From positions 186,001 to 250,000 of the forward strand of contig NZ_JAQZAO010000004.1 in NCBI RefSeq assembly GCF_028737315.1: a stretch of DNA of 64,000 bases. The letters are read 5' to 3'. The DNA is from Actinomycetospora lemnae. Lineage in GTDB: Bacteria > Actinomycetota > Actinomycetes > Mycobacteriales > Pseudonocardiaceae. Shown here one piece after another: positions 1-64,000 of this stretch. Every line of letters begins with the position of its first letter. The first letter of the stretch is position 1. Made by a program: the position numbers and the translations under genes. Under the pieces are notes generated by a model that worked only from the letters and a program-made list of their open reading frames with translations, was not told the DNA's origin and searched no databases.

Positions 1-337
1 CACCGTCGGTGGGGGTCGCGCCCGGGACCTCGGGCGAGTCGGAGCCGGCGATGTCGATGTCGGCGGTGTTGCCGCTGAGGTTGCCGTTCAGGATGTCGTT
101 GCAGACGACGTTGCCGAGGTTCGCGCCGCCCACCGGTGCCTGGGCGAGCAGGTTCCCGGCGAGGGCGTCGCCACCGATGCCACCGTTGGCCTCGGCGTCG
201 CCACCGGTGACGTTGCACGACGATCCGGCGTCACCGTGGTGCCGGTCGTGGCCGGACTCGTGGGCCGAGGCCAGCGGCGCCGCCGCGGCCAGGCCGGCGG
301 CCACCCCGATGGTCACGGCACCGAACTTCTTGAGCAT
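1..337 (-). CDS. Small secreted Gly/Asn-rich protein, 3' end outside the window
   Basis: The gene starts at an ATG at 337, preceded by AGGAG about 8 nt upstream, and runs off the left edge, so only 112 residues are visible. The N-terminus is a signal peptide: Lys at positions 3-4, a hydrophobic Ala/Gly/Leu stretch, and an A-S-A cleavage site near residue 25. The mature part starts His-rich and then becomes rich in Gly, Asn, Asp and Ala. It contains GN/NL repeats and two cysteines (C41 and C79), which could form one disulphide. The pattern resembles small exported surface proteins of Actinobacteria (chaplin- or rodlin-like), but I cannot assign it to a named family. Export is well supported; the function is unknown. 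Confidence 0.7.
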   Translation of the reverse strand, partial: MLKKFGAVTIGVAAGLAAAAPLASAHESGHDRHHGDAGSSCNVTGGDAEANGGIGGDALAGNLLAQAPVGGANLGNVVCNDILNGNLSGNTADIDIAGSDSPEVPGATPTDG

Positions 338-741
338 GTCTCTCCTCGTTCACACATGCGGACATGAGGTCGAGACGAAGAGCCCGCTCGCCGTCGGCGA
401 GCACGAACAGTGAACCCCCCGTCACGCCACCACGGGCGAGGCGACCAACCACGTGCCGTGGCGTGATCGCTCCGTGCGGTGACGCAGGGGGCCCAACGAA
501 ACTTCCGTGGCTCGGTCACGGCGGGATAACGACAAGGTCACGGAACGGACAGACCGTCGGCGCTCGGGCTGACGCAGCGTCTCGTCGGCCCGAGCCGGGA
601 CGGCCCGCGATCACTCGATCCAGGGACGAGGTCGGCACCGCGACCTGACGTCGTGCGATGTTTCGACCGGGGTGCGAGCTCCAGCGGTACCCACTCCGGG
701 TGAAGCGCGTCCCGCGACTGATCCCCCCCCCGGGTCGGGCC
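338..741. other. Gene-free stretch upstream of the secreted protein
   Basis: About 400 nt without a convincing gene. It must hold the leftward promoter of the secreted protein and the end of the gene at 742. I see no clear -35/-10 pair, no strong hairpin and no repeat of the families found elsewhere in the window. The open frames present lack ribosome binding sites and have compositions typical of GC-rich antisense frames. Confidence 0.5.
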
Positions 742-1278
742 TCAGGCCGTCGCCCACTCCGACACGGTCGTGAGGGCCTGCCTGTCCGCCGGGCCGATGC
801 CGGGCTCGGCGGCGGCCTTGTCCACGGCGGCCCGGCGCTCCTCCGGGTCGGGGGACGTCAGCGCGTGGACGTGGTCGACCAGCGTCCAGAGGTAGCCCTT
901 GGGGTCGCGCCGGCCGCCGGGCTTGCGGCCCAGCGCGGCGCGCAGCGTCCTGACGGAGGGCTTCTCGGCGTCGGGGAGGTACTGCGCGTCGACGCCCCGC
1001 AGGAGCCGGTCCAGGTCCGACTCGGCCAGGAGTCCGTCCTGGGCGAGCGCGGCGAGGGACGCGAGGACCCGGGCGCGGCTGCCGCCGGCGGCGTCGTCGT
1101 CGACCATCGCGCACCAGGTCACGGCCGTTCCGACGGTGCTCGCGGTCTCCGCGTCGAGGGTGCCCTCCCGCCACCACTCGCCGAGCGTGCCGGCCCAGGG
1201 GCGGCGGTCATGGCGGTCGTCCGAGGACAGCGCGTGGAGGAGCTGGCGGAGTCGCTCGGGATCAGGTGTCGCTGGCAT
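742..1278 (-). CDS. Hypothetical protein, 178 aa
   Basis: I chose the ATG at 1278 because AGGA lies 8 nt upstream. A longer frame exists, but its extra N-terminal part has no ribosome binding site. The product is soluble and mostly helical, with no signal peptide or membrane segment. A C-terminal stretch rich in Arg, Lys and Pro (around residues 125-150) includes a GRRDPKGYLWTLVDHVHAL segment that looks like the most conserved part. I do not recognise the family. The gene stands alone, divergent from the small acidic ORF at 1401. Confidence 0.6.
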   Translation of the reverse strand: MPATPDPERLRQLLHALSSDDRHDRRPWAGTLGEWWREGTLDAETASTVGTAVTWCAMVDDDAAGGSRARVLASLAALAQDGLLAESDLDRLLRGVDAQYLPDAEKPSVRTLRAALGRKPGGRRDPKGYLWTLVDHVHALTSPDPEERRAAVDKAAAEPGIGPADRQALTTVSEWATA

Positions 1279-1400
1279 CGCGGTGATCCTGACAGCGGAT
1301 CCCCGGCGCAGGAAGCCTCCGACCCGACGAGCCGCAGCGACGCCAGGGCCCGTCCCGTCGCCGCGCGTGACCTGGATCACAGAGCAGGAGGGAGTCGACG

Positions 1401-1652
1401 ATGACGAGCGCCCGGGCACACGTCCGCACCGAGCCCGACGACGAGGTGCCGCCGACGCCGCGACAGCAGGTGCCGCGTGTGGCCCAGCGGGAGGTCCCGG
1501 AGCTCCCCGAGGACGAGCTGCCGTCCGTGCCCGACGACGAGACGGTCGAGCCGTCGGAGCCCGCGCTGCCCCCGGTCGACGCCCCGCACCGGCAGGACAC
1601 CGAGGACGAGCCGGCCGCCCCTCCTACCGCTCGGTCGACGCCGCGTAGGTGA
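1401..1652 (+). CDS. Small Pro/Glu-rich acidic protein, 83 aa
   Basis: The ATG at 1401 is preceded by AGGAGGGA with good spacing, which is the main reason to accept this short ORF. The product is low-complexity, dominated by Pro, Glu, Asp and Val, with no membrane segment or cysteines. It is probably disordered. Its last 29 nt overlap the 3' end of the convergent reductase gene at 1624. No function can be proposed, and the real end could be affected by that overlap. Confidence 0.4.
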   Translation: MTSARAHVRTEPDDEVPPTPRQQVPRVAQREVPELPEDELPSVPDDETVEPSEPALPPVDAPHRQDTEDEPAAPPTARSTPRR

Positions 1653-2181
1653 GGATCACGACGCCGTCGTCGAGCGCTGTCGTGTCGGTGAGCGCGAAGC
1701 GCCCCGACGACCCGGGCCGGTGGAGCAGGTCGCTGCTCGAGCCCGTGCCGACGAGGAACGGGTGCACCCACAGGCGCAGCTCGTCGAGCAGGCCCCGAGC
1801 CATGAGGCCGTGGGCCAGGGGGCCGAAGCCGTACTGGACGATGTCGCCGCCGGGCTGCTCCTTGAGCTCGCGCACGGTGTCGAACGGGTCGCGGTCGATG
1901 ACGGTGGTGTTCGCCCACTGCGGGTCGGCCAGCGTCGTCGAGACGACGTACTTGGCGAGCGCGTTCATGCGGTCGCTCGCGGGGTCGCCCACGCGGGCCG
2001 ACCACACCGGCGCGAAGACCTCGTAGGTCCGCCGTCCCATCAGCACCGCGCCGCTGCGCTCGAGCAGGGCGGTCTGGACGTCGTCGCCCTCGCTGCTGCG
2101 GCTGCCCAGCGACGGCCAGTGCTGCGGGCCCTCGATGACGCCGTCGAGGGTGACGTAGGTGGAGTTCACGATGCGCCGCAC
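1624..2181 (-). CDS. RibD C-terminal/dihydrofolate-reductase-like family reductase
   Basis: A 185-residue protein starting at GTG 2181, with GGGAG upstream, and opening with VRRIVNSTYVTLDG. That opening is typical of the single-domain RibD_C/YwjB-like family (the 'dihydrofolate reductase family protein' of actinobacteria). The GAVLMGRRTYEVF segment near residue 60 and the QYGFGPLAHGLMARGLLDEL segment near residue 125 correspond to the NADPH-binding parts of that fold. Family members are NADPH-dependent reductases, often of unknown substrate; this stand-alone form is not the riboflavin enzyme itself. It lies 82 nt downstream of the AraC-type regulator and is probably transcribed with it. Confidence 0.85.
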   Translation of the reverse strand: MRRIVNSTYVTLDGVIEGPQHWPSLGSRSSEGDDVQTALLERSGAVLMGRRTYEVFAPVWSARVGDPASDRMNALAKYVVSTTLADPQWANTTVIDRDPFDTVRELKEQPGGDIVQYGFGPLAHGLMARGLLDELRLWVHPFLVGTGSSSDLLHRPGSSGRFALTDTTALDDGVVILTYAASTER

Positions 2182-2263
2182 GAGCTCGCTCCCGGGTCCG
2201 GTGATGCTTCGACGGGAAGCGTCGTCGGACGACGTCGCCGACGTCTTGCACCGGAACGCAGCC

Positions 2264-3097
2264 TCAGAGGGCCAGGAACGCCTCGCCACGCGCGATCTCG
2301 GCCGGCGTGTGACCGATGAACGCGCGGAGCGACCGCGTGAGGTGTGGCTGGTCGTAGTAGCCCGCCGCGGTGGCCACGTCGGCGATCTCGCCCCCGCCGC
2401 TCAGGAGCCGAGCGGCGTCCCGGGCCTGCTCGATCGCCCGCACCGTCCGGCGCGACAGCCCGACGGCCCGCGCGAAGCGGCTCTGGGCGGTGCGCACCGG
2501 CACGCTCCGCGGACGGTCCTCCTGCCACAACCGCTCCACCAGCGGGTCGACGACCAGCACCCCGACCCGCTCGAGATGCCGGACGAAGACGTCGACGTTC
2601 TGCGGCGTCGGCATCTCCCACGCCTGCCCGCCCAGCACGACGCGACCGTCCGGGAGGATCGGCAGCACCGCGTCGCGGTGGTCCGCGAGCCGGGCGGGAG
2701 GGCAGGACGGGAGGAAGGCTCCGACGCGGAAATCGGCGCCGAAGTACTCGGCGCCGCGCGGCGACGACAACGTCGACGCCCGCGCGATCGGACCGCGGAG
2801 GTGCGCGCGGGTGACGCCCCCGACCCGCACGAAGCCCAGCCCGCCCCGGGCGGAGGCCAGGGAGCTGAAGTCGACGGGCTCGTCGCACGCCGCGACCCAC
2901 ACCCGCTCGACCGGCCCGTCCGCCCCGCCGACGACGCGACTGGACAGGCCCACGGGGGCAGTGAAGCAGAATCGCGAGCGCCCGCCGAGCGAGGAGTCGC
3001 GTGGGGTCGGTCGACGAGGTGGTGCGCGATGGCGCCCGTGTTCGCCGTGCGCGTCACCGAGGCCGTCGGCGGCGCGGCGGTGGCGGTGCGCGCCCAC
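2264..3097 (-). CDS. AraC-family transcriptional regulator
   Basis: The C-terminal third (last ~100 residues) is a double helix-turn-helix AraC domain. The first helix-turn-helix holds RFARAVGLSRRTVRAIEQ, and the second is marked by IADVATAAGYYDQPHLTRSL followed by GHTPAEIARG. The N-terminal part resembles the sensor domain of actinobacterial AraC proteins that sense an unknown ligand. The start is uncertain. The frame is open to 3097, but the first ~45 residues look non-coding and a GTG at 2953 is a plausible alternative. The gene is followed by the RibD-like reductase, a common pairing, so it may control that gene. Confidence 0.85.
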   Translation of the reverse strand: MGAHRHRRAADGLGDAHGEHGRHRAPPRRPTPRDSSLGGRSRFCFTAPVGLSSRVVGGADGPVERVWVAACDEPVDFSSLASARGGLGFVRVGGVTRAHLRGPIARASTLSSPRGAEYFGADFRVGAFLPSCPPARLADHRDAVLPILPDGRVVLGGQAWEMPTPQNVDVFVRHLERVGVLVVDPLVERLWQEDRPRSVPVRTAQSRFARAVGLSRRTVRAIEQARDAARLLSGGGEIADVATAAGYYDQPHLTRSLRAFIGHTPAEIARGEAFLAL

Positions 3098-3270
3098 GGC
3101 GGGCAGACGCTGATCGATCCGGAGAGAGGCGGTCTCGCCGGCTCATGACGTTGAACCGGCGAGACCTGGATCGACCATCGGCCCGCGGGCGCCCCTGTCG
3201 ACCTGGCGCGATGTTCCCCGGTGGATGCCCGGCCCTAACGTTCGGCGACCGCCGGTCCCCCGGACGCACG

Positions 3271-3303
3271 ACGGCCCCGGACCGAGGCGCGGTCCGGGGC
3301 CGT
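3271..3303 (-). terminator. Rho-independent-like hairpin after the CsbD gene
   Basis: A perfect 13-bp inverted repeat (ACGGCCCCGGACC and its complement) surrounds a 7-nt loop, 17 nt beyond the stop codon of the leftward csbD-like gene. There is no T-run, as is usual for actinobacterial terminators. Confidence 0.8.
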
Positions 3304-3320
3304 GGGCGAGTCGCGCGCGG

Positions 3321-3530
3321 CTACTGCTGCCGGCGCTGGTCGGCTTCCTTCTCGTCCGCCTCGGCGCGGGCCTTCTGGGCCTCCGCCTCCTTCTGGCGGG
3401 CGGTGTCCTCGGCGTCGGCCTTCTTCTGCTGCTCCTGGCCTTCGCGAGCCCAGTCGTCCTGGCCCGTGACGGCGCCGACGGCCTCCTTGGCGCGGCCCTT
3501 CAGGTCCTCGGCGGAGGTGTTCTCCGACAC
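3321..3530 (-). CDS. CsbD-family small stress protein
   Basis: The start is GTG 3530, preceded by AAGGAGG at ideal spacing; the frame stays open upstream but lacks such a site. The 69-residue product opens with SENTSAEDLKGRAKEAVGAV, the signature of the CsbD family, whose founder is a sigma-B-controlled general stress protein of Bacillus. The rest is an unusually long, charged coiled-coil-like tail rich in Glu, Lys, Ala and Gln. No catalytic residues are expected. The gene is monocistronic and ends at a strong hairpin. Confidence 0.85.
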   Translation of the reverse strand: MSENTSAEDLKGRAKEAVGAVTGQDDWAREGQEQQKKADAEDTARQKEAEAQKARAEADEKEADQRRQQ

Positions 3531-3791
3531 GGCTGCCTCCTTCGTCGAGCGAGTCGTGGTCGCGCGCGGAGCTACCCGATCGTCAACCCGGCTCACACGC
3601 CCGCGGCTGAGAACCCGCGGTAGTCCGTTCGGGGTAGGCGTGCCACCCGTCCGGGGAGGGGTCCCGACCGCTCGTCGTGCCGGACCCGGACCTTGGGCGG
3701 ACGGACGGGCGGGGCCTCTCAGGTCCGGGGGTGCGCCCGTGGGCGGCCCCTAGCGTCGCGGCGTCGATCGACGACCAGGGAGGTGTCGCCC

Positions 3792-6152
3792 GTGGCGACC
3801 GACGTCGCGGAGAGTGCGGGACCGGTCGGGACGGCGGGAACGGCGGACGACCCGCGCGTCACCACCGAGCTCGCCGTCACCGGCATGACGTGCGGGACGT
3901 GCGCGGCGCGCATCCAGCGGCGGCTCGGGCGCCTGCCCGGGGTCGAGGCGAGCGTGAACTACGCGAGCGGCCGCGCCCGCGTCACGCACCCGCCGGAGCA
4001 GGACCCCGACGAGCTCGTCGCCGCGGTCACCGCGATCGGCTTCGGCGCCACCCCGGTCGCGCCGCTGGTCCCCGCGTCCGTCCCCGCGCCACGTCCCGCG
4101 CCGGACCGCCCGAGCACCCGCGCGAGGACCCCCGACGCGGACGCGCCCGACCCCGAGCTCGGCGAGCTGCGCCACCGCGCCCTGGTCTGCCTGGCGCTGA
4201 CGCTGCCCGTGGTCGCGGTCGCGATGAACCCCGACTGGCAGTTCCGGTACTGGCAGTGGTTCTCGCTCGTGCTCACCGCGCCGGTCGTCATCTGGGGCGG
4301 CTGGCGGTTCCACCGGGCGGCGGCGAAGAACCTGCGCCACCTCGCCGCCACGATGGACACGCTCGTCTCGGTGGGCACGCTCGCGGCCTTCGGCTGGTCG
4401 TGCTGGACGCTGTTCTTCGGCGGTGCGGGGCTCGGCGGCATGCGCCACGGGCTCTACCTCATCCCGCAGCCCGACCAGTTCGACGGCGCGCGCACGATCT
4501 ACCTCGAGACCGCCGCGGCGATCACCACCGCGGCCCTGCTCGGGCGCTGGATCGAGCGCCGCGGGCGACGCCGCGCCCTCGGGGTGTCGGCGGCCCTCAT
4601 GGCCCCGCCGGCAGCGGAGGCGCGCGTGGTGGTGGGTGACCGCGAGCTCCCGGTGCCCGTCGAGGGCGTGCAGCCCGGCGACCGCATCGCCGTCGCCGCG
4701 GGCGAGCCGTTCCCGCTGGACGGGCGGGTCGTGGAGGGCCGCTCGAGCGTCGACGCCGGCGCCATGACCGGCGAGTCGGCGCCCGTCGACGTCGGGCCGG
4801 GCGACGAGGTGCTCGCCGGGACGCGCAACGAGACCGCACGCGTCGTCGTCGAGACCACCCGCGCCGCCGCGGACACGCAGTGGGCCCGCATGGCCCGCCG
4901 CGTCGAGGAGGCCCAGGCCGGCAAGACCGCGATCCAGCGCCTCGCCGACCGCGTCTCGGCGTGGTTCGTGCCGGTCGTGATGCTCGTGGCCGTCAACACC
5001 CTGCTGTTCTGGGGCGTCGCGGGCGAGGGGTGGGGCTTCGCGATCGCGGCCGGGATGGCGGTGCTCGTCGTCGCCTGCCCGTGCGCGCTGGGCCTCGCCA
5101 CGCCCACCGCGCTCGCCGTCGCCACCGGCCGCGGCGCGCAGCTGGGCATCCTGCTGCGGGGGCCCGAGGTGCTCGAGTCGAGCCGGCGGGTCGACACCAT
5201 CGTGCTCGACAAGACCGGCACCGTGACCACGGGCCGCATGACCCTGCGCGCGGTGCACACGACGCGCGAGACCGGCCGCGAGGAGGTGCTCGCGCGGGTC
5301 GGCGCCCTGGAGGCGGAGCTCGAGCACCCCGTGGCGCGGGCGATCGCGGCCGCGGCGCGCGACGAGCTCCCGCCGCACACGGCCGAGGTCCGGGACGTGA
5401 CGACCCTCGACGGGCTGGGCGTGGCCGGCACGGTCGACGGCGTCCGCGTGCTCGCCGGCCGTCGGCGGCTGTTCGAGGAGCAGGGTGTCGCCCTCCCCGC
5501 CGAGCTGGCCCGTGCCCTCGACGCCGCCGCGTCCCACGGCGCGACCACCGTGCTCGCCGCCTGGGACGACGGCACGGGCGCGCCGGTCGCCCGCGCGGTG
5601 CTCGAGGTGGCCGACGGTGTCCGCGAGGGCTCCGCCGAGGCCGTCGCGGCGATGAAGGCGCGCGGCCTGCGCCCGGTCCTGCTCACCGGCGACAACCCCG
5701 CCGCGGCCGCCGCCGTCGCCGCCGAGGTGGGCATCGCCGCCGACGACGTGGTCGCCGAGGTGCTGCCCACCGAGAAGGCCGACGAGGTCCGCCGGCTCCA
5801 GGAGCAGGGCGCGACCGTCGCCATGGTCGGCGACGGCGTCAACGACGCCGCGGCGCTCGCCCAGGCCGACCTGGGCGTGGCCATGGGCACCGGCACGGCG
5901 ATGGCCATCGAGGCCGGCGACGTCACCCTCGTGCGCGACGACCTGCGCGCCGTGCCCGTCGCCCTGCGCCTGGCCCGCCGCACGCTGGGCACGATCCGCG
6001 GCAACCTGTTCTGGGCGTTCGCCTACAACGTCGCCGCCCTGCCGCTCGCCGTCGCCGGCCTGCTCAACCCGATGATCGCGGGCGTGACCATGGCACTGTC
6101 GAGCGTCTTCGTCGTCGGCAACAGCCTGCGCCTGCGCCGCTTCCGTCCGTGA
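3792..6152 (+). CDS. copA: Copper-type P1B ATPase
   Basis: A 786-residue heavy-metal P-type ATPase. From the GTG at 3792 (with GGGAGG upstream) it has one N-terminal heavy-metal domain with C34 and C37 in GMTCGTC. Next come the transmembrane helices, the TGES actuator motif, the CPC metal site (C429-P-C431), the phosphorylated D473 in DKTGT, and GDGVND in the hinge. The late helices carry YN and MxxSS patterns, which together with CPC mark the Cu(I)-exporting P1B-1 subgroup. It moves monovalent copper out of the cytoplasm. No csoR or copZ is adjacent, so regulation is not visible. An in-frame GTG at 3783 is an alternative start. Confidence 0.93.
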   Translation: MATDVAESAGPVGTAGTADDPRVTTELAVTGMTCGTCAARIQRRLGRLPGVEASVNYASGRARVTHPPEQDPDELVAAVTAIGFGATPVAPLVPASVPAPRPAPDRPSTRARTPDADAPDPELGELRHRALVCLALTLPVVAVAMNPDWQFRYWQWFSLVLTAPVVIWGGWRFHRAAAKNLRHLAATMDTLVSVGTLAAFGWSCWTLFFGGAGLGGMRHGLYLIPQPDQFDGARTIYLETAAAITTAALLGRWIERRGRRRALGVSAALMAPPAAEARVVVGDRELPVPVEGVQPGDRIAVAAGEPFPLDGRVVEGRSSVDAGAMTGESAPVDVGPGDEVLAGTRNETARVVVETTRAAADTQWARMARRVEEAQAGKTAIQRLADRVSAWFVPVVMLVAVNTLLFWGVAGEGWGFAIAAGMAVLVVACPCALGLATPTALAVATGRGAQLGILLRGPEVLESSRRVDTIVLDKTGTVTTGRMTLRAVHTTRETGREEVLARVGALEAELEHPVARAIAAAARDELPPHTAEVRDVTTLDGLGVAGTVDGVRVLAGRRRLFEEQGVALPAELARALDAAASHGATTVLAAWDDGTGAPVARAVLEVADGVREGSAEAVAAMKARGLRPVLLTGDNPAAAAAVAAEVGIAADDVVAEVLPTEKADEVRRLQEQGATVAMVGDGVNDAAALAQADLGVAMGTGTAMAIEAGDVTLVRDDLRAVPVALRLARRTLGTIRGNLFWAFAYNVAALPLAVAGLLNPMIAGVTMALSSVFVVGNSLRLRRFRP

Positions 6153-6214
6153 GCGTTTCCCGGCGCCACGGATCGGCAACGCCGCACTGTTGCTCGTCGG
6201 GAAGGGGTGTGCAG

Positions 6215-6685
6215 GTGTCGCAGGATCCGCAGGAGCTCGCGAAGTCGGTGTCGGAGGCGGCGTCGCGGGACGGGCGTCGGCTCGCGATCGTCGAGTCGTT
6301 GACCGGCGGGCTGGTGTGCAGTGACCTCGCGGCGTCGCCGGGGTCGAGCGAGTGGTTCCGCGGCGGCGTCGTCGCCTACGACCGCACGACCAAGCACGGC
6401 GCGCTGGGCGTCCCGGACGGCCCCGTGGTCTCGGAGCCGGCGGTGCGCACGATGGCGGAGAAGGCCGCGGACCTGCTGGGCGCGGACCTGACGCTCGCGG
6501 TCAGCGGTGCCGGCGGCCCCGAGCCGCAGGACGACCAGCCGCCGGGCACGGTGTGGTTCGCGATCGACGACAAGGGGTCGACCGAGGCGTGGGTCGAGCA
6601 GTTCGAGACCGACGAGCCGGGCGAGGTCCTCAAGAACACCCGCATCCGGTCGCTGCAGGCGATCCTCGACCACCTGGGCGGCTGA
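6215..6685 (+). CDS. Stand-alone CinA C-terminal domain (NMN amidase-like, PncC)
   Basis: A 156-residue protein starting at GTG 6215, with GAAGGGG upstream. It consists only of the CinA C-terminal domain, which in PncC-type enzymes deamidates nicotinamide mononucleotide to the nicotinate form in NAD salvage. The catalytic-site signature is present as IVESLTGGLVCSDLAASPG, with S28 the expected nucleophile, followed by FRGGVVAYD. The AVSGAGGPE segment near residue 98 matches the second conserved loop. The N-terminal molybdopterin-binding-like domain of full CinA is absent, as in E. coli PncC. The next gene starts 1 nt after its stop, so the two are co-translated. Confidence 0.88.
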   Translation: MSQDPQELAKSVSEAASRDGRRLAIVESLTGGLVCSDLAASPGSSEWFRGGVVAYDRTTKHGALGVPDGPVVSEPAVRTMAEKAADLLGADLTLAVSGAGGPEPQDDQPPGTVWFAIDDKGSTEAWVEQFETDEPGEVLKNTRIRSLQAILDHLGG

Positions 6686-6686
6686 G

Positions 6687-7370
6687 ATGATCGGCGGCGT
6701 GGTGGACCACGTCGTCTGGGACTGGAACGGCACGTTGCTCGCCGACGTGCACGTCGTCGTCGACGCCACCGCCGCCAGCCTCGCCGCGGTGGGCGTCGAC
6801 GCGGAGATCGACCTCCAGCGCTACCGCTCGACGTTCCGGCGCCCGCTGCGCACGTTCTACGAGGACATCGTGGGGCGCAGCGTGGACGACGCGGAGTGGG
6901 CGCGGGTGAACGCCGTCTTCGGCGAGCACTACCTGGGCCGCGAGCCGGCGCTGCCGCTGGCCGACGGGGCGCTCGACGCGCTGGAGCGGTTCGCCGACGC
7001 CGGGTTCGGCCAGTCGGTGCTCAGCATGCTCGGCCACGACGAGCTGCACGCGACCCTCGGGCGGCGCGGCCTGCACGACTGGTTCGTCCGCGTCGACGGC
7101 GACCACCACCGCGACGGGCGCAGCAAGGCGGCCGCGCTCGCGGAGCACCTCGACGTGCTCGGGCTCGAGCCGGCGCGCGTCGTGCTCGTCGGCGACACGC
7201 TCGACGACGCGGCCGCGACGGCGGCGGTGGGCAGCGCCTGCGTGCTCGTGGCGGAGCACTCCACCCACCACGCGAGGGACCTGCGCACCGTCGCCCCGGC
7301 CGTCGACACCCTGCCCGAGGCGGTCGAGCACGTGCTCGCGTTGCGCCGATCCGCGCCCTCCTCGACGTAG
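6687..7370 (+). CDS. HAD-superfamily phosphatase (phosphoglycolate-phosphatase-like)
   Basis: The 227-residue product begins with HVVWDWNGTLLAD, the HAD motif I in its DWNGTL variant. The first Asp is the phosphoryl-accepting nucleophile and the second would be the acid/base, but that position is Asn here. The middle holds a helical cap, then LSMLGHDELH (motif II region), a Lys in GRSKAAALAEHL, and VVLVGDTLDDAAA (motif IV Asp). This layout is that of small-molecule phosphatases such as phosphoglycolate phosphatase. The D-to-N change in motif I occurs in several HAD subfamilies and may alter catalysis. It is coupled to the CinA-like gene upstream. Confidence 0.85.
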   Translation: MIGGVVDHVVWDWNGTLLADVHVVVDATAASLAAVGVDAEIDLQRYRSTFRRPLRTFYEDIVGRSVDDAEWARVNAVFGEHYLGREPALPLADGALDALERFADAGFGQSVLSMLGHDELHATLGRRGLHDWFVRVDGDHHRDGRSKAAALAEHLDVLGLEPARVVLVGDTLDDAAATAAVGSACVLVAEHSTHHARDLRTVAPAVDTLPEAVEHVLALRRSAPSST

Positions 7371-7379
7371 TCTGCCGTC

Positions 7380-8300
7380 GTGGCCCTGCCGTCCGAACCA
7401 TCCCCCGTGCCCGCGTACGACCGCGTCGTCCTGGTGTACAACCCGCAGAGCAGCGGGGACGGCGAGCAGCGCGCCGAGGACGCGCGGACGACGCTGGCCG
7501 AGCACGCGCCGCACCTCGCGGTGACGATCGTGCCGACGCAGTACCCGGGGCACGCGCGGGTCATCGCGGAGCAGGAGGCGCGCGCGGGCCGCACGCTGGT
7601 GGTCTCGGTGTCCGGCGACGGCGGCTACAACGAGGTCGTGCAGGGCGTCATGGCCGCCGGCGACGGCACGACGTCCGGGGCCGCGGCCGCGGTGATGCCC
7701 GCCGGCAACGCCAACGACCACCGGCGCGCCACGGCCCAGCGTCCGCTGGTCGACGCGATCGCCGCTGCGCAGATCAGCCGGATCGACCTGCTGCGCGTCC
7801 AGGTGGCCGGCGAGGACGCCCCGCGGTGGGCCCACTCCTACCTCGGCCTGGGCATCACGCCGACGGTGGCGCTCGAGCTGGAGCGCGGGGGCAAGGGCTC
7901 GCTGCGCGAGGTCATCACCACGGTGCGGGCGTTCTCGCAGTTCCACCCGTTCGCGGTCGACGTGGAGGGCCCCGGGGACATGGCCGGCCGGCGCCGCTTC
8001 GACAGCCTCATCTGCGCGAACACCACCGAGATGGCGAAGTACGTGACGCTCTCCGACGGCGACCCCGCCGACGGGCTCTTCGAGGTCATCACGCTGCCGC
8101 ACCGCTCGAAGCTGCGGCTGCTCGTCTACGCCGTGCGCGCCGCCGTGTCGGGCCTGGGCCCGCAGCCGCGCACCGACCGCTTCGCGTTCACCACGCTCTC
8201 CCCGATCCCGGTGCAGCTCGACGGCGAGGTGCTGGAGCTGGAGGGCGACCGCGGGGTCACCGTCGAGATCGCCCAGCACGCGCTGGCGACCGTGGTGTGA
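7380..8300 (+). CDS. Diacylglycerol-kinase-family lipid/sphingosine kinase
   Basis: A 306-residue protein of the DagK/LCB5 family. It opens with a Rossmann-like VVLVYNPQSSGDG strand, then has the nucleotide-binding glycine motif VVSVSGDGGYNEVV (canonical GGDGTxNE, here with Gly-Tyr), and AVMPAGNANDHRR, the family's PxGxxND segment. The C-terminal half is the beta-rich domain ending with a GVTVEIAQHAL strand. Family members phosphorylate diacylglycerol, sphingoid bases or related polyprenyl lipids with ATP at the membrane. The exact lipid cannot be read from the sequence. GTG 7380 follows the HAD stop by 9 nt, and the next gene overlaps it by 4 bp. Confidence 0.88.
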   Translation: MALPSEPSPVPAYDRVVLVYNPQSSGDGEQRAEDARTTLAEHAPHLAVTIVPTQYPGHARVIAEQEARAGRTLVVSVSGDGGYNEVVQGVMAAGDGTTSGAAAAVMPAGNANDHRRATAQRPLVDAIAAAQISRIDLLRVQVAGEDAPRWAHSYLGLGITPTVALELERGGKGSLREVITTVRAFSQFHPFAVDVEGPGDMAGRRRFDSLICANTTEMAKYVTLSDGDPADGLFEVITLPHRSKLRLLVYAVRAAVSGLGPQPRTDRFAFTTLSPIPVQLDGEVLELEGDRGVTVEIAQHALATVV

Positions 8301-8626
8301 GCCTCGAGGAGGCCCGCGCGGAGACGGCGGCGCGGATCGAGGCGCTCACCGCCCAGCTCGCGGGGATCGTCGAGACGGCGTCGGCGAGCTCGGGCGACGA
8401 CGAGCACGACCCCGAGGGACAGACGATCGCCTACGACCGCGCCCAGGTCGCCGCCCTGCTCGCCGCCGCCCGCCACGACCTCAACGAGATCGACGCCGCC
8501 CGCGCCCGCGTCGACGCCGGCACCTACGGGGTGTGCGAGCGCTGCGGACGCACCATCGCCCCCGAGCGCCTCGAGGCCCGCCCGGCCGCCCGCACCTGCG
8601 TGGCGTGCGCCGACCGTCGTTCGTGA
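8297..8626 (+). CDS. DksA/TraR-type C4 zinc-finger protein
   Basis: The GTG start overlaps the stop of the lipid-kinase gene in a GTGA tetranucleotide, so the two are translationally coupled. The 109-residue product has a helical N-terminal half and a C-terminal zinc finger CERC-x17-CVAC, with the typical spacing of the DksA/TraR family. These proteins insert a coiled coil into the secondary channel of RNA polymerase. Actinobacterial members are short and mostly uncharacterised. The stop codon TGA lies inside the first arm of the 40-nt palindrome that follows. Confidence 0.88.
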   Translation: MSLEEARAETAARIEALTAQLAGIVETASASSGDDEHDPEGQTIAYDRAQVAALLAAARHDLNEIDAARARVDAGTYGVCERCGRTIAPERLEARPAARTCVACADRRS

Positions 8627-8662
8627 GCACTTTCCACGGCTATAGGCGTGGAAAGTGCTCAC
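8623..8662. terminator. 40-nt palindrome, bidirectional terminator (repeat family 1, copy 1)
   Basis: A perfect 16-bp inverted repeat begins GTGAGCACTTTCCACG and encloses an 8-nt loop (GCTATAGG). It is followed by GAG. It separates convergent genes, and its first arm contains the TGA stop of the zinc-finger gene. The A/T-containing arm supplies T-runs in both directions, as expected of a bidirectional terminator. Three more elements of exactly the same length lie at 31282, 41924 and 57533. Confidence 0.9.
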
Positions 8663-8666
8663 GAGG

Positions 8667-9215
8667 CTAGGGGCGGCGGAACGGGACCGACGGGTCGCGG
8701 ACGGGGCGGGGACCGGCGGCAGCGGTGAAGCGGTCGCGGGCGGCGCGGGCGGTCTCGCCGTCCTCGCGCAGCCCCGGCGCCATGGCGTCGCGCACCGGCG
8801 TCAGCAGGAGCTTGCGGTCGGGGTGCACGACGCTCGTCAGCCGCAGGCGGGTACGCATCCACTCGGTCAGCCGGGCCTCGTCGGCCTTCGTGAGCACCAC
8901 CTCCGCCGCCCAGGTCGGCGCGAGCGCGAGCTCGTCGAGCAGCAGCCCGGCCAGCGCGCGGCGCAGCGGCGAGACCCCGGTGCGGTAGAGGTCCTGGCGG
9001 GTGACCCGGTTGCGCAGCATCGTCGCGTCGCCGACGTCGAGGAGCACGGCGCCGGCGTCGGTGGGGTGCACCGGCCCGTCGACCGGGACGTCGGAGCCCC
9101 ACCACGCCACCAGCCCCGCGTCCCGGCCCAGCCCCGCAACGGCGTCGTCGAGCGGCGCCAGGGGCACCGACAGGGCCGCCACGACCCCGAGCACGACCTC
9201 CTCGTCGACGGTCAC
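8667..9215 (-). CDS. GIY-YIG-like nuclease-domain protein
   Basis: The start is GTG 9215, overlapping the MFS stop in GTGA. The 182-residue product contains GLVAWWGSD, then a GAVLLDVGDATMLRNRV segment followed by LRRALAGLL. This arrangement resembles the actinobacterial GIY-YIG-like family, in which a short beta strand is followed by an Arg-containing helix. The canonical GIY and YIG triplets are not preserved, so nuclease activity is doubtful. The C-terminal half (DPSVPFRRP end) is not recognised. It is the last gene of the leftward run and ends 5 nt from the palindromic terminator. Confidence 0.65.
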   Translation of the reverse strand: MTVDEEVVLGVVAALSVPLAPLDDAVAGLGRDAGLVAWWGSDVPVDGPVHPTDAGAVLLDVGDATMLRNRVTRQDLYRTGVSPLRRALAGLLLDELALAPTWAAEVVLTKADEARLTEWMRTRLRLTSVVHPDRKLLLTPVRDAMAPGLREDGETARAARDRFTAAAGPRPVRDPSVPFRRP

Positions 9216-10408
9216 GACCGCCTCGCCCCCGACGGTCGCAATGACCCGGCCAGCACGAACGCGGCCACCGCCGCCACCGGCACCAGGACGAGGCCCACGC
9301 CCACCGACACGCTGTCCGCGACCGCGCCGATGATCGGCGGGAACGCGAGGAACCCGAGCCGCGCGAGCCACCCGACCACGGCGATCCCGTCTCCGGGGCG
9401 CACCCCCGGCACCCGGCCCGCCGCCGCGAAGCCGAGCGGGAAGATCGTCGCCACCCCGAGGCCGGTCAGCGCGAACCCCGCCACCGCCGCCACCGGGTGC
9501 GCCACGAGCAGCGCCCCGGCCATCGACACCGCGGCCAGCGCCGCGCCCGTCCGCGCGACCGCGACGGGCCCGAAGCGGTCGACGACCCGGTCGCCGGCCA
9601 GCCGCCCGAGCGTCATCGCGGTCTGGAACGCCACGAACGGCAGGCCGGCGACGAACGCTCCACCGCCGAGGTCGTCACGCACGTAGATCGCGCCCCAGGA
9701 CGCCGCGGAGTCCTCGATCCCGCCCGAGGCCACGAGCAGCGCGGCGAGCGCGAGCAGCGGGCCGGCGGCGATGACGACCGCCCGCCACGGCCCCTGGCGC
9801 GCACCTCCGTCGGCGTCGTCGACCTGCTCCGCCTCCGGCTCCGGACCGGGCAGGGACCAGCGCCACGCCAGCACCGAGACGACGACGAGGACCGCCGCCA
9901 CGACTCCGAGGTGCACGAGCAGCGGCACGCCGAACCCCGCCGCGGCCGCGCCGAGCAGCCCCGCGCCGACCGCGGCCATGCTCCACACCGCGTGCAGGCC
10001 GTTGACGATCGAGCGCCCGTACCCGGTCTGCACGCGCAGCCCGTGGGCGTTCATGGCGGCGTCGGCCCAGGCGTCGGTCAGCCCGAGGACGAACAGCGCG
10101 GCGGCCAGCGCGATCCACGAGGGGGCGAGCGCCACCGCCGGCAGCAGGATCGCGCCCGCGAGCCCGACGCCCGCCCCCGCCCGGCCGCTGCCGACCCGGG
10201 CGATGAGCGGTCCGGCGAGCACCCCGAACACCAGCGCGGCGGCCGGGAACGCGGCGATCGCCGTGCCGAGCGCGGCGTTGGAGAGGCCGAGCTCGTCGCG
10301 CAGGGTCGGGAACCGCGGGACGATGCTGTTGTACGTCGACCCGTTGACGACGAACATCCCGACCACCGCCACCCGCGCCCGGCGCAGGGTGACGTCCGGG
10401 CGGGTCAC
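9212..10408 (-). CDS. MFS transporter
   Basis: About 398 residues with twelve predicted hydrophobic helices, in the arrangement of the major facilitator superfamily. The loop between helices 2 and 3 carries the GPLIARVGSGR version of the MFS signature. Charged residues are few in the membrane part. A hydrophilic Glu/Asp/Ala-rich loop near the middle separates the two six-helix halves. It most resembles drug or sugar exporters of the FucP/YbjJ type; the substrate is unknown. I prefer GTG 10408, which forms a GTGA overlap with the upstream stop like its neighbours; GTG 10417 is possible. It may export a product of the linked glycosyltransferase/deacetylase genes, which is speculative. Confidence 0.85.
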   Translation of the reverse strand: MTRPDVTLRRARVAVVGMFVVNGSTYNSIVPRFPTLRDELGLSNAALGTAIAAFPAAALVFGVLAGPLIARVGSGRAGAGVGLAGAILLPAVALAPSWIALAAALFVLGLTDAWADAAMNAHGLRVQTGYGRSIVNGLHAVWSMAAVGAGLLGAAAAGFGVPLLVHLGVVAAVLVVVSVLAWRWSLPGPEPEAEQVDDADGGARQGPWRAVVIAAGPLLALAALLVASGGIEDSAASWGAIYVRDDLGGGAFVAGLPFVAFQTAMTLGRLAGDRVVDRFGPVAVARTGAALAAVSMAGALLVAHPVAAVAGFALTGLGVATIFPLGFAAAGRVPGVRPGDGIAVVGWLARLGFLAFPPIIGAVADSVSVGVGLVLVPVAAVAAFVLAGSLRPSGARRS

Positions 10409-11298
10409 GGAGTCCACGTCACCGACCGGCGCGCCACCTCGTGGATCTGGGCGACGGCGAGGTCCGAGAGCGGGTCGCCGAACGCGGACAGCAGGCGCGG
10501 CAGCTGGCCGACGCGGGAGACGGTGACGCCGCGCGGGCGCCCGTGCCCGGACAGGATCGCGCCGACGACGGCGACGACCGGGTGCACCGCCGGCGGGTCC
10601 AGCGTCTCCGTCGCCCCGGCGGCGCGGGCGAGGGCGATCGAGATCCGCTCGCCGACCTCGATCCCGATGCGGCGCGGGCGTCCGAGGTCGAGGGTCGAGC
10701 CGCCACCCAGGTCGAGCGCCTCGTCCTCGATGGTGATCCGGCCGCCCGGCTGGTTGACGACCTCGATGACGAACACGCCCGGCGGCCCGATGAGCACGTG
10801 GTCGAGGACGAGGTCGCCCTCAGCGAACGCCATCGGGACGCTGTGCAGGATGCGCCAGCGCGCACCCCGCCCGCGGCGCAGCGTCGGGGCGCGGGTGAGC
10901 TTGGCGACGGCCTCGGCGACGGCGTGCTGGCCGTCGGCGCGCAGCCGGTGGGGGCGGTCGGCGTCGGGCCCGCGGGTCGCGCGGGCGGTCGCCGCCTCCT
11001 CGAGCAGGCCGTGCCCGGGCCGGTGCAGGGCGAGGTCGTCCGAGGCCGGGTTCCAGCCGCCCTCGGGAGGCTCGACGCCGGCACCCAGCGCGGCCGGCTC
11101 CGCCTCGGCGGGCCCCATCGGCGGCAGGCCGTTCTGCCACAGCCAGGCGTTGGCCTCCTGCGCGAAGCGTTCGCGGTAGCCGGCGGGGACGTCGTGGGCG
11201 ATCCGCGAGGAGAGGTCGAGGTGCCCGAGGGGCAGGCCGTCGGACGAGGTGACGTAGAGCCGGTCCGACCCGGGGCGGCGCTTGCGGCGGGCGGGCAT
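10405..11298 (-). CDS. NERD (nuclease-related) domain protein
   Basis: A 297-residue protein with a basic N-terminus (MPARRKRRPG), an Arg/Ala-rich middle, and a C-terminal domain with LIGPPGVFVIEVVNQPGGRI. That is the beta-strand core of the NERD domain, a predicted nuclease-like fold whose conserved residues include the Glu of the VIE strand. Where NERD proteins usually have K-x-W after the Glu, here the segment is VNQPGG, so catalysis is not assured. It starts by TGATG overlap with the DUF2505 gene and is coupled to the MFS gene downstream. Confidence 0.7.
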   Translation of the reverse strand: MPARRKRRPGSDRLYVTSSDGLPLGHLDLSSRIAHDVPAGYRERFAQEANAWLWQNGLPPMGPAEAEPAALGAGVEPPEGGWNPASDDLALHRPGHGLLEEAATARATRGPDADRPHRLRADGQHAVAEAVAKLTRAPTLRRGRGARWRILHSVPMAFAEGDLVLDHVLIGPPGVFVIEVVNQPGGRITIEDEALDLGGGSTLDLGRPRRIGIEVGERISIALARAAGATETLDPPAVHPVVAVVGAILSGHGRPRGVTVSRVGQLPRLLSAFGDPLSDLAVAQIHEVARRSVTWTP

Positions 11299-11840
11299 CA
11301 GCCGGCCTGCCCGGCGCGGTCGAGCCAGCTCGAGATGCGCTCGTGCTCGCTGCCGGTGAGCCCGCGGATGCCCGTGACGACGGCGCGCTCGATGCCGCCG
11401 CCGAGCAGCGGGATCGCCGCCGTGACGTCGAGGTCGACCGAGAGCCGGCTCCCGCCCCCGGAACCGTCGCCGGGACCCTCCCCGACCACCGACATCGTGC
11501 CCTCCGCGCTGATCGGTGTCCCCGGCACCGCGACGTACGCCCGGCCCTCGCACCGCGTCGGGGTGAGCCTCCACTCCTCGGTGCGCTCGATGACGAGCAC
11601 CCCGGACAGCAGGCGCTCGACGACGGCGGGCACCTGCCCGGGCGGCACCGGCTGGCGCAGGACGACCCGCACGCGCCGGGCGCCGTCGGCGGGCGACGTG
11701 CGGTCGAACGCGACGACGTCGATGCGCCCGGACCCGTCGACGTCGAGCTTGACGCGGTGGAACTCGGGGTCGGCGAGCGCGGCGGCGAAGGCGGGGACGC
11801 CGTAGGGGTAGGCGCGGCTCAACGCCAGCCGGGTGCTCAC
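11298..11840 (-). CDS. DUF2505 family protein
   Basis: A 180-residue product starting at GTG 11840. The order is an N-terminal alpha/beta segment beginning STRLALSRAYPYGV, a central Arg/Val-rich strand (RRVRVVLRQPVPPGQVP), an EEWRL strand, and a C-terminal helix with GIERAVVTGIRGL. This is the actinobacteria-specific DUF2505 family, which has a START/SRPBCC-like hydrophobic-cavity fold. Its function is unknown; related folds bind lipids. It begins 45 nt after the radical SAM gene in the same leftward unit. Confidence 0.85.
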   Translation of the reverse strand: MSTRLALSRAYPYGVPAFAAALADPEFHRVKLDVDGSGRIDVVAFDRTSPADGARRVRVVLRQPVPPGQVPAVVERLLSGVLVIERTEEWRLTPTRCEGRAYVAVPGTPISAEGTMSVVGEGPGDGSGGGSRLSVDLDVTAAIPLLGGGIERAVVTGIRGLTGSEHERISSWLDRAGQAG

Positions 11841-11885
11841 GTGGGGCGAGGGTAATAGGAGTGGCGGGACGCGCAGCGGAGGTGA

Positions 11886-12953
11886 TCAGAACGCGTAGCG
11901 GATCCTCAGCCACGGCGCGTGGTGCGCCACCAGCTCCCGGAACCGGGCGACGGCTCGCCGCTTGACGTCGACGCGGTAGCGCACGACGTCCCCGCCGTGC
12001 TGGGTGCGCTTGGCCTCCTGGGCCTCGGGGCGCCACAGCACGTCCTCGGCCTGCGGGTGCCAGCCGAGGTTCACCTCGTGCAGCCCGGCGTGGTGGGTCA
12101 GGAGGATGACCTCGCACGCCGCCTGCGCCTTCGCGCGCTCGGAGAGGCGCTCGCTCAGCTCGTCGAGCAGCAGCGCCCACTCCGACTGCCAGCGCTCGCG
12201 CAGCACGACGGGGGAGAAGTTGAGGTGCACCTCGTAGCCGGCGTCGACGAAGTCGTCGACCGCGGCGATGCGCTCGTCGATCGAGCTCGTCCGGATGTCG
12301 AGGAGCTTGGCGTCGCGCCGCGGCATCAGCGAGAACCGCACGCGGGTGCCGCCGCGGGGGTCGAGGGCGAGCAGGTCGCGGTTGACGTGCTTGGTCGCGA
12401 ACGACGCCTTGGCGCCGTCGAGGCGGGCGAACTGGGCGACGAGGTCGGCGACGTTGTCGCTGACCCGCGCGTCGACCGAGCAGTCGGAGTTCTCGCCGAG
12501 GTCGTAGACCCAGTCGAGCGGGTCGCACTGGTTGGGTTCCGGCTTGGGGCCCTGCCTCGCGACGTGCCGGGCGATCGCGCGCTGGATCGCCGCGATGTTC
12601 GTGAACACCGTGATCGGGTTGGCGTAGCCCTTGCGCCGCGGGACGTAGCAGTACGCGCAGGCCATGGCGCAGCCGTTGGCGGTGGACGGCGCGATGAAGT
12701 CCGCGGAGCGGCCGTTCGGCCGGACCGTGAGCGACTTCTTCTCCCCGAGCACCAGGTGCTCGGCCTTGACCCGCACCCAGCGCGCGACGTTCTCCTCGGC
12801 GCCGTGCAGGTCGGGGATCGCCCAGTGCGAGTCGATCTCGACGACCAAGGCGTCCGGGAACCGCGCGAGCACCTCCTGGCCGCGCAGGGACGCGAGCGAC
12901 GCCGGCTCGGCGTGGATCGTCGCGACCTCGAGCAGGGGACGGGTGGCGGTCAC
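11886..12953 (-). CDS. Spore photoproduct lyase-like radical SAM protein
   Basis: A 355-residue protein with the radical SAM cluster C95-x3-C99-x2-C102 (GCAMACAYC), followed by YVPRRKGYANP. The TKHVNRDLLALDP and RVRFSLMP segments are typical of spore photoproduct lyases and their actinobacterial relatives. Spore photoproduct lyase reverts the UV thymine dimer of spores using S-adenosylmethionine. The stretch that holds the H-donor Cys in Bacillus enzymes reads YDLGENSDCSVD here, so the donor Cys is not at the position I expect, although C158 is close. Function as a DNA repair enzyme is therefore uncertain. It overlaps the PIG-L gene by GTGA. Confidence 0.85.
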   Translation of the reverse strand: MTATRPLLEVATIHAEPASLASLRGQEVLARFPDALVVEIDSHWAIPDLHGAEENVARWVRVKAEHLVLGEKKSLTVRPNGRSADFIAPSTANGCAMACAYCYVPRRKGYANPITVFTNIAAIQRAIARHVARQGPKPEPNQCDPLDWVYDLGENSDCSVDARVSDNVADLVAQFARLDGAKASFATKHVNRDLLALDPRGGTRVRFSLMPRRDAKLLDIRTSSIDERIAAVDDFVDAGYEVHLNFSPVVLRERWQSEWALLLDELSERLSERAKAQAACEVILLTHHAGLHEVNLGWHPQAEDVLWRPEAQEAKRTQHGGDVVRYRVDVKRRAVARFRELVAHHAPWLRIRYAF

Positions 12954-13729
12954 GGCTCCAGGGTGCCGATCAGCGCCCGCGCCTGCGCGCCGGCCCGGAA
13001 CACCTCGACCGGTCGGCCCGGACGGATGTGACGGCCCTCGCGGCGCGCGAGGTCGGCGAGCACGGGCGCGACGTGCTCCGGCCCGCCGAACTGGAACCCG
13101 ACCTGGGTGACGTACGCGCCCGCGGCCTCGCTCTTCGCGTCGAGCACGGCACCGACGTCGACGGCGACGTCGGTGCCGCCGACCTCCGGCGCCCCGCGCG
13201 CGTCCGGGTGGCGCACCGCGTAGGGCGTGTCGCGCCACCACGCGGTGCGGTCGGCGTCGACCAGCCCGGCGACGACGGCCGTGACGACCTGGTGGTCGAC
13301 GTGGTCGCCGACGGCCTGCGGCGCGAGGACGAGGTCGGCGCCCGCGACGTGCTCGCGGATCGCGTCGGCCACCGCCCCGGCCACGTCGTCGCCGTCGTGG
13401 CGCCCGGCGAACAGGGCGGCGGGCGAGTGGTAGCCGCGGTGCGGGGCCTCGAGCAGCCCGAGGTGTGCGCCGCGCACGCCGAGGCGCGCGAGCGCGGCGT
13501 CGTCCTCGTCGCGGCGCAGGGCCATGTAGTCGACGTCCGGCGCGAGGCCCTTGTCGGTCTGGCAGGCGAGCGCGAACCCCGACGGCGCCGCGACCGAGCC
13601 GGTGAAGACGGTGAGCACGAGGACGTCGTGGCCCGCGGCGGCCAGGCGCGCGAGCGTGCCGCCGGCCGAGAACACGGCGTCGTCGAGGTGCGGGCTGACG
13701 GCGACGACGCCGAGGGGACGGGAGCTCAC
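12950..13729 (-). CDS. PIG-L/LmbE-family deacetylase
   Basis: The start is GTG 13729, with GGAG supplied by the end of the 58-nt repeat just upstream. The 259-residue product begins with VVAVSPHLDDAVFSAGGTL, the zinc-binding P-H-x-D-D motif of the PIG-L/LmbE family, and has the second zinc ligand region in GDHVDHQVV. These enzymes remove the acetyl group from N-acetylglucosaminyl compounds; MshB of mycothiol synthesis is the known actinobacterial case. It is not MshB itself, whose motif is AHPDDE. With the adjacent GT4 glycosyltransferase it suggests synthesis of an aminosugar conjugate. Confidence 0.9.
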   Translation of the reverse strand: MSSRPLGVVAVSPHLDDAVFSAGGTLARLAAAGHDVLVLTVFTGSVAAPSGFALACQTDKGLAPDVDYMALRRDEDDAALARLGVRGAHLGLLEAPHRGYHSPAALFAGRHDGDDVAGAVADAIREHVAGADLVLAPQAVGDHVDHQVVTAVVAGLVDADRTAWWRDTPYAVRHPDARGAPEVGGTDVAVDVGAVLDAKSEAAGAYVTQVGFQFGGPEHVAPVLADLARREGRHIRPGRPVEVFRAGAQARALIGTLEP

Positions 13730-13734
13730 GAGGT

Positions 13735-13792
13735 CTCCGTGATCGAAGTACCGATACGGACACTCAACGTCAGCGACGGCACTTCGCTGACA
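13735..13792 (-). repeat. 58-nt repeat ending in a Shine-Dalgarno sequence (family 3, copy 1)
   Basis: Read on the minus strand, the element contains CGAAGTGCCG, which pairs with CGGTACTTCG over 10 bp (one G-U pair) around a loop, and it ends in ATCACGGAG. The GGAG serves as the ribosome binding site of the deacetylase gene at 13729. A copy identical at 56 of 58 positions lies at 63530, in the same position relative to another gene. Confidence 0.85.
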
Positions 13793-13793
13793 C

Positions 13794-15038
13794 TCACAGC
13801 AGGTGCGGCGCCGCGCGGAAGCGGCAGTCGGGGTCGACGGGGACGTCGTCGATGGCGGGCACGGGGACGTCGCGCACCTGGTCGTAGACGTCGGTCAGGC
13901 GGTGGGCGATCACCGGCCACGACCAGCGCTCGCGGACCTCGTCGAGCGCCCGGCGGGCGAGCCCGACGCGCAGCTCGGTGTCGTCGAGCACGCGCGCGAT
14001 CCCGTCGGCCAGCGCCGCCGGGTCCTTGGGCGGCACGAGCAGGCCGTTCTCGCCGTCGCGGACGCAGTCGCGCACGCCGACGACGTCGGTGGACACCACG
14101 GGCAGCCCGGTCGCCATGGCCTCGAGCACGGTGTTCGAGAAGCCCTCGGCGTAGGTCGGGCTGACGAAGACGTCGCCGCGCCGGTAGACCTCGTGCGCGT
14201 CCTCGTAGGCGGTGTAGCCGAGCTGCGTGACGTGCTCGTCGAGCCCGAGCTCGGTGACCCGGTCGGCGACGGTGCCGGTGTCGGGGCCGATGCCCGACAC
14301 CACGAGGTCCAGGCGCCGGCCCCGGTCGAGCAGGTCGACGACGGCGTCGAGCAGGTCGAGCACACCTTTCCGCGCGTCGACGCGACCGTGGTAGAGCAGC
14401 ACGGGCGGGTCGGACAGGGCCCCGGGCGTGCGGGCGGGGGTGAAGCGCTCGGTGTCGGTGGCCCCGGAGACGACCGTCCAGCGGCCGGGGTCGACGCCGT
14501 GGCGCTGCGAGACCTCCGCGGCGAACGACGACGAGCCGATGACCAGCGCGGGCGCGTCGGCGAACACCGCCCGCACGAGGGTCTCGTGCGTCACGCAGCA
14601 CGTGCCCACCCAGTGCCCGTCGCCGCCCTGGACGCTGACCACCGCGGGCAGCCCGAGGTCGTGCGCGGCGCGCAGGACGGCGAGCCCGTTGGGGTAGGCG
14701 TACTGCGCGTGGAGCATGTCGAACGGCGCGCGGGCGTGCTCCTCCCCGATCGTGCGGCGCATCGTCTCGACGTCGGCCTCGAAGTCCGCCGGGCGGCCCT
14801 CGACCACCTCCTGCTCGCCGAGCGCCTCGAGCGCGACGACGTGCACGCCCTCGGGCACCCGCTCGGGCGGCGGCGGCCCGCCGCCGTAGACCGCGCGGCC
14901 GGCCTGGTCGCCGCGGTACTGCGAGATCAGCACGACGTCGTGGCCCTCGCGGACCAGGTGGCGCAGCAGGTTCTCGGCGTAGGCGCTCATGCCCGACACC
15001 GCGGGCCAGTAGCGGCGGGACACGAAGCAGATCCTCAC
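13794..15038 (-). CDS. GT4-family glycosyltransferase
   Basis: A 414-residue GT-B glycosyltransferase. The N-terminal half opens with RICFVSRRYWPAVSGMSAYA, which has the glycine-rich acceptor loop. The C-terminal half has VLLYHGRVDARKGVLDLLDAV and the donor-binding E-x7-E motif in EGFSNTVLEAMATGLPVV. Retaining GT4 enzymes transfer a sugar from a nucleotide donor such as UDP-GlcNAc or GDP-mannose; MshA and BshA, which start mycothiol and bacillithiol synthesis, belong here. It starts by GTGA overlap with the TIM-barrel gene and is followed, after the 58-nt repeat, by the deacetylase. The acceptor is unknown. Confidence 0.9.
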   Translation of the reverse strand: MRICFVSRRYWPAVSGMSAYAENLLRHLVREGHDVVLISQYRGDQAGRAVYGGGPPPPERVPEGVHVVALEALGEQEVVEGRPADFEADVETMRRTIGEEHARAPFDMLHAQYAYPNGLAVLRAAHDLGLPAVVSVQGGDGHWVGTCCVTHETLVRAVFADAPALVIGSSSFAAEVSQRHGVDPGRWTVVSGATDTERFTPARTPGALSDPPVLLYHGRVDARKGVLDLLDAVVDLLDRGRRLDLVVSGIGPDTGTVADRVTELGLDEHVTQLGYTAYEDAHEVYRRGDVFVSPTYAEGFSNTVLEAMATGLPVVSTDVVGVRDCVRDGENGLLVPPKDPAALADGIARVLDDTELRVGLARRALDEVRERWSWPVIAHRLTDVYDQVRDVPVPAIDDVPVDPDCRFRAAPHLL

Positions 15039-15898
15039 GCGCCGGCCTCCATCTTCCTGATCGTCTCGAGGGCCGACGGCACGAGCGTGTCCGCGCGGTG
15101 CGAGTCCCGGCTCAGCTCGAACGAGACGAGACCCGGGTGCCCGACGGCGCGCAGCGCGCCGAGCACCGCCGGCAGGTCCATGTCGCCCTCGCCGGGCGCG
15201 CGGTGCTCGTGCACCCCGCGCGGCATGTCCTCGACGGCGACGGCGCCGAGCAGGGGCGCGAACTCGTGCACGGCCGCCTCGGGGGTCCAGCGCCCGGAGA
15301 CGATGCAGTGCCCGGTGTCGAGGGCAAGGGTCACCTCGGGGACGTCCAGCGCGAGCCGCACCCAGTCGTCGCAGTCCTCGACGAGCATCCCGGGCTCGGG
15401 CTCGACGGCGCAGACGACGCGCTTCCCGCGGGCGTGCGCGACCACCTCGTGCACCCCGTCGACCAGCCACGACCAGGCCTCGTCGCGGTCCTGCCCCGTC
15501 GCCGGCACCCCGGCCCAGAACGACACCGCCTCGCTGCCCAGGTCGGCCGCGACGTCGACGCACGTGCGCAGGAAGGCGGCGCGGCGCGCGCGGCCGTCCG
15601 GGTCCTCGGTGATCAGCGTCGGCTGGTGCTTGCGGCGCGGGTCGAGCAGGAACCGCGCGCCGGTCTCCACGACGCTGTCCAGCCCGAGCCCGCGCAGGCG
15701 GTCGGCGAGCGCGGCGGTCCGGCGCCCGAGTTCCGGGGCGAACGGGTCGTGGTGGGCGACGTCGAGGGTGAGGGCCACGCCGTCGTAGCCGCAGTCGGCG
15801 AGCAGCGCGAGCGCGTCGTCGAGACGGTGCGAGGTGAGCCCGTTGGTGTTGTACGCGTAGCGCAGTGCGTGCGGGGAGGACTGCTCCGGACCGGACAT
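15035..15898 (-). CDS. Sugar phosphate isomerase/epimerase-like TIM-barrel protein
   Basis: A 287-residue protein of the xylose-isomerase-like TIM-barrel superfamily. Strand-end acidic and His residues expected to hold a divalent metal are visible: E in VCAVEPEPGMLVED, D and H in LALDTGHC, and E near the C-terminus in LVSFELSRDSH. Such proteins isomerise or epimerise sugars or sugar phosphates, or act as endonuclease-IV-like enzymes; the substrate is not predictable. It is the first gene of the leftward run and is coupled by GTGA to the glycosyltransferase. This suggests they modify the same sugar-containing product. Confidence 0.82.
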   Translation of the reverse strand: MSGPEQSSPHALRYAYNTNGLTSHRLDDALALLADCGYDGVALTLDVAHHDPFAPELGRRTAALADRLRGLGLDSVVETGARFLLDPRRKHQPTLITEDPDGRARRAAFLRTCVDVAADLGSEAVSFWAGVPATGQDRDEAWSWLVDGVHEVVAHARGKRVVCAVEPEPGMLVEDCDDWVRLALDVPEVTLALDTGHCIVSGRWTPEAAVHEFAPLLGAVAVEDMPRGVHEHRAPGEGDMDLPAVLGALRAVGHPGLVSFELSRDSHRADTLVPSALETIRKMEAGA

Positions 15899-16155
15899 CC
15901 CGGCCGAGGTACCACCCCGGCCCGGAGCAGAACCCACCGCTCGTCCGCCGCTCGTCGCGGCCGTCGCCGGTGATCGACGAGGCCCAGCGGTCGACCGGGT
16001 GCGGCCTGCGGTTGGTGCAGCATCTGCACGCACAAACAGTGATGTTGACCACAAGGGTCCGGGCCGCGTTCAGTGACCTCCACACGACGGCGCGCGAGCA
16101 GCCGGTCGGAGCAGCACGACCACCGCGAGAGTCACCTGTCGGGAGGAGGGCACGC
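15899..16155. promoter_or_regulatory. Divergent intergenic region between the isomerase operon and iclR
   Basis: This 257-nt region must carry promoters in both directions. A TTGACC hexamer at about 16044-16049 is a possible -35 box for the rightward iclR gene, but no good -10 follows. GGGAGGAGGG at 16141-16150 is the iclR ribosome binding site. No clear operator palindrome was found. Confidence 0.4.
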
Positions 16156-17043
16156 ATGACGGATGCGCGGCGGCCCGGAACTCCCGGCCGCGGTCCCGGC
16201 GGGGGGCGTTCCCTCAAGACCGCGGCCGAGGCACTGGCGGCGCTGCGCTTCCTCGGTGCCGCCGAGGACGGCGTCACGGCCGAGGCCCTCGGCGCCGAGC
16301 TCGGCAAGAGCACGGCGACCGCCCGGTACCTGCTCAACACCCTCTGCCAGGAGGGCTTCGCCGTCCGCGACCGGCAGACCGGCCGGGTCCGTCTCCAGGA
16401 GGCCCCGCCGTGGGGTGGGGCGTGGGGTGACGCCGAGGCCCCGCAGGACCTGACGCGCTACGAGCTGCCCGAGCGGCTCTCCGACGCGGTCACCGAGCTC
16501 TACTGGCGCACCCGCCAGCGCACCTACCTCGCGCGCTGGGAGGACGAGGACGCGACGGTGATCGTCGACGCCCGCGGCCACCAGGGCCTCGCCCGCATCC
16601 CCGACCTCGCCGAGCGCATCCCGCTCGCGTCGGCGCACGCGCTGGCCGTCACCAAGGCACTCATCGCCTCGTCCGGCACGCACGCCGCCGCGCTGCGCGA
16701 GCGCTCCCGGCTCGAGGCGTTCACCGGCACCACGATCACGAGCACCCCGGCGATCGAGCTCGAGCTCGAGCGGGTCCGCCGGCGCGGCTACGCGGTGGAC
16801 CGCGAGGAGTACGCCGAGGGCTTCTGCTGCATCGGCGCGCCGATCTTCGCCCCCGACGGGCGGGTCGCCGCGAGCATCGCGATCTCGACCCCGGCGACGC
16901 GCTTCGAGGCCCACGCCGAGGAGCTCACCGGCGCCGTCCGCGACGTCGCCAGCACGGCGACACGCGGATGGCTGGAGTCGGAGCCCGTCACGGGCGACCT
17001 GCCCCCGCCGCGACCGGCCGACCCCGTGCCCCCCGGGCACTGA
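16156..17043 (+). CDS. IclR-family transcriptional regulator (first of two paralogues)
   Basis: The start is ATG 16156, behind a strong GGGAGGAGGG. The 295-residue product has an N-terminal winged helix ([17 protein letters not shown], then [15 protein letters not shown] as the recognition helix) and an IclR effector domain from about residue 90, with [20 protein letters not shown] in the ligand-binding part. IclR proteins bind small organic acids or aromatics and act as repressors or activators. It lies 104 nt upstream of and codirectional with the monooxygenase operon. A clear paralogue sits at the far end of the cluster (30304-31209). Control of the monooxygenase genes is therefore likely but inferred. 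Confidence 0.88.
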
Positions 17044-17063
17044 CGCGGGCCGACACCGGCCGT

Positions 17064-17084
17064 GCCGCCCCCGCACGGGGCGGC
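17064..17084 (+). terminator. 8-bp GC hairpin between iclR and mimA
   Basis: GCCGCCCC and GGGGCGGC flank a 5-nt loop, 20 nt after the iclR stop and 63 nt before the mimA start. It could end iclR transcription or lie in the leader of the monooxygenase transcript. No T-run follows. Confidence 0.5.
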
Positions 17085-17147
17085 CACCACCACGGACCAC
17101 GGCTGCGGAACCCCGCAGGCCGAGCACGAACTCCACAAGGAGAAGAG

Positions 17148-18800
17148 ATGAGCCGTCAGAGTTTGGCGAAGGCTCACCAGAAGATCCAGGAACTTTCCTG
17201 GGAGCCGGTGTACCACGAGCCGTACATGAAGTACGGGACGGACTACACCTTCCGCAAGGCGGCCAAGAAGGACCCGCTCAAGCAGGTCCTCCGGTCCTAC
17301 TTCCCCATGCAGGAGGAGAAGGACAACCGCGTCTACGGAGCGTCCGACGGCGCGATCCGCGGGAACATGTTCCGCCAGGTCCAGGAGCGGTGGCTGGAGT
17401 GGCAGAAGCTCTTCCTGTCGATCATCCCGCTGCCGGAGATCTCGGCCGCCCGGTCGATGCCGATGCTGTTCCAGGCCGTTCCCAACCCGGAGCTGCACAA
17501 CGGCCAGGCGATCCAGATGATCGACGAGGTTCGGCACAGCACGATCCAGCAGAACCTCAAGCGGCTGTACATGAACAACTACATCGACCCGGCGGGCTTC
17601 AACAACACCCTCCGGAACTTCCACTCGGACTACTGCGGCACCATCGGCCGTCAGTTCGCCGAGGGGTTCATCACCGGTGACGCGATCACCGCGGCCAGCA
17701 TCTACCTCACGATCGTCGCCGAGACGGCGTTCACGAACACCCTGTTCGTGGCCATGCCGGCCGAGGCCGCGGCCAACGGTGACTACCTGCTGCCCACGGT
17801 GTTCCACTCCGTGCAGTCCGACGAGTCGCGGCACATCTCGAACGGCTACGCCACGCTGCTCATGGCGCTGTCGGACGAGGACAACCGCCAGCTCCTCGAG
17901 CGCGACCTGCGCTACGCGTGGTGGAACAACCACCGCGTGGTGGACGCCGCGATCGGCACGTTCATCGAGTACGGCACCAAGGACCGCCGCAAGGACCGCG
18001 AGTCCTACGCGGAGATGTGGCGCCGCTGGATCTACGACGACTACTACCGGGCGTACCTGCTGCCGCTCGAGAAGTACGGCCTCGTGATCCCGCACGACCT
18101 GGTCGAGGAGTCCTGGAACCAGATCTGGAACAAGGGCTACGTCCACGAGGTCGCGCAGTTCTTCGCCACCGGGTGGCTCGCGAACTACTGGCGCATCGAC
18201 GGCATGACCGACGAGGACTTCGAGTGGTTCGAGTACAAGTACCCGGGCTGGTACGACAAGTACGGCAAGTGGTGGGAGAACTACAACCGTCTGGCCAAGC
18301 CGAACGGCCACCACCCGATCGTCGCCGAGGACGTCGACTACGTGTACCCGCACCGGTGCTGGACCTGCATGGTCCCGTGCCTCGTGCGTGAGGACATGGT
18401 CGTGGACAAGGTCGACGGTCAGTGGCGGACGTACTGCCACGAGGCCTGCCGCTGGACCGACGCCGAGGCCTTCCGGCCCACGTACCAGGGTCGCGAGACC
18501 CCGAACATGGGCAAGCTCGTGGGTCACCGCGAGTGGGAGACGCTCTACCACGGCTGGAACTGGGCCGACGTGGTCTCCGACATGGGCTTCGTCCGCGACG
18601 ACGGCAAGACCATGACGGCGCAGCCGCACCTCGATCTCGACCCGAAGAAGATGTGGACGCTCGACCACCTGCGGCGCATGCCGCACGTGGCCAGCCCCAA
18701 CGTCATCCTCAACGAGATGAGCGACGCGGAGCGTGAGGCGTTCGTGGCGGACTACAACCGCCAGGGCCCGGCCGGCCGTCCGGCCGACGCGACCAGCTAG
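17148..18800 (+). CDS. mimA: Soluble diiron monooxygenase, hydroxylase alpha subunit
   Basis: The start is ATG 17148, behind AAGGAG. The 550-residue protein carries all six carboxylate/His ligands of a bacterial multicomponent monooxygenase diiron site: E97, E127-x2-H130, E192 and E226-x2-H229. The spacings (30, 3, 62, 34, 3) are the same as in methane monooxygenase MmoX. A C-terminal Cys-rich YHS-like segment (C404, C407, C411, then a further CxxxC) is typical of the propane/phenol branch. The gene order alpha, reductase, beta, coupling protein is that of the prm/mim/thm groups, which hydroxylate propane, acetone, phenol or cyclic ethers. It activates O2 in complex with the beta subunit. The substrate cannot be read from the sequence. 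Confidence 0.95.
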
Positions 18801-18825
18801 TCGCGGCCGCACCACGGTGGGGTGA

Positions 18826-18857
18826 GAGGGAGGGCCGGGTCCGCCCGGCCCTCCCTC
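18826..18857 (+). terminator. 14-bp perfect hairpin between mimA and mimB
   Basis: GAGGGAGGGCCGGG pairs perfectly with CCCGGCCCTCCCTC around a TCCG tetraloop, 25 nt after the mimA stop. Since mimB follows in the same direction, it is probably an attenuator or an mRNA-stabilising 3' end. Either would raise hydroxylase over reductase levels. Confidence 0.8.
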
Positions 18858-18941
18858 GATCCCTCACGCCCTCGTCCGGTCGAGGACACCCCCCTCCTCG
18901 TCCGGATCCCGGCCCACACCTCCCGAACGGAGAAGCCATCG

Positions 18942-19994
18942 ATGGGTGACAAGCACCGGGTCCGCTTCGAACCGGTGGGCATCGAGATCGAGGTCGACGA
19001 GGACCAGACGATCCTGCGTGCCGCCTTCGAGCAGGGCGTGCAGCTCATGCACGGCTGCAAGGAAGGGCAGTGCGCCGCCTGCAAGTCCTTCGTCCTCGAG
19101 GGCGACATGGACGAGATCGAGCTCGACAAGTACTCGACGTTCGCCCTGCCCGACATGGAGCGCGAGGAGGGACAGACCCTCCTCTGCCGCGCCCACGCCT
19201 ACGACGACCTGGTCATCGAGCTCCTCAACTACGACGAGGAGATCATCCGCAGCGGTCTCCCGGTGCGGAAGGGCACCGTGGAGGTGCTGTCCAACGAGGC
19301 CGTCACCCACGACATGCGCCACCTCGTGGTCAAGCAGGTCGCCGGCGAGGACATCAAGTTCTTCCCCGGCCAGTACATGGACCTCACGGTGCCCGACACC
19401 GGCGAGGTGCGGTCGTTCTCGATGGCGAACCTCCCGAACCGCGAGGGCGTGTTCGAGTTCGTCATCAAGATCTACCCGGACGGCGCCTTCTCGCAGTTCC
19501 TGGAGAAGACGGTGGCGCCCGGTGACCGCATCGAGGTGGAGGGCCCGTTCGGGACCTGCACCCTGCGCGAGAACCGCACCTCCGACATCGTCTTCGTCGG
19601 CGGCGGCGCGGGCATGGCCCCGCTGCTCGGTCTCCTGCGGGCGCTCGCGGAGAAGGACGGCGAGCGGAAGGCGCGCCTCTACTACGGCGCGCGCACGAAG
19701 GCTGATCTCTGCTTCGAGGACGAACTGCGCGCGCTCGAGGAGAAGATCCCGGGCTTCCGCTACGTCCCCGCACTCTCCGAGCACACCGGCGACGACTGGG
19801 ACGGCGCGACCGGACTGATCACCGAGGTCGTCCGGGAGAACGAGCCGGGCCTGGAAGGGATGGATGCCTATGTGTGCGGGCCGCCGCCGATGGTGGATGC
19901 GGCGATCGCCCTGCTGACCCAGCGCGGAATGGACGAGCAGCACATCTACTTCGACAAGTTCACCACCACCGGAGAGCCGGAGGACGAGGGCTAA
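18942..19994 (+). CDS. mimB: Monooxygenase reductase component (2Fe-2S, FAD, NADH)
   Basis: A 350-residue reductase with the order ferredoxin, FAD domain, NAD domain. The plant-type 2Fe-2S cysteines are C39, C44, C47 and C82 (GCKEGQCAAC, then LLC). The FAD-binding RSFSMANLP (R-x-x-S type) is near residue 147, the NAD-binding VGGGAGMAP near residue 223, and the terminal CGPPPMV near residue 311. It takes electrons from NADH to the diiron hydroxylase. Its start is 141 nt beyond mimA, an unusually long gap in an otherwise compact operon, and that gap contains the strong hairpin. It is followed by mimC after 3 nt. Confidence 0.95.
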   Translation: MGDKHRVRFEPVGIEIEVDEDQTILRAAFEQGVQLMHGCKEGQCAACKSFVLEGDMDEIELDKYSTFALPDMEREEGQTLLCRAHAYDDLVIELLNYDEEIIRSGLPVRKGTVEVLSNEAVTHDMRHLVVKQVAGEDIKFFPGQYMDLTVPDTGEVRSFSMANLPNREGVFEFVIKIYPDGAFSQFLEKTVAPGDRIEVEGPFGTCTLRENRTSDIVFVGGGAGMAPLLGLLRALAEKDGERKARLYYGARTKADLCFEDELRALEEKIPGFRYVPALSEHTGDDWDGATGLITEVVRENEPGLEGMDAYVCGPPPMVDAAIALLTQRGMDEQHIYFDKFTTTGEPEDEG

Positions 19995-19997
19995 CCC

Positions 19998-21188
19998 ATG
20001 ACCAGCACCGAAGAACGTCCAGAGCGGAGCGTTCCGAAGCCCGTCTTCACCGACGCGGAAGCGGGCGCCAAGGAGTTCCCCGACTCCGGGCCCTCGGCCC
20101 GGCGCTACAACTACTTCAAGCCGGCGAAGCGCAAGCAGACCCACTACGAGGACGTGACGGTCGAGGTCCAGCCGGACCCGCGCCACTACCTCTCCCAGGG
20201 GTGGATCTACGGCTTCGCCGACGGCTCGCGCGGCTACCCGCTGACCTGGACGAAGCTCAAGGCGTGGGGGGTCGACGAGCCCGAGCCCGAGCGCGGCCCC
20301 GGCTCCGGCGGCAAGCACGTCGAGGACTGGCCGGCCCACGGGTGGCACGAGTTCCGTGATCCCAACGAGGAGTGGGAACTCACGATGTACCGGTACAACG
20401 CCAACGTTGTCCGGCAGGTCACCCAGAACGTCGAGAACGCCCGCAACGCGAAGGCGTTCGACCAGTGGACCCCGAACTGGGTGCGCTTCGTGGAGCGCAA
20501 CGTCGGCGCCTGGATGCACATCGAGCACATCCTCGGCCTGTACGTGTTCGCCGCGTGCAACCGGTCCGGCCCGACGAACATGCACAACACGGCGATGGCC
20601 GTGAACAGCGAGCACAAGATCCGCTTCGCGCAGGACCTGGCGCTCTACAACCTCACCCTCACCGAGGAGATCGAGGGCTTCGACGGCTCGGCCCACATCG
20701 ACGCGTGGAACAACGACGCGGAGTGGCAGGGCGTGCGCAAGGTCGTCGAGGAGATCACCGCCATCGAGGACGACTGGGGCGAGATGATCTTCGCCACCAA
20801 CATCGTCTTCGAGCCCCTGATCGGCGAGCTCTTCCGGTCGAACCTGGTCATGCAGTCGGCGGCCGGCCACGGCGACTACGTGACGCCGACCGTCATGGGC
20901 TCCGGGGAGTACGACTACGCCCAGCGCGACCTGCGCTGGACCGTCGCGGCCTTCGCGCCGCTGACGCAGGACCGCGAGTTCGCGGACCACAACAAGGAGC
21001 TGTTCAACGGCTGGCTCTCCAAGTGGGTGCCGAAGTGCCTCGAGGCGGCCCGCACGATGCAGCCGATGTGGTCGCAGCCCGACGCCAAGCCGCCGCGGTT
21101 CGAGGACGCCCTCGACCGAGCCAAGAGCCGTTTCTCCGCGATCCTCACCGACCTCGGCCTCGAGACCCCGAAGGAGCTGAACCAGTGA
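19998..21188 (+). CDS. mimC: Monooxygenase hydroxylase beta subunit
   Basis: A 396-residue, helix-rich protein with the ferritin-like fold of hydroxylase beta subunits but without the diiron ligands. Recognisable parts are RRYNYFKPAKRKQTHYEDVT near residue 36, QGWIYGFADG, and WTPNWVRFVERNVGAWMH in the core that packs on the alpha subunit. It forms the alpha2beta2 (sometimes with gamma) hydroxylase with MimA. It starts 3 nt after mimB and overlaps mimD by GTGA, which supports fixed subunit stoichiometry. Confidence 0.94.
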   Translation: MTSTEERPERSVPKPVFTDAEAGAKEFPDSGPSARRYNYFKPAKRKQTHYEDVTVEVQPDPRHYLSQGWIYGFADGSRGYPLTWTKLKAWGVDEPEPERGPGSGGKHVEDWPAHGWHEFRDPNEEWELTMYRYNANVVRQVTQNVENARNAKAFDQWTPNWVRFVERNVGAWMHIEHILGLYVFAACNRSGPTNMHNTAMAVNSEHKIRFAQDLALYNLTLTEEIEGFDGSAHIDAWNNDAEWQGVRKVVEEITAIEDDWGEMIFATNIVFEPLIGELFRSNLVMQSAAGHGDYVTPTVMGSGEYDYAQRDLRWTVAAFAPLTQDREFADHNKELFNGWLSKWVPKCLEAARTMQPMWSQPDAKPPRFEDALDRAKSRFSAILTDLGLETPKELNQ

Positions 21189-21565
21189 CCAAGAGTTTCA
21201 AGACGGCCGAGAGCCCGTTCAAGCAGGACAACACCGAGTCCGGCATGGCCGGCGTGACGCTGATGAACAACCAGATCGGCGTCGTGGTGGCCGAGGTGAT
21301 GGACCGTCAGGAGAACGTGACGGTCAAGCACCTGCCCTCGATGATCCGCGTGGACTGCGTGGGCCGCATGGACTTCGTGTACGCGGAGATCTCCGAGGCG
21401 CTCGGCGAGGAGCCCGACTTCTACAACGCCGCCGAGTTCGAGGAGAACATGTCGACCCACTACGGGAAGATGATCCACATGGACGACCGGACGATCATGT
21501 TCGGGAATCTCGAGGAGGCCGCCGAGTTCATCGGCGACATGCTCCCACCCGTGGTGAAGAAGTAG
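21185..21565 (+). CDS. mimD: Monooxygenase coupling/regulatory protein
   Basis: A 126-residue cofactor-free effector protein of the MmoB/DmpM family. Its GTG start lies in a GTGA overlap with mimC. The core GVTLMNNQIGVVVAEVMD and the following RVDCVGRMDFVYAEI are typical. It binds the hydroxylase and couples O2 activation to substrate oxidation. It is the last gene before a very strong hairpin, so the four catalytic components probably form one transcript segment. Confidence 0.93.
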   Translation: MTKSFKTAESPFKQDNTESGMAGVTLMNNQIGVVVAEVMDRQENVTVKHLPSMIRVDCVGRMDFVYAEISEALGEEPDFYNAAEFEENMSTHYGKMIHMDDRTIMFGNLEEAAEFIGDMLPPVVKK

Positions 21566-21572
21566 GACCGGT

Positions 21573-21620
21573 GGCCGGGTCGCCGTCCGCTGCGGGGGCA
21601 CCGCGGGCGGCGGCCCGGCC
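21573..21620 (+). terminator. 18-bp hairpin after mimD
   Basis: An 18-bp stem starting GGCCGGGTCGCCGTCCGC has only two G-U wobbles and no mismatch, closes a 12-nt loop, and is followed by a pyrimidine-rich TTCTCTCCCTTTC tail. It begins 8 nt after the mimD stop. It should terminate or strongly attenuate transcription before the chaperonin gene. Confidence 0.85.
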
Positions 21621-21643
21621 GCCTTCTCTCCCTTTCGCACTGA

Positions 21644-23377
<1,734 letters not shown>

Positions 23378-23407
23378 CAGCGCTGTGACCATCGAGAGGA
23401 GCTCGTC

Positions 23408-24436
23408 GTGAAGGCCGTTCGCGTCCACGGTTACCAGCAGGACCCCAGCCTCGACGACATCCCGGAGCCGAAGCTGCAGGGCCCGCTCGACGTCATCGTG
23501 AAGATCGGTGGCGCGGGGGTGTGCCGGACCGACCTGCACATCGTCAACGGTGACTGGGCGGACATCCAGAACCCGGATCTGCCCTACGTCATCGGGCACG
23601 AGAACGCCGGCTGGGTGCACGAGGTCGGTGACGCCGTCACCAACGTCAGCGTCGGGGACACCGTGATCCTGCACCCGCAGCCGTCCTGCGGGCTGTGCTT
23701 CGCGTGTCGGGCGGGGCGGGACATGCAGTGCACCGGGGGCGCGTTCTTCCCGGGCCTGTCCAACAACGACGGCGGGATGGCCGAGTACCTGCGGACCACC
23801 GCCCGGGCGTGCGTGAAGCTGAACCCGGACACCAACCCCGCCGACGTCGCGGCGCTCGCGGACGCGGGCATCACGGCGTACCACGCCGTGCGCAAGGCCG
23901 TGCCGTACCTGTACCCCGGCACGTCGGCGGTCGTCATCGGCGCCGGCGGCCTCGGCCACATCGGCATCCAGGCCCTGGCCGCGCTGACCGCGACGAAGAT
24001 CGTCGTGGTCGACAAGAACAAGGACGCCCTCGACCTGGCGAAGCGGATCGGCGCCGACGAGACGGTCCTCGCCGACGGCAACCAGGTGGGCGAGGTCCAG
24101 GAGCTGACCGGTGGGGGCGCCACCGTGGTCTTCGACTTCGTCGCCGAGCAGGGCGTCGAGCTCGAGGCCTGGCAGATGACCGGACCCGCGGGCTACCAGT
24201 TCGTCCTCGGGTACGGCGGTGAGTTCAAGGCCCCGACGCTCGACTTCGTCGCCGGGGAGAAGAACGTGATCGGCAACATCGTCGGGACGTACAACGACCT
24301 CGTCGAGCTCATGGTCCTGGCCCAGGCCGGCAAGGTCACGCTCCACACCCAGCAGTACTCGCTCGACAACGCCCTCGACGCCCTGCACGACCTGGACGCG
24401 AACAAGGTGCGCGGCCGGGCGATCCTCGTCCCGTAG
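23408..24436 (+). CDS. Zinc-dependent alcohol dehydrogenase (MDR family)
   Basis: A 342-residue medium-chain dehydrogenase starting at GTG 23408 behind GAGAGGA. The catalytic zinc ligands are C39 and H64-E65 (GHEN). The structural zinc is held by C94, C97, C100 and C108 (CGLCFAC, then C). The NAD-binding motif is GAGGLGHIG near residue 178. It probably oxidises the alcohol made by the monooxygenase to a ketone or aldehyde with NAD. Its position between the chaperonin and the amidohydrolase, with 30- and 15-nt gaps, places it in the same operon, as in known propane and acetone oxidation clusters. Confidence 0.93.
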   Translation: MKAVRVHGYQQDPSLDDIPEPKLQGPLDVIVKIGGAGVCRTDLHIVNGDWADIQNPDLPYVIGHENAGWVHEVGDAVTNVSVGDTVILHPQPSCGLCFACRAGRDMQCTGGAFFPGLSNNDGGMAEYLRTTARACVKLNPDTNPADVAALADAGITAYHAVRKAVPYLYPGTSAVVIGAGGLGHIGIQALAALTATKIVVVDKNKDALDLAKRIGADETVLADGNQVGEVQELTGGGATVVFDFVAEQGVELEAWQMTGPAGYQFVLGYGGEFKAPTLDFVAGEKNVIGNIVGTYNDLVELMVLAQAGKVTLHTQQYSLDNALDALHDLDANKVRGRAILVP

Positions 24437-24451
24437 GAAGGACACCACCAC

Positions 24452-25513
24452 ATGTACGAGAAGGACGGCGAGAAGTACTTCATCGTCGATTCCCACATGC
24501 ACTACTGGGACGCGTCGCCCGAGAACTGGGTGCAGGGCGCGGAGCAGTACGCCAAGGGTTGGATCGAGTGCTTCCACGCCTACCAGGGACTCGGCCCGGC
24601 CGACACGCACCAGCCCCTCGAGGAGTTCCAGAAGGTCTCCGAGGAACAGCTGATGCGCGAGGAGTTCGAGGAGGGCCACGTCGACGTCGCGATCTTCCAG
24701 TCGACGTACCTGCGCGAGTGGTACAAGGACGGCTTCAACACCACCGAGCGCAACGGCTACCTGGCCGAGAAGTACCCGGGCAAGTTCATCCTGAACACGC
24801 GCTTCGACCCCCGCGACGGCGACGCCGGCATGCGCGAGTTCGAGGAGAACGTGCGCAAGTACGGCTGCACCGGTGCGAAGATCTACACCGCGGAGTGGAA
24901 CGGTGACTCGCGGGGCTTCAAGCTCACCGATCCCGAGGCCTACCGCTTCCTGCAGCGCGCCGAGGAGCTCGGCGTCAAGAACATCCACGTCCACAAGGGC
25001 CCGACGATCTGGCCGCTGGACAAGGACGCGTTCGACGTCTCGGACGTCGACCACGCCGCCACGGACTTCCAGGGCCTGAACTTCATCGTCGAGCACGTGG
25101 GTCTGCCGCGCATCGAGGACTTCTGCTTCATGGCGACGCAGGAGCCCAACGTGTACGCGGGCCTGTCGGTGGTCATCGGCGGCCTCATGCACGCCCGTCC
25201 CAAGTTCTTCGCGAAGGTCATGGGCGAGCTGCTGTTCTGGGTCGGCGAGGACAAGATGACCTTCGGCTCGGACTACAACATCTGGGAGCCGAAGTGGCAG
25301 GTCGAGGGCTTCGTCGACTGGACGATGCCCGACGACGACCAGTTCGCCGACTACCCGCGCCTCGACACCAACGGCAAGAAGAAGATCCTCGGTCTGAACG
25401 CGGCGAAGCTCTACGGCATCGACGTGCCGGCCGAGTGCCAGATCAGCGAGGGGCAGCCGGCCGCGCAGGACGACGCCCAGCTCGTCGAGGACCGGTCGGT
25501 GGCCCAGGCATGA
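24452..25513 (+). CDS. Amidohydrolase-2 family protein
   Basis: A 353-residue TIM-barrel metal-dependent hydrolase. The metal-binding H15-x-H17 is in VDSHMHYWD, further His residues are in KNIHVHKG and IVEHVG, and the catalytic Asp is in FGSDYN. The family contains hydrolases and decarboxylases (amidohydrolase-2, ACMS-decarboxylase-like). Homologues are regular members of mim/prm/thm clusters, but their reaction has not been clear to me from family knowledge. It could act on the oxidised product or help assemble the enzyme. The DUF59 gene overlaps its stop by ATGA. Confidence 0.9.
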   Translation: MYEKDGEKYFIVDSHMHYWDASPENWVQGAEQYAKGWIECFHAYQGLGPADTHQPLEEFQKVSEEQLMREEFEEGHVDVAIFQSTYLREWYKDGFNTTERNGYLAEKYPGKFILNTRFDPRDGDAGMREFEENVRKYGCTGAKIYTAEWNGDSRGFKLTDPEAYRFLQRAEELGVKNIHVHKGPTIWPLDKDAFDVSDVDHAATDFQGLNFIVEHVGLPRIEDFCFMATQEPNVYAGLSVVIGGLMHARPKFFAKVMGELLFWVGEDKMTFGSDYNIWEPKWQVEGFVDWTMPDDDQFADYPRLDTNGKKKILGLNAAKLYGIDVPAECQISEGQPAAQDDAQLVEDRSVAQA

Positions 25514-26274
25514 CCGCGGACACGGGTCCAGCTCCCCTGGCGGCGTACTGGTCTGCTGGCTCCGTGTCCCGCGTCCCCGACACCCCGCCGGCCACGCTGG
25601 TCGGCGGGGTGTGGGAGGCGCTGCGCACGGTGCGCGACCCCGAGCTCGACACCGACGTGGTGAGCCTCGACTTCGTGGCCGACTGCTCGGTCGACGAGGA
25701 CGGGATCGCGCACGTGCGCCTGCGCCTGCCGACCTACTTCTGCGCCCCGAACTTCGCGTTCCTCATGGTCGCCGACGCGTGGGACGCGGTGTCGCAGGTG
25801 CCGGGGCTCGCCGACGTCGACGTCGTGCTCATCGACCACTTCGCCTCCGACGCCATCAACGCCGGCGTCGCGGCACGGGCCGGCTTCGTCCACTCCATGG
25901 CGGGCACCGAGGTCGGCGAGGCCGTCGACGAGCTGCACGACCTGCGGCGCACGTTCACCGAGCGGGCGATGATGGCCGGCACCGACCTCGTCGTCCGCCC
26001 GCTGGTCCGCGGGGGCGCGACGCCCGAGCAGATCGCGGCCATGACCCTGGGCGACGCCCCGGACAGCCCCGACCTGCAGCGCCTGCGGGCCCGGCGTCGC
26101 GAGCTCGGCATCCCCGACGGCGACGACGCGCCGTTGGTCGTCGACCCGGTGGGCCGCACCGTCGGCGTCGAGGCCCTGCCGCTGCACCTGCGCAAGGCGC
26201 GCTCGTACCAGGTCGGTGTCGACGCGAACACCAGCATCTGCCGCGGTCAGCTCGCGGCCCGCTACGGGCTGTAG
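25510..26274 (+). CDS. DUF59/MIP18-type Fe-S assembly factor with C-terminal extension
   Basis: The 254-residue product carries a DUF59 domain in residues ~30-120: VRDPELDTDVVSLDFV is the signature, and C78 in TYFCAPNF is the likely reactive or metal-handling Cys. The remaining ~130 residues are a helical extension not found in SufT/PaaD and are not recognised. DUF59 proteins help mature Fe-S or diiron enzymes. Here the obvious clients are the MimB ferredoxin domain or the MimA diiron site, which is inferred. It is coupled by ATGA to the amidohydrolase. Confidence 0.85.
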   Translation: MTADTGPAPLAAYWSAGSVSRVPDTPPATLVGGVWEALRTVRDPELDTDVVSLDFVADCSVDEDGIAHVRLRLPTYFCAPNFAFLMVADAWDAVSQVPGLADVDVVLIDHFASDAINAGVAARAGFVHSMAGTEVGEAVDELHDLRRTFTERAMMAGTDLVVRPLVRGGATPEQIAAMTLGDAPDSPDLQRLRARRRELGIPDGDDAPLVVDPVGRTVGVEALPLHLRKARSYQVGVDANTSICRGQLAARYGL

Positions 26275-26306
26275 AGCGGGTCGCGCCCGAGAGGAGAGAC
26301 CTCGCC

Positions 26307-26924
26307 ATGCCGGTCGATCCGGTCCGGCTCGATCCCGGCAACCACGTCGACCCCGGGACCGGCCGCTGCCTCATGGAGCACGTCTCGGTCCTGGCGGGGG
26401 AGCCGTTCCGGGCCTGGCCGCGGTGCACCCACCCCGCCGTGGCCGCGCTGGCGACCCAGGTCAACGACCGGTGCTCGCCCGTGGGCCGCGCCGCGCTCGT
26501 GCGGCGGGCCGAGGCGCTGACCCGGGCCGACAGCGACGACCCGGCGCTGACCTGGCGCCTGGTCGCGCACGCCGCCGCATCCGTGCTCGCCCTGCGCCCG
26601 GGCGACCCCGGCGCGCTCCGGCGGATCGTCCGGGCCCGGCGCGCGGCCCGCGCGTGGCGCACCGCCGTCCCGCACCGGCTCGCGCGGCGACTGCCGCGGT
26701 GGGCCGTCGTGGGCTGCGGGCTCGCCGCGCTCGACGAGCTCGTCGCGGCCGTGCACGCGCTGCTCGCCGTGACCGGACCGCCCGGCTCCCCGGAGCGCGA
26801 CATCGCCCTGGTCGCCCTGCTCGACACGGTGCTCGACGACGTCCTGGACGACAGGCCCGACGCCCCGCCCACCCCCGCCCTCCCCGTGCCGCGGACCCCC
26901 GTCCGAGAGGAGCAGTACGCATGA
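26307..26924 (+). CDS. Hypothetical protein of the monooxygenase operon, 205 aa
   Basis: The ATG at 26307 follows GAGGAGA and begins 32 nt after the DUF59 gene. The product opens with DPGNHVDPGTGRCLMEHVSVLAGE, split here between a short acidic start and a VSVLAGEPF module with a nearby CTHP, then becomes a long Ala/Arg-rich helical region and a Pro-rich tail. The N-terminal module looks like one I associate with uncharacterised actinobacterial proteins, but I cannot name a function. The CTHP and GRC cysteine/histidine residues could bind a metal. It overlaps the next gene by ATGA. Confidence 0.7.
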   Translation: MPVDPVRLDPGNHVDPGTGRCLMEHVSVLAGEPFRAWPRCTHPAVAALATQVNDRCSPVGRAALVRRAEALTRADSDDPALTWRLVAHAAASVLALRPGDPGALRRIVRARRAARAWRTAVPHRLARRLPRWAVVGCGLAALDELVAAVHALLAVTGPPGSPERDIALVALLDTVLDDVLDDRPDAPPTPALPVPRTPVREEQYA

Positions 26925-27526
26925 CTGCGCCCAGCGAGACCCCCCGCACCGTCCGTCGGATCGGGTCGCCGGCCGCCGCCGCGCTGGCCGACCTCGCCGC
27001 GATCTTCGACGACCTGCAGACCGTGCTCCTGTGCTGCGAGCGCCTGGTGACGCAGCTGTCCGTCCCGGAGCCGGATCCGGTCGTCGTCGAGTCCCTGTGG
27101 ACGACGGCCCTGCTGTCCTACACCCGCTGCTTCGCCCCGGGCGGGCGCGGCATGGGCCTGACCGAGGCCGATGTGACCGGGCTCCAGCTCGAGGGCGAGG
27201 TGCTCGCCTGGCACCAGATGCTGCGCCAGCTCAAGAAGCACTACGCCGACCCCGCCGCCAACCCGCGCGAGACGTTCGACGTCGGCGTGGCCGTGGCCGA
27301 CGGCGTGCCCCAGGGGGTCGCGATCACCTCCACCCGCCAGGCGCTGCCCGACACGATCTCGGTGCACCAGACCGGCGCGATCGCCTACCAGCTCAGCCAG
27401 CTCGTCGACCAGCGCATCGCCGAGCACCAGGGCACGGTGCTCGAGGGGGCCCGCAGCCTGAGCCCCTCGGAGCTGGAGACGCTGGACGAGGTCGAGCTCA
27501 CCGACGCCCCGGAGGGGGAGGCGTGA
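26921..27526 (+). CDS. Hypothetical protein of the monooxygenase operon, 201 aa
   Basis: The start overlaps the previous stop in ATGA, and its own stop overlaps the next start in GTGA, so it is translated as part of a block of three. The product is mainly helical and soluble. A Cys pair (LLCCERL near residue 36) and a conserved-looking EGEVLAWHQMLRQLKKHY segment near residue 90 stand out. I do not recognise the family. Its place suggests a role in assembly or regulation of the monooxygenase, but this is only context. Confidence 0.7.
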   Translation: MTAPSETPRTVRRIGSPAAAALADLAAIFDDLQTVLLCCERLVTQLSVPEPDPVVVESLWTTALLSYTRCFAPGGRGMGLTEADVTGLQLEGEVLAWHQMLRQLKKHYADPAANPRETFDVGVAVADGVPQGVAITSTRQALPDTISVHQTGAIAYQLSQLVDQRIAEHQGTVLEGARSLSPSELETLDEVELTDAPEGEA

Positions 27527-27768
27527 TCGAGAAGTACAACCCCTGGACCGTCGTCAACCTCGTCTTCAACCACCTCGCCGAGCACGGGCTGCACCCCGTG
27601 CTGGGCGAGTCCGGCGACCCGTCGGAGGCGGCGGCGCAGCTGCTGCGCTCGCTCGGGATCACGCCCGGCGACCCGTCGTGGGGCGAGGGCCAGGACGCCG
27701 AGCGCGTGCGCGACGACCTCGCCCGCATCCGGGCGGCGTTCGACGCGTCCCACGACACCCGGGACTGA
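27523..27768 (+). CDS. Small hypothetical protein of the monooxygenase operon, 81 aa
   Basis: The GTG start lies in a GTGA overlap with the preceding gene. The 81-residue product begins IEKYNPWTVVNLVFNHLAEHGLHPVLG and continues as a charged helix. It has no signal peptide, cysteines or membrane segments. It looks like a small adaptor or binding partner of the preceding gene. Codon usage and tight coupling support it as a real gene; the function is unknown. Confidence 0.7.
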   Translation: MIEKYNPWTVVNLVFNHLAEHGLHPVLGESGDPSEAAAQLLRSLGITPGDPSWGEGQDAERVRDDLARIRAAFDASHDTRD

Positions 27769-27770
27769 CC

Positions 27771-28316
27771 GTGGTCACGATGCGCGTCGCGCGCCTCGTC
27801 GTGCACCGGATGACGCGGGAGCCGCTCGCGCTGCTCGTCGAGGCGGGCGCCGACCGGTGCCTCGTCGTCTCGGTGCGCGGGCCCCAGGCCGAGATCATCG
27901 ACCGCGGCCCGCGCCCACCGGAGCCGTCCGACGACGACCGGCTCACCCAGGACCTCCTCGGCGAGCTGGCCCTGCTCGTGGGCCGGCGGCTCGACCACGG
28001 CGCCATCGTCGACCTCGTCGACGACCGGTTCCGGGCCGAGCTCGTGCTCGACGACGGGTCGCGCCTCCCGGCCCGGCCGAGCGACGTGCTCGCGGTCGCG
28101 GTGCGCGAGGCGCTGCCGATCGAGGTCGCCGACGCGGTGCTCGACGCGGTCGGCCAGTCGTTCAGCGAGCTCGGCGGAGACAGGAAGGAGCCCGCGCGCG
28201 AGGCCGCCGAGCAGGTGGTCGAGATGCGGGCGTTCCTCGAGCAGGCCACGGCCCAGGACTTCGGCCGCCCGCCCGACGGCGGCGAGGGCCGTGAGCAGGG
28301 TCGGGAGTCCGGCTGA
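27771..28316 (+). CDS. Bifunctional-nuclease-domain (BFN, DUF151) protein
   Basis: A 181-residue protein starting at GTG 27771, 2 nt after the previous stop; an ATG at 27780 is an alternative. Residues ~12-125 form a BFN (DUF151) domain, with PLALLVEAGADRCLVVSV and a DLVDDRFRAELVL strand pair, followed by PSDVLAVAVREALPIEV, the usual end of the domain. BFN proteins were first described as dual DNase/RNase enzymes in plants, and bacterial members are widespread. A role in the monooxygenase operon is unexplained. A hairpin follows the stop directly. Confidence 0.85.
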   Translation: MVTMRVARLVVHRMTREPLALLVEAGADRCLVVSVRGPQAEIIDRGPRPPEPSDDDRLTQDLLGELALLVGRRLDHGAIVDLVDDRFRAELVLDDGSRLPARPSDVLAVAVREALPIEVADAVLDAVGQSFSELGGDRKEPAREAAEQVVEMRAFLEQATAQDFGRPPDGGEGREQGRESG

Positions 28317-28339
28317 GGTCGGGCCGAAGGCCCTGACCT
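28316..28339 (+). terminator. Hairpin at the end of the monooxygenase operon
   Basis: AGGTCGGGCC and GGCCCTGACCT form a 10-bp stem with one bulged base around a GAA loop, starting at the last base of the BFN stop codon. It probably ends the operon before the activator gene. Confidence 0.7.
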
Positions 28340-28460
28340 GCGGTGTCGCCGGTCGTTCGTCTCGATCCGAGACACGCGAAGGCCCCTGCGGAGCCCGTTC
28401 GGGCCGTACGATGCCGTGTTGTCCATCACTTCGGCGTGGTGGTCGATGGCGAGGTGGCCC

Positions 28461-30323
28461 ATGGACGGACGCGCCCAGAGCGCCCTCGGTCGTGCGCGTG
28501 AGTACTTCGTCGACCGGGGCTCGGTGAGCGCCTCCGGCATCGTCCGGCCCGAGATCGTCGACTCCTGGGAGCGCTCGCGGCGCGCCGGGGTCGACGCGAC
28601 CCACCTCGACCTCCCCTACGAGCCCGACCTCGACTTCGACGGCAGCCTGGCCAACTGCGCGCGGCCGGTGCTCGACGACCTCGCCGAGCGCCTCTCGGGC
28701 ATGTCCGTGGCCGTGGTGCTCACCGACGCCGACGGGCGGGTGCTCGAGCGCCGGGTCGGCGAGGGCGAGCTCCAGCGCCGCCTCGACGCGATCTCGCTCG
28801 CGCCCGGCTTCAGCTACGCCGAGGAGTTCGCCGGCACCAACGGGGTCGGCACCTCGCTCGAGGGCGCGATCCCGGCCCTGGTCGTCGGCGCCGAGCACTT
28901 CAGCGAGCGCCTGCAGGCCTTCGCGTGCGCGGGTGCGCCGGTGCGCGGCCCGGATGGCGCGCTCGCCGGCATCCTCGACGTCACCTGCCTGCGCTCCGAG
29001 GCCAACGACCTCATGCGCTTCCTCGCCCAGCAGGCCGCCACGGACATCGAGGACGTGCTGCGCGAGCGGGGCGGGGTCGGCATCCGCCGGGTCATGGCGG
29101 CGTTCCGCGCCACGTGCGCCCGCACCCGCGGGCCGGTGCTCGCGCTCACCGACGACCTCGTCATGGCCAACCGCGCCGCCCGCGCGCTCTCCCCGCTCGA
29201 CCAGGACCGGGTGACGATGCGGGCGCTCGAGCTGGGCGAGACCGCGCGCCCGCACCAGGACCGGGTGCTCCTCGCCGACGGGCCGGCGCGCCTCATGATC
29301 ACCCCGGTGCCCGCCGAGCGGCCGGTCGGCGTCGTCGTCGAGGTGGTGCCGAGCCGCAGCAGCCTGCGCCTCGCCGGACGCGAGGACGCGCCGCCGGAAC
29401 GGCCCGACATGCCCGCCCCGCCGGGCCCCGCGTTGCCGGGCCCGTCGTCGTCCGTGTCGACGTGGGCGCCGCCCGCGCCGGCCGCGGACCGCCCGCTGCC
29501 CGGCCTGCCCGGCGACTCGCGGCCGTGGCGATCGGTCGCCGCCGCGCTGCGCACGGCGGCGGCCGCGGCGCGCAGCACCGTCGTCCTCGGCGAGCCGGGC
29601 ACGGGCAAGACCGCCGCGGTGCGCGCCGTGCACGGCGAGACCCGTTCCTGTGCGCGGTGGGTCGCGGTCGACGGCACCGACCCGGAGGCCGCGGTCACGC
29701 TCGCCGGGTACGCGGCGGAGGCGTCGACGGACGGGGCGGGACCGGTCACGGTGGTCGTGCGGCACACCGAGGCGCTCGACGAGGCCGGCGCGGGGGCGCT
29801 GACGGCGCTGCTCGGCGAGGTCCCCTCGACGTGGTGGGTGGTCGGGCTGATCACCGCGGAGCGCGCGCCCGAGGAGGGTCCGGTCAGCGGTGTGCTGGCG
29901 GGGTTCGCGACGTCAGTGCTGGTCGAGCCGCTGCGCCGCCGGCCCGACGACGTGCCGGTGATCGCCGCCGCCCTGCTCGCCCGCCTCGCGCCGTCACGGC
30001 GCGCCCGGTGCACGCCGGAGACCGCGGCGCTGCTCACCGGCGCCCGCTGGCCCGGCAACGTCACCCAGCTCAGCGGCGTGCTGCGCCGTGCGCTCGCCGC
30101 GCGCCCGGCCGGGGACATCGAGCCCGGCGACCTGCCCGCGGACTTCGCGAGCGGCACCCGCCGGCGTCTCACCCCGCTCGAGTCCGCCGAGCGCGACCTC
30201 ATCGTGTCCGCGCTGGTCGAGGCGAACGGCAACCGCAAGCAGGCCGCGGCGGCGCTCGGGATCGGGCGGGCGACTCTGTACCGGCGGCTGCGGGCGTTCG
30301 GGATCAGCGACGTGGGCCGCTGA
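28461..30323 (+). CDS. AcoR/MimR-like activator with GAF, degenerate AAA+ and Fis-type HTH domains
   Basis: A 620-residue regulator starting at ATG 28461 behind GAGGTGG. Residues ~60-215 are a GAF-like sensor (FSYAEEFAGTNGVGTSLEG is typical of AcoR-type activators). The ~360-510 region is an AAA+-like domain with Walker A GEPGTGKT, and the C-terminus is a Fis-type HTH (NRKQAAAALGIGRATLYRRL). The sigma-54 contact motif GAFTGA is absent and Walker B is degenerate (VVVRHTEAL), consistent with Actinobacteria lacking sigma-54. Related activators (MimR, PrmR) switch on mim/prm operons in response to substrate. It lies just downstream of the operon, on the same strand. Confidence 0.9.
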   Translation: MDGRAQSALGRAREYFVDRGSVSASGIVRPEIVDSWERSRRAGVDATHLDLPYEPDLDFDGSLANCARPVLDDLAERLSGMSVAVVLTDADGRVLERRVGEGELQRRLDAISLAPGFSYAEEFAGTNGVGTSLEGAIPALVVGAEHFSERLQAFACAGAPVRGPDGALAGILDVTCLRSEANDLMRFLAQQAATDIEDVLRERGGVGIRRVMAAFRATCARTRGPVLALTDDLVMANRAARALSPLDQDRVTMRALELGETARPHQDRVLLADGPARLMITPVPAERPVGVVVEVVPSRSSLRLAGREDAPPERPDMPAPPGPALPGPSSSVSTWAPPAPAADRPLPGLPGDSRPWRSVAAALRTAAAAARSTVVLGEPGTGKTAAVRAVHGETRSCARWVAVDGTDPEAAVTLAGYAAEASTDGAGPVTVVVRHTEALDEAGAGALTALLGEVPSTWWVVGLITAERAPEEGPVSGVLAGFATSVLVEPLRRRPDDVPVIAAALLARLAPSRRARCTPETAALLTGARWPGNVTQLSGVLRRALAARPAGDIEPGDLPADFASGTRRRLTPLESAERDLIVSALVEANGNRKQAAAALGIGRATLYRRLRAFGISDVGR

Positions 30324-31209
30324 CCAGCGGCTCGCTGTGGACCGGGCGCACCGGGGCCGCGGGCTCCAACGGCAGGGCGGGCACCGGGCGTGCCCCGACC
30401 TCGCCGGCCCACTGCGCGCTCGCGTGCCGGGCCACCGCGCGCACCGCGTCGACCAGCTCGTCCTCGTCGAGCGCCAGCCGGCGCGCCGAACAGGACAGCC
30501 CGAGCGCCACCGTCACCGCGCCGGACGGCGAGACGACCGGGGCGGCGATGGTGGCGAAGCCCTCGGCGAACTCCTCGCGGTCGAGCGCGACCCCTTCCTG
30601 GCGCACGGCGTCGAGCTCGGCCCGCAGCGCGGCGAGGTCGGTGACGGTCGCCGGGGTGAGCGCGAGCGGCTGCCCCTCCTCGTCGACGACCTCGCGGTAC
30701 GCCGCCGAGGTCGCGAGCAGCACCTTGGTCATGGCGAGCGCGTGGGCGTGGGCCGGCGGCACGTGGTCGCCGAGGCCCGGGTGCTTGGCGAGGCCCTGGT
30801 GGCCGCGCGAGTCGGTGACCGAGGCGACCACGGTGCCCGTGCGGCGCACGAGGTAGGAGCGCTGGCGGGTGCGCCGGTAGAGCTCGGTGGTGGCCTCGGC
30901 GAGCACGGCGCCGGGGTCCGGGTCACCGGGGACGGGGCTGGGCGCCTCGGCGCTCGTACCCCAGTGGCCCCAGGGCGGCGCGTCGGAGAGCCGGCAGCGG
31001 CCGGACGCCGTGCGTTCGGCGTATCCGGCCTCGCACAAGGTGTTGATCATGTATCGGGCGGTCGCAGCGCTCTTGCCGAGCTCCTTGGCGAGGTCCGCGG
31101 CGCACAGGCCCTCGGGGTGGTCCCCGAGCAGGCGCAGCGCGCGCAGGACCGTCGCCGCGGTCTTCAGCGACCGCGACCCACCGCCCCCGGGCACCACGTC
31201 GTCGTCCAC
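30304..31209 (-). CDS. IclR-family transcriptional regulator (second paralogue)
   Basis: A 301-residue IclR protein, clearly paralogous to the one at 16156. It shares RSLKTAA, LGKSAATARYMINTLCEAGY, a DAPPWG linker, YRRTRQRSYL and the DREEFAEGF effector loop. I place the start at GTG 31209, giving an N-terminus comparable in length to the first paralogue; the frame is open to an ATG at 31281. Its last 20 nt overlap the convergent activator gene. Two such paralogues flanking one operon suggest opposing or ligand-specific control of the monooxygenase genes, which is an inference. Confidence 0.85.
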   Translation of the reverse strand: MDDDVVPGGGGSRSLKTAATVLRALRLLGDHPEGLCAADLAKELGKSAATARYMINTLCEAGYAERTASGRCRLSDAPPWGHWGTSAEAPSPVPGDPDPGAVLAEATTELYRRTRQRSYLVRRTGTVVASVTDSRGHQGLAKHPGLGDHVPPAHAHALAMTKVLLATSAAYREVVDEEGQPLALTPATVTDLAALRAELDAVRQEGVALDREEFAEGFATIAAPVVSPSGAVTVALGLSCSARRLALDEDELVDAVRAVARHASAQWAGEVGARPVPALPLEPAAPVRPVHSEPLVSGPRR

Positions 31210-31281
31210 ACCGCTGACGGTAGGGCTCCCGCGACGTGACGCCTGTCTCAATGTGGGACGCCCAGCGAACGCCCCACCCAT

Positions 31282-31321
31282 GTGAGCGAACTCCCGACCT
31301 ATAGCTCGAAAGTCCGCTCAC
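31282..31321. terminator. 40-nt palindrome (repeat family 1, copy 2)
   Basis: It begins GTGAGCGAACTCCCGA and ends GCTCAC followed by GAG, with CTATAG in the centre. The stem is imperfect (three mismatches). It lies 8 nt beyond the YcaO stop and upstream of the leftward iclR gene, so it probably ends the YcaO operon. Confidence 0.8.
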
Positions 31322-31329
31322 GAGGGGCG

Positions 31330-32814
31330 TCAGCGCAGGTCGACGGGCTCGCCGGCCGCGGCGCGGGCGAGGGCGTGACGGGAGGGCTCGCGGTAGAGCG
31401 GGTAGAGCTCGCCGACCGTCCGGTCCACCGCCGCGCGGTCGAGCCACGCCGGGCCGCCCAGGCGCTCGCGGCCCTCGGCGGTCAGGGTGACGGGCTGCGC
31501 GCCCGGCCGGGGCGGGTCGCCGAGACCGACGAGGTCGCTGCCGCGGGCGAGCAGGCGCTCGACGCCCCGGGCCCCGATGCGCCCGTACGACATGGTCTCC
31601 ACCTCGAGCCCCGGCACGATGACCTTCGCGGTGACCGCCGACCCGGCGTCCGCGACCACCGTGAGCACGTCGAACCCGTCGAGACGGGCGAGCAGGTCGT
31701 CGAGCAGCGCGCCGGGCTCGGACAGGCCCGGGGTGTGCGGCAGGTCGGTGAACGCCACCCGCCCCCGGCGCGCGAGCACGGTGGGCTCGAGCAGGTCGCG
31801 CAGCTCGGCGGGCCCGCGCGCGATCCAGTCGGCCATCGCCTCGAACGCCCGGCGCTCCTGCGGCGGCACCGGGTGCGCGAGCTCGCGCTCCCAGTACCGG
31901 GCGTCGAACAGCGGCCCGACGGTGTCGAGATCGGCGTGGGCGACGAGCTTGCGCACCCGCGCGGAGCAGAACTCCAGCAGCGCCTTCTGCAGGGCCTCCT
32001 CGCGGTCCGGGTGCGCGGCCTCGCCGCACGCCGTGACCGAGATCGGGTGCGGGGCGTCGGCGGGGTCGGTGTCGTAGCCGACGACGTGCAGGTCGGTGAC
32101 GCCGAACGCCGTCGACGCGAGCTTCGGCACGACGGTGATGCCGACGTCGGCGAGGTGGTCGAGCAGCCGGCGGGTGTCGGGGTCGGTGACGCCGTCGGTG
32201 TCGATGACGATGCCGCGGTCCAGCGCCCGGAACGCGGTCGCGTTGCCGTCGCGCTGCAGCAGCTCGCCCAGGGCGTGCCCGACCGCGCGCTCGGCGGTGT
32301 CGCCGGCGCCGCAGCCGTTGGTGATGACCGTGATCAGCCGCTCCTCGGCGGGCTGCCAGTCGAGGTCGACGGGGTAGGCCGCCGCGAACTCGGCGGGGAC
32401 GAGCACCTCCTCGCCGGTGCGCCACCGCGTCGTCGGCAGCCACCAGCGCGCGGCGTCCGGGTCGTAGTCGGTGCCCGCGGGCAGGACGAGGGCGACCGGG
32501 TCGACGACCCGGTCGTCGCCGCGGGCGGCCCGCAGCTCGGTGAAGGAGCCGCGGACGGGCTCGAGCTCGCGCAGGCGCCGGGCCAGCAGCATCTCCTCGG
32601 CGAGCTCGGCGTGGGCCGCGACCCGGGCCCGCTCGGCGGACAGGCCGTAGCCGAACGCGCCGCTGCGCGGCCACTCGGCGGCCGGGTCGGCGTGGTCGGC
32701 GGCCACCACGGCGACGCCGGTCCGGTCGGCGGACGACAGCTCGACGTCGCCCACCTCGCCCGGGGGCAGCGCCGCGTCCAGCGCGGCGGTGACGTCGTCG
32801 TAGGACACCGTCAC
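31330..32814 (-). CDS. YcaO-domain protein
   Basis: A 494-residue protein. Its core ITNGCGAGDTAERAVGHALGELLQRDG corresponds to the YcaO signature (N-G-x-A-x-G, then a helix with E-x-x-x-R-D); a second conserved helix is EEALQKALLEFCSAR. YcaO proteins activate a peptide amide with ATP to make azoline rings, thioamides or amidines. Two ATP-site positions look altered: Q in LLQRD where E is usual, and S in EFCSAR where Q is usual. The C-terminus ends GEPVDLR without the Pro-rich tail of azoline synthetases. It is the last gene of a coupled six-gene operon, and I see no precursor-peptide gene nearby. Confidence 0.8.
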   Translation of the reverse strand: MTVSYDDVTAALDAALPPGEVGDVELSSADRTGVAVVAADHADPAAEWPRSGAFGYGLSAERARVAAHAELAEEMLLARRLRELEPVRGSFTELRAARGDDRVVDPVALVLPAGTDYDPDAARWWLPTTRWRTGEEVLVPAEFAAAYPVDLDWQPAEERLITVITNGCGAGDTAERAVGHALGELLQRDGNATAFRALDRGIVIDTDGVTDPDTRRLLDHLADVGITVVPKLASTAFGVTDLHVVGYDTDPADAPHPISVTACGEAAHPDREEALQKALLEFCSARVRKLVAHADLDTVGPLFDARYWERELAHPVPPQERRAFEAMADWIARGPAELRDLLEPTVLARRGRVAFTDLPHTPGLSEPGALLDDLLARLDGFDVLTVVADAGSAVTAKVIVPGLEVETMSYGRIGARGVERLLARGSDLVGLGDPPRPGAQPVTLTAEGRERLGGPAWLDRAAVDRTVGELYPLYREPSRHALARAAAGEPVDLR

Positions 32815-33641
32815 CGCAGCTCGTCCAGCGGGACCGGCCCGGCCACCGGCTGCGCGGAGAGCAGCCGGTCGTAGAGCGCGAGGACGGTCTTGGTGGAGAT
32901 GCCCGACGCGTACTCGAACGGCGTCGCGACGGCGTCGAAGTCGAGCCGCTCGATGACGGCGTAGGCGTCGCGGATCTCCTGGTGGGAGAGCGGGATCTGC
33001 GCGTGGTACGCCTTGTGCGCGCTCAGCCCGACCGGCGCGCCGTCGGCGTCGAAGCTCGCCTTGAGCATGTCACCGCAGAACAGGATGCCGCGCCGCTCGT
33101 CGTGCAGGACGTTGTGGCCGTCGAAGTGCCCGCCGGTGCGGTGGGCGACGAGGCCGGGGGCGAACTCGTGGCGGTCGTCGAGGGGCCAGGTGACGCGGAA
33201 GGCCTTGGTCCACTCCAGGTCGCGGACCCCGATCCCGAGCACCGGCGGGTCGAGCTCGTCCTGGAGCTGGAAGAGCGCGCCGTAGCCGTGGACGTGGCTC
33301 GCGCCGAGTGCCGCGAGCCCGCCGCGGCGACGGATCTCGGCGATGGCGGCGTCCGGGTAGAAGCCGGCGGCCTCCCAGCCGACGAGCCCGCGATCGGTCT
33401 CGATCACCCACCCGCAGGTGCCCAGCCCGACCTGCGGCTCGCACCAGAAGCCGGTGACGCCGGGCGTCACCTCCTCCCAGCGGGCCTCGCGACCCGCGGC
33501 GAGGTCGGCGAACGACCGGAACTCCCAACCGTCCTCGGGCAGGGCGTTGCGGACGTCGACGCACACCGGGCACTGCGGCGGCACGGCGAACCAGCGCTGC
33601 CAGTGCCCGCAGTTGGTGCAGGTCCAGGGGCTCAGGGGCAT
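32811..33641 (-). CDS. Metallo-beta-lactamase-fold protein with N-terminal zinc ribbon
   Basis: A 276-residue protein. Residues 8-27 hold a zinc ribbon (CTNC, then CPVC). The rest is an MBL fold: SHVHGYGALFQL is where H-x-H-x-D-H is expected, then HRTGGHFDGHNVL and ILFCGDML. The first metal motif is degenerate (H-x-H-G-Y-G), while later His and Asp residues remain, so it could bind one metal or have lost hydrolysis. The zinc ribbon suggests a protein or nucleic-acid contact. Its start overlaps the Gfo/Idh stop by 10 nt, and it overlaps the YcaO gene by GTGA. Confidence 0.85.
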   Translation of the reverse strand: MPLSPWTCTNCGHWQRWFAVPPQCPVCVDVRNALPEDGWEFRSFADLAAGREARWEEVTPGVTGFWCEPQVGLGTCGWVIETDRGLVGWEAAGFYPDAAIAEIRRRGGLAALGASHVHGYGALFQLQDELDPPVLGIGVRDLEWTKAFRVTWPLDDRHEFAPGLVAHRTGGHFDGHNVLHDERRGILFCGDMLKASFDADGAPVGLSAHKAYHAQIPLSHQEIRDAYAVIERLDFDAVATPFEYASGISTKTVLALYDRLLSAQPVAGPVPLDELR

Positions 33642-34642
33642 GCCGCCTCCATCAGCAGGGTGTGCAGGGCGAGGTCGCGCTCGAGCGGGTACGGCCAGGT
33701 GGCCTCCCCGCGGACGGCCGCGCCGAACGCGGCGAGCTGGCGGTCGAACGGGCCGGTGTCGGCGTCGAAGGGCACCGGGGCGGCCGCGCCCGTCGTCGCG
33801 TCGATGCGGGTGAGGGTGCCGCCGGCGTCCTGTCCGAGCGTGTTCTCCGCGACGAGCTGGGCGCGGGTGCCGACGACCTCGAGACGCCGCCGGGGCAGCG
33901 GGTCGGCCGTGGAGAAGCTGACGTGGTGCGACAGCAACGTGCCGCTCGCGGTGCGGCCGACGAGGACGGCGCTGTCATCGGCGGTGCGGTCGACGTAGTC
34001 GTGGACCCGGGTCGCGGTGAGGGCGACGAGGTCGACGACGTCCTCGCCGAGCAGGCGCCCGGTGAGGTCGATGCCGTGCGGGGCCAGGTCGATCATCGCG
34101 CCGCCGCCCGCGCGGGCGGGGTCCACGCGCCAGTTGTCCCGGCCCCCGATGGGCGTGGCCCAGTCCGGCGGCAGCCAGCACCCGTAGACGATGCGCACGG
34201 TGGTGACGACGCCGAGGTCGCCCGCCGCGACCATCCCGGCCATCACCTCGTGGGCCGGGTGGAAGCGCTGGTCGAAGGCGGTGCCGGCGAGCAGGCCGTC
34301 GGTCGCCGCGACGATCTCCTTCGCCGCCGGCACGTCGTGGGCCAGCGGCTTCTCGCACAGGACCGGGATCCCGGCGGCCGCGACGGCGGCGACGACCGGT
34401 GCGTGCGCGTGGTTCGGGGTCGCCACGTAGACCGCGTCGAGGCCGGGCGCGGCGAGGAGGTCGATGAGGTCGTCGAACGCCGGCGCTCCGCCGTCCACGG
34501 CCTCGAGCGCGGCCGGGTCGCGGTCGTGCACGCCGACGAGGTGCGCGGCGGGATCGGCGGCGATGGCGGGCAGGACGTGGTCGCGCGCCACCCAGCCGGC
34601 GCCGACGACACCCCAGCCACATCTCTCCCGGCCCGTGCTCAC
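33632..34642 (-). CDS. Gfo/Idh/MocA-family oxidoreductase
   Basis: A 336-residue NAD(P)-dependent oxidoreductase. The Rossmann motif is GVVGAGWVARDHVLP, followed by VYVATPNHAHA and CEKPLAHD, in which the Lys of E-K-P is the catalytic residue. Further on are GGAMIDLAPHGIDL and a long C-terminal sheet domain. Family members oxidise inositols and sugars at a ring hydroxyl (for example myo-inositol 2-dehydrogenase). Together with the inositol-phosphate synthase in the same operon this points to oxidation of an inositol or a related cyclitol, which is inferred. The start is GTG 34642, in a GTGA overlap. Confidence 0.9.
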   Translation of the reverse strand: MSTGRERCGWGVVGAGWVARDHVLPAIAADPAAHLVGVHDRDPAALEAVDGGAPAFDDLIDLLAAPGLDAVYVATPNHAHAPVVAAVAAAGIPVLCEKPLAHDVPAAKEIVAATDGLLAGTAFDQRFHPAHEVMAGMVAAGDLGVVTTVRIVYGCWLPPDWATPIGGRDNWRVDPARAGGGAMIDLAPHGIDLTGRLLGEDVVDLVALTATRVHDYVDRTADDSAVLVGRTASGTLLSHHVSFSTADPLPRRRLEVVGTRAQLVAENTLGQDAGGTLTRIDATTGAAAPVPFDADTGPFDRQLAAFGAAVRGEATWPYPLERDLALHTLLMEAACP

Positions 34643-35817
34643 CAGCGCCCCGGGAGGTCGACGACGAGCCGGCGCGCGCCGGCGTCGGCAGGCAGGGGGT
34701 CCGGCCACTGCTCGGGGAGGTAGGTCGCGGCGCGCGGGCCGTACTCGTGGCCCCAGACGTCGTTCGGCCAGCGCCGCTCGCCGTCGGCGTAGAGGGGGTT
34801 GGGTCGCAGGTCCGCGCCCGGCGGGGGATCGAGGAGCGCCGGGTCCGGGGGGACGGCGCCCCCGTCGCGGGCCAGCGCCACGGCCTCGGTGTCGCCGAGG
34901 TCCTGGGCGTCGGCGGCCCGCGGCAGGCGCCGCTCCAGGGTCGCCGAGGTCAGCTCCTCCTCGGCGTAGGTGCTGGCGCCGGGCAGCAGCGCCGCCCACG
35001 CCTCCGGCGGGCGCGGATGGCCGGGCTGACCGAGGTTGTGGCAGTGCGCGGCGACGACGGCACCGCCCTCGCCGGCGTGCTCCGCGGCCGTCGCGAGCAC
35101 CGCCGCCGGGTCCGCGAGGAAGTAGAGGACGTCGTGGACCGCGACGTAGGTGCCGGAGGTGCCGGAGGTGCCGGTCTCCGGCGCCACCGGCCAGGGGTAC
35201 GCCAGGTCCGCGCACACGAGCGCGACGTGCTCGGGCACGAGGAAGCGGCGCGCGAGCCAGAGCTTGGCGAACACGACGTCGACGCCGGTCAGGTCGCGCT
35301 CGCCGTGGTCGGCGAGGCGGCGCAGGAGGTGCCCGGCCCCGCAGGCGAGGTCGAGCACCGGGCGCCCGGCCGGCGGGTGGGCCGCCGTGAGCGCGAGGAC
35401 GGCGAGGCCCGAGGGGTCGTGGTCGCGGTGCAGGAAGTAGTCGCCGACCCGCCCGAGCCCCAGCCCCGCGACGGCCTCGCGCAGCGTGGTGGCCGCGAGC
35501 GTCGCGCGCAGCTGCTCGGCGGGCGGCGGGGGCTGGTCCCACCAGTCGTCGTTGTCGGCGAGCAGCACCGCCGCCGCGTCGTCCGGGCGGCCGTCGTCGA
35601 GCGCCGCGAGCGCGGTGTCGCGCACCTCCTCGCGACCCGCCCGCAGGTAGGGGATGCCCTCGAGCACCGGCCAGCGGGCCGTGCCGTCGTCGAGGCTGTG
35701 CGGGGTGTCGGGGCGCAGCGCGGCCCCGGTCGCGGGGCTGCGCAGGGTCGCAGCGAACGAGCTGTTCGCTGCTTCTACGCGCGCGAACTCCGCGTTCGCG
35801 GCGCTCGCCGCGCTCAC
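34639..35817 (-). CDS. SAM-dependent methyltransferase with Trm112-like N-terminus
   Basis: A 392-residue protein. Residues ~25-60 (LRSPATG, then WPVLEGIPYL) resemble a Trm112-type zinc domain, but the Cys pairs are replaced, so no zinc is expected. From residue ~150 is a class I methyltransferase with motif I VLDLACGAGHLLRRL and an acidic motif II (LTGVDVVFAKL). The substrate is unknown. Residues ~7-22 are encoded by a 47-nt palindromic repeat also found inside another gene of this window. The start GTG 35817 overlaps the preceding stop in GTGA. Confidence 0.85.
   Translation of the reverse strand: MSAASAANAEFARVEAANSSFAATLRSPATGAALRPDTPHSLDDGTARWPVLEGIPYLRAGREEVRDTALAALDDGRPDDAAAVLLADNDDWWDQPPPPAEQLRATLAATTLREAVAGLGLGRVGDYFLHRDHDPSGLAVLALTAAHPPAGRPVLDLACGAGHLLRRLADHGERDLTGVDVVFAKLWLARRFLVPEHVALVCADLAYPWPVAPETGTSGTSGTYVAVHDVLYFLADPAAVLATAAEHAGEGGAVVAAHCHNLGQPGHPRPPEAWAALLPGASTYAEEELTSATLERRLPRAADAQDLGDTEAVALARDGGAVPPDPALLDPPPGADLRPNPLYADGERRWPNDVWGHEYGPRAATYLPEQWPDPLPADAGARRLVVDLPGRW
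35753..35799. repeat. 47-nt palindromic element inside the methyltransferase gene (family 2, copy 1)
   Basis: Bounded by GCGAAC and GTTCGC, with internal TCGCTGCTTCTA and GAACTCC. It has the same length as the element at 60097 and matches it at 37 of 47 positions. It encodes residues ~7-22 of the methyltransferase without breaking the frame. Confidence 0.8.
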
Positions 35818-36734
35818 GGCAGCAGCCCCGCCGCGTCGAGGACGGCGTTCTGGTGCTCCTGGACCGGCGAGGCGTGCACGAGCTCGAGGTCGACGAGCGC
35901 CGCCCGGGCGGTGAACGCCGCCGCGCGGGCGTGGTGGTGGGTCTGCAGGACGCGGTCGAGGACGTCGGCGGCGTGGAAGGTCGCGCCGAGCGGGGTGTCC
36001 GCGTCCGCCCGGGCGCCGAGCAGGCCGCGCACGCGCCCGGCGAGGGCGTCGGGCAGGCTCGCGAGCGCGCGCTCGGTCAGCCGGTCGACGACGCCGTCGA
36101 GGTGCTCGCCGAGCAGGGTCTCGCCGGCGAACCCGGCGTCGGGCAGCACGGCGTTGTGCACGTGGTGTGCGAGCCCGAGGAGGAACGCCTCGCCCCGGTC
36201 GGCGCCGTGGTCCTCGGCCAGCAGCGCCCCGTAGACGGCCACCGCCCAGCAGTGCTCGCCGTGGTCCTCGGGTGGTTCGACGATCAGCCGCGGCTGCCCC
36301 GGGGCGGTCGCCCCGGCCCGGGGCTGGCGGCACAGCGCCCCGACGAAGGTCGGCGGTGCCACGTGACCGGCCTCCGGGGCCGGGGCCGCGTGCAGTCGCG
36401 CGAGCGTCGCCGGGTGCACGGCGTCCGCGGCGACCTCGTCGATCGCGCGGCGCAGCACGTCGCGGGTCTCATCGGCGGAGAGCCCCGCCTCGTCGAGCAC
36501 CGTCGCGTCGATCCCCGCCAGGCGCGCCCCGGCGACCGCGGCCGCGGTCTCGGCGTCGGCGACCGAGGTCGGGTCGGCGCCCGAGACGAGCGCCGACCAC
36601 GCACGGACGAAGGCCCGCGCCGCCATCGACCCGTCGGCGTCGGCGGTGCGGACGCGCTTGAGGTCGCCGACCTCCCGGAACAGCCCGGGGACCGCCGCGT
36701 ACCGGGCGGTCGGCGCGGCCAGGGCCGTCGTCAC
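35814..36734 (-). CDS. HD-like putative metal-dependent phosphohydrolase
   Basis: A 306-residue helical protein starting at GTG 36734. A pattern of H in DHGEHCWAVAVYGALLAE, HH in LGLAHHVHNAVL, and downstream acidic residues resembles an HD-type metal site, with the usual H-D doublet replaced by H-H. HD proteins hydrolyse phosphate esters, so it may dephosphorylate or process the inositol phosphate made by the next gene upstream. Assignment to the HD family is tentative, and the first ~100 residues are not recognised. It is coupled by GTGA overlaps on both sides. Confidence 0.65.
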   Translation of the reverse strand: MTTALAAPTARYAAVPGLFREVGDLKRVRTADADGSMAARAFVRAWSALVSGADPTSVADAETAAAVAGARLAGIDATVLDEAGLSADETRDVLRRAIDEVAADAVHPATLARLHAAPAPEAGHVAPPTFVGALCRQPRAGATAPGQPRLIVEPPEDHGEHCWAVAVYGALLAEDHGADRGEAFLLGLAHHVHNAVLPDAGFAGETLLGEHLDGVVDRLTERALASLPDALAGRVRGLLGARADADTPLGATFHAADVLDRVLQTHHHARAAAFTARAALVDLELVHASPVQEHQNAVLDAAGLLP

Positions 36735-37915
36735 GCCGCGCCCGCGCTGATCCACTCGCGCAGCACGCGCTCCTGGACGTGCAGCGCGTGCTCCGGGCGG
36801 CGGCCGTCGCGGGTGGTCGGCGCCTTGAAGAAGTAGCCGAGCTGCTCCTGCGCCCCGCCCTCACCGCGACGCTGGGCCTCGACGACCAGGCGCACGAGCT
36901 CGAGCACCAGCGGCGCCGCGAGCACGGAGTCGCGGGCCATGAAGTCGACCTTGATCTGCATCCGCTGGCCGAGGAAGCCGGTCAGGTCGATGTTGTCCCA
37001 GGCCTCCTTCTCGTCGCCGCGCGGGCGGTAGTAGTCGATGCGCACGACGTGGTCGCCGACCTCGTAGCCGAGGATGTCGTCGAGCACGGAGCCCTTGGTC
37101 TGCACCTTGGAGGACAGCGAGTCCGGGTCGTCGAGGATCTCGCCGTCGCGGTTGCCGAGGATGTTCGTCGAGTACCAGCCGTCGACGGTCAGCGCGCGCG
37201 AGCGGAAGGCGGGCGCGAGCACCGTCTTCATCATCGTCTGCCCGGTCTTGCCGTCCTTGCCGGCCACCGGCACGCCCCGCTGCTCGGCGAGCTCCAGCAG
37301 CGCGGGGACGTCGGCCGCCGCGCTCGGGGTGAAGTTGACGTACGGGCAGTGCTCGGTGATCGCGGCGTAGGCGTAGAGCATGCCCGGGGTGATCGCGGCG
37401 TCGTCGACGTCGAGCGCCTTCTCGAAGCCCTCGGCCGTGGCCAGCGCCGGCAGGGTCAGGTCCGGCCAGCGCTCGGTGGAGGCGAGGTTGACCACGACGA
37501 CCTGGTCGAGGTCCTGCTCGGCCCTGAAGCGCCGCAGGTCCTCGACGATGTGCGCGACGCGATCGCGCAGCGCCGCCACGGCCACGAGGTTGGTGCCGCG
37601 GGCGTTGCGGCAGTACTCGGGGTCGGCCACGGCCGCCCACGGCTCGATGCCCCCGAGGGCCGACCCGACGGCCTCGATCTGGCGGTCGTCGAGGACTCGG
37701 TGCACGTGCGCGGCCTTGGCGAGGTCGTCGCCCTGGACGTCCCAGCCGCCGAAGACCAGCGAGGTGTAGGGCACCAGCCCCGGCACGTCGGCGAGCGGGA
37801 GCCCGTCGGTGCCGACCGTGCCCAGCTTCATCATCTCCACGCCACCGACCGCGGTGGTGGCGACCGCGCCACCGAGCCCGACGATCGCCACTCCCGTGCG
37901 CCCGTTGTCCGCCAC
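36731..37915 (-). CDS. Inositol-3-phosphate synthase-type enzyme
   Basis: A 394-residue protein starting at GTG 37915 behind AGGAGG. The NAD-binding motif VAIVGLGGAVATTAV is at the N-terminus. Conserved family segments follow: VVVNLAST, NFTPS, the active-site GKDGKTGQTMMKT with its lysines, NILGNRDG, and DSVLAAPLVLELV. The family converts glucose 6-phosphate to myo-inositol 3-phosphate by an NAD-assisted cyclisation. It heads a six-gene operon ending with the YcaO gene. The cell may have a second ino1 for mycothiol and phosphatidylinositol, in which case this copy is pathway-specific. Confidence 0.92.
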   Translation of the reverse strand: MADNGRTGVAIVGLGGAVATTAVGGVEMMKLGTVGTDGLPLADVPGLVPYTSLVFGGWDVQGDDLAKAAHVHRVLDDRQIEAVGSALGGIEPWAAVADPEYCRNARGTNLVAVAALRDRVAHIVEDLRRFRAEQDLDQVVVVNLASTERWPDLTLPALATAEGFEKALDVDDAAITPGMLYAYAAITEHCPYVNFTPSAAADVPALLELAEQRGVPVAGKDGKTGQTMMKTVLAPAFRSRALTVDGWYSTNILGNRDGEILDDPDSLSSKVQTKGSVLDDILGYEVGDHVVRIDYYRPRGDEKEAWDNIDLTGFLGQRMQIKVDFMARDSVLAAPLVLELVRLVVEAQRRGEGGAQEQLGYFFKAPTTRDGRRPEHALHVQERVLREWISAGAA

Positions 37916-38138
37916 GTGGTCCTCCTCGACCCTGTCCTCCGGCCCGGTGTGGACCCCGGCAGCCGTACCAACAGGGCCCCCCACCGAAACCGGTGGTGGG
38001 CGACCGGTCGCCGGAGAGCCTCGGTGACCGGGATCACGGTGACCCCGGCAAAGTCCGGGGTCGGGCACCCGCGACCCCCGCCGTTCGTTGCGGGAACGTC
38101 GGTGGTGTCCAGCCATCCACGAGGGAGCGGAGGCGTCC
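37916..38138. promoter_or_regulatory. Divergent region between the inositol/YcaO operon and pspC
   Basis: Two copies of GGTGACC at 38023-38029 and 38038-38044 enclose the dyad GTGACCGGGATCAC (38024-38037), a possible operator. An 8-bp hairpin (GACCCCGG/CCGGGGTC) spans 38041-38062. A second hairpin with CCCACC and GGTGGTGGG arms lies near 37977-38000. No coding frame for a small precursor peptide with a ribosome binding site was seen here. Confidence 0.45.
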
Positions 38139-38318
38139 ATGACCACGCTGACCAGGCCGCAGTCCAACAAGGTGATCGCCGGCGTGTGCGCCGGGCTCGC
38201 GGAGCGCTTCGGGATGTCGGCGGGGGTGGTACGGCTGCTGTTCGTGCTGTCGTGCCTGCTGCCCGGCCCGCAGTTCGTCATCTACATCGCGCTGTGGGTG
38301 ATCATGCCGAAGCGGTGA
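38139..38318 (+). CDS. PspC-domain protein
   Basis: A 59-residue protein starting at ATG 38139 behind GGAGG. It consists only of a PspC domain: NKVIAGVCAGLAERFGMS, then one hydrophobic helix (VVRLLFVLSCLLPG, FVIYIALWVIMP). PspC proteins sit in the membrane and take part in envelope-stress sensing; short actinobacterial forms often stand alone. No pspA is adjacent, but an SPFH protein follows 85 nt downstream. Confidence 0.9.
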   Translation: MTTLTRPQSNKVIAGVCAGLAERFGMSAGVVRLLFVLSCLLPGPQFVIYIALWVIMPKR

Positions 38319-38403
38319 CGCTCAGGTTGCGCTCAGGCCTCCGCCAGGCGCGGGCCAGGCCGGAGGGGGACTCTGGAGTCCGACGCACCGGAAGGGGTCG
38401 GAC

Positions 38404-39336
38404 ATGGAAGGCCTGCTGATCGTCCTCATCATCGTCGGGGTCCTGGCGCTCATCACGGGTGGCGCCGCCGTCCAGGCCGTCCAGCAGTACCAGCGCGGGG
38501 TCGTGCTGCGCTTCGGGCGCCTCCTGTCCCAGGTCCGCGAGCCGGGGCTGCGGGTGATCATCCCGTTCGTCGACCGCATGCGGAAGGTGCCGATCCAGAC
38601 GACGGTGCTCGACGTGCCGTCGCAGAACGCGATCACGCGTGACAACGTCACGATCGGCGTCGACGCGGTCGTCTACTTCCGCGTGAGCGACCCCGTCCGC
38701 GCGGTCATCAACGTCGACGACTACCTGCGGGCGACGTCCCAGGTCGCGCAGACCTCGATGCGGTCGGTCATCGGCCGCGCCGACCTGGACACGCTGCTCT
38801 CGGACCGCGAGGCGATCAACTCCGAGCTCAAGGCGGTGATCGACGCGCCCACCGAGGACTGGGGCGTGAGCATCGACCGCGTCGAGATCAAGGACATCGC
38901 GCTGCCGGAGGGCATGCGGCGGTCGATGTCGCGCCAGGCCGAGGCCGAGCGCGACCGCCGGGCCCGCGTCATCTCGGCCGAGGCCGAGCTCGAGGCCTCG
39001 GAGAAGCTCACCCAGGCCTCGGAGCGCATGAGCGCCGCCCCCGGCGCGCTGCAACTGCGCCTGCTCCAGACCGTCACGGACGTGGCGTCGGACAAGAACT
39101 CGACCCTGGTCATGCCCCTGCCGGTGGAGCTGCTGCGGTTCTTCGAGAACACGACCGGCTCGGCTGCGGGCTCGGCTGCGGGCTCGGCGTCGGCGACGCC
39201 GGCCGAGACGGGCGAGGCGGTCCGCCGTGCGATCGAGGCCGCGGCGGAGCCGACGGCCCGGGAGGCGGCCGAGCCCGTCACCGAGGACGAGGCGGCCGCA
39301 CCCCTCACCAGAGGTGACCCGGCAGATCGCGGGTGA
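38404..39336 (+). CDS. SPFH/stomatin-family membrane protein
   Basis: A 310-residue protein with one N-terminal membrane helix (LLIVLIIVGVLALIT). An SPFH domain follows in residues ~25-190: YQRGVVLRFGRLL, then NAITRDNVTIGVDAVVYFRV and DRVEIKDIALPEGM. A long helical region rich in Arg, Glu and Ala (QAEAERDRRARVISAEAE) forms oligomers. These proteins build membrane microdomains and often regulate proteases or channels. The tail contains three tandem GSAAGSAAGSA units encoded by a short DNA repeat (about 39155-39187). The last 32 nt overlap the convergent DUF1707 gene. Confidence 0.92.
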   Translation: MEGLLIVLIIVGVLALITGGAAVQAVQQYQRGVVLRFGRLLSQVREPGLRVIIPFVDRMRKVPIQTTVLDVPSQNAITRDNVTIGVDAVVYFRVSDPVRAVINVDDYLRATSQVAQTSMRSVIGRADLDTLLSDREAINSELKAVIDAPTEDWGVSIDRVEIKDIALPEGMRRSMSRQAEAERDRRARVISAEAELEASEKLTQASERMSAAPGALQLRLLQTVTDVASDKNSTLVMPLPVELLRFFENTTGSAAGSAAGSASATPAETGEAVRRAIEAAAEPTAREAAEPVTEDEAAAPLTRGDPADRG

Positions 39337-39487
39337 GCTCGGCGAGCTCCCCGCGGGTCGTCGCGGCGTAGGCCGCGGCGGCCCGCTCCTCGAACTCCTC
39401 GACGGTCAGGCGGCCGTTGCCGACGGCGCGCTGCAGTCGCTCGACGACGAGCTCGCGCTCGGCGTCCGATGCCCGTACGTCCCGCAC
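39305..39487 (-). CDS. DUF1707 (SHOCT-like) small protein
   Basis: A 60-residue protein starting at GTG 39487. The sequence RASDAERELVVERLQRAV, then GRLTVEEFEERAAAAYAA, is the complete DUF1707 domain, a short helical module common in Actinobacteria that usually sits in front of membrane domains. Here it stands alone. The function is unknown; it probably mediates oligomer or nucleic-acid contacts. It overlaps the 3' end of the convergent SPFH gene. Confidence 0.85.
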   Translation of the reverse strand: MRDVRASDAERELVVERLQRAVGNGRLTVEEFEERAAAAYAATTRGELAELTRDLPGHLW

Positions 39488-39505
39488 GTCGCCATCTTCC
39501 CCGGC

Positions 39506-40507
39506 TCAGGGCGTGGGCGCGGGCTGTGCGACCCGGCCGAAGGGGGAGTCGGCGGGGTCGGCGAACACGTGCAGCCCGAAGGTCTCGGAGAGCTCCCGGC
39601 ACAGGCCGACCCCGCGCACCGAGTTCCCGTGCACGTCGAGGCCCGGTGAGTACACGCCGAAGCCGAAGTAGCGGGGCAGCACGAAGACGATGTCGCCCGA
39701 CACCCCGCTCTTGGCGGGGATGCCGACCTCGTTGGCCCACTGGCCGGCGGCGTCGTACATGCCGCAGGTCATCATGACGCTGATGACGTCGCGGACGTGC
39801 TCGCGCCCGATCGCCCGCTCGCCGGTCAGCGGGTTCACGCCCCCGTTGGCCAGCGTCGCGCCCATGACGGACAGGTCGGCGGCGGTGACCGTGATCGAGC
39901 ACGCCGACAGGTAGGTCTCGACGACCTCGTCGATGTCGCCGGTGATCATCCCGAGCGAGCGCATGATGTAGCAGAGGCCGAGGTTGCGGTCGTTGCTGCG
40001 CAGCTGGGCGCGCAGGATCCGCTGGTCCACGGCGAGCTCCGGGTTCCCGGAGTACACGCGGTAGCGCTCGAGGATGCGGTCGACCTTCTCGTCGACGTCC
40101 TTGCCGGCCACGAGGTTGGCCGCGACGAGCGCGCCCGCGTTGATCATCGGGTTGTGGGGCCGGTGGTGGGCCTCGTCGAACGTGATCGAGTTGAACGGGT
40201 CGCCGGAGGGCTCGACGCCGACGCGGCGGAGGGTCTCGGCGGCGCCGTTGTCCTCGAGCGCGAGCCCGTAGGTGAAGACCTTCGACACCGAGTGCAGCGG
40301 GAACTTCACCGAGCAGTCGCCGGAGCGCCACTGCGTGCCGTCGACGTTGGTGCCGGCGAGGCCGAAGTGGTGGCGCTCGTCCTCCGGCGCGTCCTCGGGG
40401 TAGTAGCTGACGACCTGGTCCTGGCCCCAGGTCCGGTACTTGGCGTGGAGCTCGTCGAGCTGGCGTGCGACGAGGTCCCGCTCCTCGGTGTCGACCACGA
40501 TCGACAT
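39506..40507 (-). CDS. glsA: Glutaminase (tandem copy 2)
   Basis: A 333-residue glutaminase of the serine-dependent beta-lactamase-like family, converting glutamine to glutamate and ammonia. The catalytic S-x-x-K is in PLHSVSKVFTYGLALEDNG, followed by HNPMINAGALV, the NDRN segment, and VGIPAKSGVSGDI, which completes the pocket. Length is typical (about 310-330). It follows the homologous gene at 40517 by only 9 nt on the same strand, so the two come from a tandem duplication. Confidence 0.93.
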   Translation of the reverse strand: MSIVVDTEERDLVARQLDELHAKYRTWGQDQVVSYYPEDAPEDERHHFGLAGTNVDGTQWRSGDCSVKFPLHSVSKVFTYGLALEDNGAAETLRRVGVEPSGDPFNSITFDEAHHRPHNPMINAGALVAANLVAGKDVDEKVDRILERYRVYSGNPELAVDQRILRAQLRSNDRNLGLCYIMRSLGMITGDIDEVVETYLSACSITVTAADLSVMGATLANGGVNPLTGERAIGREHVRDVISVMMTCGMYDAAGQWANEVGIPAKSGVSGDIVFVLPRYFGFGVYSPGLDVHGNSVRGVGLCRELSETFGLHVFADPADSPFGRVAQPAPTP

Positions 40508-40516
40508 CGTGCCGCC

Positions 40517-41527
40517 TCAGGCGCGGGTCAGGCGAGGCCCCCCGGTGCGCCGGAGCCGGCCGAAGCGGGTCTGGTCCGGGGTGGCGAACATGTGCAGGCC
40601 GTAGCGGGCCGAGAGCTCCCGGAACACCGCCTGGCCTCGCACGGAGTTGCCGTGGGCGTCGAGCCCGGGGGAGAAGGTCGCGAGACCGAGGCGTCCGGGC
40701 ATCACGGCGACGATCCCGCCCGAGACGCCGCTCTTGGCGGGGATGCCGACGTCGGTGGCCCACTCGCCGACCGCGTCGTACATCCCGCAGGTCATCATCA
40801 CGCTGACGACGTCGCGGACGTGGTTCGCATCGAGCGCCCGCCGGCCGCTCAGCGGGTTCAGGCCCCCGTTGGCGAGCGTCGCCCCGACGGTCGAGAGCTC
40901 GCAGGTGGTCACGCGCACCGAGCACATCGACAGGTAGACCCGCAGGTTCTCCTCGATGTCGCCGGTGAGCATCCCCAGCGATCGCATGAGGTAGCTGATC
41001 GCGAGGTTGCGGTCGGCGGCCGCGAGCTGGTCGGCGAGCAGCTCCTGGTCGACCTCGAGGTCCGGCGCCCCCGCGAACGCCCGCATCCGGTCGAGGATCC
41101 GGGCGATCTTCTCGTCGGCCGTGTCCCCGTGGACGAGGTAGGCGGCGACGAGTGCGCCGGCGTTGACCATCGGGTTGTGCGGGCGCTGGTGCTCGTCGTC
41201 GAAGGTGATCGAGTGGAACGGGTCGCCCGACGGCTCGACGCCGACGTGGCGCAGGGTCGTCTCGCGCCCGTTGTCCTCGAGCGCGAGCGCGTAGGTGACG
41301 ACCTTGGAGATCGACTGCAGCGGGAACCGGAACTCGCAGTCGCCCACGGTCCACTGGGTGCCGTCGACGGCCGTCCCGGCGAGCCCGAAGATGTCCTCCT
41401 CACCCTCGGCGGCCGGCAGGGCGATGGAGACGATGTCGTCCTCGTGCTCCTCGGCGTGGTGGTCGTGCAGCGCCTCGAGCTGCTCCTGGACCAGTGCCTC
41501 CTCGGCGTCGCTCACCACGGGGCGCAT
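40517..41527 (-). CDS. glsA: Glutaminase (tandem copy 1)
   Basis: A 336-residue glutaminase starting at ATG 41527 behind GGGAGG. It has the catalytic PLQSISKVVTYALALEDNG, HNPMVNAGALV, ADRN and VGIPAKSGVSGGI segments. It differs from its neighbour in the N-terminus, which here is His/Glu-rich (LHDHHAEEHEDD), and in many surface positions. The two have therefore diverged well beyond a recent duplication. The N-terminal acidic/His region could bind metal. It is divergent from the DUF3040 gene. Confidence 0.93.
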   Translation of the reverse strand: MRPVVSDAEEALVQEQLEALHDHHAEEHEDDIVSIALPAAEGEEDIFGLAGTAVDGTQWTVGDCEFRFPLQSISKVVTYALALEDNGRETTLRHVGVEPSGDPFHSITFDDEHQRPHNPMVNAGALVAAYLVHGDTADEKIARILDRMRAFAGAPDLEVDQELLADQLAAADRNLAISYLMRSLGMLTGDIEENLRVYLSMCSVRVTTCELSTVGATLANGGLNPLSGRRALDANHVRDVVSVMMTCGMYDAVGEWATDVGIPAKSGVSGGIVAVMPGRLGLATFSPGLDAHGNSVRGQAVFRELSARYGLHMFATPDQTRFGRLRRTGGPRLTRA

Positions 41528-41618
41528 CCTGCCTCCCACCTGGTGGGTGCGCCCGAGGGGGGATCCGGGGCATGCTTCCCCAGGTCGACACCGCCGTCGT
41601 CCAGTCATCGAGGTCGCC

Positions 41619-41927
41619 GTGGAACGCCTGCCCGAGCCCCCGCACGGACCCCTGACCGAGCGCGAGCGGGCGGCGCTCGCCCGGCTCGCGGAGCACGAGG
41701 CGGCGGCCGACCCCCGCTTCGCGCGGCGGCTGGGTGGCCGCCCGACGCGGCGCGGCGGGGGCGTGCCGTGGCTCGTGGTCGGCGTCCTCGCCGTGGTCGG
41801 GATGGCGCTGCTCGTGGTGCCCGGGGTGTGGGTGCTCGCCGGCGTCGCGACGGCGATCATCGTCGTCGTCCCCGTGGCCCTCATCGCCTGGGCGCTGGAG
41901 CAGGGGGACCCGCCACCCCGTCCGTGA
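41619..41927 (+). CDS. DUF3040 membrane protein
   Basis: A 102-residue protein starting at GTG 41619. The N-terminal LTERERAALARLAEHEAAAD is the DUF3040 signature (an acidic helix found in small actinobacterial membrane proteins). Two hydrophobic helices follow (WLVVGVLAVVGMALLVV and a Val/Ala/Ile-rich second helix). The function is unknown. Its TGA stop (41925-41927) lies in the first arm of a 40-nt palindrome, whose other arm supplies the stop of the convergent hrpA. Confidence 0.88.
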   Translation: MERLPEPPHGPLTERERAALARLAEHEAAADPRFARRLGGRPTRRGGGVPWLVVGVLAVVGMALLVVPGVWVLAGVATAIIVVVPVALIAWALEQGDPPPRP

Positions 41928-41963
41928 GCGGACTTTCCAGCCATGGCTCGAAGGTCTGCTCAC
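41924..41963. terminator. 40-nt palindrome giving stop codons to both convergent genes (family 1, copy 3)
   Basis: It begins GTGAGCGGACTTTCCAGC and ends GCTCAC followed by GAG, with CCATGG in the centre. The TGA in the left arm ends the DUF3040 gene, and the TGA read on the other strand from the right arm ends hrpA. It therefore acts as terminator and as stop codon for both. Confidence 0.88.
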
Positions 41964-44900
41964 GAGAGCTTGGCGAGCGCCTTCGTGATCCGCTGCTCCG
42001 ACACCGGGCCCGGGGTGCCGATCTCCTGGGCGAACAGGCTCACGCGCAGCTCCTGGAGCATCCAGGCCACGGCGTCGAAGGCGTCGCGGTCGAAGCTGCG
42101 CGGCTCGGACGCGGCCCGCGCGCGCCGGGCGCGGTACTCGCCCTCGACGCGGTGCGCGGTCGCCATCGCCTCGGCGTCGCGGGCCGGCGCGGTCGGGAGC
42201 TTGTCGAGGCGGCGGCGCGCGGCCCGGAGGTAGCGCGCCACGTCGGGCAGGCGCGCCACCGGCGTGCGCGCGACGAACCGGTCGCCGACGAGCACGCGGA
42301 CCTGCTCCCGGACGTCGTCGAGCGCGTCGGTGAGCAGGCCGCCGGGGCGGGCGGCGAGCTCGTCGAGCGCGAGCGCCACCTGCCCGGCCTCGCCGAGCAC
42401 CGTCTCGGCGCGGGAGAGCACCTCGGCCGCCGCGGCCGGCAGGCGCGCGGCGACGTGGGCGCGCAGGGTCTCGAACGCCGCCGGGTCCCACGCCGGGCCG
42501 CCGCCCGTGGCCACCAGCGCGTCGATCGCCGCGTCCACGCAGTCCTCGGCCAGTTCGTCGACGTCGCGGTACTGCATCGACGGTCCGGCTCCGCTGCGCT
42601 TCGTGCCCACCGCGGTCATCGCGCCCCGCAACCGCAGCACCGCCCGGTTGTCCAGCGAGCGCACGAGCGAGCGCGCCGGGGACGCGATCGCGAGCCGCAG
42701 CAGGCGCCGGGTCCCGCCGCGCATGGCGTCGCGGGCCTCGAAGGCGGAGTCGAAGACGCGCACGTCCACGGCCCGGCCGGTGTCGACGAGCGCCAGGTGG
42801 GCGGTCACCGTGCCGCCGGACCGCTGCTGCTCGCGGGTGCGCGGCAGCTCGCCGACCTCGGCGAACGAGGTCAGCCCGCGGCGCTCGGCCCCGTCGGCGA
42901 CCGCGGCCACGGCGCGGCGGGTCGCCTCGGCGTGCCGGCGGCGCAGCGCGCCCAGGTCCGGCCCCTCGGCCACCGTCGCGCCCTCGTCGTCGACCACCCG
43001 GAACGTCAGGCGCAGGTGCGCGGGGAGGCTCGCGACGTTCCACGCGTCGACGGGCACGTCGAGCCCCGACAGGCGCTTGACCGCCTCGGACAGCGCCGGC
43101 AGCAGCGGCTCGTCACCGCGCGGCCGGCCGTCGCGCGCGAGGCGCGCCAGCAGCGCCCGCGCGCTGTCGGGGGCGGGCACGAGCGAGCGGCGCAGGTTCT
43201 TGGGCAGCGAGCGCACGAGCGCGGTGAGCATCTCCTCGCGCAACCCCGGCACCTGCCACGCGAGGTCCTCGGCGCGCACCTGCCCGAGCACCGCCAGCGG
43301 CACCGTCACCGTGACGCCGTCGGTCTCGGCGCCCGGCTCGTAGGAGTAGGACAGCGGCAGTGTCAGGCCGCCCGAGGTCCAGGTGTCGGGGTACTGCTCG
43401 GCCGTCGGTGCCTCGCCCGCGAGCAGGGCCTGCGGGTCGAGGTCGAGCAGGTGCGGGTCCCGGCGCTGCGCCTTCTGCCACCAGCGGTCGAAGTGGCGCA
43501 CGGACACGACGTCGTCGGGGATCCGCGCGTCGTAGAACCTGAAAGTCGTCTCGTCGTCGACGGCGAGCTCGCGGCGGGCGCGGCGCTCCATCTCCTCGAC
43601 CTGCTCGAGCCGCTCGCGGTTGCGCGCGACGAAGGCGTGGCGGGTGTTCCACTCGCCCTGCACCAGCGCGTGACGCACGAAGATCTCGCGGGCCACCTCG
43701 GCGTCGATGCGGTGGTAGTCGACGGTGCGGTCGAGGGCGAGCGGGACGCCGAACAGCGACACCCGCTCGGTGGCGACCGCCGTCCCGCGCCGCTTCGACC
43801 AGTGCGGCTCGGAGTACGTCCGGGTGACGAGGTCCCCGGCGGCGGCCTCCACCCACGCGGGCTCGACGCCGGCCACCGTGCGCGCCCAGAGCCGGGAGGT
43901 CTCCACCAGCTCGGCGGCCATGACCATCGTCGGCGGGCGTTTCGCCAGCGTCGAGCCGGGCCAGATCGCGAACCGGGCGCCGCGGGAGCCCTCGTACTCG
44001 GTGATCGGCCGTCGCTTCGGCTTCGGCGCCCCCTGCTTGGGCCGGGGCGGCTCCTGCGCGAGCCCGATCTGCGAGAGCAGCCCGGTGAGCAGCGCCTGGT
44101 GGACGCGGTTGCCGAGATCCTTGGTGAGCTCCGCCGACGGCTCGTTGCGGGTGAGCCCGAGCTCGTCGCCGAGCTGGCGCAGCTGCGCCGCGAGGTCCTG
44201 CCACTCGCGGATGCGCAGGCCGTTGAGGAACTCCGCCTGGCAGCGCTTGCGGAACTGGTTCGACGACAGCTCCCGGCGCCCGGTGCGCACGTGCTCCCAC
44301 AGGTGCACCCAGGACAGGAAGTCCGAGCGCGGGTCGGTGAAGCGGGCGTGCGCGGCGTCGGCCTCGTCGGCCTTGTCCGCCGGCCGCTCCCGCGGGTCCT
44401 GGGCGGACAGGCCCGCGGCGATGACCGTGACCTCGTGGAGGCAGCCCAGCTCGTCGGCCGCGAGCACCATGCGCGCGATCCGGGGGTCGACGGGCAGGCG
44501 TGCGAGCCGGCGGCCCGTGTCCGACAGCCGCGTCGCGTCCCCGTCGACCAGCGCGCCGAGCTCGGTGAGCAGCCGGACGCCGTCGCGGACCGCGAGCCGG
44601 TCGGGCGGGTCGACGAACGGGAACTCCTCGACGGGCCCGAGCTTGGCGCCCGCCATCTGCAGGATCACCGAGGCGAGGTTCGTGCGCTGGATCTCCGGGT
44701 CGGTGAACTCCGGGCGCGCGTCGAAGTCGTCCTCGGCGTAGAGGCGGATGCAGATGCCGTCCGCGACGCGGCCGCAGCGCCCGGCGCGCTGGGTGGCCGA
44801 CGCCTGCGAGATGGGCTCGATCGGCAGGCGCTGCACCTTCGTGCGCCGCGAGTAGCGCGAGATGCGCGCGAGACCGGGGTCGATGACGTAGCGGATGCCG

Positions 44901-46027
44901 GGCACGGTCAGCGAGGTCTCGGCGACGTTGGTCGCCAGCACGATCCGCCGCCGCCCGCCCTGCGCGGGCTCGAAGACGCGGTGCTGTTCCGCGGCGGACA
45001 GCCGCGCGTAGAGCGGCAGGACGTCGAGGTCCTCGACGTGCGCCTGCTCGGCGTGCTCGCGCAGGGCGTCGGCCGCGTCGCGGATCTCCCGCTCGCCCGA
45101 GAGGAAGACGAGGACGTCCCCGTCCGGCCCCTCGCGGCGCAGCTCGTCGACGGCGTCGACGATGCCCTCGACCTGGTCGCGCTGCTGGGAGGGTGGGTCG
45201 GCAGCAGGATCGACCAGCGGCCGGTAGCGGATCTCGACGGGATAGGTCCGGCCGGACACCTCGATGATCGGGGCAGGCTCGCCGGAGGTGCCCCTGAAGT
45301 GCTCGGCGAAGCGCTCCGGGTCGATCGTCGCCGAGGTGATGATCACCTTGAGGTCGGGGCGGCGGGGCAGGAGCTGCGCGAGGTAGCCGAGCAGGAAGTC
45401 GATGTTGAGGCTGCGCTCGTGCGCCTCGTCGATGATCAGCGTGTCGTAGCGGCGCAGCAGCCGGTCCTGCTGGATCTCCGCGAGCAGGATGCCGTCGGTC
45501 ATGAGCTTGACCAGCGTGTCCTCGCTCGCGCGGCTGGTGAAGCGGACCTGGTAACCGACGGTGTCGGTGCCCGTCGTGCCCAGCTCCTCGGCGACGCGCT
45601 CGGCGACGGTCCGCGCGGCGATGCGCCGCGGCTGGGTGTGGCCGATGGTGCCGAGCACCCCGCGCCCGAGCTCGAGCGCGATCTTCGGCAGCTGCGTCGT
45701 CTTGCCCGAGCCGGTCTCGCCCGCGACCACGACGACCTGGTGCGACGCCAGCGCCTCGCGGATCTCCCCGACGCGCTCGGTGATCGGGAGCGTCTCCGGG
45801 TAGGTGATCGCCGGGACCGACGCCCGGCGGCGCGCCACGCGCTTCTCGGCGGCGACGACGTCGCCGGCGATCTTCTCCAGCGTGCCCGTCCGCCGCCCGT
45901 CGTCGGTGATGCGCTGCGCGCCCGCGATCCGGCGCCGGAGGCGGTGCTCGTCGGCGGGACCGAGCGCGGCGACGCGGGTCGCGAGGTCGGTCCCGACATC
46001 GCTGCCGACGTCGATCGCGGCTGACAC
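41960..46027 (-). CDS. hrpA: ATP-dependent RNA helicase HrpA
   Basis: A 1355-residue DEAH-box helicase. Motifs in order: VVVAGETGSGKTTQLP (motif I), DEAHERSLNIDFLLGYL (motif II, DEAH), VIITSATID (motif III), LVFLSGEREI, VLATNVAETSLTVPGI, and QRAGRCGRV (motif VI). The HA2/OB region and the long C-terminal DUF3418 part of HrpA follow. Length matches E. coli HrpA (about 1300). HrpA resolves stalled, collided ribosomes by pulling on mRNA. The start is GTG 46027 behind AGGAGGAG. Around 42583-42603 the gene contains a GCTCCGCTGCGCT motif repeated in two other genes here. Confidence 0.95.
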   Translation of the reverse strand: MSAAIDVGSDVGTDLATRVAALGPADEHRLRRRIAGAQRITDDGRRTGTLEKIAGDVVAAEKRVARRRASVPAITYPETLPITERVGEIREALASHQVVVVAGETGSGKTTQLPKIALELGRGVLGTIGHTQPRRIAARTVAERVAEELGTTGTDTVGYQVRFTSRASEDTLVKLMTDGILLAEIQQDRLLRRYDTLIIDEAHERSLNIDFLLGYLAQLLPRRPDLKVIITSATIDPERFAEHFRGTSGEPAPIIEVSGRTYPVEIRYRPLVDPAADPPSQQRDQVEGIVDAVDELRREGPDGDVLVFLSGEREIRDAADALREHAEQAHVEDLDVLPLYARLSAAEQHRVFEPAQGGRRRIVLATNVAETSLTVPGIRYVIDPGLARISRYSRRTKVQRLPIEPISQASATQRAGRCGRVADGICIRLYAEDDFDARPEFTDPEIQRTNLASVILQMAGAKLGPVEEFPFVDPPDRLAVRDGVRLLTELGALVDGDATRLSDTGRRLARLPVDPRIARMVLAADELGCLHEVTVIAAGLSAQDPRERPADKADEADAAHARFTDPRSDFLSWVHLWEHVRTGRRELSSNQFRKRCQAEFLNGLRIREWQDLAAQLRQLGDELGLTRNEPSAELTKDLGNRVHQALLTGLLSQIGLAQEPPRPKQGAPKPKRRPITEYEGSRGARFAIWPGSTLAKRPPTMVMAAELVETSRLWARTVAGVEPAWVEAAAGDLVTRTYSEPHWSKRRGTAVATERVSLFGVPLALDRTVDYHRIDAEVAREIFVRHALVQGEWNTRHAFVARNRERLEQVEEMERRARRELAVDDETTFRFYDARIPDDVVSVRHFDRWWQKAQRRDPHLLDLDPQALLAGEAPTAEQYPDTWTSGGLTLPLSYSYEPGAETDGVTVTVPLAVLGQVRAEDLAWQVPGLREEMLTALVRSLPKNLRRSLVPAPDSARALLARLARDGRPRGDEPLLPALSEAVKRLSGLDVPVDAWNVASLPAHLRLTFRVVDDEGATVAEGPDLGALRRRHAEATRRAVAAVADGAERRGLTSFAEVGELPRTREQQRSGGTVTAHLALVDTGRAVDVRVFDSAFEARDAMRGGTRRLLRLAIASPARSLVRSLDNRAVLRLRGAMTAVGTKRSGAGPSMQYRDVDELAEDCVDAAIDALVATGGGPAWDPAAFETLRAHVAARLPAAAAEVLSRAETVLGEAGQVALALDELAARPGGLLTDALDDVREQVRVLVGDRFVARTPVARLPDVARYLRAARRRLDKLPTAPARDAEAMATAHRVEGEYRARRARAASEPRSFDRDAFDAVAWMLQELRVSLFAQEIGTPGPVSEQRITKALAKLS

Positions 46028-46274
46028 CGTGCGGACTCCTCCTGGGGCGGGGTGGGGGTCGGTCCGGGACCCGTGTCCCGGACGCGTCGTGACCCCGGCA
46101 GGACAGGAGTCACTGGGGCCGGCGGACGGCTCGACCCACCATTGTCAGCGTACGGGCGGCCCGCGCTGTTCCCGACCTGTCTGGTCACGCAGCGAAGCCG
46201 TCACTAAGCTGTACGAGTGAGTCACTTGGCCGTGGAGTCGACGGAACGTAACGTCTGGCCCGGCGGCTCGGCGT

Positions 46275-46297
46275 CGTCGTCACCGCGCGTGACGACG
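46275..46297. promoter_or_regulatory. 9-bp palindrome upstream of the sigma-factor gene
   Basis: CGTCGTCAC and GTGACGACG flank 5 nt, ending 27 nt before the sigma GTG start. The position suits an operator or a leader hairpin. A GGAAC box lies upstream at 46243, but a matching -10 element was not found. The rest of the 296-nt gap (46028-46323) shows nothing else I can name. Confidence 0.45.
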
Positions 46298-46323
46298 CGA
46301 TCCAGGAACACGGAGGAGGGGTC

Positions 46324-46887
46324 GTGAGCGCAGCAGGCGTGACCGGCCAGCGGCCGGACACCGAGCTCGCCGTGCTCGCCGGCGGCGGCGACCAGGCCGC
46401 CTTCGCGGAGCTGATGACCCGTCACCGCCCCCGCCTCTACGCGGTCTGCCGGCGCATCACCACGAACGACCAGGACGCCCAGGAGGCGCTCCAGGAGACG
46501 ATGATCATCGCCTGGAAGCGGCTCGGGGAGTTCGACGGCCGCTCCGCGGTCGGCACGTGGCTCTACCGCGTGGCCACCAACGCCGCGATCGACGAGGTCC
46601 GCCGCCGCAAGCGCGCCCCGGAGCCCGCGGAGGAGGTCCCCGAGCCCACGCCGGCCCGGGGCGCCGACGGCGGCGTCATCGCACGCATGGACGTCGACCG
46701 CGCGCTGGCCCAGCTGCCTCCGCAGTACCGCGCGGTGGTGGTGCTGCGCGAGATCTGCGACCTGTCCTATACGGAGATCGCCGAGCTGCGCGGCATTCCC
46801 GTCCAGACCGTCAAGTCCCAGCTCTCCCGCGGGCGCCAGGCCCTCGTCGAGCTGCTCACCGACCGTCCGGCCGTCCGCTCGGCATGA
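46324..46887 (+). CDS. ECF-family RNA polymerase sigma factor
   Basis: A 187-residue extracytoplasmic-function sigma factor starting at GTG 46324 behind GGAGGAGGGG. Region 2 holds FAELMTRHRPRLYAVCRRI, then DAQEALQETMIIAWKRL and WLYRVATNAAIDEVRRRKR. Region 4 holds LPPQYRAVVVLREICDLSYTEIAEL and VQTVKSQLSRGRQAL. Usually an anti-sigma gene follows; here the next gene, overlapping by ATGA, is a dynamin-like GTPase. The sigma factor may therefore be controlled by other means and may direct transcription of the membrane-remodelling genes downstream, which is inferred. Confidence 0.92.
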   Translation: MSAAGVTGQRPDTELAVLAGGGDQAAFAELMTRHRPRLYAVCRRITTNDQDAQEALQETMIIAWKRLGEFDGRSAVGTWLYRVATNAAIDEVRRRKRAPEPAEEVPEPTPARGADGGVIARMDVDRALAQLPPQYRAVVVLREICDLSYTEIAELRGIPVQTVKSQLSRGRQALVELLTDRPAVRSA

Positions 46888-48395
46888 CCGGTCCCGCCGG
46901 CCCGGTCGGCCCCGTCACCTCGCGGCTCGTCGCGCTCTGCACCGGCACCCGCGACCGGCTGCGCACCCCGGAGCTGCGCGAGCGCCTCGACGGGCTGGTG
47001 ACGCGCCTGTCCGAGCCCCGCATCCGCGTGGCGGTCGGCGGGCGCATGAACGCCGGCAAGTCGACGCTCGCCAACGCGCTGCTCCAGGAACGCCTCGCGG
47101 CCACCGGGGCGACCGAGACGACGCGGCTGGTGACCTGGTTCCGCCACGGCCACCAGGCCCGCGTCCGCGTGCACCACCGCGACGGACGTGAGCGGGTCCT
47201 GCCGCTCGCCGCGACGGGCGGGGTCGGTGCGACCGTGACCGGGGCCGAGGCCGCGGAGGTCGGCCACCTCACCGTCGAGACCCCCAACGACGCGCTGACG
47301 CGGTACACGCTGATCGACACCCCGGGCATGGACTCGCTGTCGAAGCTGGACCCGGACTCGCTCGCGGCCCTGGGCGACGCCGACGCCGTCGTCTACCTCA
47401 TGCCCCACCCCGGCGAGCGCGACGCCGAGGCCATCGAGGCGGTCCGCGGCTGGTCGGGCGGCCTGCGGCTGGGCGCCGCGAACATGATCGGCGTCCTGTC
47501 GCGCATCGACACGCTCTCCGACGAGGACGACCCGTGGCCGACGGCGCGGCGCGTCGCCGACCGCTACGCCCGCGAGCTGCGCGCCGTGCTCTCCGACGTC
47601 GTCCCGGTGGCCGGGCTGCTGGCCGAGACCGCCCGCGGCCCCGACTTCTCCGAGACCGACGCCCGCGCCCTGCGCACCCTCGCCGAGGCCGACCGGGGCG
47701 GCGTCGGCCGCAAGCTGCGCACGGTGCAGCGCTTCCGTGCCTGGGCGGACGCCCCGCTGCCGGCCGACGACCGCGAGCGCCTCCTCGACCTGCTCGGCCT
47801 GCACGGCATCCGGGTCGCCCTCGAGCTGCTCGACGAGGGCCGGCGCTCGACGCCCGCCCTGCTCGAGGGCCTCGCGCAGCGCTCGGGGGTCGCAGAGCTC
47901 ATCGCGCGCATCGACACCGTCTTCGTCGCCGGCGCCGACCGGCTGCGCGCCAGCGCGGGGATCGCCGCGCTCGAGCACCTCGGGTGGGACGCGGCCGACG
48001 AGGTCGACCGGCGGGCCCTGCTCGCGCTGCAGTCCGAGCTCGACCGGCTGCGCCTCGAGCCGGCCCTGCGCCAGGTGGACCTCGCGTCGGCGCTGGTCGA
48101 CCTCGAGGCCGGCCGGATGCGCCTCGGCGACGAGGACACCGCCCGTCTGCGCGACCTCGCCACGGGCCCGGACGACGCCCACCGCCTCGGGCTCCCCGCC
48201 GGCGCCGACCCCGCGACCATCGCCGCCGCGGCCGCCGCCCAGATCCCGCAGTGGCGCCGCCTCGAGGCCCGTCCGTCGCGGGTGCTGCAGCGCCACGTGC
48301 GCACCGCGCGGGAGCTGTGCGAGCACATGCTCTTCACGGAACGGCCCGCAGCGGACGCCGCCCCGAGCTGGCAGGCTCGGACACCGAGCCGATGA
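46884..48395 (+). CDS. Dynamin-like GTPase 1 (IniC-size)
   Basis: A 503-residue GTPase of the bacterial dynamin type. G1 is GGRMNAGKST (52-61), the switch region has TETTR, G3 is DTPGMD (145-150), and the G4 position is SRID instead of N/TKxD. The remainder is helical, as in dynamin stalks, without an obvious membrane helix. Size and features match IniC of mycobacteria (about 490), the partner of IniA. It overlaps the sigma gene by ATGA and is followed after 1 nt by the kinase-like gene. A larger partner GTPase lies at 50053. Confidence 0.85.
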   Translation: MTGPAGPVGPVTSRLVALCTGTRDRLRTPELRERLDGLVTRLSEPRIRVAVGGRMNAGKSTLANALLQERLAATGATETTRLVTWFRHGHQARVRVHHRDGRERVLPLAATGGVGATVTGAEAAEVGHLTVETPNDALTRYTLIDTPGMDSLSKLDPDSLAALGDADAVVYLMPHPGERDAEAIEAVRGWSGGLRLGAANMIGVLSRIDTLSDEDDPWPTARRVADRYARELRAVLSDVVPVAGLLAETARGPDFSETDARALRTLAEADRGGVGRKLRTVQRFRAWADAPLPADDRERLLDLLGLHGIRVALELLDEGRRSTPALLEGLAQRSGVAELIARIDTVFVAGADRLRASAGIAALEHLGWDAADEVDRRALLALQSELDRLRLEPALRQVDLASALVDLEAGRMRLGDEDTARLRDLATGPDDAHRLGLPAGADPATIAAAAAAQIPQWRRLEARPSRVLQRHVRTARELCEHMLFTERPAADAAPSWQARTPSR

Positions 48396-48396
48396 C

Positions 48397-49245
48397 ATGA
48401 CCACGCTGTCGGGCAGCTCGCGCGGAGGGGAGGTCGCGGTGGGGGTGCCGCCCCGCGCCGGCCCGCCGCGGGCCGTCCTCGGGCCGTACGTGGTGCAGGA
48501 CGTCGTCCACCGCGGGCGGTCCGGCGAGGTGCTGCGCGCGCACGACTCCGCCCACGACCGCGTCGTCGCCCTCAAGCTGCTCGCGCCCGAGGACACCGAC
48601 CGCGAGTACCGCGCCCGCTTCGAGCGCTCGTGCGGCATCGCCCGCACGCTGGGCGAGCCGCACGTCCTCCCGGTGCTCGACTTCGGCGAGACCGGGGGGC
48701 GGCTGTTCGTCGCGACGCCGCTGCTCGGCGGGCCGGACCTCGGCGCGGTGCTGCACCGCGAGGAGGCGCTCGACCCGGCGCGCGCGGTGGCCGTCGTCGA
48801 GCAGGTCGCGCGGGCCCTGGCCGCCGCCCACGCCCGCGGGCTGGCGCACCGCAACATCAAGCCCGCCAACGTCATCTTCACCGACCCGGCGGCCGCCGAG
48901 GTGCGCGTCGGCGACTTCGGGCTGGTCTCGCGCAACGGGCTCTCGCTCGACCACACCGCGCCCGAGCGCTTCCGCGGCGGCGCGACCGACCACCGCGAGG
49001 ACGTCTACGCGCTGGGCTGCGTGCTCTACACCTGCCTCACCGGCGCCCGGCCCTATCCCGGGCGCAGCCTGCCCGAGCGGATGCGCGGCCACCTCGAGGG
49101 CCCGATCCCGCGGCCGTCGGAGCAGCGCCCGGACGTGCCGGCGGCGTTCGACGCCGTCATCGCCGGGGCGCTCGCGAAGACCCCGGGCGACCGCACACCG
49201 ACCGTCGGCACGCTCGCCGCGGGCGCCCGCGCGGCCCTCGCGTAG
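48397..49245 (+). CDS. Ser/Thr kinase-like protein with Asn for the catalytic Asp (probable pseudokinase)
   Basis: A 282-residue protein kinase fold lacking any membrane or sensor domain. It has the ATP-anchoring K60 (VVALK), the C-lobe HRN motif with N153 where the catalytic Asp of HRD should be, the metal-binding D173 in GDFGLV, APERF, and DVYALGCVLYTCLTG. The loss of the catalytic base predicts no or very weak phosphotransfer, so a scaffold or ATP-sensing role is likely. The codon read is AAC inside a well-formed helix-loop, so it is not a frameshift. It lies between two dynamin-like genes, 1 nt after the first. Confidence 0.88.
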   Translation: MTTLSGSSRGGEVAVGVPPRAGPPRAVLGPYVVQDVVHRGRSGEVLRAHDSAHDRVVALKLLAPEDTDREYRARFERSCGIARTLGEPHVLPVLDFGETGGRLFVATPLLGGPDLGAVLHREEALDPARAVAVVEQVARALAAAHARGLAHRNIKPANVIFTDPAAAEVRVGDFGLVSRNGLSLDHTAPERFRGGATDHREDVYALGCVLYTCLTGARPYPGRSLPERMRGHLEGPIPRPSEQRPDVPAAFDAVIAGALAKTPGDRTPTVGTLAAGARAALA

Positions 49246-49274
49246 CGCACGCCGGAAAAAGTTCGGCGGACCCC

Positions 49275-49301
49275 GGAACATCCGGGCCCGCTCGCGCCGT
49301 C
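49275..49301 (+). promoter_or_regulatory. Possible ECF-type promoter inside the dynamin operon
   Basis: GGAAC at 49275-49279 is followed after 17-18 nt by CCGTC at 49297-49301, resembling the GGAAC/CGTC promoters of ECF sigma factors. It lies in the only sizeable gap of the operon (107 nt), together with a 7-bp hairpin at 49314-49333. It could let the sigma factor drive the distal genes. Confidence 0.35.
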
Positions 49302-49352
49302 ACAGACGCGAACGGCCCGCGAGCCTGCGGGCCCCGCCCTCCGGGAGCGACC

Positions 49353-49694
49353 ATGAGCGGCACCACCGACACGGCCGGCGAGACCTACTTCAGCGCCGAC
49401 GGCGGCGTCTACGACGCGAACGGCACCATGATCGGCACGTACGGGACCGACGAGGCCGGCAACGTCGACCTGGTCACCACCGACACCGACGGCGACGGCC
49501 GGCTCGACACCTCCGTGGCCGACACCGACCACGACGGGACCTTCGAGACCGGCATCGTCGACACCGACGGCGACGGCTACTACGACACGATGGTGATCGA
49601 CACCGACGGCGACGGGGACTACGACACCGCCGCGGTCGACGCCGACGGGGACGGCCAGGCCGAGACCACGGCCCACGACCCGAACGGCTTCTGA
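49353..49694 (+). CDS. Asp/Gly-repeat protein with DTDGDG calcium-type loops
   Basis: A 113-residue acidic protein starting at ATG 49353 behind GGGAG. From residue ~42 it consists of five or six tandem units of the form D-T-D-G-D-G-x-x-D-T (also DTDHDGTFET, DADGDGQAET), like the Ca2+-binding loops of thrombospondin type-3 repeats or EF-hands. There is no signal peptide. It is therefore probably cytoplasmic and may bind Ca2+ or interact through its acidic surface. In position it recalls the small repeat protein IniB, which precedes iniA in mycobacteria, although the sequences are unlike. It precedes the GrpE-like gene by 2 nt. Confidence 0.82.
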   Translation: MSGTTDTAGETYFSADGGVYDANGTMIGTYGTDEAGNVDLVTTDTDGDGRLDTSVADTDHDGTFETGIVDTDGDGYYDTMVIDTDGDGDYDTAAVDADGDGQAETTAHDPNGF

Positions 49695-49696
49695 GC

Positions 49697-50056
49697 GTGA
49701 CCGGCCACCTCGGCACCACGGCCGGGATCCCCGCGACCCCCGCGGCCGAGCGGGCGGCGCTCGTCGAGCTCTGCATCGACCTCGCCGACCGCCTGGACAC
49801 CGCGGGACCCGGCCTCCGGGCCCGGGTGCACCGGGGTCTCGCCGACGTCGGGGTGGTCGCGGTCGAGCCGGACGGCCTGCCGTTCGACGGCGCCCGGCAC
49901 GACGCCGTCGACCGCGAGCCCACGGACGACCCCGCGCGCGACCGCACGGTCGCGAGCACCGAACGTGCCGGCTACCTCGACCGGGGCCGGCTCCTGCGGC
50001 GGCCCGAGGTCGTCGTGTACGCGCTCGAGACCGGAGAGACCGGAGACCCCCGATGA
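49697..50056 (+). CDS. GrpE-like nucleotide exchange factor (C-terminal domain form)
   Basis: A 119-residue protein. The C-terminal half, VGVVAVEPDGLPFDGARHDAV, then DRTVASTERAGYLDRGRLLRRPEVVVYA, matches the beta domain of GrpE, which contacts DnaK/Hsp70 and releases ADP. The long coiled coil of full GrpE is reduced to one short helix. The partner is presumably the Hsp70-like ATPase at 52313 in the same operon rather than housekeeping DnaK. The start is GTG 49697, and its stop overlaps the next start by ATGA. Confidence 0.85.
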   Translation: MTGHLGTTAGIPATPAAERAALVELCIDLADRLDTAGPGLRARVHRGLADVGVVAVEPDGLPFDGARHDAVDREPTDDPARDRTVASTERAGYLDRGRLLRRPEVVVYALETGETGDPR

Positions 50057-51912
50057 GCACCGACGCCCCCGCCGACGCGCGCCGGCCCCACCCGATGACC
50101 GACGAGGTCCTCGCGCTGGTCGCCGCGGTGCGCAAGGTCGCGGTGGAGGACGACGAGGCGGGCGCGGCCGAGGGGCTCGACGTCGACGTCGCCCGGGTCC
50201 GGCGCGGCAGTGCCGCCGTCGTGGTCGTCGGGGAGAAGAAGCGCGGCAAGAGCTCGCTGATCAACGCGCTGGTCGGACGCCCGGGCCTGCTGCCCGTCGA
50301 CGCCGACGTCGCCACCTGCGTGCACGTCGTCGTCTCGTACGGCCCCGACGGCGCCACGGTGGTCGAGGGCGGCGGGCCGACCGGGCGCGAGGTGCCCCTC
50401 GACGCGGTCGCCGAGTACGCCGCGCTCGACCCGGGCGCCCGGGTCCCCGAGCACGAGGACGTCAGCCAGGTGCAGGTCCGCGTGCCCGCCCCGCTGCTCG
50501 CCGGCGGGCTGGAGCTGATCGACACCCCGGGGGTCGGCGGCCTCGTCGCCGGGCACGCGGCCCTGACGCTCGCGACCCTCGACCGCGCCGACGCCCTGGT
50601 CTTCGTCCTCGACGGGTCCAGCGAGATCACCGCCTCGGAGCTCGCGTTCCTCGAGCGCGCCACCGAGCGCATCGCCACCGTCGTGTTCGCGCTGACCAAG
50701 ATCGACCAGTTCCCGGCGTGGGAGCAGGTGCGGGCGCGCAACGTCGAGCTGATCGCCGCGCACGCCCCGCGCTACGCCGACGCCCCGTGGTTCGGGGTGT
50801 CGAGCCGCGCGGCCGCCGACGCGATCGCGGCCGAGGCCGACGGCGAGCCCGAGGAGGCCGCCGAGGAGCGCGCCGCGAGCGGGATCGTGCCGCTGGCCGA
50901 GCACCTCGCGGGCCTCGCCGAAGGCGCCGACGGGCTGCGCCTGGCCAACCTGCTGCACCAGGCGGCGGTGCTGGTCAAACGCCTGTCGGCGATGCAGGTG
51001 CGGCGCGCGATGTCGCTGTCGCTCTCGCCGGAGTTCGCCGAGCTGGTCAAGCGCGAGAAGGAGGCGCTCACCGCGCTGCAGGGCCAGAACGCGACCTGGC
51101 GCCAGACGCTGTCCGAGCGCTCGGTGCGCCTCGAGCAGCGCATGCGCACCGAGCTCGCGCGGCGGATCGAGGACCTGCGCAAGGAGGTCGGCGACAGCAT
51201 CGCGACGGGCTCCTCGACGATCTTCGACGAGGTCGCCACCGACCTGCCGCCGCGGGCGCAGGCGCTGTGGATCGAGCTCGACACGCTGCTGCGCCGCGAG
51301 CTCACCGCGCTCGGCGAGGCGCTGCTCGCCGACCTCGAGGGCGTCGAGGTGGACCTCGCCGGCGTCGTCCCGGACGCGCCGGAACGCCTCGCGCAGCTGC
51401 CGGAGGCCGCCCGCGGCCAGGGCAGCACGAGCTTCGCCGAGCAGGGGATCATGGCCGCGGGCCTCGGGATGGGGCTCGGGCACCTCGTGGCCCTGGTCGT
51501 CGCGCCGCCCGTGGGCATCCTCGCCGGTCTCGGCGCCGTCGGGTTCTTCTCCTGGCGGCGCTGGAGCAAGGAACGGGGCGCCCGCAGCCGCGAGGACGCC
51601 CGCCGCTACCTCGGCGAGGTCACCACCCGCCTCAACAACGAGATCCCACCGGTCGTCGCGCAGGCCGTCCACGGCGCCCGCGACGTGCTCGGCCGCCAGA
51701 TCACCACCGCGCTGACCGCGGAGAAGGAGCGCCTGACCGCGAGCCTCGCCGAGCACGAGAAGAACCTGGCCAGCGAGAAGAGCGCGCTGGCCCGGCGCAA
51801 GGCCGAGGTGGACGCGAAGCTGAAGCGCCGCAACGAGCTGAGGGAGACCGCCGAGCAGCTGGCCCGCCGGCTGCCCGCACACCGATCCGCCACGAAGGAG
51901 GAGGCGTCGTGA
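50053..51912 (+). CDS. Dynamin-like GTPase 2 (IniA-size, membrane-inserted)
   Basis: A 619-residue dynamin-like protein. G1 is GEKKRGKSS (60-68), G3 is DTPGVGG, and G4 is TKID. A helical stalk follows, then a hydrophobic paddle near residues 470-500 (GIMAAGLGMGLGHLVALVV and a second short stretch) that can insert into membrane, and finally a long charged coiled coil. IniA of mycobacteria (about 640 residues) has this layout and mediates membrane fission and drug tolerance. With GTPase 1 it forms the typical bacterial dynamin pair. ATGA and GTGA overlaps couple it to both neighbours. Confidence 0.9.
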   Translation: MSTDAPADARRPHPMTDEVLALVAAVRKVAVEDDEAGAAEGLDVDVARVRRGSAAVVVVGEKKRGKSSLINALVGRPGLLPVDADVATCVHVVVSYGPDGATVVEGGGPTGREVPLDAVAEYAALDPGARVPEHEDVSQVQVRVPAPLLAGGLELIDTPGVGGLVAGHAALTLATLDRADALVFVLDGSSEITASELAFLERATERIATVVFALTKIDQFPAWEQVRARNVELIAAHAPRYADAPWFGVSSRAAADAIAAEADGEPEEAAEERAASGIVPLAEHLAGLAEGADGLRLANLLHQAAVLVKRLSAMQVRRAMSLSLSPEFAELVKREKEALTALQGQNATWRQTLSERSVRLEQRMRTELARRIEDLRKEVGDSIATGSSTIFDEVATDLPPRAQALWIELDTLLRRELTALGEALLADLEGVEVDLAGVVPDAPERLAQLPEAARGQGSTSFAEQGIMAAGLGMGLGHLVALVVAPPVGILAGLGAVGFFSWRRWSKERGARSREDARRYLGEVTTRLNNEIPPVVAQAVHGARDVLGRQITTALTAEKERLTASLAEHEKNLASEKSALARRKAEVDAKLKRRNELRETAEQLARRLPAHRSATKEEAS

Positions 51913-52316
51913 CCGCGCCCCAGGGAGCCGGGGGGCCCGACGGGAGCACCTGGCTCGACATGTCCCGCTACCCCGACACCGACCCGGACACCGTCCTCTC
52001 CGGCGACGAGCAGGGCCTGCTGACCTCGGCGCTCGCCGTCGACGACGCCGCGCTGCCCGACGCCGTGTGGGAGCACATGCTCGCCGTGGTGACCGGCGAC
52101 GCCGGTGACGACCCGGCCGCCGGGGACGGCGCCGACGACCCCGGCGCCGACCCTGCCGACCCTGCCGACCCTGCCGACGACGACCCCGCTGCCTGGGCCG
52201 CCGACCCCGCGCTCGACGAGCACGCCCACGACGACCCGGCGGTGCACGACCTCCACGACGGCCCCGACGGCTGGGACGACTCCCCGGACCCGGCCTGGGA
52301 CGGCGGCGCGGTGTGA
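51909..52316 (+). CDS. Acidic Asp/Pro-rich protein between dynamin and Hsp70 genes
   Basis: A 135-residue protein starting at GTG 51909 in a GTGA overlap. The first ~65 residues look folded (TWLDMSRYPDTDPDTVLSGDEQ, then AVWEHMLAVVTG). The rest is disordered and extremely acidic, rich in Asp, Pro, Ala and His. It includes a D-P-A repeat encoded by three tandem copies of ACCCTGCCG (about 52149-52175). There is no signal peptide or membrane helix. It may act as an adaptor or anionic clamp for the chaperone or GTPase encoded on either side. No family is recognised. Confidence 0.75.
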   Translation: MTAPQGAGGPDGSTWLDMSRYPDTDPDTVLSGDEQGLLTSALAVDDAALPDAVWEHMLAVVTGDAGDDPAAGDGADDPGADPADPADPADDDPAAWAADPALDEHAHDDPAVHDLHDGPDGWDDSPDPAWDGGAV

Positions 52317-53920
52317 CCGACTGGCACCTCGCGATCGACTTCGGGACCTCGTTCACGACGACCGCCACGCTCGCCGGCGGGCGCGCCGAGGTCCTGGAGA
52401 TCGACGGGTCGAAGTACGTGCCCTCGCTGGTCTGTGTGGACGACGACGGCACGATCCTCACCGGCCGCGACGCCGTCAACGAGGCGGCGATGGCGCCCGA
52501 CCGCACCGAGCGGGTGCCCAAGCGCGCGCTGGTGGCGTCCGAGCAGGTGCTGCTGGGCACGCGCACGGTCGGGACCGTCGAGCTCGTCGCGGCCGTGCTG
52601 GCCCGGGTCGCGGGCGAGGCCACGCGACGCTTCGCGGGCAGCCGCCCCACGCGCGTCGTCCTGACCCACCCGGCGCGCTGGCAGGCCGGCGGCACCGAGC
52701 TGCGTCGCCTCGCCGAGGCCGCCGAGCGCGCGGGGCTCGGCGAGCCCGACCTCGTCGCCGAGCCCGTCGCCGCCGCCCACCACTACGTCCGCACCGGTGA
52801 CGCCGTCCCGGACGGCGGCATGATCGGCGTCTACGACTTCGGCGGCGGCACCTTCGACACCGCCGTCCTGCGGCGCCGCCGTGACGGCTTCGAGCTCGCG
52901 GGCTCGCCGGGCGGCGACGTCGCGCTGGGCGGCGAGGACCTCGACGCCGCGTTCATGGAGATCCTCGCCGAGCACGCCGAGGCCCTCGACGCCGACACGT
53001 GGAACGCGCTGTGGGAGGCCGAGGGCCGCGTCGCCGAGCGCCACCGCACGCTGCTGCGCCGCGACGTCACCCAGGCCAAGGAGGCCCTGTCGCGCCTGCC
53101 CGCGGTCAACCTGTGGGTGCCGGGCTACGACGACGAGATCCGGGTGACGCGCCGCGAGTACGAGAAGGCCGTCGAGCCCCTGCTCGCCCGCAGCGTCGCC
53201 GAGCTGCAGGACACCGTCGCGCGCGCGGGCACCACGCCCGACGCGCTCGTCGACGTCTACCTCACCGGCAGCACGAGCCGGACCCCGCGGATCAGCACCC
53301 TGCTCGCCGACCTCCTCGGGCACGTGCCCGGCATGCGCGACGACCCGAAGGCCGTCGTCGTGCTGGGCGCGCTGTCGACGGTGCCCGGCTCGGTGAGCGC
53401 CACCCGGCAGGTCCGCCTGCCCCCGCGCGCCCACCGCGCCGGCCCGCCCGCGACGCCCCCCGCCGAGCCGACGCCGCCGCTGACGCCGTCGGGGTTCGCG
53501 GTGCCGGCCGCGCCCGAGGGCGCGACCGAGACCGTGCGCCGCACGCCGCGCCGTCCCGAGCGGATCCCGGCGCCGCGCGGCGGCCGGCACCACGCACCGG
53601 AGGACGCCGGCGCCCGGGAGGCGGCCGACCGGCTGGCCCGGGAGATCGCGGCGATCGCGGAGGCCGCCGGGGTGTCGGACCTCGTGGGCGCGATGGCTCC
53701 GACCGTGCGCGCGGCCGACGGCGTGGAGGCGCTGCGCCGGCCGCTCGTCGTCGCTCTCGAGGGGGTCGGCACCGCGATCGGGACCCGGCACTCCCCGTTC
53801 CCGGGCCTGCCGCCCGGGGTCGCGCTGCAGGTCCTGCGCGAGGGCCGCGCGGAACTGGGGACGCTGGGCCGGTGCCTCACCCGTCTCGACGAGGTCGCCC
53901 GACACGTGGAGGCGCTGTGA
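52313..53920 (+). CDS. Hsp70-like ATPase with non-canonical C-terminus
   Basis: A 535-residue Hsp70-family protein. Phosphate 1 is AIDFGTSFTTTATL, the KRAL region follows, phosphate 2 is VYDFGGGTFDTAVL, then GGEDLD and the adenosine motif LTGSTSRTPRI. After residue ~370 the beta-sandwich substrate-binding domain of DnaK is replaced by a Pro/Arg-rich linker (~370-430) and a C-terminal helical bundle. Client binding must therefore differ from DnaK. With the GrpE-like gene in the same operon and the dynamin pair, it probably powers assembly or disassembly of the GTPases. It is the last gene of the operon. Confidence 0.92.
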   Translation: MTDWHLAIDFGTSFTTTATLAGGRAEVLEIDGSKYVPSLVCVDDDGTILTGRDAVNEAAMAPDRTERVPKRALVASEQVLLGTRTVGTVELVAAVLARVAGEATRRFAGSRPTRVVLTHPARWQAGGTELRRLAEAAERAGLGEPDLVAEPVAAAHHYVRTGDAVPDGGMIGVYDFGGGTFDTAVLRRRRDGFELAGSPGGDVALGGEDLDAAFMEILAEHAEALDADTWNALWEAEGRVAERHRTLLRRDVTQAKEALSRLPAVNLWVPGYDDEIRVTRREYEKAVEPLLARSVAELQDTVARAGTTPDALVDVYLTGSTSRTPRISTLLADLLGHVPGMRDDPKAVVVLGALSTVPGSVSATRQVRLPPRAHRAGPPATPPAEPTPPLTPSGFAVPAAPEGATETVRRTPRRPERIPAPRGGRHHAPEDAGAREAADRLAREIAAIAEAAGVSDLVGAMAPTVRAADGVEALRRPLVVALEGVGTAIGTRHSPFPGLPPGVALQVLREGRAELGTLGRCLTRLDEVARHVEAL

Positions 53921-53991
53921 GGTCCGATCGTCCCCGGGTCGGCGCGTCCGTCGGGGGGTAGACGGGGCACGACCTCCACGAAGGGATCCCC

Positions 53992-54402
53992 ATGACCCAC
54001 ACCGCGACCAGGCGGTCCAGGACCGCGCCGGCCGTGCTCACCGCGCTGCGCGCCGCCGCGGTCCTGACGGTCGTCTCGCTGCTCGTCCAGTTCCTCACCG
54101 CCGGCGGCTTCGTCGGGCAGCAGGGCGGCGAGGGCGCGGAGGCGGCGCACTCCGTCGGCGCGATCGTGCTGCACGTGCTGTCGGGGCTCACGGTCGTGGC
54201 GGCCGCGCTGACCTGGCGGGCCGGGGCGGCGCTGTGGCCGACGGTCGTCGCGGCGCTGGTGTTCGTGCTGTCGTTCGTGCAGGCCTACGTGGGCAGCAAC
54301 GGACCGCTCTCGGTGCACATCCCCGGCGCCATGGTCCTCACCGTGGGCGCCGTGCTGGTGGCGGCCTGGTCGTTCACCCCTGGTGCTGCCGGCCGGCGGT
54401 GA
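53992..54402 (+). CDS. DUF6220-like membrane protein, four helices
   Basis: A 136-residue protein starting at ATG 53992, about 12 nt after an AAGGGA ribosome binding site. Four hydrophobic helices are visible (starting AVLTALRAAAVLTVVSLLVQF, then HSVGAIVLHVLSGL, a third Val/Ala-rich helix, and GAMVLTVGAVLVAAW), with His residues in helices 2 and 4 and little outside the membrane. The pattern is that of a small cytochrome-b-like or DUF6220 protein. It is probably independent of the Hsp70 operon, which ends 71 nt before. Confidence 0.75.
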   Translation: MTHTATRRSRTAPAVLTALRAAAVLTVVSLLVQFLTAGGFVGQQGGEGAEAAHSVGAIVLHVLSGLTVVAAALTWRAGAALWPTVVAALVFVLSFVQAYVGSNGPLSVHIPGAMVLTVGAVLVAAWSFTPGAAGRR

Positions 54403-54405
54403 GCC

Positions 54406-54876
54406 TCAGCGCTTGCGGGCGCTGATCACCCCGGTGTCGAAGCCCGCGAGGTGCAGCCCGCCGTGGAAACGGGCGTGCTCGACCTTCAGGCAGCGGTCCA
54501 TGACCACGGCGAGCCCGGCCTCGACCCCGCGCTCGGCCAGCGCCTCGTCGTAGAGACCGAACTGCGTCCAGAACGTCGAGGCCCCGGCCCGGATGGTCGC
54601 GTCGAGGACGTCGGGCAGGTCCTCGGGCCGGCGGAAGACGTCGACGAGGTCGGGCGTCACCGGCAGCGCGTCCAGCGACGGGTAGACGGGCCGCCCGAGG
54701 ATCTCGCTGGCGTTGGGGTTGACGAAGTGGACGTCGAAGTCGGTGGAGCCCAGCAGGTAGGTCGCGACGAAGTTCGACGCGCGCGCCGGGTTGGGCGACG
54801 CGCCGACCATCGCGACCGTCTTCGTCTTCCGCAGGATCGCCTGGCGCTCCTGCGCCGACGGCGGGGTCCAGCTCAC
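54406..54876 (-). CDS. CoA-binding domain protein (YccU type)
   Basis: A 156-residue Rossmann-fold protein with KTVAMVGASPNPARAS, VHFVNPNASEILGRPVYPSL and TFWTQFGLYDEA segments. This is the family of stand-alone CoA-binding proteins (YccU). The role is unknown; they may sense acyl-CoA or act in CoA metabolism. It starts at GTG 54876 in a GTGA overlap with the metY gene, so the two are co-translated. This pairing is often seen in Actinobacteria. Confidence 0.9.
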   Translation of the reverse strand: MSWTPPSAQERQAILRKTKTVAMVGASPNPARASNFVATYLLGSTDFDVHFVNPNASEILGRPVYPSLDALPVTPDLVDVFRRPEDLPDVLDATIRAGASTFWTQFGLYDEALAERGVEAGLAVVMDRCLKVEHARFHGGLHLAGFDTGVISARKR

Positions 54877-56237
54877 GGCGCGGCCTCCTTCACGACGGGT
54901 CGGGCTCCGCTGCGCTGCGTCTCCCGCGTGGCCTCGGTGAGGGCCTGGTCGAGGTCCCAGAGGATGTCCTCGGGGTCCTCGATGCCGACGCTGATGCGGA
55001 TGAGGTCGGGGCGCACGCCGCCCTCGCGCAGCTGGTCGGCGGTCAGCTGCTGGTGGGTGGTCGAGGCGGGGTGCAGGACGAGCGTGCGGGCGTCGCCGAT
55101 GTTGGCGAGGTGGCTGCAGAGCTGTACGGACTCGATGAACCGCCGGCCGGCGGCGCGGGCCGAGCTCTCCGGGTCCTCGTCGTCACCCCGCACCCCGAAG
55201 CTGAACACCGCGCCGGGACCCTGCGGCAGGTACTTCTTCGCCCGCTCGTGGTGCGGGTGGCCGGGCAGCCCGGCGTAGCTGACCCACGCGACGCGCTCGT
55301 CGGCCTCGAGCCACTCGGCGACGCGCTGCGCGTTCGCGACGTGGGCCTCCATGCGCTGGGGCAGCGTCTCGACGCCCTGGAGCAGCAGGAACGCCGAGTG
55401 CGCCGAGAGCGTCGCGCCGACATCGCGCAGCTGCTCGGAGCGGACCTTGGTGAGGAAGCCGTACTCCTGGAAGTTGCCCCACCACGTCAGCCCGCCGTAG
55501 GACGGGATCGGGTCGGTCATCTGCGGGAAGTTCCCGTTGCCCCAGTCGAAGCGGCCCGACTCGAGGATCACCCCGCCGAGCGTGGTGCCGTGGCCGCCGA
55601 GGAACTTGGTCGCCGAGTGGATGACGATGTCCGCGCCGTGCTCCATCGGCCGGCACAGGTACGGCGTCGCCATCGTCGCGTCGATGATGAGCGGCAGGCC
55701 GCGCTCGTGGGCGACCTCGGCGAGCGCCGCAACGTCGGTGACCTCGCCCGACGGGTTCGCGATGATCTCGGCGAAGACGCAGCGGGTCTTCTCGGTGATC
55801 GCCCGCCGGAACGCGTCCGGGTCGTCGCCGGCGACGAACGTCGTGTCGACCCCGAAGCGACGCAGGGTGACGTCGAGCTGGGTGACCGTGCCGCCGTAGA
55901 GCGCGGACGAGGCGACGATGTGGTCACCGGCGCCGGCGAGGGTGGCGAAGGTCAGGAACTCCGCGGCCTGGCCCGAGCTGGTGGCCACGGCGCCGAGCGC
56001 GCCCTCGAGGCTGGCCAGGCGCTCCTCGAGCGCGGCGACCGTCGGGTTCGCGATGCGGCTGTAGATGTTGCCGTACTTCTGCAGCGCGAAGAGGTTCGCG
56101 GCGTCGGCGGTGTCGTCGAAGACGAAGCTCGTCGACTGGTAGATCGGCACCGCTCGCGCGCCGGTGGCCGCGTCGGGCACGGCGCCGGCGTGCACCGCGC
56201 GGGTGCGGAAGCCCCAGGGGCGGTCGTCTCCTGCCAC
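54873..56237 (-). CDS. metY: O-acetylhomoserine sulfhydrylase (MetY)
   Basis: A 454-residue PLP enzyme of the Cys/Met-metabolism family. The N-terminus has TRAVHAG and PIYQSTSFVF, then YSRIANPT and SSGQAAEF. The PLP-binding Lys is in HSATKFLGGHGT, and the C-terminus has RISVGIEDPEDILWDL. The absence of short indels and the YGGTVTQL segment suit the sulfhydrylase rather than cystathionine synthase. It makes homocysteine from O-acetylhomoserine and sulfide. The 3' end carries a GCTCCGCTGCGCT motif (54902-54914) shared with two other genes. The start is GTG 56237. Confidence 0.93.
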   Translation of the reverse strand: MAGDDRPWGFRTRAVHAGAVPDAATGARAVPIYQSTSFVFDDTADAANLFALQKYGNIYSRIANPTVAALEERLASLEGALGAVATSSGQAAEFLTFATLAGAGDHIVASSALYGGTVTQLDVTLRRFGVDTTFVAGDDPDAFRRAITEKTRCVFAEIIANPSGEVTDVAALAEVAHERGLPLIIDATMATPYLCRPMEHGADIVIHSATKFLGGHGTTLGGVILESGRFDWGNGNFPQMTDPIPSYGGLTWWGNFQEYGFLTKVRSEQLRDVGATLSAHSAFLLLQGVETLPQRMEAHVANAQRVAEWLEADERVAWVSYAGLPGHPHHERAKKYLPQGPGAVFSFGVRGDDEDPESSARAAGRRFIESVQLCSHLANIGDARTLVLHPASTTHQQLTADQLREGGVRPDLIRISVGIEDPEDILWDLDQALTEATRETQRSGARPVVKEAAP

Positions 56238-56312
56238 CCCGCCGTTCTACACCGAACGGACCCGCCGCGAGGGATTGCCCGACGTGCATGGGTGGGAAGG
56301 CCTGCGCGGTCC

Positions 56313-56339
56313 GTCACCGACGTCACCGACGTCACCGAC
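56313..56339. repeat. Three tandem GTCACCGAC iterons before the metallothionein-like gene
   Basis: Three exact 9-nt copies of GTCACCGAC, followed by a degenerate TCCACCGAC, occupy 56313-56348, 12 nt before the start of the small metal-binding protein and in the divergent region with metY. The arrangement suits a regulator binding site, but could be chance in GC-rich DNA. Confidence 0.4.
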
Positions 56340-56360
56340 TCCACCGACCCGGAGGCACCC

Positions 56361-56594
56361 ATGGCCGTCTGCGAGACCTGTGGCAACGACTACGAGATGG
56401 CGTTCGAGATCCGCGCGCAGGGCGCGACCCACACCTTCGACAGCTTCGAGTGCGCGATCCACAAGCTGGCCCCGCGCTGCGAGCACTGCGGCGTGACGAT
56501 CATCGGTCACGGCCACCAGGTCGAGGGCAGCTTCTACTGCTGCGCCCACTGCGCGTCGGCGGCCTCGGGCGCGTCGACGGTCGACCACGCCTGA
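56361..56594 (+). CDS. Prokaryotic metallothionein-like zinc-binding protein
   Basis: A 77-residue Cys/His-rich protein starting at ATG 56361 behind GGAGG. Cys pairs are in CETCGNDYEMAFE, DSFECAIH, CEHCG, and FYCCAHC, with HGH and His residues between. This matches the actinobacterial 'prokaryotic metallothionein' family, which binds zinc or cadmium. The upstream iterons suggest regulated expression. The gene is monocistronic and convergent to a small membrane protein. Confidence 0.88.
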   Translation: MAVCETCGNDYEMAFEIRAQGATHTFDSFECAIHKLAPRCEHCGVTIIGHGHQVEGSFYCCAHCASAASGASTVDHA

Positions 56595-56602
56595 GCCCCT
56601 GA

Positions 56603-57004
56603 TCAGCGGAAGTACGCGTTCGCGGTGGCCTGGTAGGAGCAGAGGATCGCCGCGACGATCAGCGCGGCCTGCACCAGGCTCAGCACCGTCGACACCCAGC
56701 CGAGGCTCACCCCGAGCCCGGCGGTGAGCAGGACGCCGACGACGGTGAACACCGCGCTGACGCCGCCCAGGACGGCGAGCACCAGCCGTGCCCAGTGGTC
56801 GCCCTGGCGCATGCGCAGGGCGAGGTAGACGAGGGCGGCGAGGAAGAGCAGTCCGATGACGGCGCCGGCGATGCCGCTGCCGGCGGCGAAGCCGCTCGGC
56901 ACCGTCGCCGCCGTCGCCAGGGAGAAGGCGCTCCCGAGCACGCCGACGACGACCGCGGCGACCCAGAGCCGGAAGGACCACTGCACGGGGGGCGGGGGCG
57001 TCAC
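56603..57004 (-). CDS. Small membrane protein, four helices
   Basis: A 133-residue integral membrane protein starting at GTG 57004. Four hydrophobic segments are visible: LWVAAVVVGVLGSAF, an Ile/Gly/Leu-rich second helix followed by LRMRQGDHWARLVL, a Val/Gly-rich third, and a final VSTVLSLVQAALIVAAIL. The C-terminus (YQATANAYFR) is a tail found in several actinobacterial small membrane proteins. No function can be assigned. It lies 9 nt downstream of the GNAT gene. Confidence 0.82.
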   Translation of the reverse strand: MTPPPPVQWSFRLWVAAVVVGVLGSAFSLATAATVPSGFAAGSGIAGAVIGLLFLAALVYLALRMRQGDHWARLVLAVLGGVSAVFTVVGVLLTAGLGVSLGWVSTVLSLVQAALIVAAILCSYQATANAYFR

Positions 57005-57013
57005 GGGGGCAAC

Positions 57014-57517
57014 CTAGTCACCGGTGTCGGCGGTGGGGCGCAGGTCCCGGACCCAGCGCCACACCGTGCCCTCGTCCGGGTCGATCGCCTCGCCGTCGAG
57101 GACGAAGCCGTGGCGGCGCAGCACGGTGGTCGAGGCGTTCTCGGCCGGCAGCGTGTGGGCCCGGACGCGCCGGACGCCCCCGCGGGCGGCGCGGTCGAGC
57201 CACTGCCCGACGGCCGCCGTCGCGACGCCCCGGCCCTGGCGCGACGGGGCGACCGAGTACCCGATCTCGATCTCGCCGTCGGTCGGCGGCCCGGTGAAGC
57301 CGCCGAGGCCGACGACCTCGGCGCCGTCGACGACGAGGTGGGTGAACCAGCTCGGGTCGATCCCGCCCTCGAGCGCGGTCACCGTGGGCTCCAGCGCCTC
57401 GGGGAACGCGAGGTAGCCGTCGACGAGCACGAGCCCGAAGCGTTCGGTGAACGCCTCCGGCTCGGTCAGCAACGTGACCGCCTGCTCCGGCTGCAGCGGC
57501 ACGACCGTGATTCCCAT
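57014..57517 (-). CDS. GNAT-family N-acetyltransferase
   Basis: A 167-residue acetyltransferase with the acetyl-CoA loop SRQGRGVATAAV (motif A, R/Q-x-x-G-x-G/A) near residue 100, preceded by IEIGYSVAPS and followed by RVRAHTLPAENASTTVLRRHGF. The layout matches the RimJ/RimL-type subgroup, which acetylates protein N-termini or small amines. The start is ATG 57517. A 40-nt palindromic element lies just upstream, separating it from the acyl-CoA dehydrogenase operon. Confidence 0.9.
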   Translation of the reverse strand: MGITVVPLQPEQAVTLLTEPEAFTERFGLVLVDGYLAFPEALEPTVTALEGGIDPSWFTHLVVDGAEVVGLGGFTGPPTDGEIEIGYSVAPSRQGRGVATAAVGQWLDRAARGGVRRVRAHTLPAENASTTVLRRHGFVLDGEAIDPDEGTVWRWVRDLRPTADTGD

Positions 57518-57532
57518 GTGCCCTCCGGGCAG

Positions 57533-57572
57533 GTGAGCAGAAAGAAGGGCTACAGCTCTCTTTACTGCTCAC
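57533..57572. terminator. 40-nt palindrome (repeat family 1, copy 4)
   Basis: It begins GTGAGCAGAAAGAAGGGC and ends GCTCAC followed by GAG, with CTACAG in the centre. It lies 16 nt beyond the TAG stop of the acyl-CoA dehydrogenase gene (57588) and upstream of the GNAT start. It is placed to terminate the leftward operon. Confidence 0.85.
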
Positions 57573-57587
57573 GAGCGCGGAGCGCAC

Positions 57588-58730
57588 CTACATGCCGTGC
57601 ATCTTCGCGATGACCTGGAGCATGACCTCGTCCGCGCCGCCGCCGATCGACGTGAGCCGCATGTCGCGCAGGAAGCGCGCGGTCCACGTCTCCTCGATGT
57701 AGCCCAGGCCGCCGTGGTACTGCAGGCAGGTGCGGGCGACGTCCTCGCAGAGCCGGCCGATCGCGAGCTTGGCGATCGTCGCGAAGCGGGACGTGTCCTC
57801 GCCGCGCATGAAGGCCTCGGCGCACGCGTAGTTGTAGTGCCGGCACATGTCGACGCGGGCGTAGAGCTCGGCGAGCTGGTAGCTCAGGTACTGGTTCTGG
57901 ATCAGGGGCCCGCCGAACGCCTCGCGTCCCCGCAGGTAGGCCGCGGTGCGGTCCAGCGCCCGCTCGCAGGCGCCGACGCGGCCGTAGCAGGCCACCATCC
58001 GCTCGTTCTGGAACTGCGCCATCTGCTGCTGGAACCCGCGGCCGGCCTGCCCGATGGTGTTCGCGACCGGCACCCGCGCCCCGTCGAACGACAGCTCCGC
58101 GGTGTCCGAGCAGCGGTTGCCGAGCTTGTCGAGCGTCCGCGACACCGACACCCCGGGCGTGTCCGTCGGCACGACGATCTGCGACATCCCCCGCGCGCCA
58201 CCCTCGTCGGAGGTGCGCGCGAGCAGGCAGAGCCAGTCGGCCTGGACGCCGTTGGTGATGTAGAGCTTGGACCCGTGGATCACCCAGTGGTCCCCGTCCT
58301 GCACCGCCCGGGTCTTCAGCCCGGCGACGTCGGAGCCGGCGTCGGGCTCGGTGACGGCGATGGCCGTGACGTGCTCGCCGCGGATCGCCGGCGCGAGGTA
58401 GCGCTCCTTGAGCTCGTGGCTGCCGAAGCGGGCCAGCGACGGCGTCGCCATGTCGGTCTGCACGGCGATCGCCATGCCCACCCCGGCGGCGTCGGCGCGC
58501 CCGATCTCCTCGGCGAGGACCACCGAGAACAGGTGGTCGGCGCCCCCGCCGCCGTAGGCCGGGTCGTACTCGAGGCCCAGGAAGCCCAGCTCGCCGAGCT
58601 TGCCGAACAGCTCGTGGGTGGGCATGCGCCCGTCGCGCTCCCACCCGTCGACGTACGGGTCGATCTCCCGCTCGACGAACGTCCGCACGGTCTTGCGGAA
58701 CGCCTGGTGCTCCTCGGTGAACGCGACCAT
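57588..58730 (-). CDS. Acyl-CoA dehydrogenase
   Basis: A 380-residue flavoprotein starting at ATG 58730. Family marks are ITEPDAGSD-type AVTEPDAGSDVAGLKT, HWVIHGSKLYITNG, the FAD/acyl-pocket GRAF-type segment, and the C-terminal GLGYIEETWTARFLRDMR with the catalytic region nearby. It oxidises acyl-CoA to the 2-enoyl-CoA. In the same operon are the AtuA-like protein and a biotin carboxylase/carboxyltransferase. This suits leucine-type or acyclic-terpenoid acyl-CoA breakdown, as in the liu/atu pathways. The start overlaps the upstream stop in TGATG. Confidence 0.93.
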   Translation of the reverse strand: MVAFTEEHQAFRKTVRTFVEREIDPYVDGWERDGRMPTHELFGKLGELGFLGLEYDPAYGGGGADHLFSVVLAEEIGRADAAGVGMAIAVQTDMATPSLARFGSHELKERYLAPAIRGEHVTAIAVTEPDAGSDVAGLKTRAVQDGDHWVIHGSKLYITNGVQADWLCLLARTSDEGGARGMSQIVVPTDTPGVSVSRTLDKLGNRCSDTAELSFDGARVPVANTIGQAGRGFQQQMAQFQNERMVACYGRVGACERALDRTAAYLRGREAFGGPLIQNQYLSYQLAELYARVDMCRHYNYACAEAFMRGEDTSRFATIAKLAIGRLCEDVARTCLQYHGGLGYIEETWTARFLRDMRLTSIGGGADEVMLQVIAKMHGM

Positions 58731-59746
58731 CAGCGGACTCCCTGCAGGTGGGCCAGGGCCGGGCCCCAGCGGTCGGTCTGCGAGCCGGTCGGCGCGTAGA
58801 GCGGGATGCGCTGCGCGATGCCGCCGAAGCGCCGCTCGAGCGCCGGGCCCACCTGGTCGGGCTCGGCGACGATCGCGACGGTGTGCAGGACCTCGTCGTC
58901 GACGGCCTCGCCCATCGCGTCCCACTCGCCGCGCTTGGAGAGCGTGTTCAGCTCGCGGGCCAGGTCCCCCCAGCCGTGCAGCTCGAGCACGGGGTGGTAC
59001 GCGGGCGTCGAGCCGTAGAACGCGACCTGCCGGCGCACGTCCTGCACCGACTCGGCGAACTCCTCCTCGGTGTTCCCGGTCGCGATGAGGGCGGTGCCGG
59101 AGAACTCGAAGCCGGTCCCGTCCTTGCCGGCCCTCGCGAAGCCCTCGTGCAGCGCGGGCAACGTCACCTCGTGCAGGTAGCGCTCGGTGGAGAAGGCGTG
59201 GGCCATGAACCCGTCGGCGACCTCGCCCGCCACCGCCGTCATCCGCGGGCCGACGCCGGCGAGGTGGATCGGCGGGTTGCCGTGCGGGTTCGGCCCCGGC
59301 GAGAAGAACGGCGTCATCAGCGTGTGCGTGTAGAACTCGCCGCGGAAGTCGAGGCGCTCGCCGGTCGCCCACGCGTCCCAGATGGCGCGGACGGCCCGGA
59401 TGTACTCGTGCATGCGGTCGGCGGGCCGCGACCACGGCATCGAGAAGCGCTTGGTGACGTGCGGCTTGATCTGCGTCCCGAGGCCCAGGACGTAGCGCCC
59501 GCCGGTCATCTCCTGGAGGTCGTTCGCCGTCATCGCCGTCGTCATCGGGGTGCGGGCGAACGCGACGGTGATGGCGGTGCCGAGGGTGACGCGCTCGGTG
59601 CGGGTGGCCGCCAGCGTGATCATCACGGCCGGGTCGTGCTGGGTCTCCGACGCCCACACGGCGTCGTACCCGGCCTTCTCCGCGGTGACCGCGTCGTCGG
59701 CGAACGCGGTGAGCCCCCCGGTGACGACGGTGGCGTCGACCTTCAT
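58730..59746 (-). CDS. F420-type luciferase-like monooxygenase (LLM family)
   Basis: A 338-residue TIM-barrel protein of the F420-dependent LLM subfamily common in Actinobacteria. Segments are WASETQHDPAVMITLAA, VTLGTAITVAFARTP, GRYVLGLGTQIKPHV, and NPHGNPPIHLAGVGP. Members use F420H2 (some FMN) to reduce or oxidise diverse compounds; the substrate here is unknown. It starts at ATG 59746 in a TGATG overlap with the AtuA-like gene. It therefore belongs to the carboxylase/dehydrogenase operon. Confidence 0.9.
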   Translation of the reverse strand: MKVDATVVTGGLTAFADDAVTAEKAGYDAVWASETQHDPAVMITLAATRTERVTLGTAITVAFARTPMTTAMTANDLQEMTGGRYVLGLGTQIKPHVTKRFSMPWSRPADRMHEYIRAVRAIWDAWATGERLDFRGEFYTHTLMTPFFSPGPNPHGNPPIHLAGVGPRMTAVAGEVADGFMAHAFSTERYLHEVTLPALHEGFARAGKDGTGFEFSGTALIATGNTEEEFAESVQDVRRQVAFYGSTPAYHPVLELHGWGDLARELNTLSKRGEWDAMGEAVDDEVLHTVAIVAEPDQVGPALERRFGGIAQRIPLYAPTGSQTDRWGPALAHLQGVR

Positions 59747-61485
59747 CACAGCAGCTCCTCGGGGATGTCCACGTGACGGGCCCGGACGAACTCGCCGAGC
59801 CCCTTGGCCTGCGGGTCGAGCGCGAGGTTGTCGGCCACCCCGCGCCCGAGGAGCCCCACGACGGTGACGCCCACCGCGCGCAGGTGCGGGAACGTCCAGA
59901 GCCGCCGCGGGCACCCGGCGGCGTCCTCGCCGAGCAGCCACGCGACGTGCTCGTCGCCCCACCAGCTCGAGAGCCACGCGTAGGCGGCGTCGTCGCGGGC
60001 CCAGAGCCCGAGCGTGGCGTTGCCGCCCTTGTCACCCGAGCGCGCGCCGACCAGTCGCCCGAGGGGGACGCGGGTGGTGGGCGCGCCGGGGTCGTCGCGA
60101 ACGGGTATCTCGCTGCTTCTAGGCGTCGGAACTCCCCGTTCGCTCGCGGCCGGGGTGGGCGGGGCCACCGTCCACGTCCTGTCGTCGAGGCCGACGAGCT
60201 GGGGCAGGTCGGCGGCGGGCAGCAGGAGTGGCCAGAACACGCTCGCGGCGCTGCCCGGGCCGGGCGGGGTGGTGGCGAAGAAGCCGGCGTAGCCGCTCAG
60301 GGCCGTCTCCACGGCCGCCCGCGAGAGCCGCGCGCAGGCCTCCTTGCCCCCGGCGACGGCCACGGTGAGCAGCGAGACGGCGTCGGTCATGCGCTGGGGG
60401 TCGGGTCGGTCGGCCCGGAGCAACCGGGTCTCGACGCGCTCGAACGCCTTCCGGCCGCCCGGCACGCCCGCCCAGAGCGCCGCGAGCGCGTGCTCGGCCT
60501 TGGCCTCGACGTCGAGGCCCGTGAGCACGAACGTCATCTCGTTGTGCCAGCCCGCGGGCACGATCGCGCCCACCTTGACCGTCGCCGGCGGCGGCTCCCC
60601 GACCGTGCCGGCGAGGCGGACGCGGTCGGGCCCCTCCGGCGTGAGCACGGTGGTGTCGAGGCGGGCGACGACGTCCGGGGTGAGGTAGCGCGGCCCGTCG
60701 ACCTCGTAGAGCAGCTGCGCGGTGACCGTCTCGACGGTGACCGCCCCGCCCGTCCCGGCCGCCTTCGTGATCACCGCGGAGCCGTCGGCCTCGATCTCCG
60801 CGATCGGCATGCCGACGTGCTCGATGCCCGGGAGCTCGCCGGCGAACGAGTAGTTGCCGCCGGTGGCCTGCGCACCGCACTCGATGACGTGCCCGGCGGC
60901 GACGGCGCCGGCGAGGGCGTCGAGGTCGTCGGGACCCCAGCCGTGATGCCAGGCGGCCGGCCCGACGACCACCGCCGCGTCGGTGACCCGCCCGGTGACG
61001 ACGACGTTCGCCCCGGCCGCCAGCGCCTCGACGATCCCGCGGCAGCCCAGGTAGGCGTTGGCGACGACCGGCTCGGCGGGGAGGGGCTCGCCGGTCTCGA
61101 GGTGGGCCGCCTGCTCGGGCGGGAGGGTGCGCACCTGCTCGGTGACGTCGTCCCCGCCGACCCACGCGACCCGCGCGCGCTCGTCGATGGCCGCGATCTC
61201 GGCCGCGCAGCCCGCCGGGTCGAGGCCGCCGGCGTTGGCGACGACGAGGATGCCGGCGTCGAGGCAGTCGACGAGGACGTCGCGCATCTGGTGGACGAAC
61301 GTCGTCGCCCAGCCGCCCTTGCCGCGGTCGCGCTGCTTGGCGAGCAGGCCCATCGTCAGCTCGGCGAGCCAGTCGCCGGTGAGGACGTCGACGTGCGCGC
61401 GGCCCTCGAGGTGCGCGTCGACGACCTCGCGGGCGGCGGCGAGGCGGTCGCCGTAGAAGCCCGAGACGTTCGCGATCGCGATCAC
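59746..61485 (-). CDS. Acyclic terpene utilisation AtuA-family protein
   Basis: A 579-residue protein. Residues 1-445 are the AtuA (DUF1446) domain, starting ANVSGFYGDR and containing GGLDPAGCAAEI, NAYLGCRGIVEAL and ECGAQATGGNY. Residues ~465-579 are the AtuA-like C-terminal domain (GARSGDKGGNATLGLW). The two are separate proteins in some organisms. AtuA is needed for citronellol and geraniol catabolism, with an undefined reaction. The linker between the domains (residues ~448-463) is encoded by a 47-nt palindromic repeat. The gene is coupled by GTGA to the carboxylase upstream. Confidence 0.9.
   Translation of the reverse strand: MIAIANVSGFYGDRLAAAREVVDAHLEGRAHVDVLTGDWLAELTMGLLAKQRDRGKGGWATTFVHQMRDVLVDCLDAGILVVANAGGLDPAGCAAEIAAIDERARVAWVGGDDVTEQVRTLPPEQAAHLETGEPLPAEPVVANAYLGCRGIVEALAAGANVVVTGRVTDAAVVVGPAAWHHGWGPDDLDALAGAVAAGHVIECGAQATGGNYSFAGELPGIEHVGMPIAEIEADGSAVITKAAGTGGAVTVETVTAQLLYEVDGPRYLTPDVVARLDTTVLTPEGPDRVRLAGTVGEPPPATVKVGAIVPAGWHNEMTFVLTGLDVEAKAEHALAALWAGVPGGRKAFERVETRLLRADRPDPQRMTDAVSLLTVAVAGGKEACARLSRAAVETALSGYAGFFATTPPGPGSAASVFWPLLLPAADLPQLVGLDDRTWTVAPPTPAASERGVPTPRSSEIPVRDDPGAPTTRVPLGRLVGARSGDKGGNATLGLWARDDAAYAWLSSWWGDEHVAWLLGEDAAGCPRRLWTFPHLRAVGVTVVGLLGRGVADNLALDPQAKGLGEFVRARHVDIPEELL
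60097..60143. repeat. 47-nt palindromic element inside the atuA-like gene (family 2, copy 2)
   Basis: Bounded by GCGAAC and GTTCGC, with a 9-bp outer stem (GCGAACGGG) and internal TCGCTGCTTCTA and GAACTCC. It has the same length as the element at 35753 and matches it at 37 of 47 positions. It encodes the linker between the two domains of the AtuA-like protein, in a reading frame different from copy 1. Confidence 0.8.
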
Positions 61486-63521
61486 TCGGCTGCCCCCAAG
61501 GTGACCAGCGTGGCGTGCGCCTCGACGTACTGGCCCACCGCGACGTGCACGGTCTCGACGACGCCGTCGGTGGCCGCGAGCGCCGGGTGCTCCATCTTCA
61601 TGGCCTCGAGGACGACGAGCTTCTGGCCGGCGACGACGTGCTCGCCCTCGCGGACCAGCACCTCCACGACCGTGCCCGGGACCTCGCTGACCGGCCCCGC
61701 CCCGCCCGCGGCGGCGTCCGCGGCCGGCAGGCGCGGCACCTCCCGCCAGGCGCTGTGGCCCTCGCCGTCGTCGACGTACGCGGTGCCGTCGTGGTGGGCG
61801 ACGCGGCAGCGGTAGGCCACGCCGTCGTGGGTGACGCGCACGCCGTGCGGGGTGAGGTCGCGCAGGCCGAGGGTGTGGTCGGCGAGCTCGAGGGCGTCGG
61901 CCGTCAACCGGTGGGCGACGTCGACCGGGCCGTCGGGACCCTCCCAGGTGAGGCGTGGCCGCGGGGCGCCGCGCAGCGTGCGCCAGCCGGGTGGGGCGAG
62001 GGTGGCGAGGGGGTCGTGGGCTCGACGTGCGGCGGAGGTGGTGGCGATGGCGGCGGCGAGGTGCACGACGCGTGGGGTGGCCGGCGCCGGGGTGCGCAGG
62101 TCGGCGTGGCGGTCGAGGAAGTCGGTGCGGGTGGCGCCGGCGAGGAAGCCGGGGTCGCGCAGGACGGCGACGAGCAGGTCGCGGTTGGTGGCCGGGCCGT
62201 GGATCTCGGCGTGCGCGAGGCCGGCGGCGAGCCTGCGGGCGGCCGCCGTACGGGTCGGCGCGTGGGCGACGACCTTGGCGATCATCGGGTCGTAGAAGGC
62301 GCTGACCTCGCCGGACGCGCCGAGGGCGTCCTCCCAACGGAGCGCGTCGTCGTGGCGGTAGCGGTGCAGGGTGCCGGGGCTGGGGCGGTCGCCGGCGGCC
62401 GGGTCCTCGGCGTAAAGGCGCACCTCGATGGCGTGGCCGCGGGGTACGAGCTCGTCCTGGGCGAACGGCAGGGGCTCGCCGTCGGCGATCGCGAGCTGCA
62501 GCGCGACCAGGTCGACGCCGTAGACCTCCTCGGTGACCGGGTGCTCGACCTGCAGCCGCGTGTTCATCTCGAGGAAGAAGAAGCTCGCCTGTGTCGGCGT
62601 GGCGGCGGGCGGCACGGAGCGCAGCGGAGCTGCCGCGCCGGAGGCGTCGACGCTGCCGGCGTCAGACGCCGGGAGATCCGCATCCTCGAGCAGGAACTCC
62701 ACCGTCCCGGCGCCGACGTACCCGAGCTTCTCCGCCAGCGCGACGGCCGTGGCACCCATCCGCTCGCGCAGCTCCGGCGTCACGACGGGCGACGGCGCTT
62801 CCTCGACGACCTTCTGGTGCCGCCGCTGGATCGAGCACTCGCGCTCACCGAGGTGCACGACGTGCCCGTGCGCGTCGCCGAGCACCTGGATCTCGACGTG
62901 CCGGGGCGCGTCCAGCAGGCGCTCGAGGAAGACGGTGTCGTCGCCGAAGCTGCGCGCGGCCTCGGCACGGGCGGAGCGGACGGCGTCGGCGAGCGCATCG
63001 GGCGACCGCACCTCCCGCATCCCGCTGCCCCCGCCGCCGGCACTGGCCTTGACCAGCAGCGGGAACCCGACGCCCTCGGCCGCGCGAGCCCAGTCGTCGG
63101 GGTCGTCGGTCGCGAGCAGCGCGTCCGGCAGCGTCGGCACGCCCGCCTCGCGGGCCAGGGCCTTGGCGGTGTGCTTGACGCCCATCGCCTCGATCGACGC
63201 CGGGTCCGGGCCGACCCACGTCAGTCCGGCGTCGATGCACCGACGAGCGAACGCCGCGTTCTCGGACAGGAAGCCGTAGCCGGGGTGCACGGCGTCGGCG
63301 CCCGTCGCGCGGGCGGCGGCGAGGACCTGCTCGGCGTCGAGGTAGGTCTCGGTGCTCGTCGACCCGCGCAGCGCCACGGCCCGGTCGGCCTCGACGACGT
63401 GCGGGGCGTCGGCGTCGGGCTCGGAGAACACCGCCACCGTGCGGACGCCGAGCGAGCGCGCCGCGCGGATCACCCGGCGCGCGATCTCCCCGCGGTTGGC
63501 CACGAGCAGCGTGCTGATCAC
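61482..63521 (-). CDS. Acyl-CoA carboxylase alpha subunit (biotin carboxylase + BCCP)
   Basis: A 679-residue protein starting at GTG 63521 behind GGAGGGA. Biotin carboxylase marks are LLVANRGEIARRVIRAA, the ATP-grasp glycine loop KASAGGGGSGMR, RHVEIQVLGD, and FFFLEMNTRLQVEHPVTE. The C-terminal biotinyl domain carries VLEAMKMEH, whose Lys is biotinylated. An extra ~30 residues rich in Ala, Ser and Pro (near residues 278-310) sit in the loop before FFFLEMN; other members of the family lack this. It carboxylates biotin for the beta subunit encoded upstream, probably on 3-methylcrotonyl-, geranyl- or a similar CoA. Confidence 0.93.
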   Translation of the reverse strand: MISTLLVANRGEIARRVIRAARSLGVRTVAVFSEPDADAPHVVEADRAVALRGSTSTETYLDAEQVLAAARATGADAVHPGYGFLSENAAFARRCIDAGLTWVGPDPASIEAMGVKHTAKALAREAGVPTLPDALLATDDPDDWARAAEGVGFPLLVKASAGGGGSGMREVRSPDALADAVRSARAEAARSFGDDTVFLERLLDAPRHVEIQVLGDAHGHVVHLGERECSIQRRHQKVVEEAPSPVVTPELRERMGATAVALAEKLGYVGAGTVEFLLEDADLPASDAGSVDASGAAAPLRSVPPAATPTQASFFFLEMNTRLQVEHPVTEEVYGVDLVALQLAIADGEPLPFAQDELVPRGHAIEVRLYAEDPAAGDRPSPGTLHRYRHDDALRWEDALGASGEVSAFYDPMIAKVVAHAPTRTAAARRLAAGLAHAEIHGPATNRDLLVAVLRDPGFLAGATRTDFLDRHADLRTPAPATPRVVHLAAAIATTSAARRAHDPLATLAPPGWRTLRGAPRPRLTWEGPDGPVDVAHRLTADALELADHTLGLRDLTPHGVRVTHDGVAYRCRVAHHDGTAYVDDGEGHSAWREVPRLPAADAAAGGAGPVSEVPGTVVEVLVREGEHVVAGQKLVVLEAMKMEHPALAATDGVVETVHVAVGQYVEAHATLVTLGAAE

Positions 63522-63529
63522 CGTCGTCC

Positions 63530-63587
63530 CTCCGTGATCGAAGTACCGATACGGACACTCAACGTCTGCAACGGCACTTCGCTGACA
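63530..63587 (-). repeat. 58-nt repeat ending in a Shine-Dalgarno sequence (family 3, copy 2)
   Basis: Identical at 56 of 58 positions to the element at 13735. It lies between the carboxyltransferase stop and the carboxylase start, and its terminal CACGGAG supplies the GGAG ribosome binding site of the carboxylase. The 10-bp CGAAGTGCCG/CGGTACTTCG stem is preserved. Confidence 0.85.
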
Positions 63588-63603
63588 ACGCCGCGCACGC
63601 TCC

Positions 63604-64000
63604 TCACATCCGGAACGGCGCGAAGCGGGTCGCGCCGGTGATCGAGGCCGAGTGGACGGCCGAGAGGGCGAGGCCGAGGACCGTGCGGGTGTCGCGGGGG
63701 TCGATGACCCCGTCGTCCCACATCCGCCCCGACGCGTAGACGGCGTTCGACTGCGCCTCGACGGCGTCCTCGACGGCCTTGCGCGTCGCGCGGTCAGTGT
63801 CCTCGTCGTAGGGACGCCCCGCGCGCTCCGCCGACCGCCGCTGCACCATCGACATGACCCCGGCCAGCTGCGTCCCGCCCATGACGGCGATGCGGTGGTT
63901 GGGCCAGGTGAAGACGAAGCGCGGGTCGTAGGCGCGCCCGGACATGCCGTAGTTCCCGGCGCCGTAGGACGCACCGACCATGAGCGTCAGGTGCGGGACC
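63604..64000 (-). CDS. Acyl-CoA carboxylase beta subunit (carboxyltransferase), 5' part outside the window
   Basis: The gene enters from the right edge; 131 C-terminal residues are visible. VPHLTLMVGASYGAGNYGMSG is the acyl-CoA binding region of carboxyltransferases of the MccB/LiuB/AtuC type, followed by RFVFTWPNHRIAVMGGTQLAGV and RMWDDGVIDPRDTRTVLGL near the end. It transfers CO2 from biotin to the acyl-CoA. The downstream gene is its alpha subunit. The subtype (methylcrotonyl- or geranyl-CoA) cannot be told from this part. Confidence 0.92.
   Translation of the reverse strand, partial: VPHLTLMVGASYGAGNYGMSGRAYDPRFVFTWPNHRIAVMGGTQLAGVMSMVQRRSAERAGRPYDEDTDRATRKAVEDAVEAQSNAVYASGRMWDDGVIDPRDTRTVLGLALSAVHSASITGATRFAPFRM

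Follow-up and report, generated by a model that had tools for sequence, protein, structure and literature searches.

The window, the whole 64,000-nucleotide stretch of Actinomycetospora lemnae DNA that was analysed, carries on its forward strand an operon for a soluble diiron monooxygenase. Three overlapping genes within it encode proteins of 205, 201 and 81 aa, here called A205, B201 and C81, and lie between a DUF59 gene and a gene for a bifunctional-nuclease-domain protein (BFN). The features of the locus are as follows.

17148..18800, + strand: hydroxylase alpha subunit (MimA/PrmA-like), by homology to solved diiron hydroxylase alpha chains
18942..19994, + strand: reductase (MimB-like), named by position
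19998..21188, + strand: hydroxylase beta subunit (MimC-like)
21185..21565, + strand: coupling protein (MimD-like), named by position
21689..23377, + strand: GroEL-like chaperonin (MimG-like)
23408..24436, + strand: alcohol dehydrogenase, named after the gene order tabulated in PMC7176365
24452..25513, + strand: amidohydrolase-like protein, named after the same table of PMC7176365
25510..26274, + strand: FeS_assembly_P (DUF59) protein (PF01883, E=6e-13)
26307..26924, + strand: A205, 205-aa ORF with an ATG start, of a scattered uncharacterised actinobacterial family
26921..27526, + strand: B201, 201-aa ORF with an ATG start, predicted helical bundle and beta hairpin
27523..27768, + strand: C81, 81-aa ORF with a GTG start, near-obligate companion of the clade-1 hydroxylase
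27771..28316, + strand: BFN, bifunctional-nuclease-domain protein, operon copy (PF02577, E=1.6e-14)
28359..28373, no strand: palindrome GTCTCGATCCGAGAC, 87 bp ahead of the regulator gene, with two mismatches to GTCTCA-N3-TGAGAC
28461..30323, + strand: Fis-type (DhaR/AcoR-like) activator, the presumed operon regulator
31245..31259: palindrome-like site GTCTCAATGTGGGAC, one mismatch, inside the annotated frame of the ORF at 30304-31281, near its start

The alpha subunit is homologous to the methane monooxygenase hydroxylase alpha chain (E=2e-65 among solved structures). The order alpha-reductase-beta-coupling protein, with a dedicated GroEL, is that of a Mim/Prm-type soluble diiron monooxygenase and fits the order and lengths tabulated in PMC7176365. 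The amidohydrolase has matches of up to 99% in Actinomycetospora loci (A. straminea; best 80 of 226 candidates). Two related genes that by eye encode IclR-like regulators (16156-17043 and 30304-31281) flank the operon. On the minus strand, at 31330-33641, lie overlapping genes for 494 and 276 aa, the 276-aa product having zinc-ribbon-like CxxC pairs (by eye). Rfam had no match in the window, and PHROGs and a plasmid collection gave nothing useful.

The three overlapping genes and their products

The adjacent pairs A205/B201 and B201/C81 each share 4 nt (ATGA and GTGA, respectively). A codon model trained on ten neighbouring genes called all three as genes, with coding scores of 65, 119 and 54, and dN was below dS in 20/20 comparisons with relatives (six for A205, seven each for B201 and C81; dN/dS roughly 0.13-0.66). 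A205, B201 and C81 are thereby confirmed as real genes under purifying selection. Coordinates, coding scores and substitution rates all agree with the sequence-only reading, which had placed three genes with 4-nt overlaps between DUF59 and BFN. Homologues share 41-95% identity for B201 (25 rows) and 48-87% for C81 (45 rows). Of 13 Actinomycetospora operons examined, the window's included, 12 show the B201/C81 overlap, five of them without A205, and all eight operons that have A205 show the A205/B201 overlap; because the start codon nearest the overlap was chosen by script, both counts are biased towards overlaps.

The same reading had called the genes unrecognised, and this holds: the window's A205, B201 and C81 all fell below the curated Pfam cut-offs, had no NCBIfam match and found nothing in the PDB with E < 0.3. 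Known metallochaperone families gave no match for any of the three in Pfam and NCBIfam, nor for C81 and B201 relatives in Pfam. Pfam returned scattered weak matches for 46 C81 sequences (best E 0.036) and 26 B201 sequences (best E 0.0011), and the best values in PDB profile searches were E 0.83 for C81 and E 0.44 for B201. No description of C81 or B201 was found in the excerpts of open-licence literature consulted, including those of PMC7176365, PMC4428276, PMC11057499 and PMC9324122.

Profile searches and structure prediction, which had been proposed as a check, brought no confident family or fold match for B201 or C81; in fold searches, HEPN, flagellin and CheA-P1 domains scored alike. In the B201 model (pLDDT 86.8, pTM 0.78), four long helices are predicted, the third and fourth being separated by a beta hairpin. 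The model of C81 was poor (pLDDT 67, pTM 0.36), which might suit a protein that folds on a partner. Alignment of B201 to the HEPN toxin 7ae8 gave a VIA-align Z of 9.6 (129 residues, rmsd 3.7 A), which is within the chance range of helical bundles and is equalled by flagellin, and no Foldseek match reached E<0.3. The HEPN motif is R-X4-6-H; none is conserved in the 26-row B201 alignment, nor is H107 of the window protein. Since the HEPN match is at chance level and no catalytic motif is conserved, a nuclease role of B201 is unlikely.

Of the 81 positions of C81, 21 are invariant among 46 sequences, mostly in the N-terminal half, and no Cys is conserved; in the B201 alignment (26 rows), C39 is invariant and the adjoining C38 is not. 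This pattern weakens the argument from Cys and His in the sequence-only reading, which had named metal delivery among its candidates. A part for A205, B201 or C81 in metal delivery is possible, and His/Glu ligands are conceivable.

Distribution across operons and genomes

Operons were compared in the best 80 of 226 candidate named loci, 46 of which had a near-complete alpha gene and groEL (loci and genomes bear our working numbers, L and G). Within these best 80, C81 was present in 43/46 near-complete operons, an NRAMP transporter gene in 26, B201 in 19, BFN in 11 and A205 in 7; the three operons without C81 include L136, whose contig is broken off. Among the same best 80, 45 loci have both C81 and alpha; in 34 of them C81 is upstream, with a median gap of about 100 bp, and in the other 11, those of Actinomycetospora, it is downstream.

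A tree of alpha subunits has two clades, both with 100/100 support. C81 accompanies 58 of 62 clade-1 rows (three lack it and one is on a broken contig) and 0/12 clade-2 rows. In this tree L047, L049 and L223 were labelled C81-positive via C81 elsewhere in the genome, and other short loci by their own content, which agrees with the genome-level search except for L070, whose genome (G107) has C81 beside another alpha. The clade-1 operons without C81 are that of G076 at the genome level and L171 and L177 at the locus level; because three operons of the tree lack it, C81 is not strictly essential. In G076 (L239, upstream of 8017) C81 is gone, and two palindromes of the kind described below and the remaining operon are kept. 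The clade-2 clusters examined have the four components, GroEL and mostly the same kind of regulator, with no C81.

At the genome level, the sample comprised 249 genomes of the order, 25 with a clade-1 alpha (at least 87% identity to the window alpha; G053 and G107 were included on fragments found in the follow-up) and 224 others. C81 was present in 24/25 genomes with a clade-1 alpha and 0/224 others (p=1.5e-32), and B201 in 17/25 and 5/224, respectively (p=3e-16). A205 was found in 5/25 and 25/224 (p=0.2) among 12 first-look candidates per genome; just these 12 were scored, so A205 is possibly undercounted, and the counts show no association. The co-occurrence with mimA that had been proposed as a check on all three genes is thus seen for B201 and C81 and is absent for A205. 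The C81 counts rest on 24 strong matches (E<=1.1e-11); five weak ones (E 1e-4 to 4e-4) were rejected, with a profile E of 0.016 or worse.

The five genomes with B201 outside the clade-1 set are of three kinds. In G022 and G153 the operon ends meet the contig end, and no alpha was found in the assembly. G156 and G243 are without any alpha. In G027 (L042:10279-10467) only about the last 64 residues of alpha are left, with B201 adjoining, the operon otherwise complete and no palindrome near. Neither C81 nor B201 occurs in the 11 clade-2-only genomes of the sample. Across the class, the C81 profile matched 2/394 genomes, one being the window's own and the other having C81 next to a 92% alpha; across the phylum (346 genomes), the B201 profile found, besides the window's own genome, a single weak and partial relative (E=1e-4). 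A comparison of distance matrices singled out no partner for C81. Partial correlations over 33 loci outside Actinomycetospora were 0.31 with the regulator (the highest), 0.27 with DUF59 and 0.03 with alpha, and over all 44 loci 0.25 with DUF59 and 0.24 with alpha.

Among the loci examined, the trio A205-B201-C81 was found in Actinomycetospora only. The operon copies of A205 are one clade within a wider actinobacterial family, and the window's own genome has another copy elsewhere. A205 is a late insertion into the operon, made within Actinomycetospora, and probably unrelated to the enzyme. The three genes have separate histories and are not one module. The trio had been read as tightly coupled and perhaps a single complex, a view that does not survive the presence of A205 in just 7/46 operons (best 80 of 226 candidates), its single operon clade and its lack of association with the enzyme.

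Other neighbours of the hydroxylase genes include transporters. The NRAMP transporter of L030 matches Pfam with E=6e-118, NRAMP occurs in the clade-2 cluster L242 as well, and a member of a putative 10TM heavy-metal exporter family is encoded in L040. In the clade-2 locus L244 (14115-16969; G012), groEL is followed by genes for an iron-dependent repressor, FeoA and FeoB, with a 1-mismatch palindrome ahead of them; NRAMP occupies the place of these Feo genes in many other operons. Such neighbours fit an operon that needs a supply of iron or manganese. The link to metals lies with them rather than with A205, B201 or C81, and their support for metal delivery is indirect. Downstream of clade-2 clusters there is also a family of about 180 aa with no Pfam match (L240:15102-15647, L241:14661-15218 and L244:16981-17517; 28% identity between L240 and L244); the L240 member has a 1-mismatch palindrome 16 bp ahead of it. 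This family is perhaps the clade-2 counterpart of accessory genes of the B201/C81 type. Second Actinomycetospora loci carry amidohydrolase-DUF59, some with ADH, and no monooxygenase gene in the stretch (L144, L145, L146, L148, L153, L154, L156, L158, L160 and L165).

The GTCTCA-N3-TGAGAC palindrome

The palindrome GTCTCA-N3-TGAGAC was spotted by comparing C81 flanks. Sites were counted within 300 bp upstream of gene starts with at most one mismatch; matches whose alignment began after residue 30 were left out, and L045 was checked apart. Loci L026-L045 partly duplicate named loci (e.g. L030 and L166), and identical stretches were removed from the palindrome and C81-alpha pair counts. A site lies upstream of 52/68 alpha, 41/58 C81 and 51/66 regulator starts, and of 2/40 B201 starts. 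None was found upstream of groEL (0/78), beta (0/74), coupling protein (0/78), reductase (0/71), DUF59 (0/42), NRAMP (0/28) or A205 (0/17), and BFN in Actinomycetospora operons has no palindrome of its own (0/13). Eight permuted motifs, seven of them distinct, gave 0 sites against 10 for the real motif (12 loci). Among distinct C81-alpha neighbour pairs, 36/43 have sites both before C81 and between the two genes.

Genome-wide counts, with the control in brackets, were 3 (1) in the window's own genome, 6 (0) in G138, 6 (3) in G004, 6 (0) in G217, 3 (0) in G040 and 4 (2) in G023. The relaxed form GTCTCR-N3-YGAGAC occurs once in the window's genome, before the regulator at the operon end. Upstream of the window alpha there is no site with two mismatches or fewer, and regulation therefore looks rewired in Actinomycetospora. 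The neighbouring Fis-type regulator would be the protein that binds the palindrome, and the sites would likewise function in promoters. The open-licence literature gave nothing useful on the regulator or its operator.

In two genomes, G188 and G247, the cluster is scattered: the genes from alpha to groEL stay together, C81 lies by a pafB-like gene and B201 stands alone. Sites with at most one mismatch number 6 in G247 and 10 in G188 (reversed control 1 and 1). Two of those in G247 separate gene pairs, one alpha from the regulator and the other a regulator homologue from an amidohydrolase; three precede C81, B201 and a BFN copy, respectively, and the last is some 490 bp ahead of a peroxidase gene. 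The sites in G188 mark two alphas, an amidohydrolase, an adh cassette, C81 and BFN; for four of the ten no connection with the enzyme is evident, and the 2-mismatch site at B201 comes on top of the ten. The palindrome near the peroxidase gene, GTCTCAGTACGAGAC (L253:1501-1515), is found at G188:C46:209230 as well, the two genomes being related. Abundant catalase/peroxidase is recorded, in the portion of PMC7176365 consulted, for A. chiangmaiensis on acetone or 2-hydroxyisobutyrate.

Relocated copies were also compared locus by locus; in L037, L044 and L040 B201 is unlinked or separately transcribed. C81 in L218 and L219 has the palindrome with one mismatch, as does B201 in L036 and L040; B201 in L033, L037 and L044 has it with two, the site being identical in L037 and L044, which are of the same genus. 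In L218, L033, L036, L037 and L044 it is the sole site with at most two mismatches in about 20 kb, and in L025 and L045, B201 loci of genomes without alpha, about 20 kb contain none. BFN copies in L259 and L261 have the palindrome upstream. In L040 C81 lies apart from alpha with no site before it, the nearest being after C81 and before adh. Across seven such loci, 13/122 gene starts have a site within 150 bp: six of C81 or B201, five of divergent neighbours, one of adh and one other. Sites at relocated C81, and those at B201 in L033, L037 and L040, could serve the divergent gene, because the region is common to both. That C81 is functionally connected with the pafB-like gene (L218, L219; paf naming by eye) was rejected as the main reading, the two genes lying on opposite strands with the intergenic region and palindrome in common; the site may have a role for the pafB-like gene.

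The operon BFN is a member of the BFN domain family (54.1 bits against a PF02577 gathering score of 27), some relative of which was present in 54/55 genomes searched. Its identity is 45% to the palindrome-bearing copy of G188 and 52% to that of G247, against 30-41% for other matches. BFN, which the sequence-only reading left out of its group, is more partner-like in its behaviour than A205, which lies outside the accessory set by every test made. Since C81, B201 and BFN each lie near a palindrome in the scattered genomes, B201-C81-BFN emerges as a coherent accessory set, and it looks like the natural unit.

A candidate maturation set and its alternatives

With moderate confidence, we propose that C81, B201 and the BFN copy belong, as accessory genes, to the regulon of a MimABCD-type monooxygenase, A205 being a late insertion, and that C81 and B201 aid maturation of the hydroxylase. 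C81 would have a regulated promoter of its own next to the alpha promoter, would bind the hydroxylase or a folding intermediate via its conserved N-terminal half (NPW...GLHPxLG), and, with the GroEL-like protein, would help the hydroxylase to assemble or to load iron. B201, as a helical-bundle protein, would assist the same maturation, and in Actinomycetospora the regulon would have been gathered into one operon. A wider form of the proposal is more tentative: C81 may be a dedicated component, either an assembly factor or a fifth subunit, of a whole clade of actinobacterial Mim/Prm-type enzymes, gained once at the base of that clade, with B201 and BFN completing a palindrome-marked maturation set.

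It is unlikely, though not implausible, that C81 has no hydroxylase partner and serves the Fis-type activator as a regulatory cofactor, e.g. an anti-activator or co-sensor. The usual place of C81 is between alpha and the divergently oriented regulator gene, flanked by palindromes in the 36/43 pairs counted above; C81 is near the regulator in Actinomycetospora, and outside that genus the regulator gives its top partial distance correlation (0.31). However, clade-2 clusters have the same kind of regulator and the palindrome without C81, and in L218, L219 and L040 C81 lies away from the regulator. An accessory role dedicated to the hydroxylase is favoured over a regulatory one because C81 tracks the hydroxylase clade and the kind of regulator is common to the sister clade.

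As a small protein with a strict tie to a single alpha clade, C81 could instead be a structural fifth component, a gamma-like subunit of the mature hydroxylase. The solved relatives of alpha are the methane, toluene and toluene/o-xylene monooxygenase hydroxylases, which are alpha-beta-gamma enzymes. That of methane monooxygenase is (MmoXYZ)2 (PMC9324122, in part), and the account of prmABCD clusters in the part of PMC4428276 consulted names no gamma. We regard such a subunit as quite unlikely, however: the sister clade and three clade-1 operons are without C81, and C81 has no sequence or fold match to a solved hydroxylase subunit.

That B201 and C81 are passengers held by linkage alone seems improbable. 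Most copies found are operon-linked and B201 is missing from 27/46 near-complete operons (best 80 of 226 candidates), as passengers might be, but unlinked copies persist with a genome-rare palindrome adjoining, and both genes are under purifying selection. Least credible is one complex of A205, B201 and C81, held at a fixed ratio by overlapping translation and serving metal delivery or localisation: the 4-nt overlaps are conserved and NRAMP is found in 26/46 near-complete operons (best 80 of 226 candidates), but A205 is missing from most operons in which B201 and C81 occur and shows no association with alpha, several genomes carry C81 and B201 unlinked, and C81 has no conserved Cys.

A helper in hydroxylase maturation, as we prefer to see C81, would be of wider interest. 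Mim/Prm-type monooxygenases oxidise acetone, propane and some pollutants. In the parts of the cited literature consulted, the helper known is the GroEL-like protein, and C81 is a concrete candidate for a missing one. The palindrome offers a means of finding further regulon members genome-wide.

DmpK is a small accessory protein encoded beside diiron hydroxylase genes, with a suggested role in assembly. C81 resembles MmoD and DmpK in that its gene is dedicated to the hydroxylase and usually adjoins it; by sequence it is unlike them, with no Pfam match below E=0.03 among 46 C81 sequences. Closest to the locus in gene content is the MimABCD-MimG cluster of A. chiangmaiensis DSM 45062 (L142), from the same genus and with the order MimA-B-C-D-GroEL-Adh1-amidohydrolase in PMC7176365, whose Table 1 ends at the amidohydrolase and does not list DUF59, B201, C81, BFN or NRAMP. 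According to the same partial source, MimA, MimC, the GroEL-like protein, Adh1 and the amidohydrolase each make up 1.8-6.1% of the proteome of cells grown on 2-hydroxyisobutyrate, levels little changed from acetone-grown cells. The prmABCD clusters of Rhodococcus, Gordonia and Mycobacterium likewise have four components, a metal-dependent hydrolase, a metal-sulfur biosynthesis gene, ADH, GroEL and a Fis regulator, and no counterpart of C81 or B201 is named in the corresponding part of PMC4428276. A contribution to active-site assembly or folding has been proposed for MmoD and MmoG (PMC9324122, in part), and these two are the closest analogues, by kind rather than by common ancestry. In the window, the GroEL-like protein is the counterpart of MmoG.
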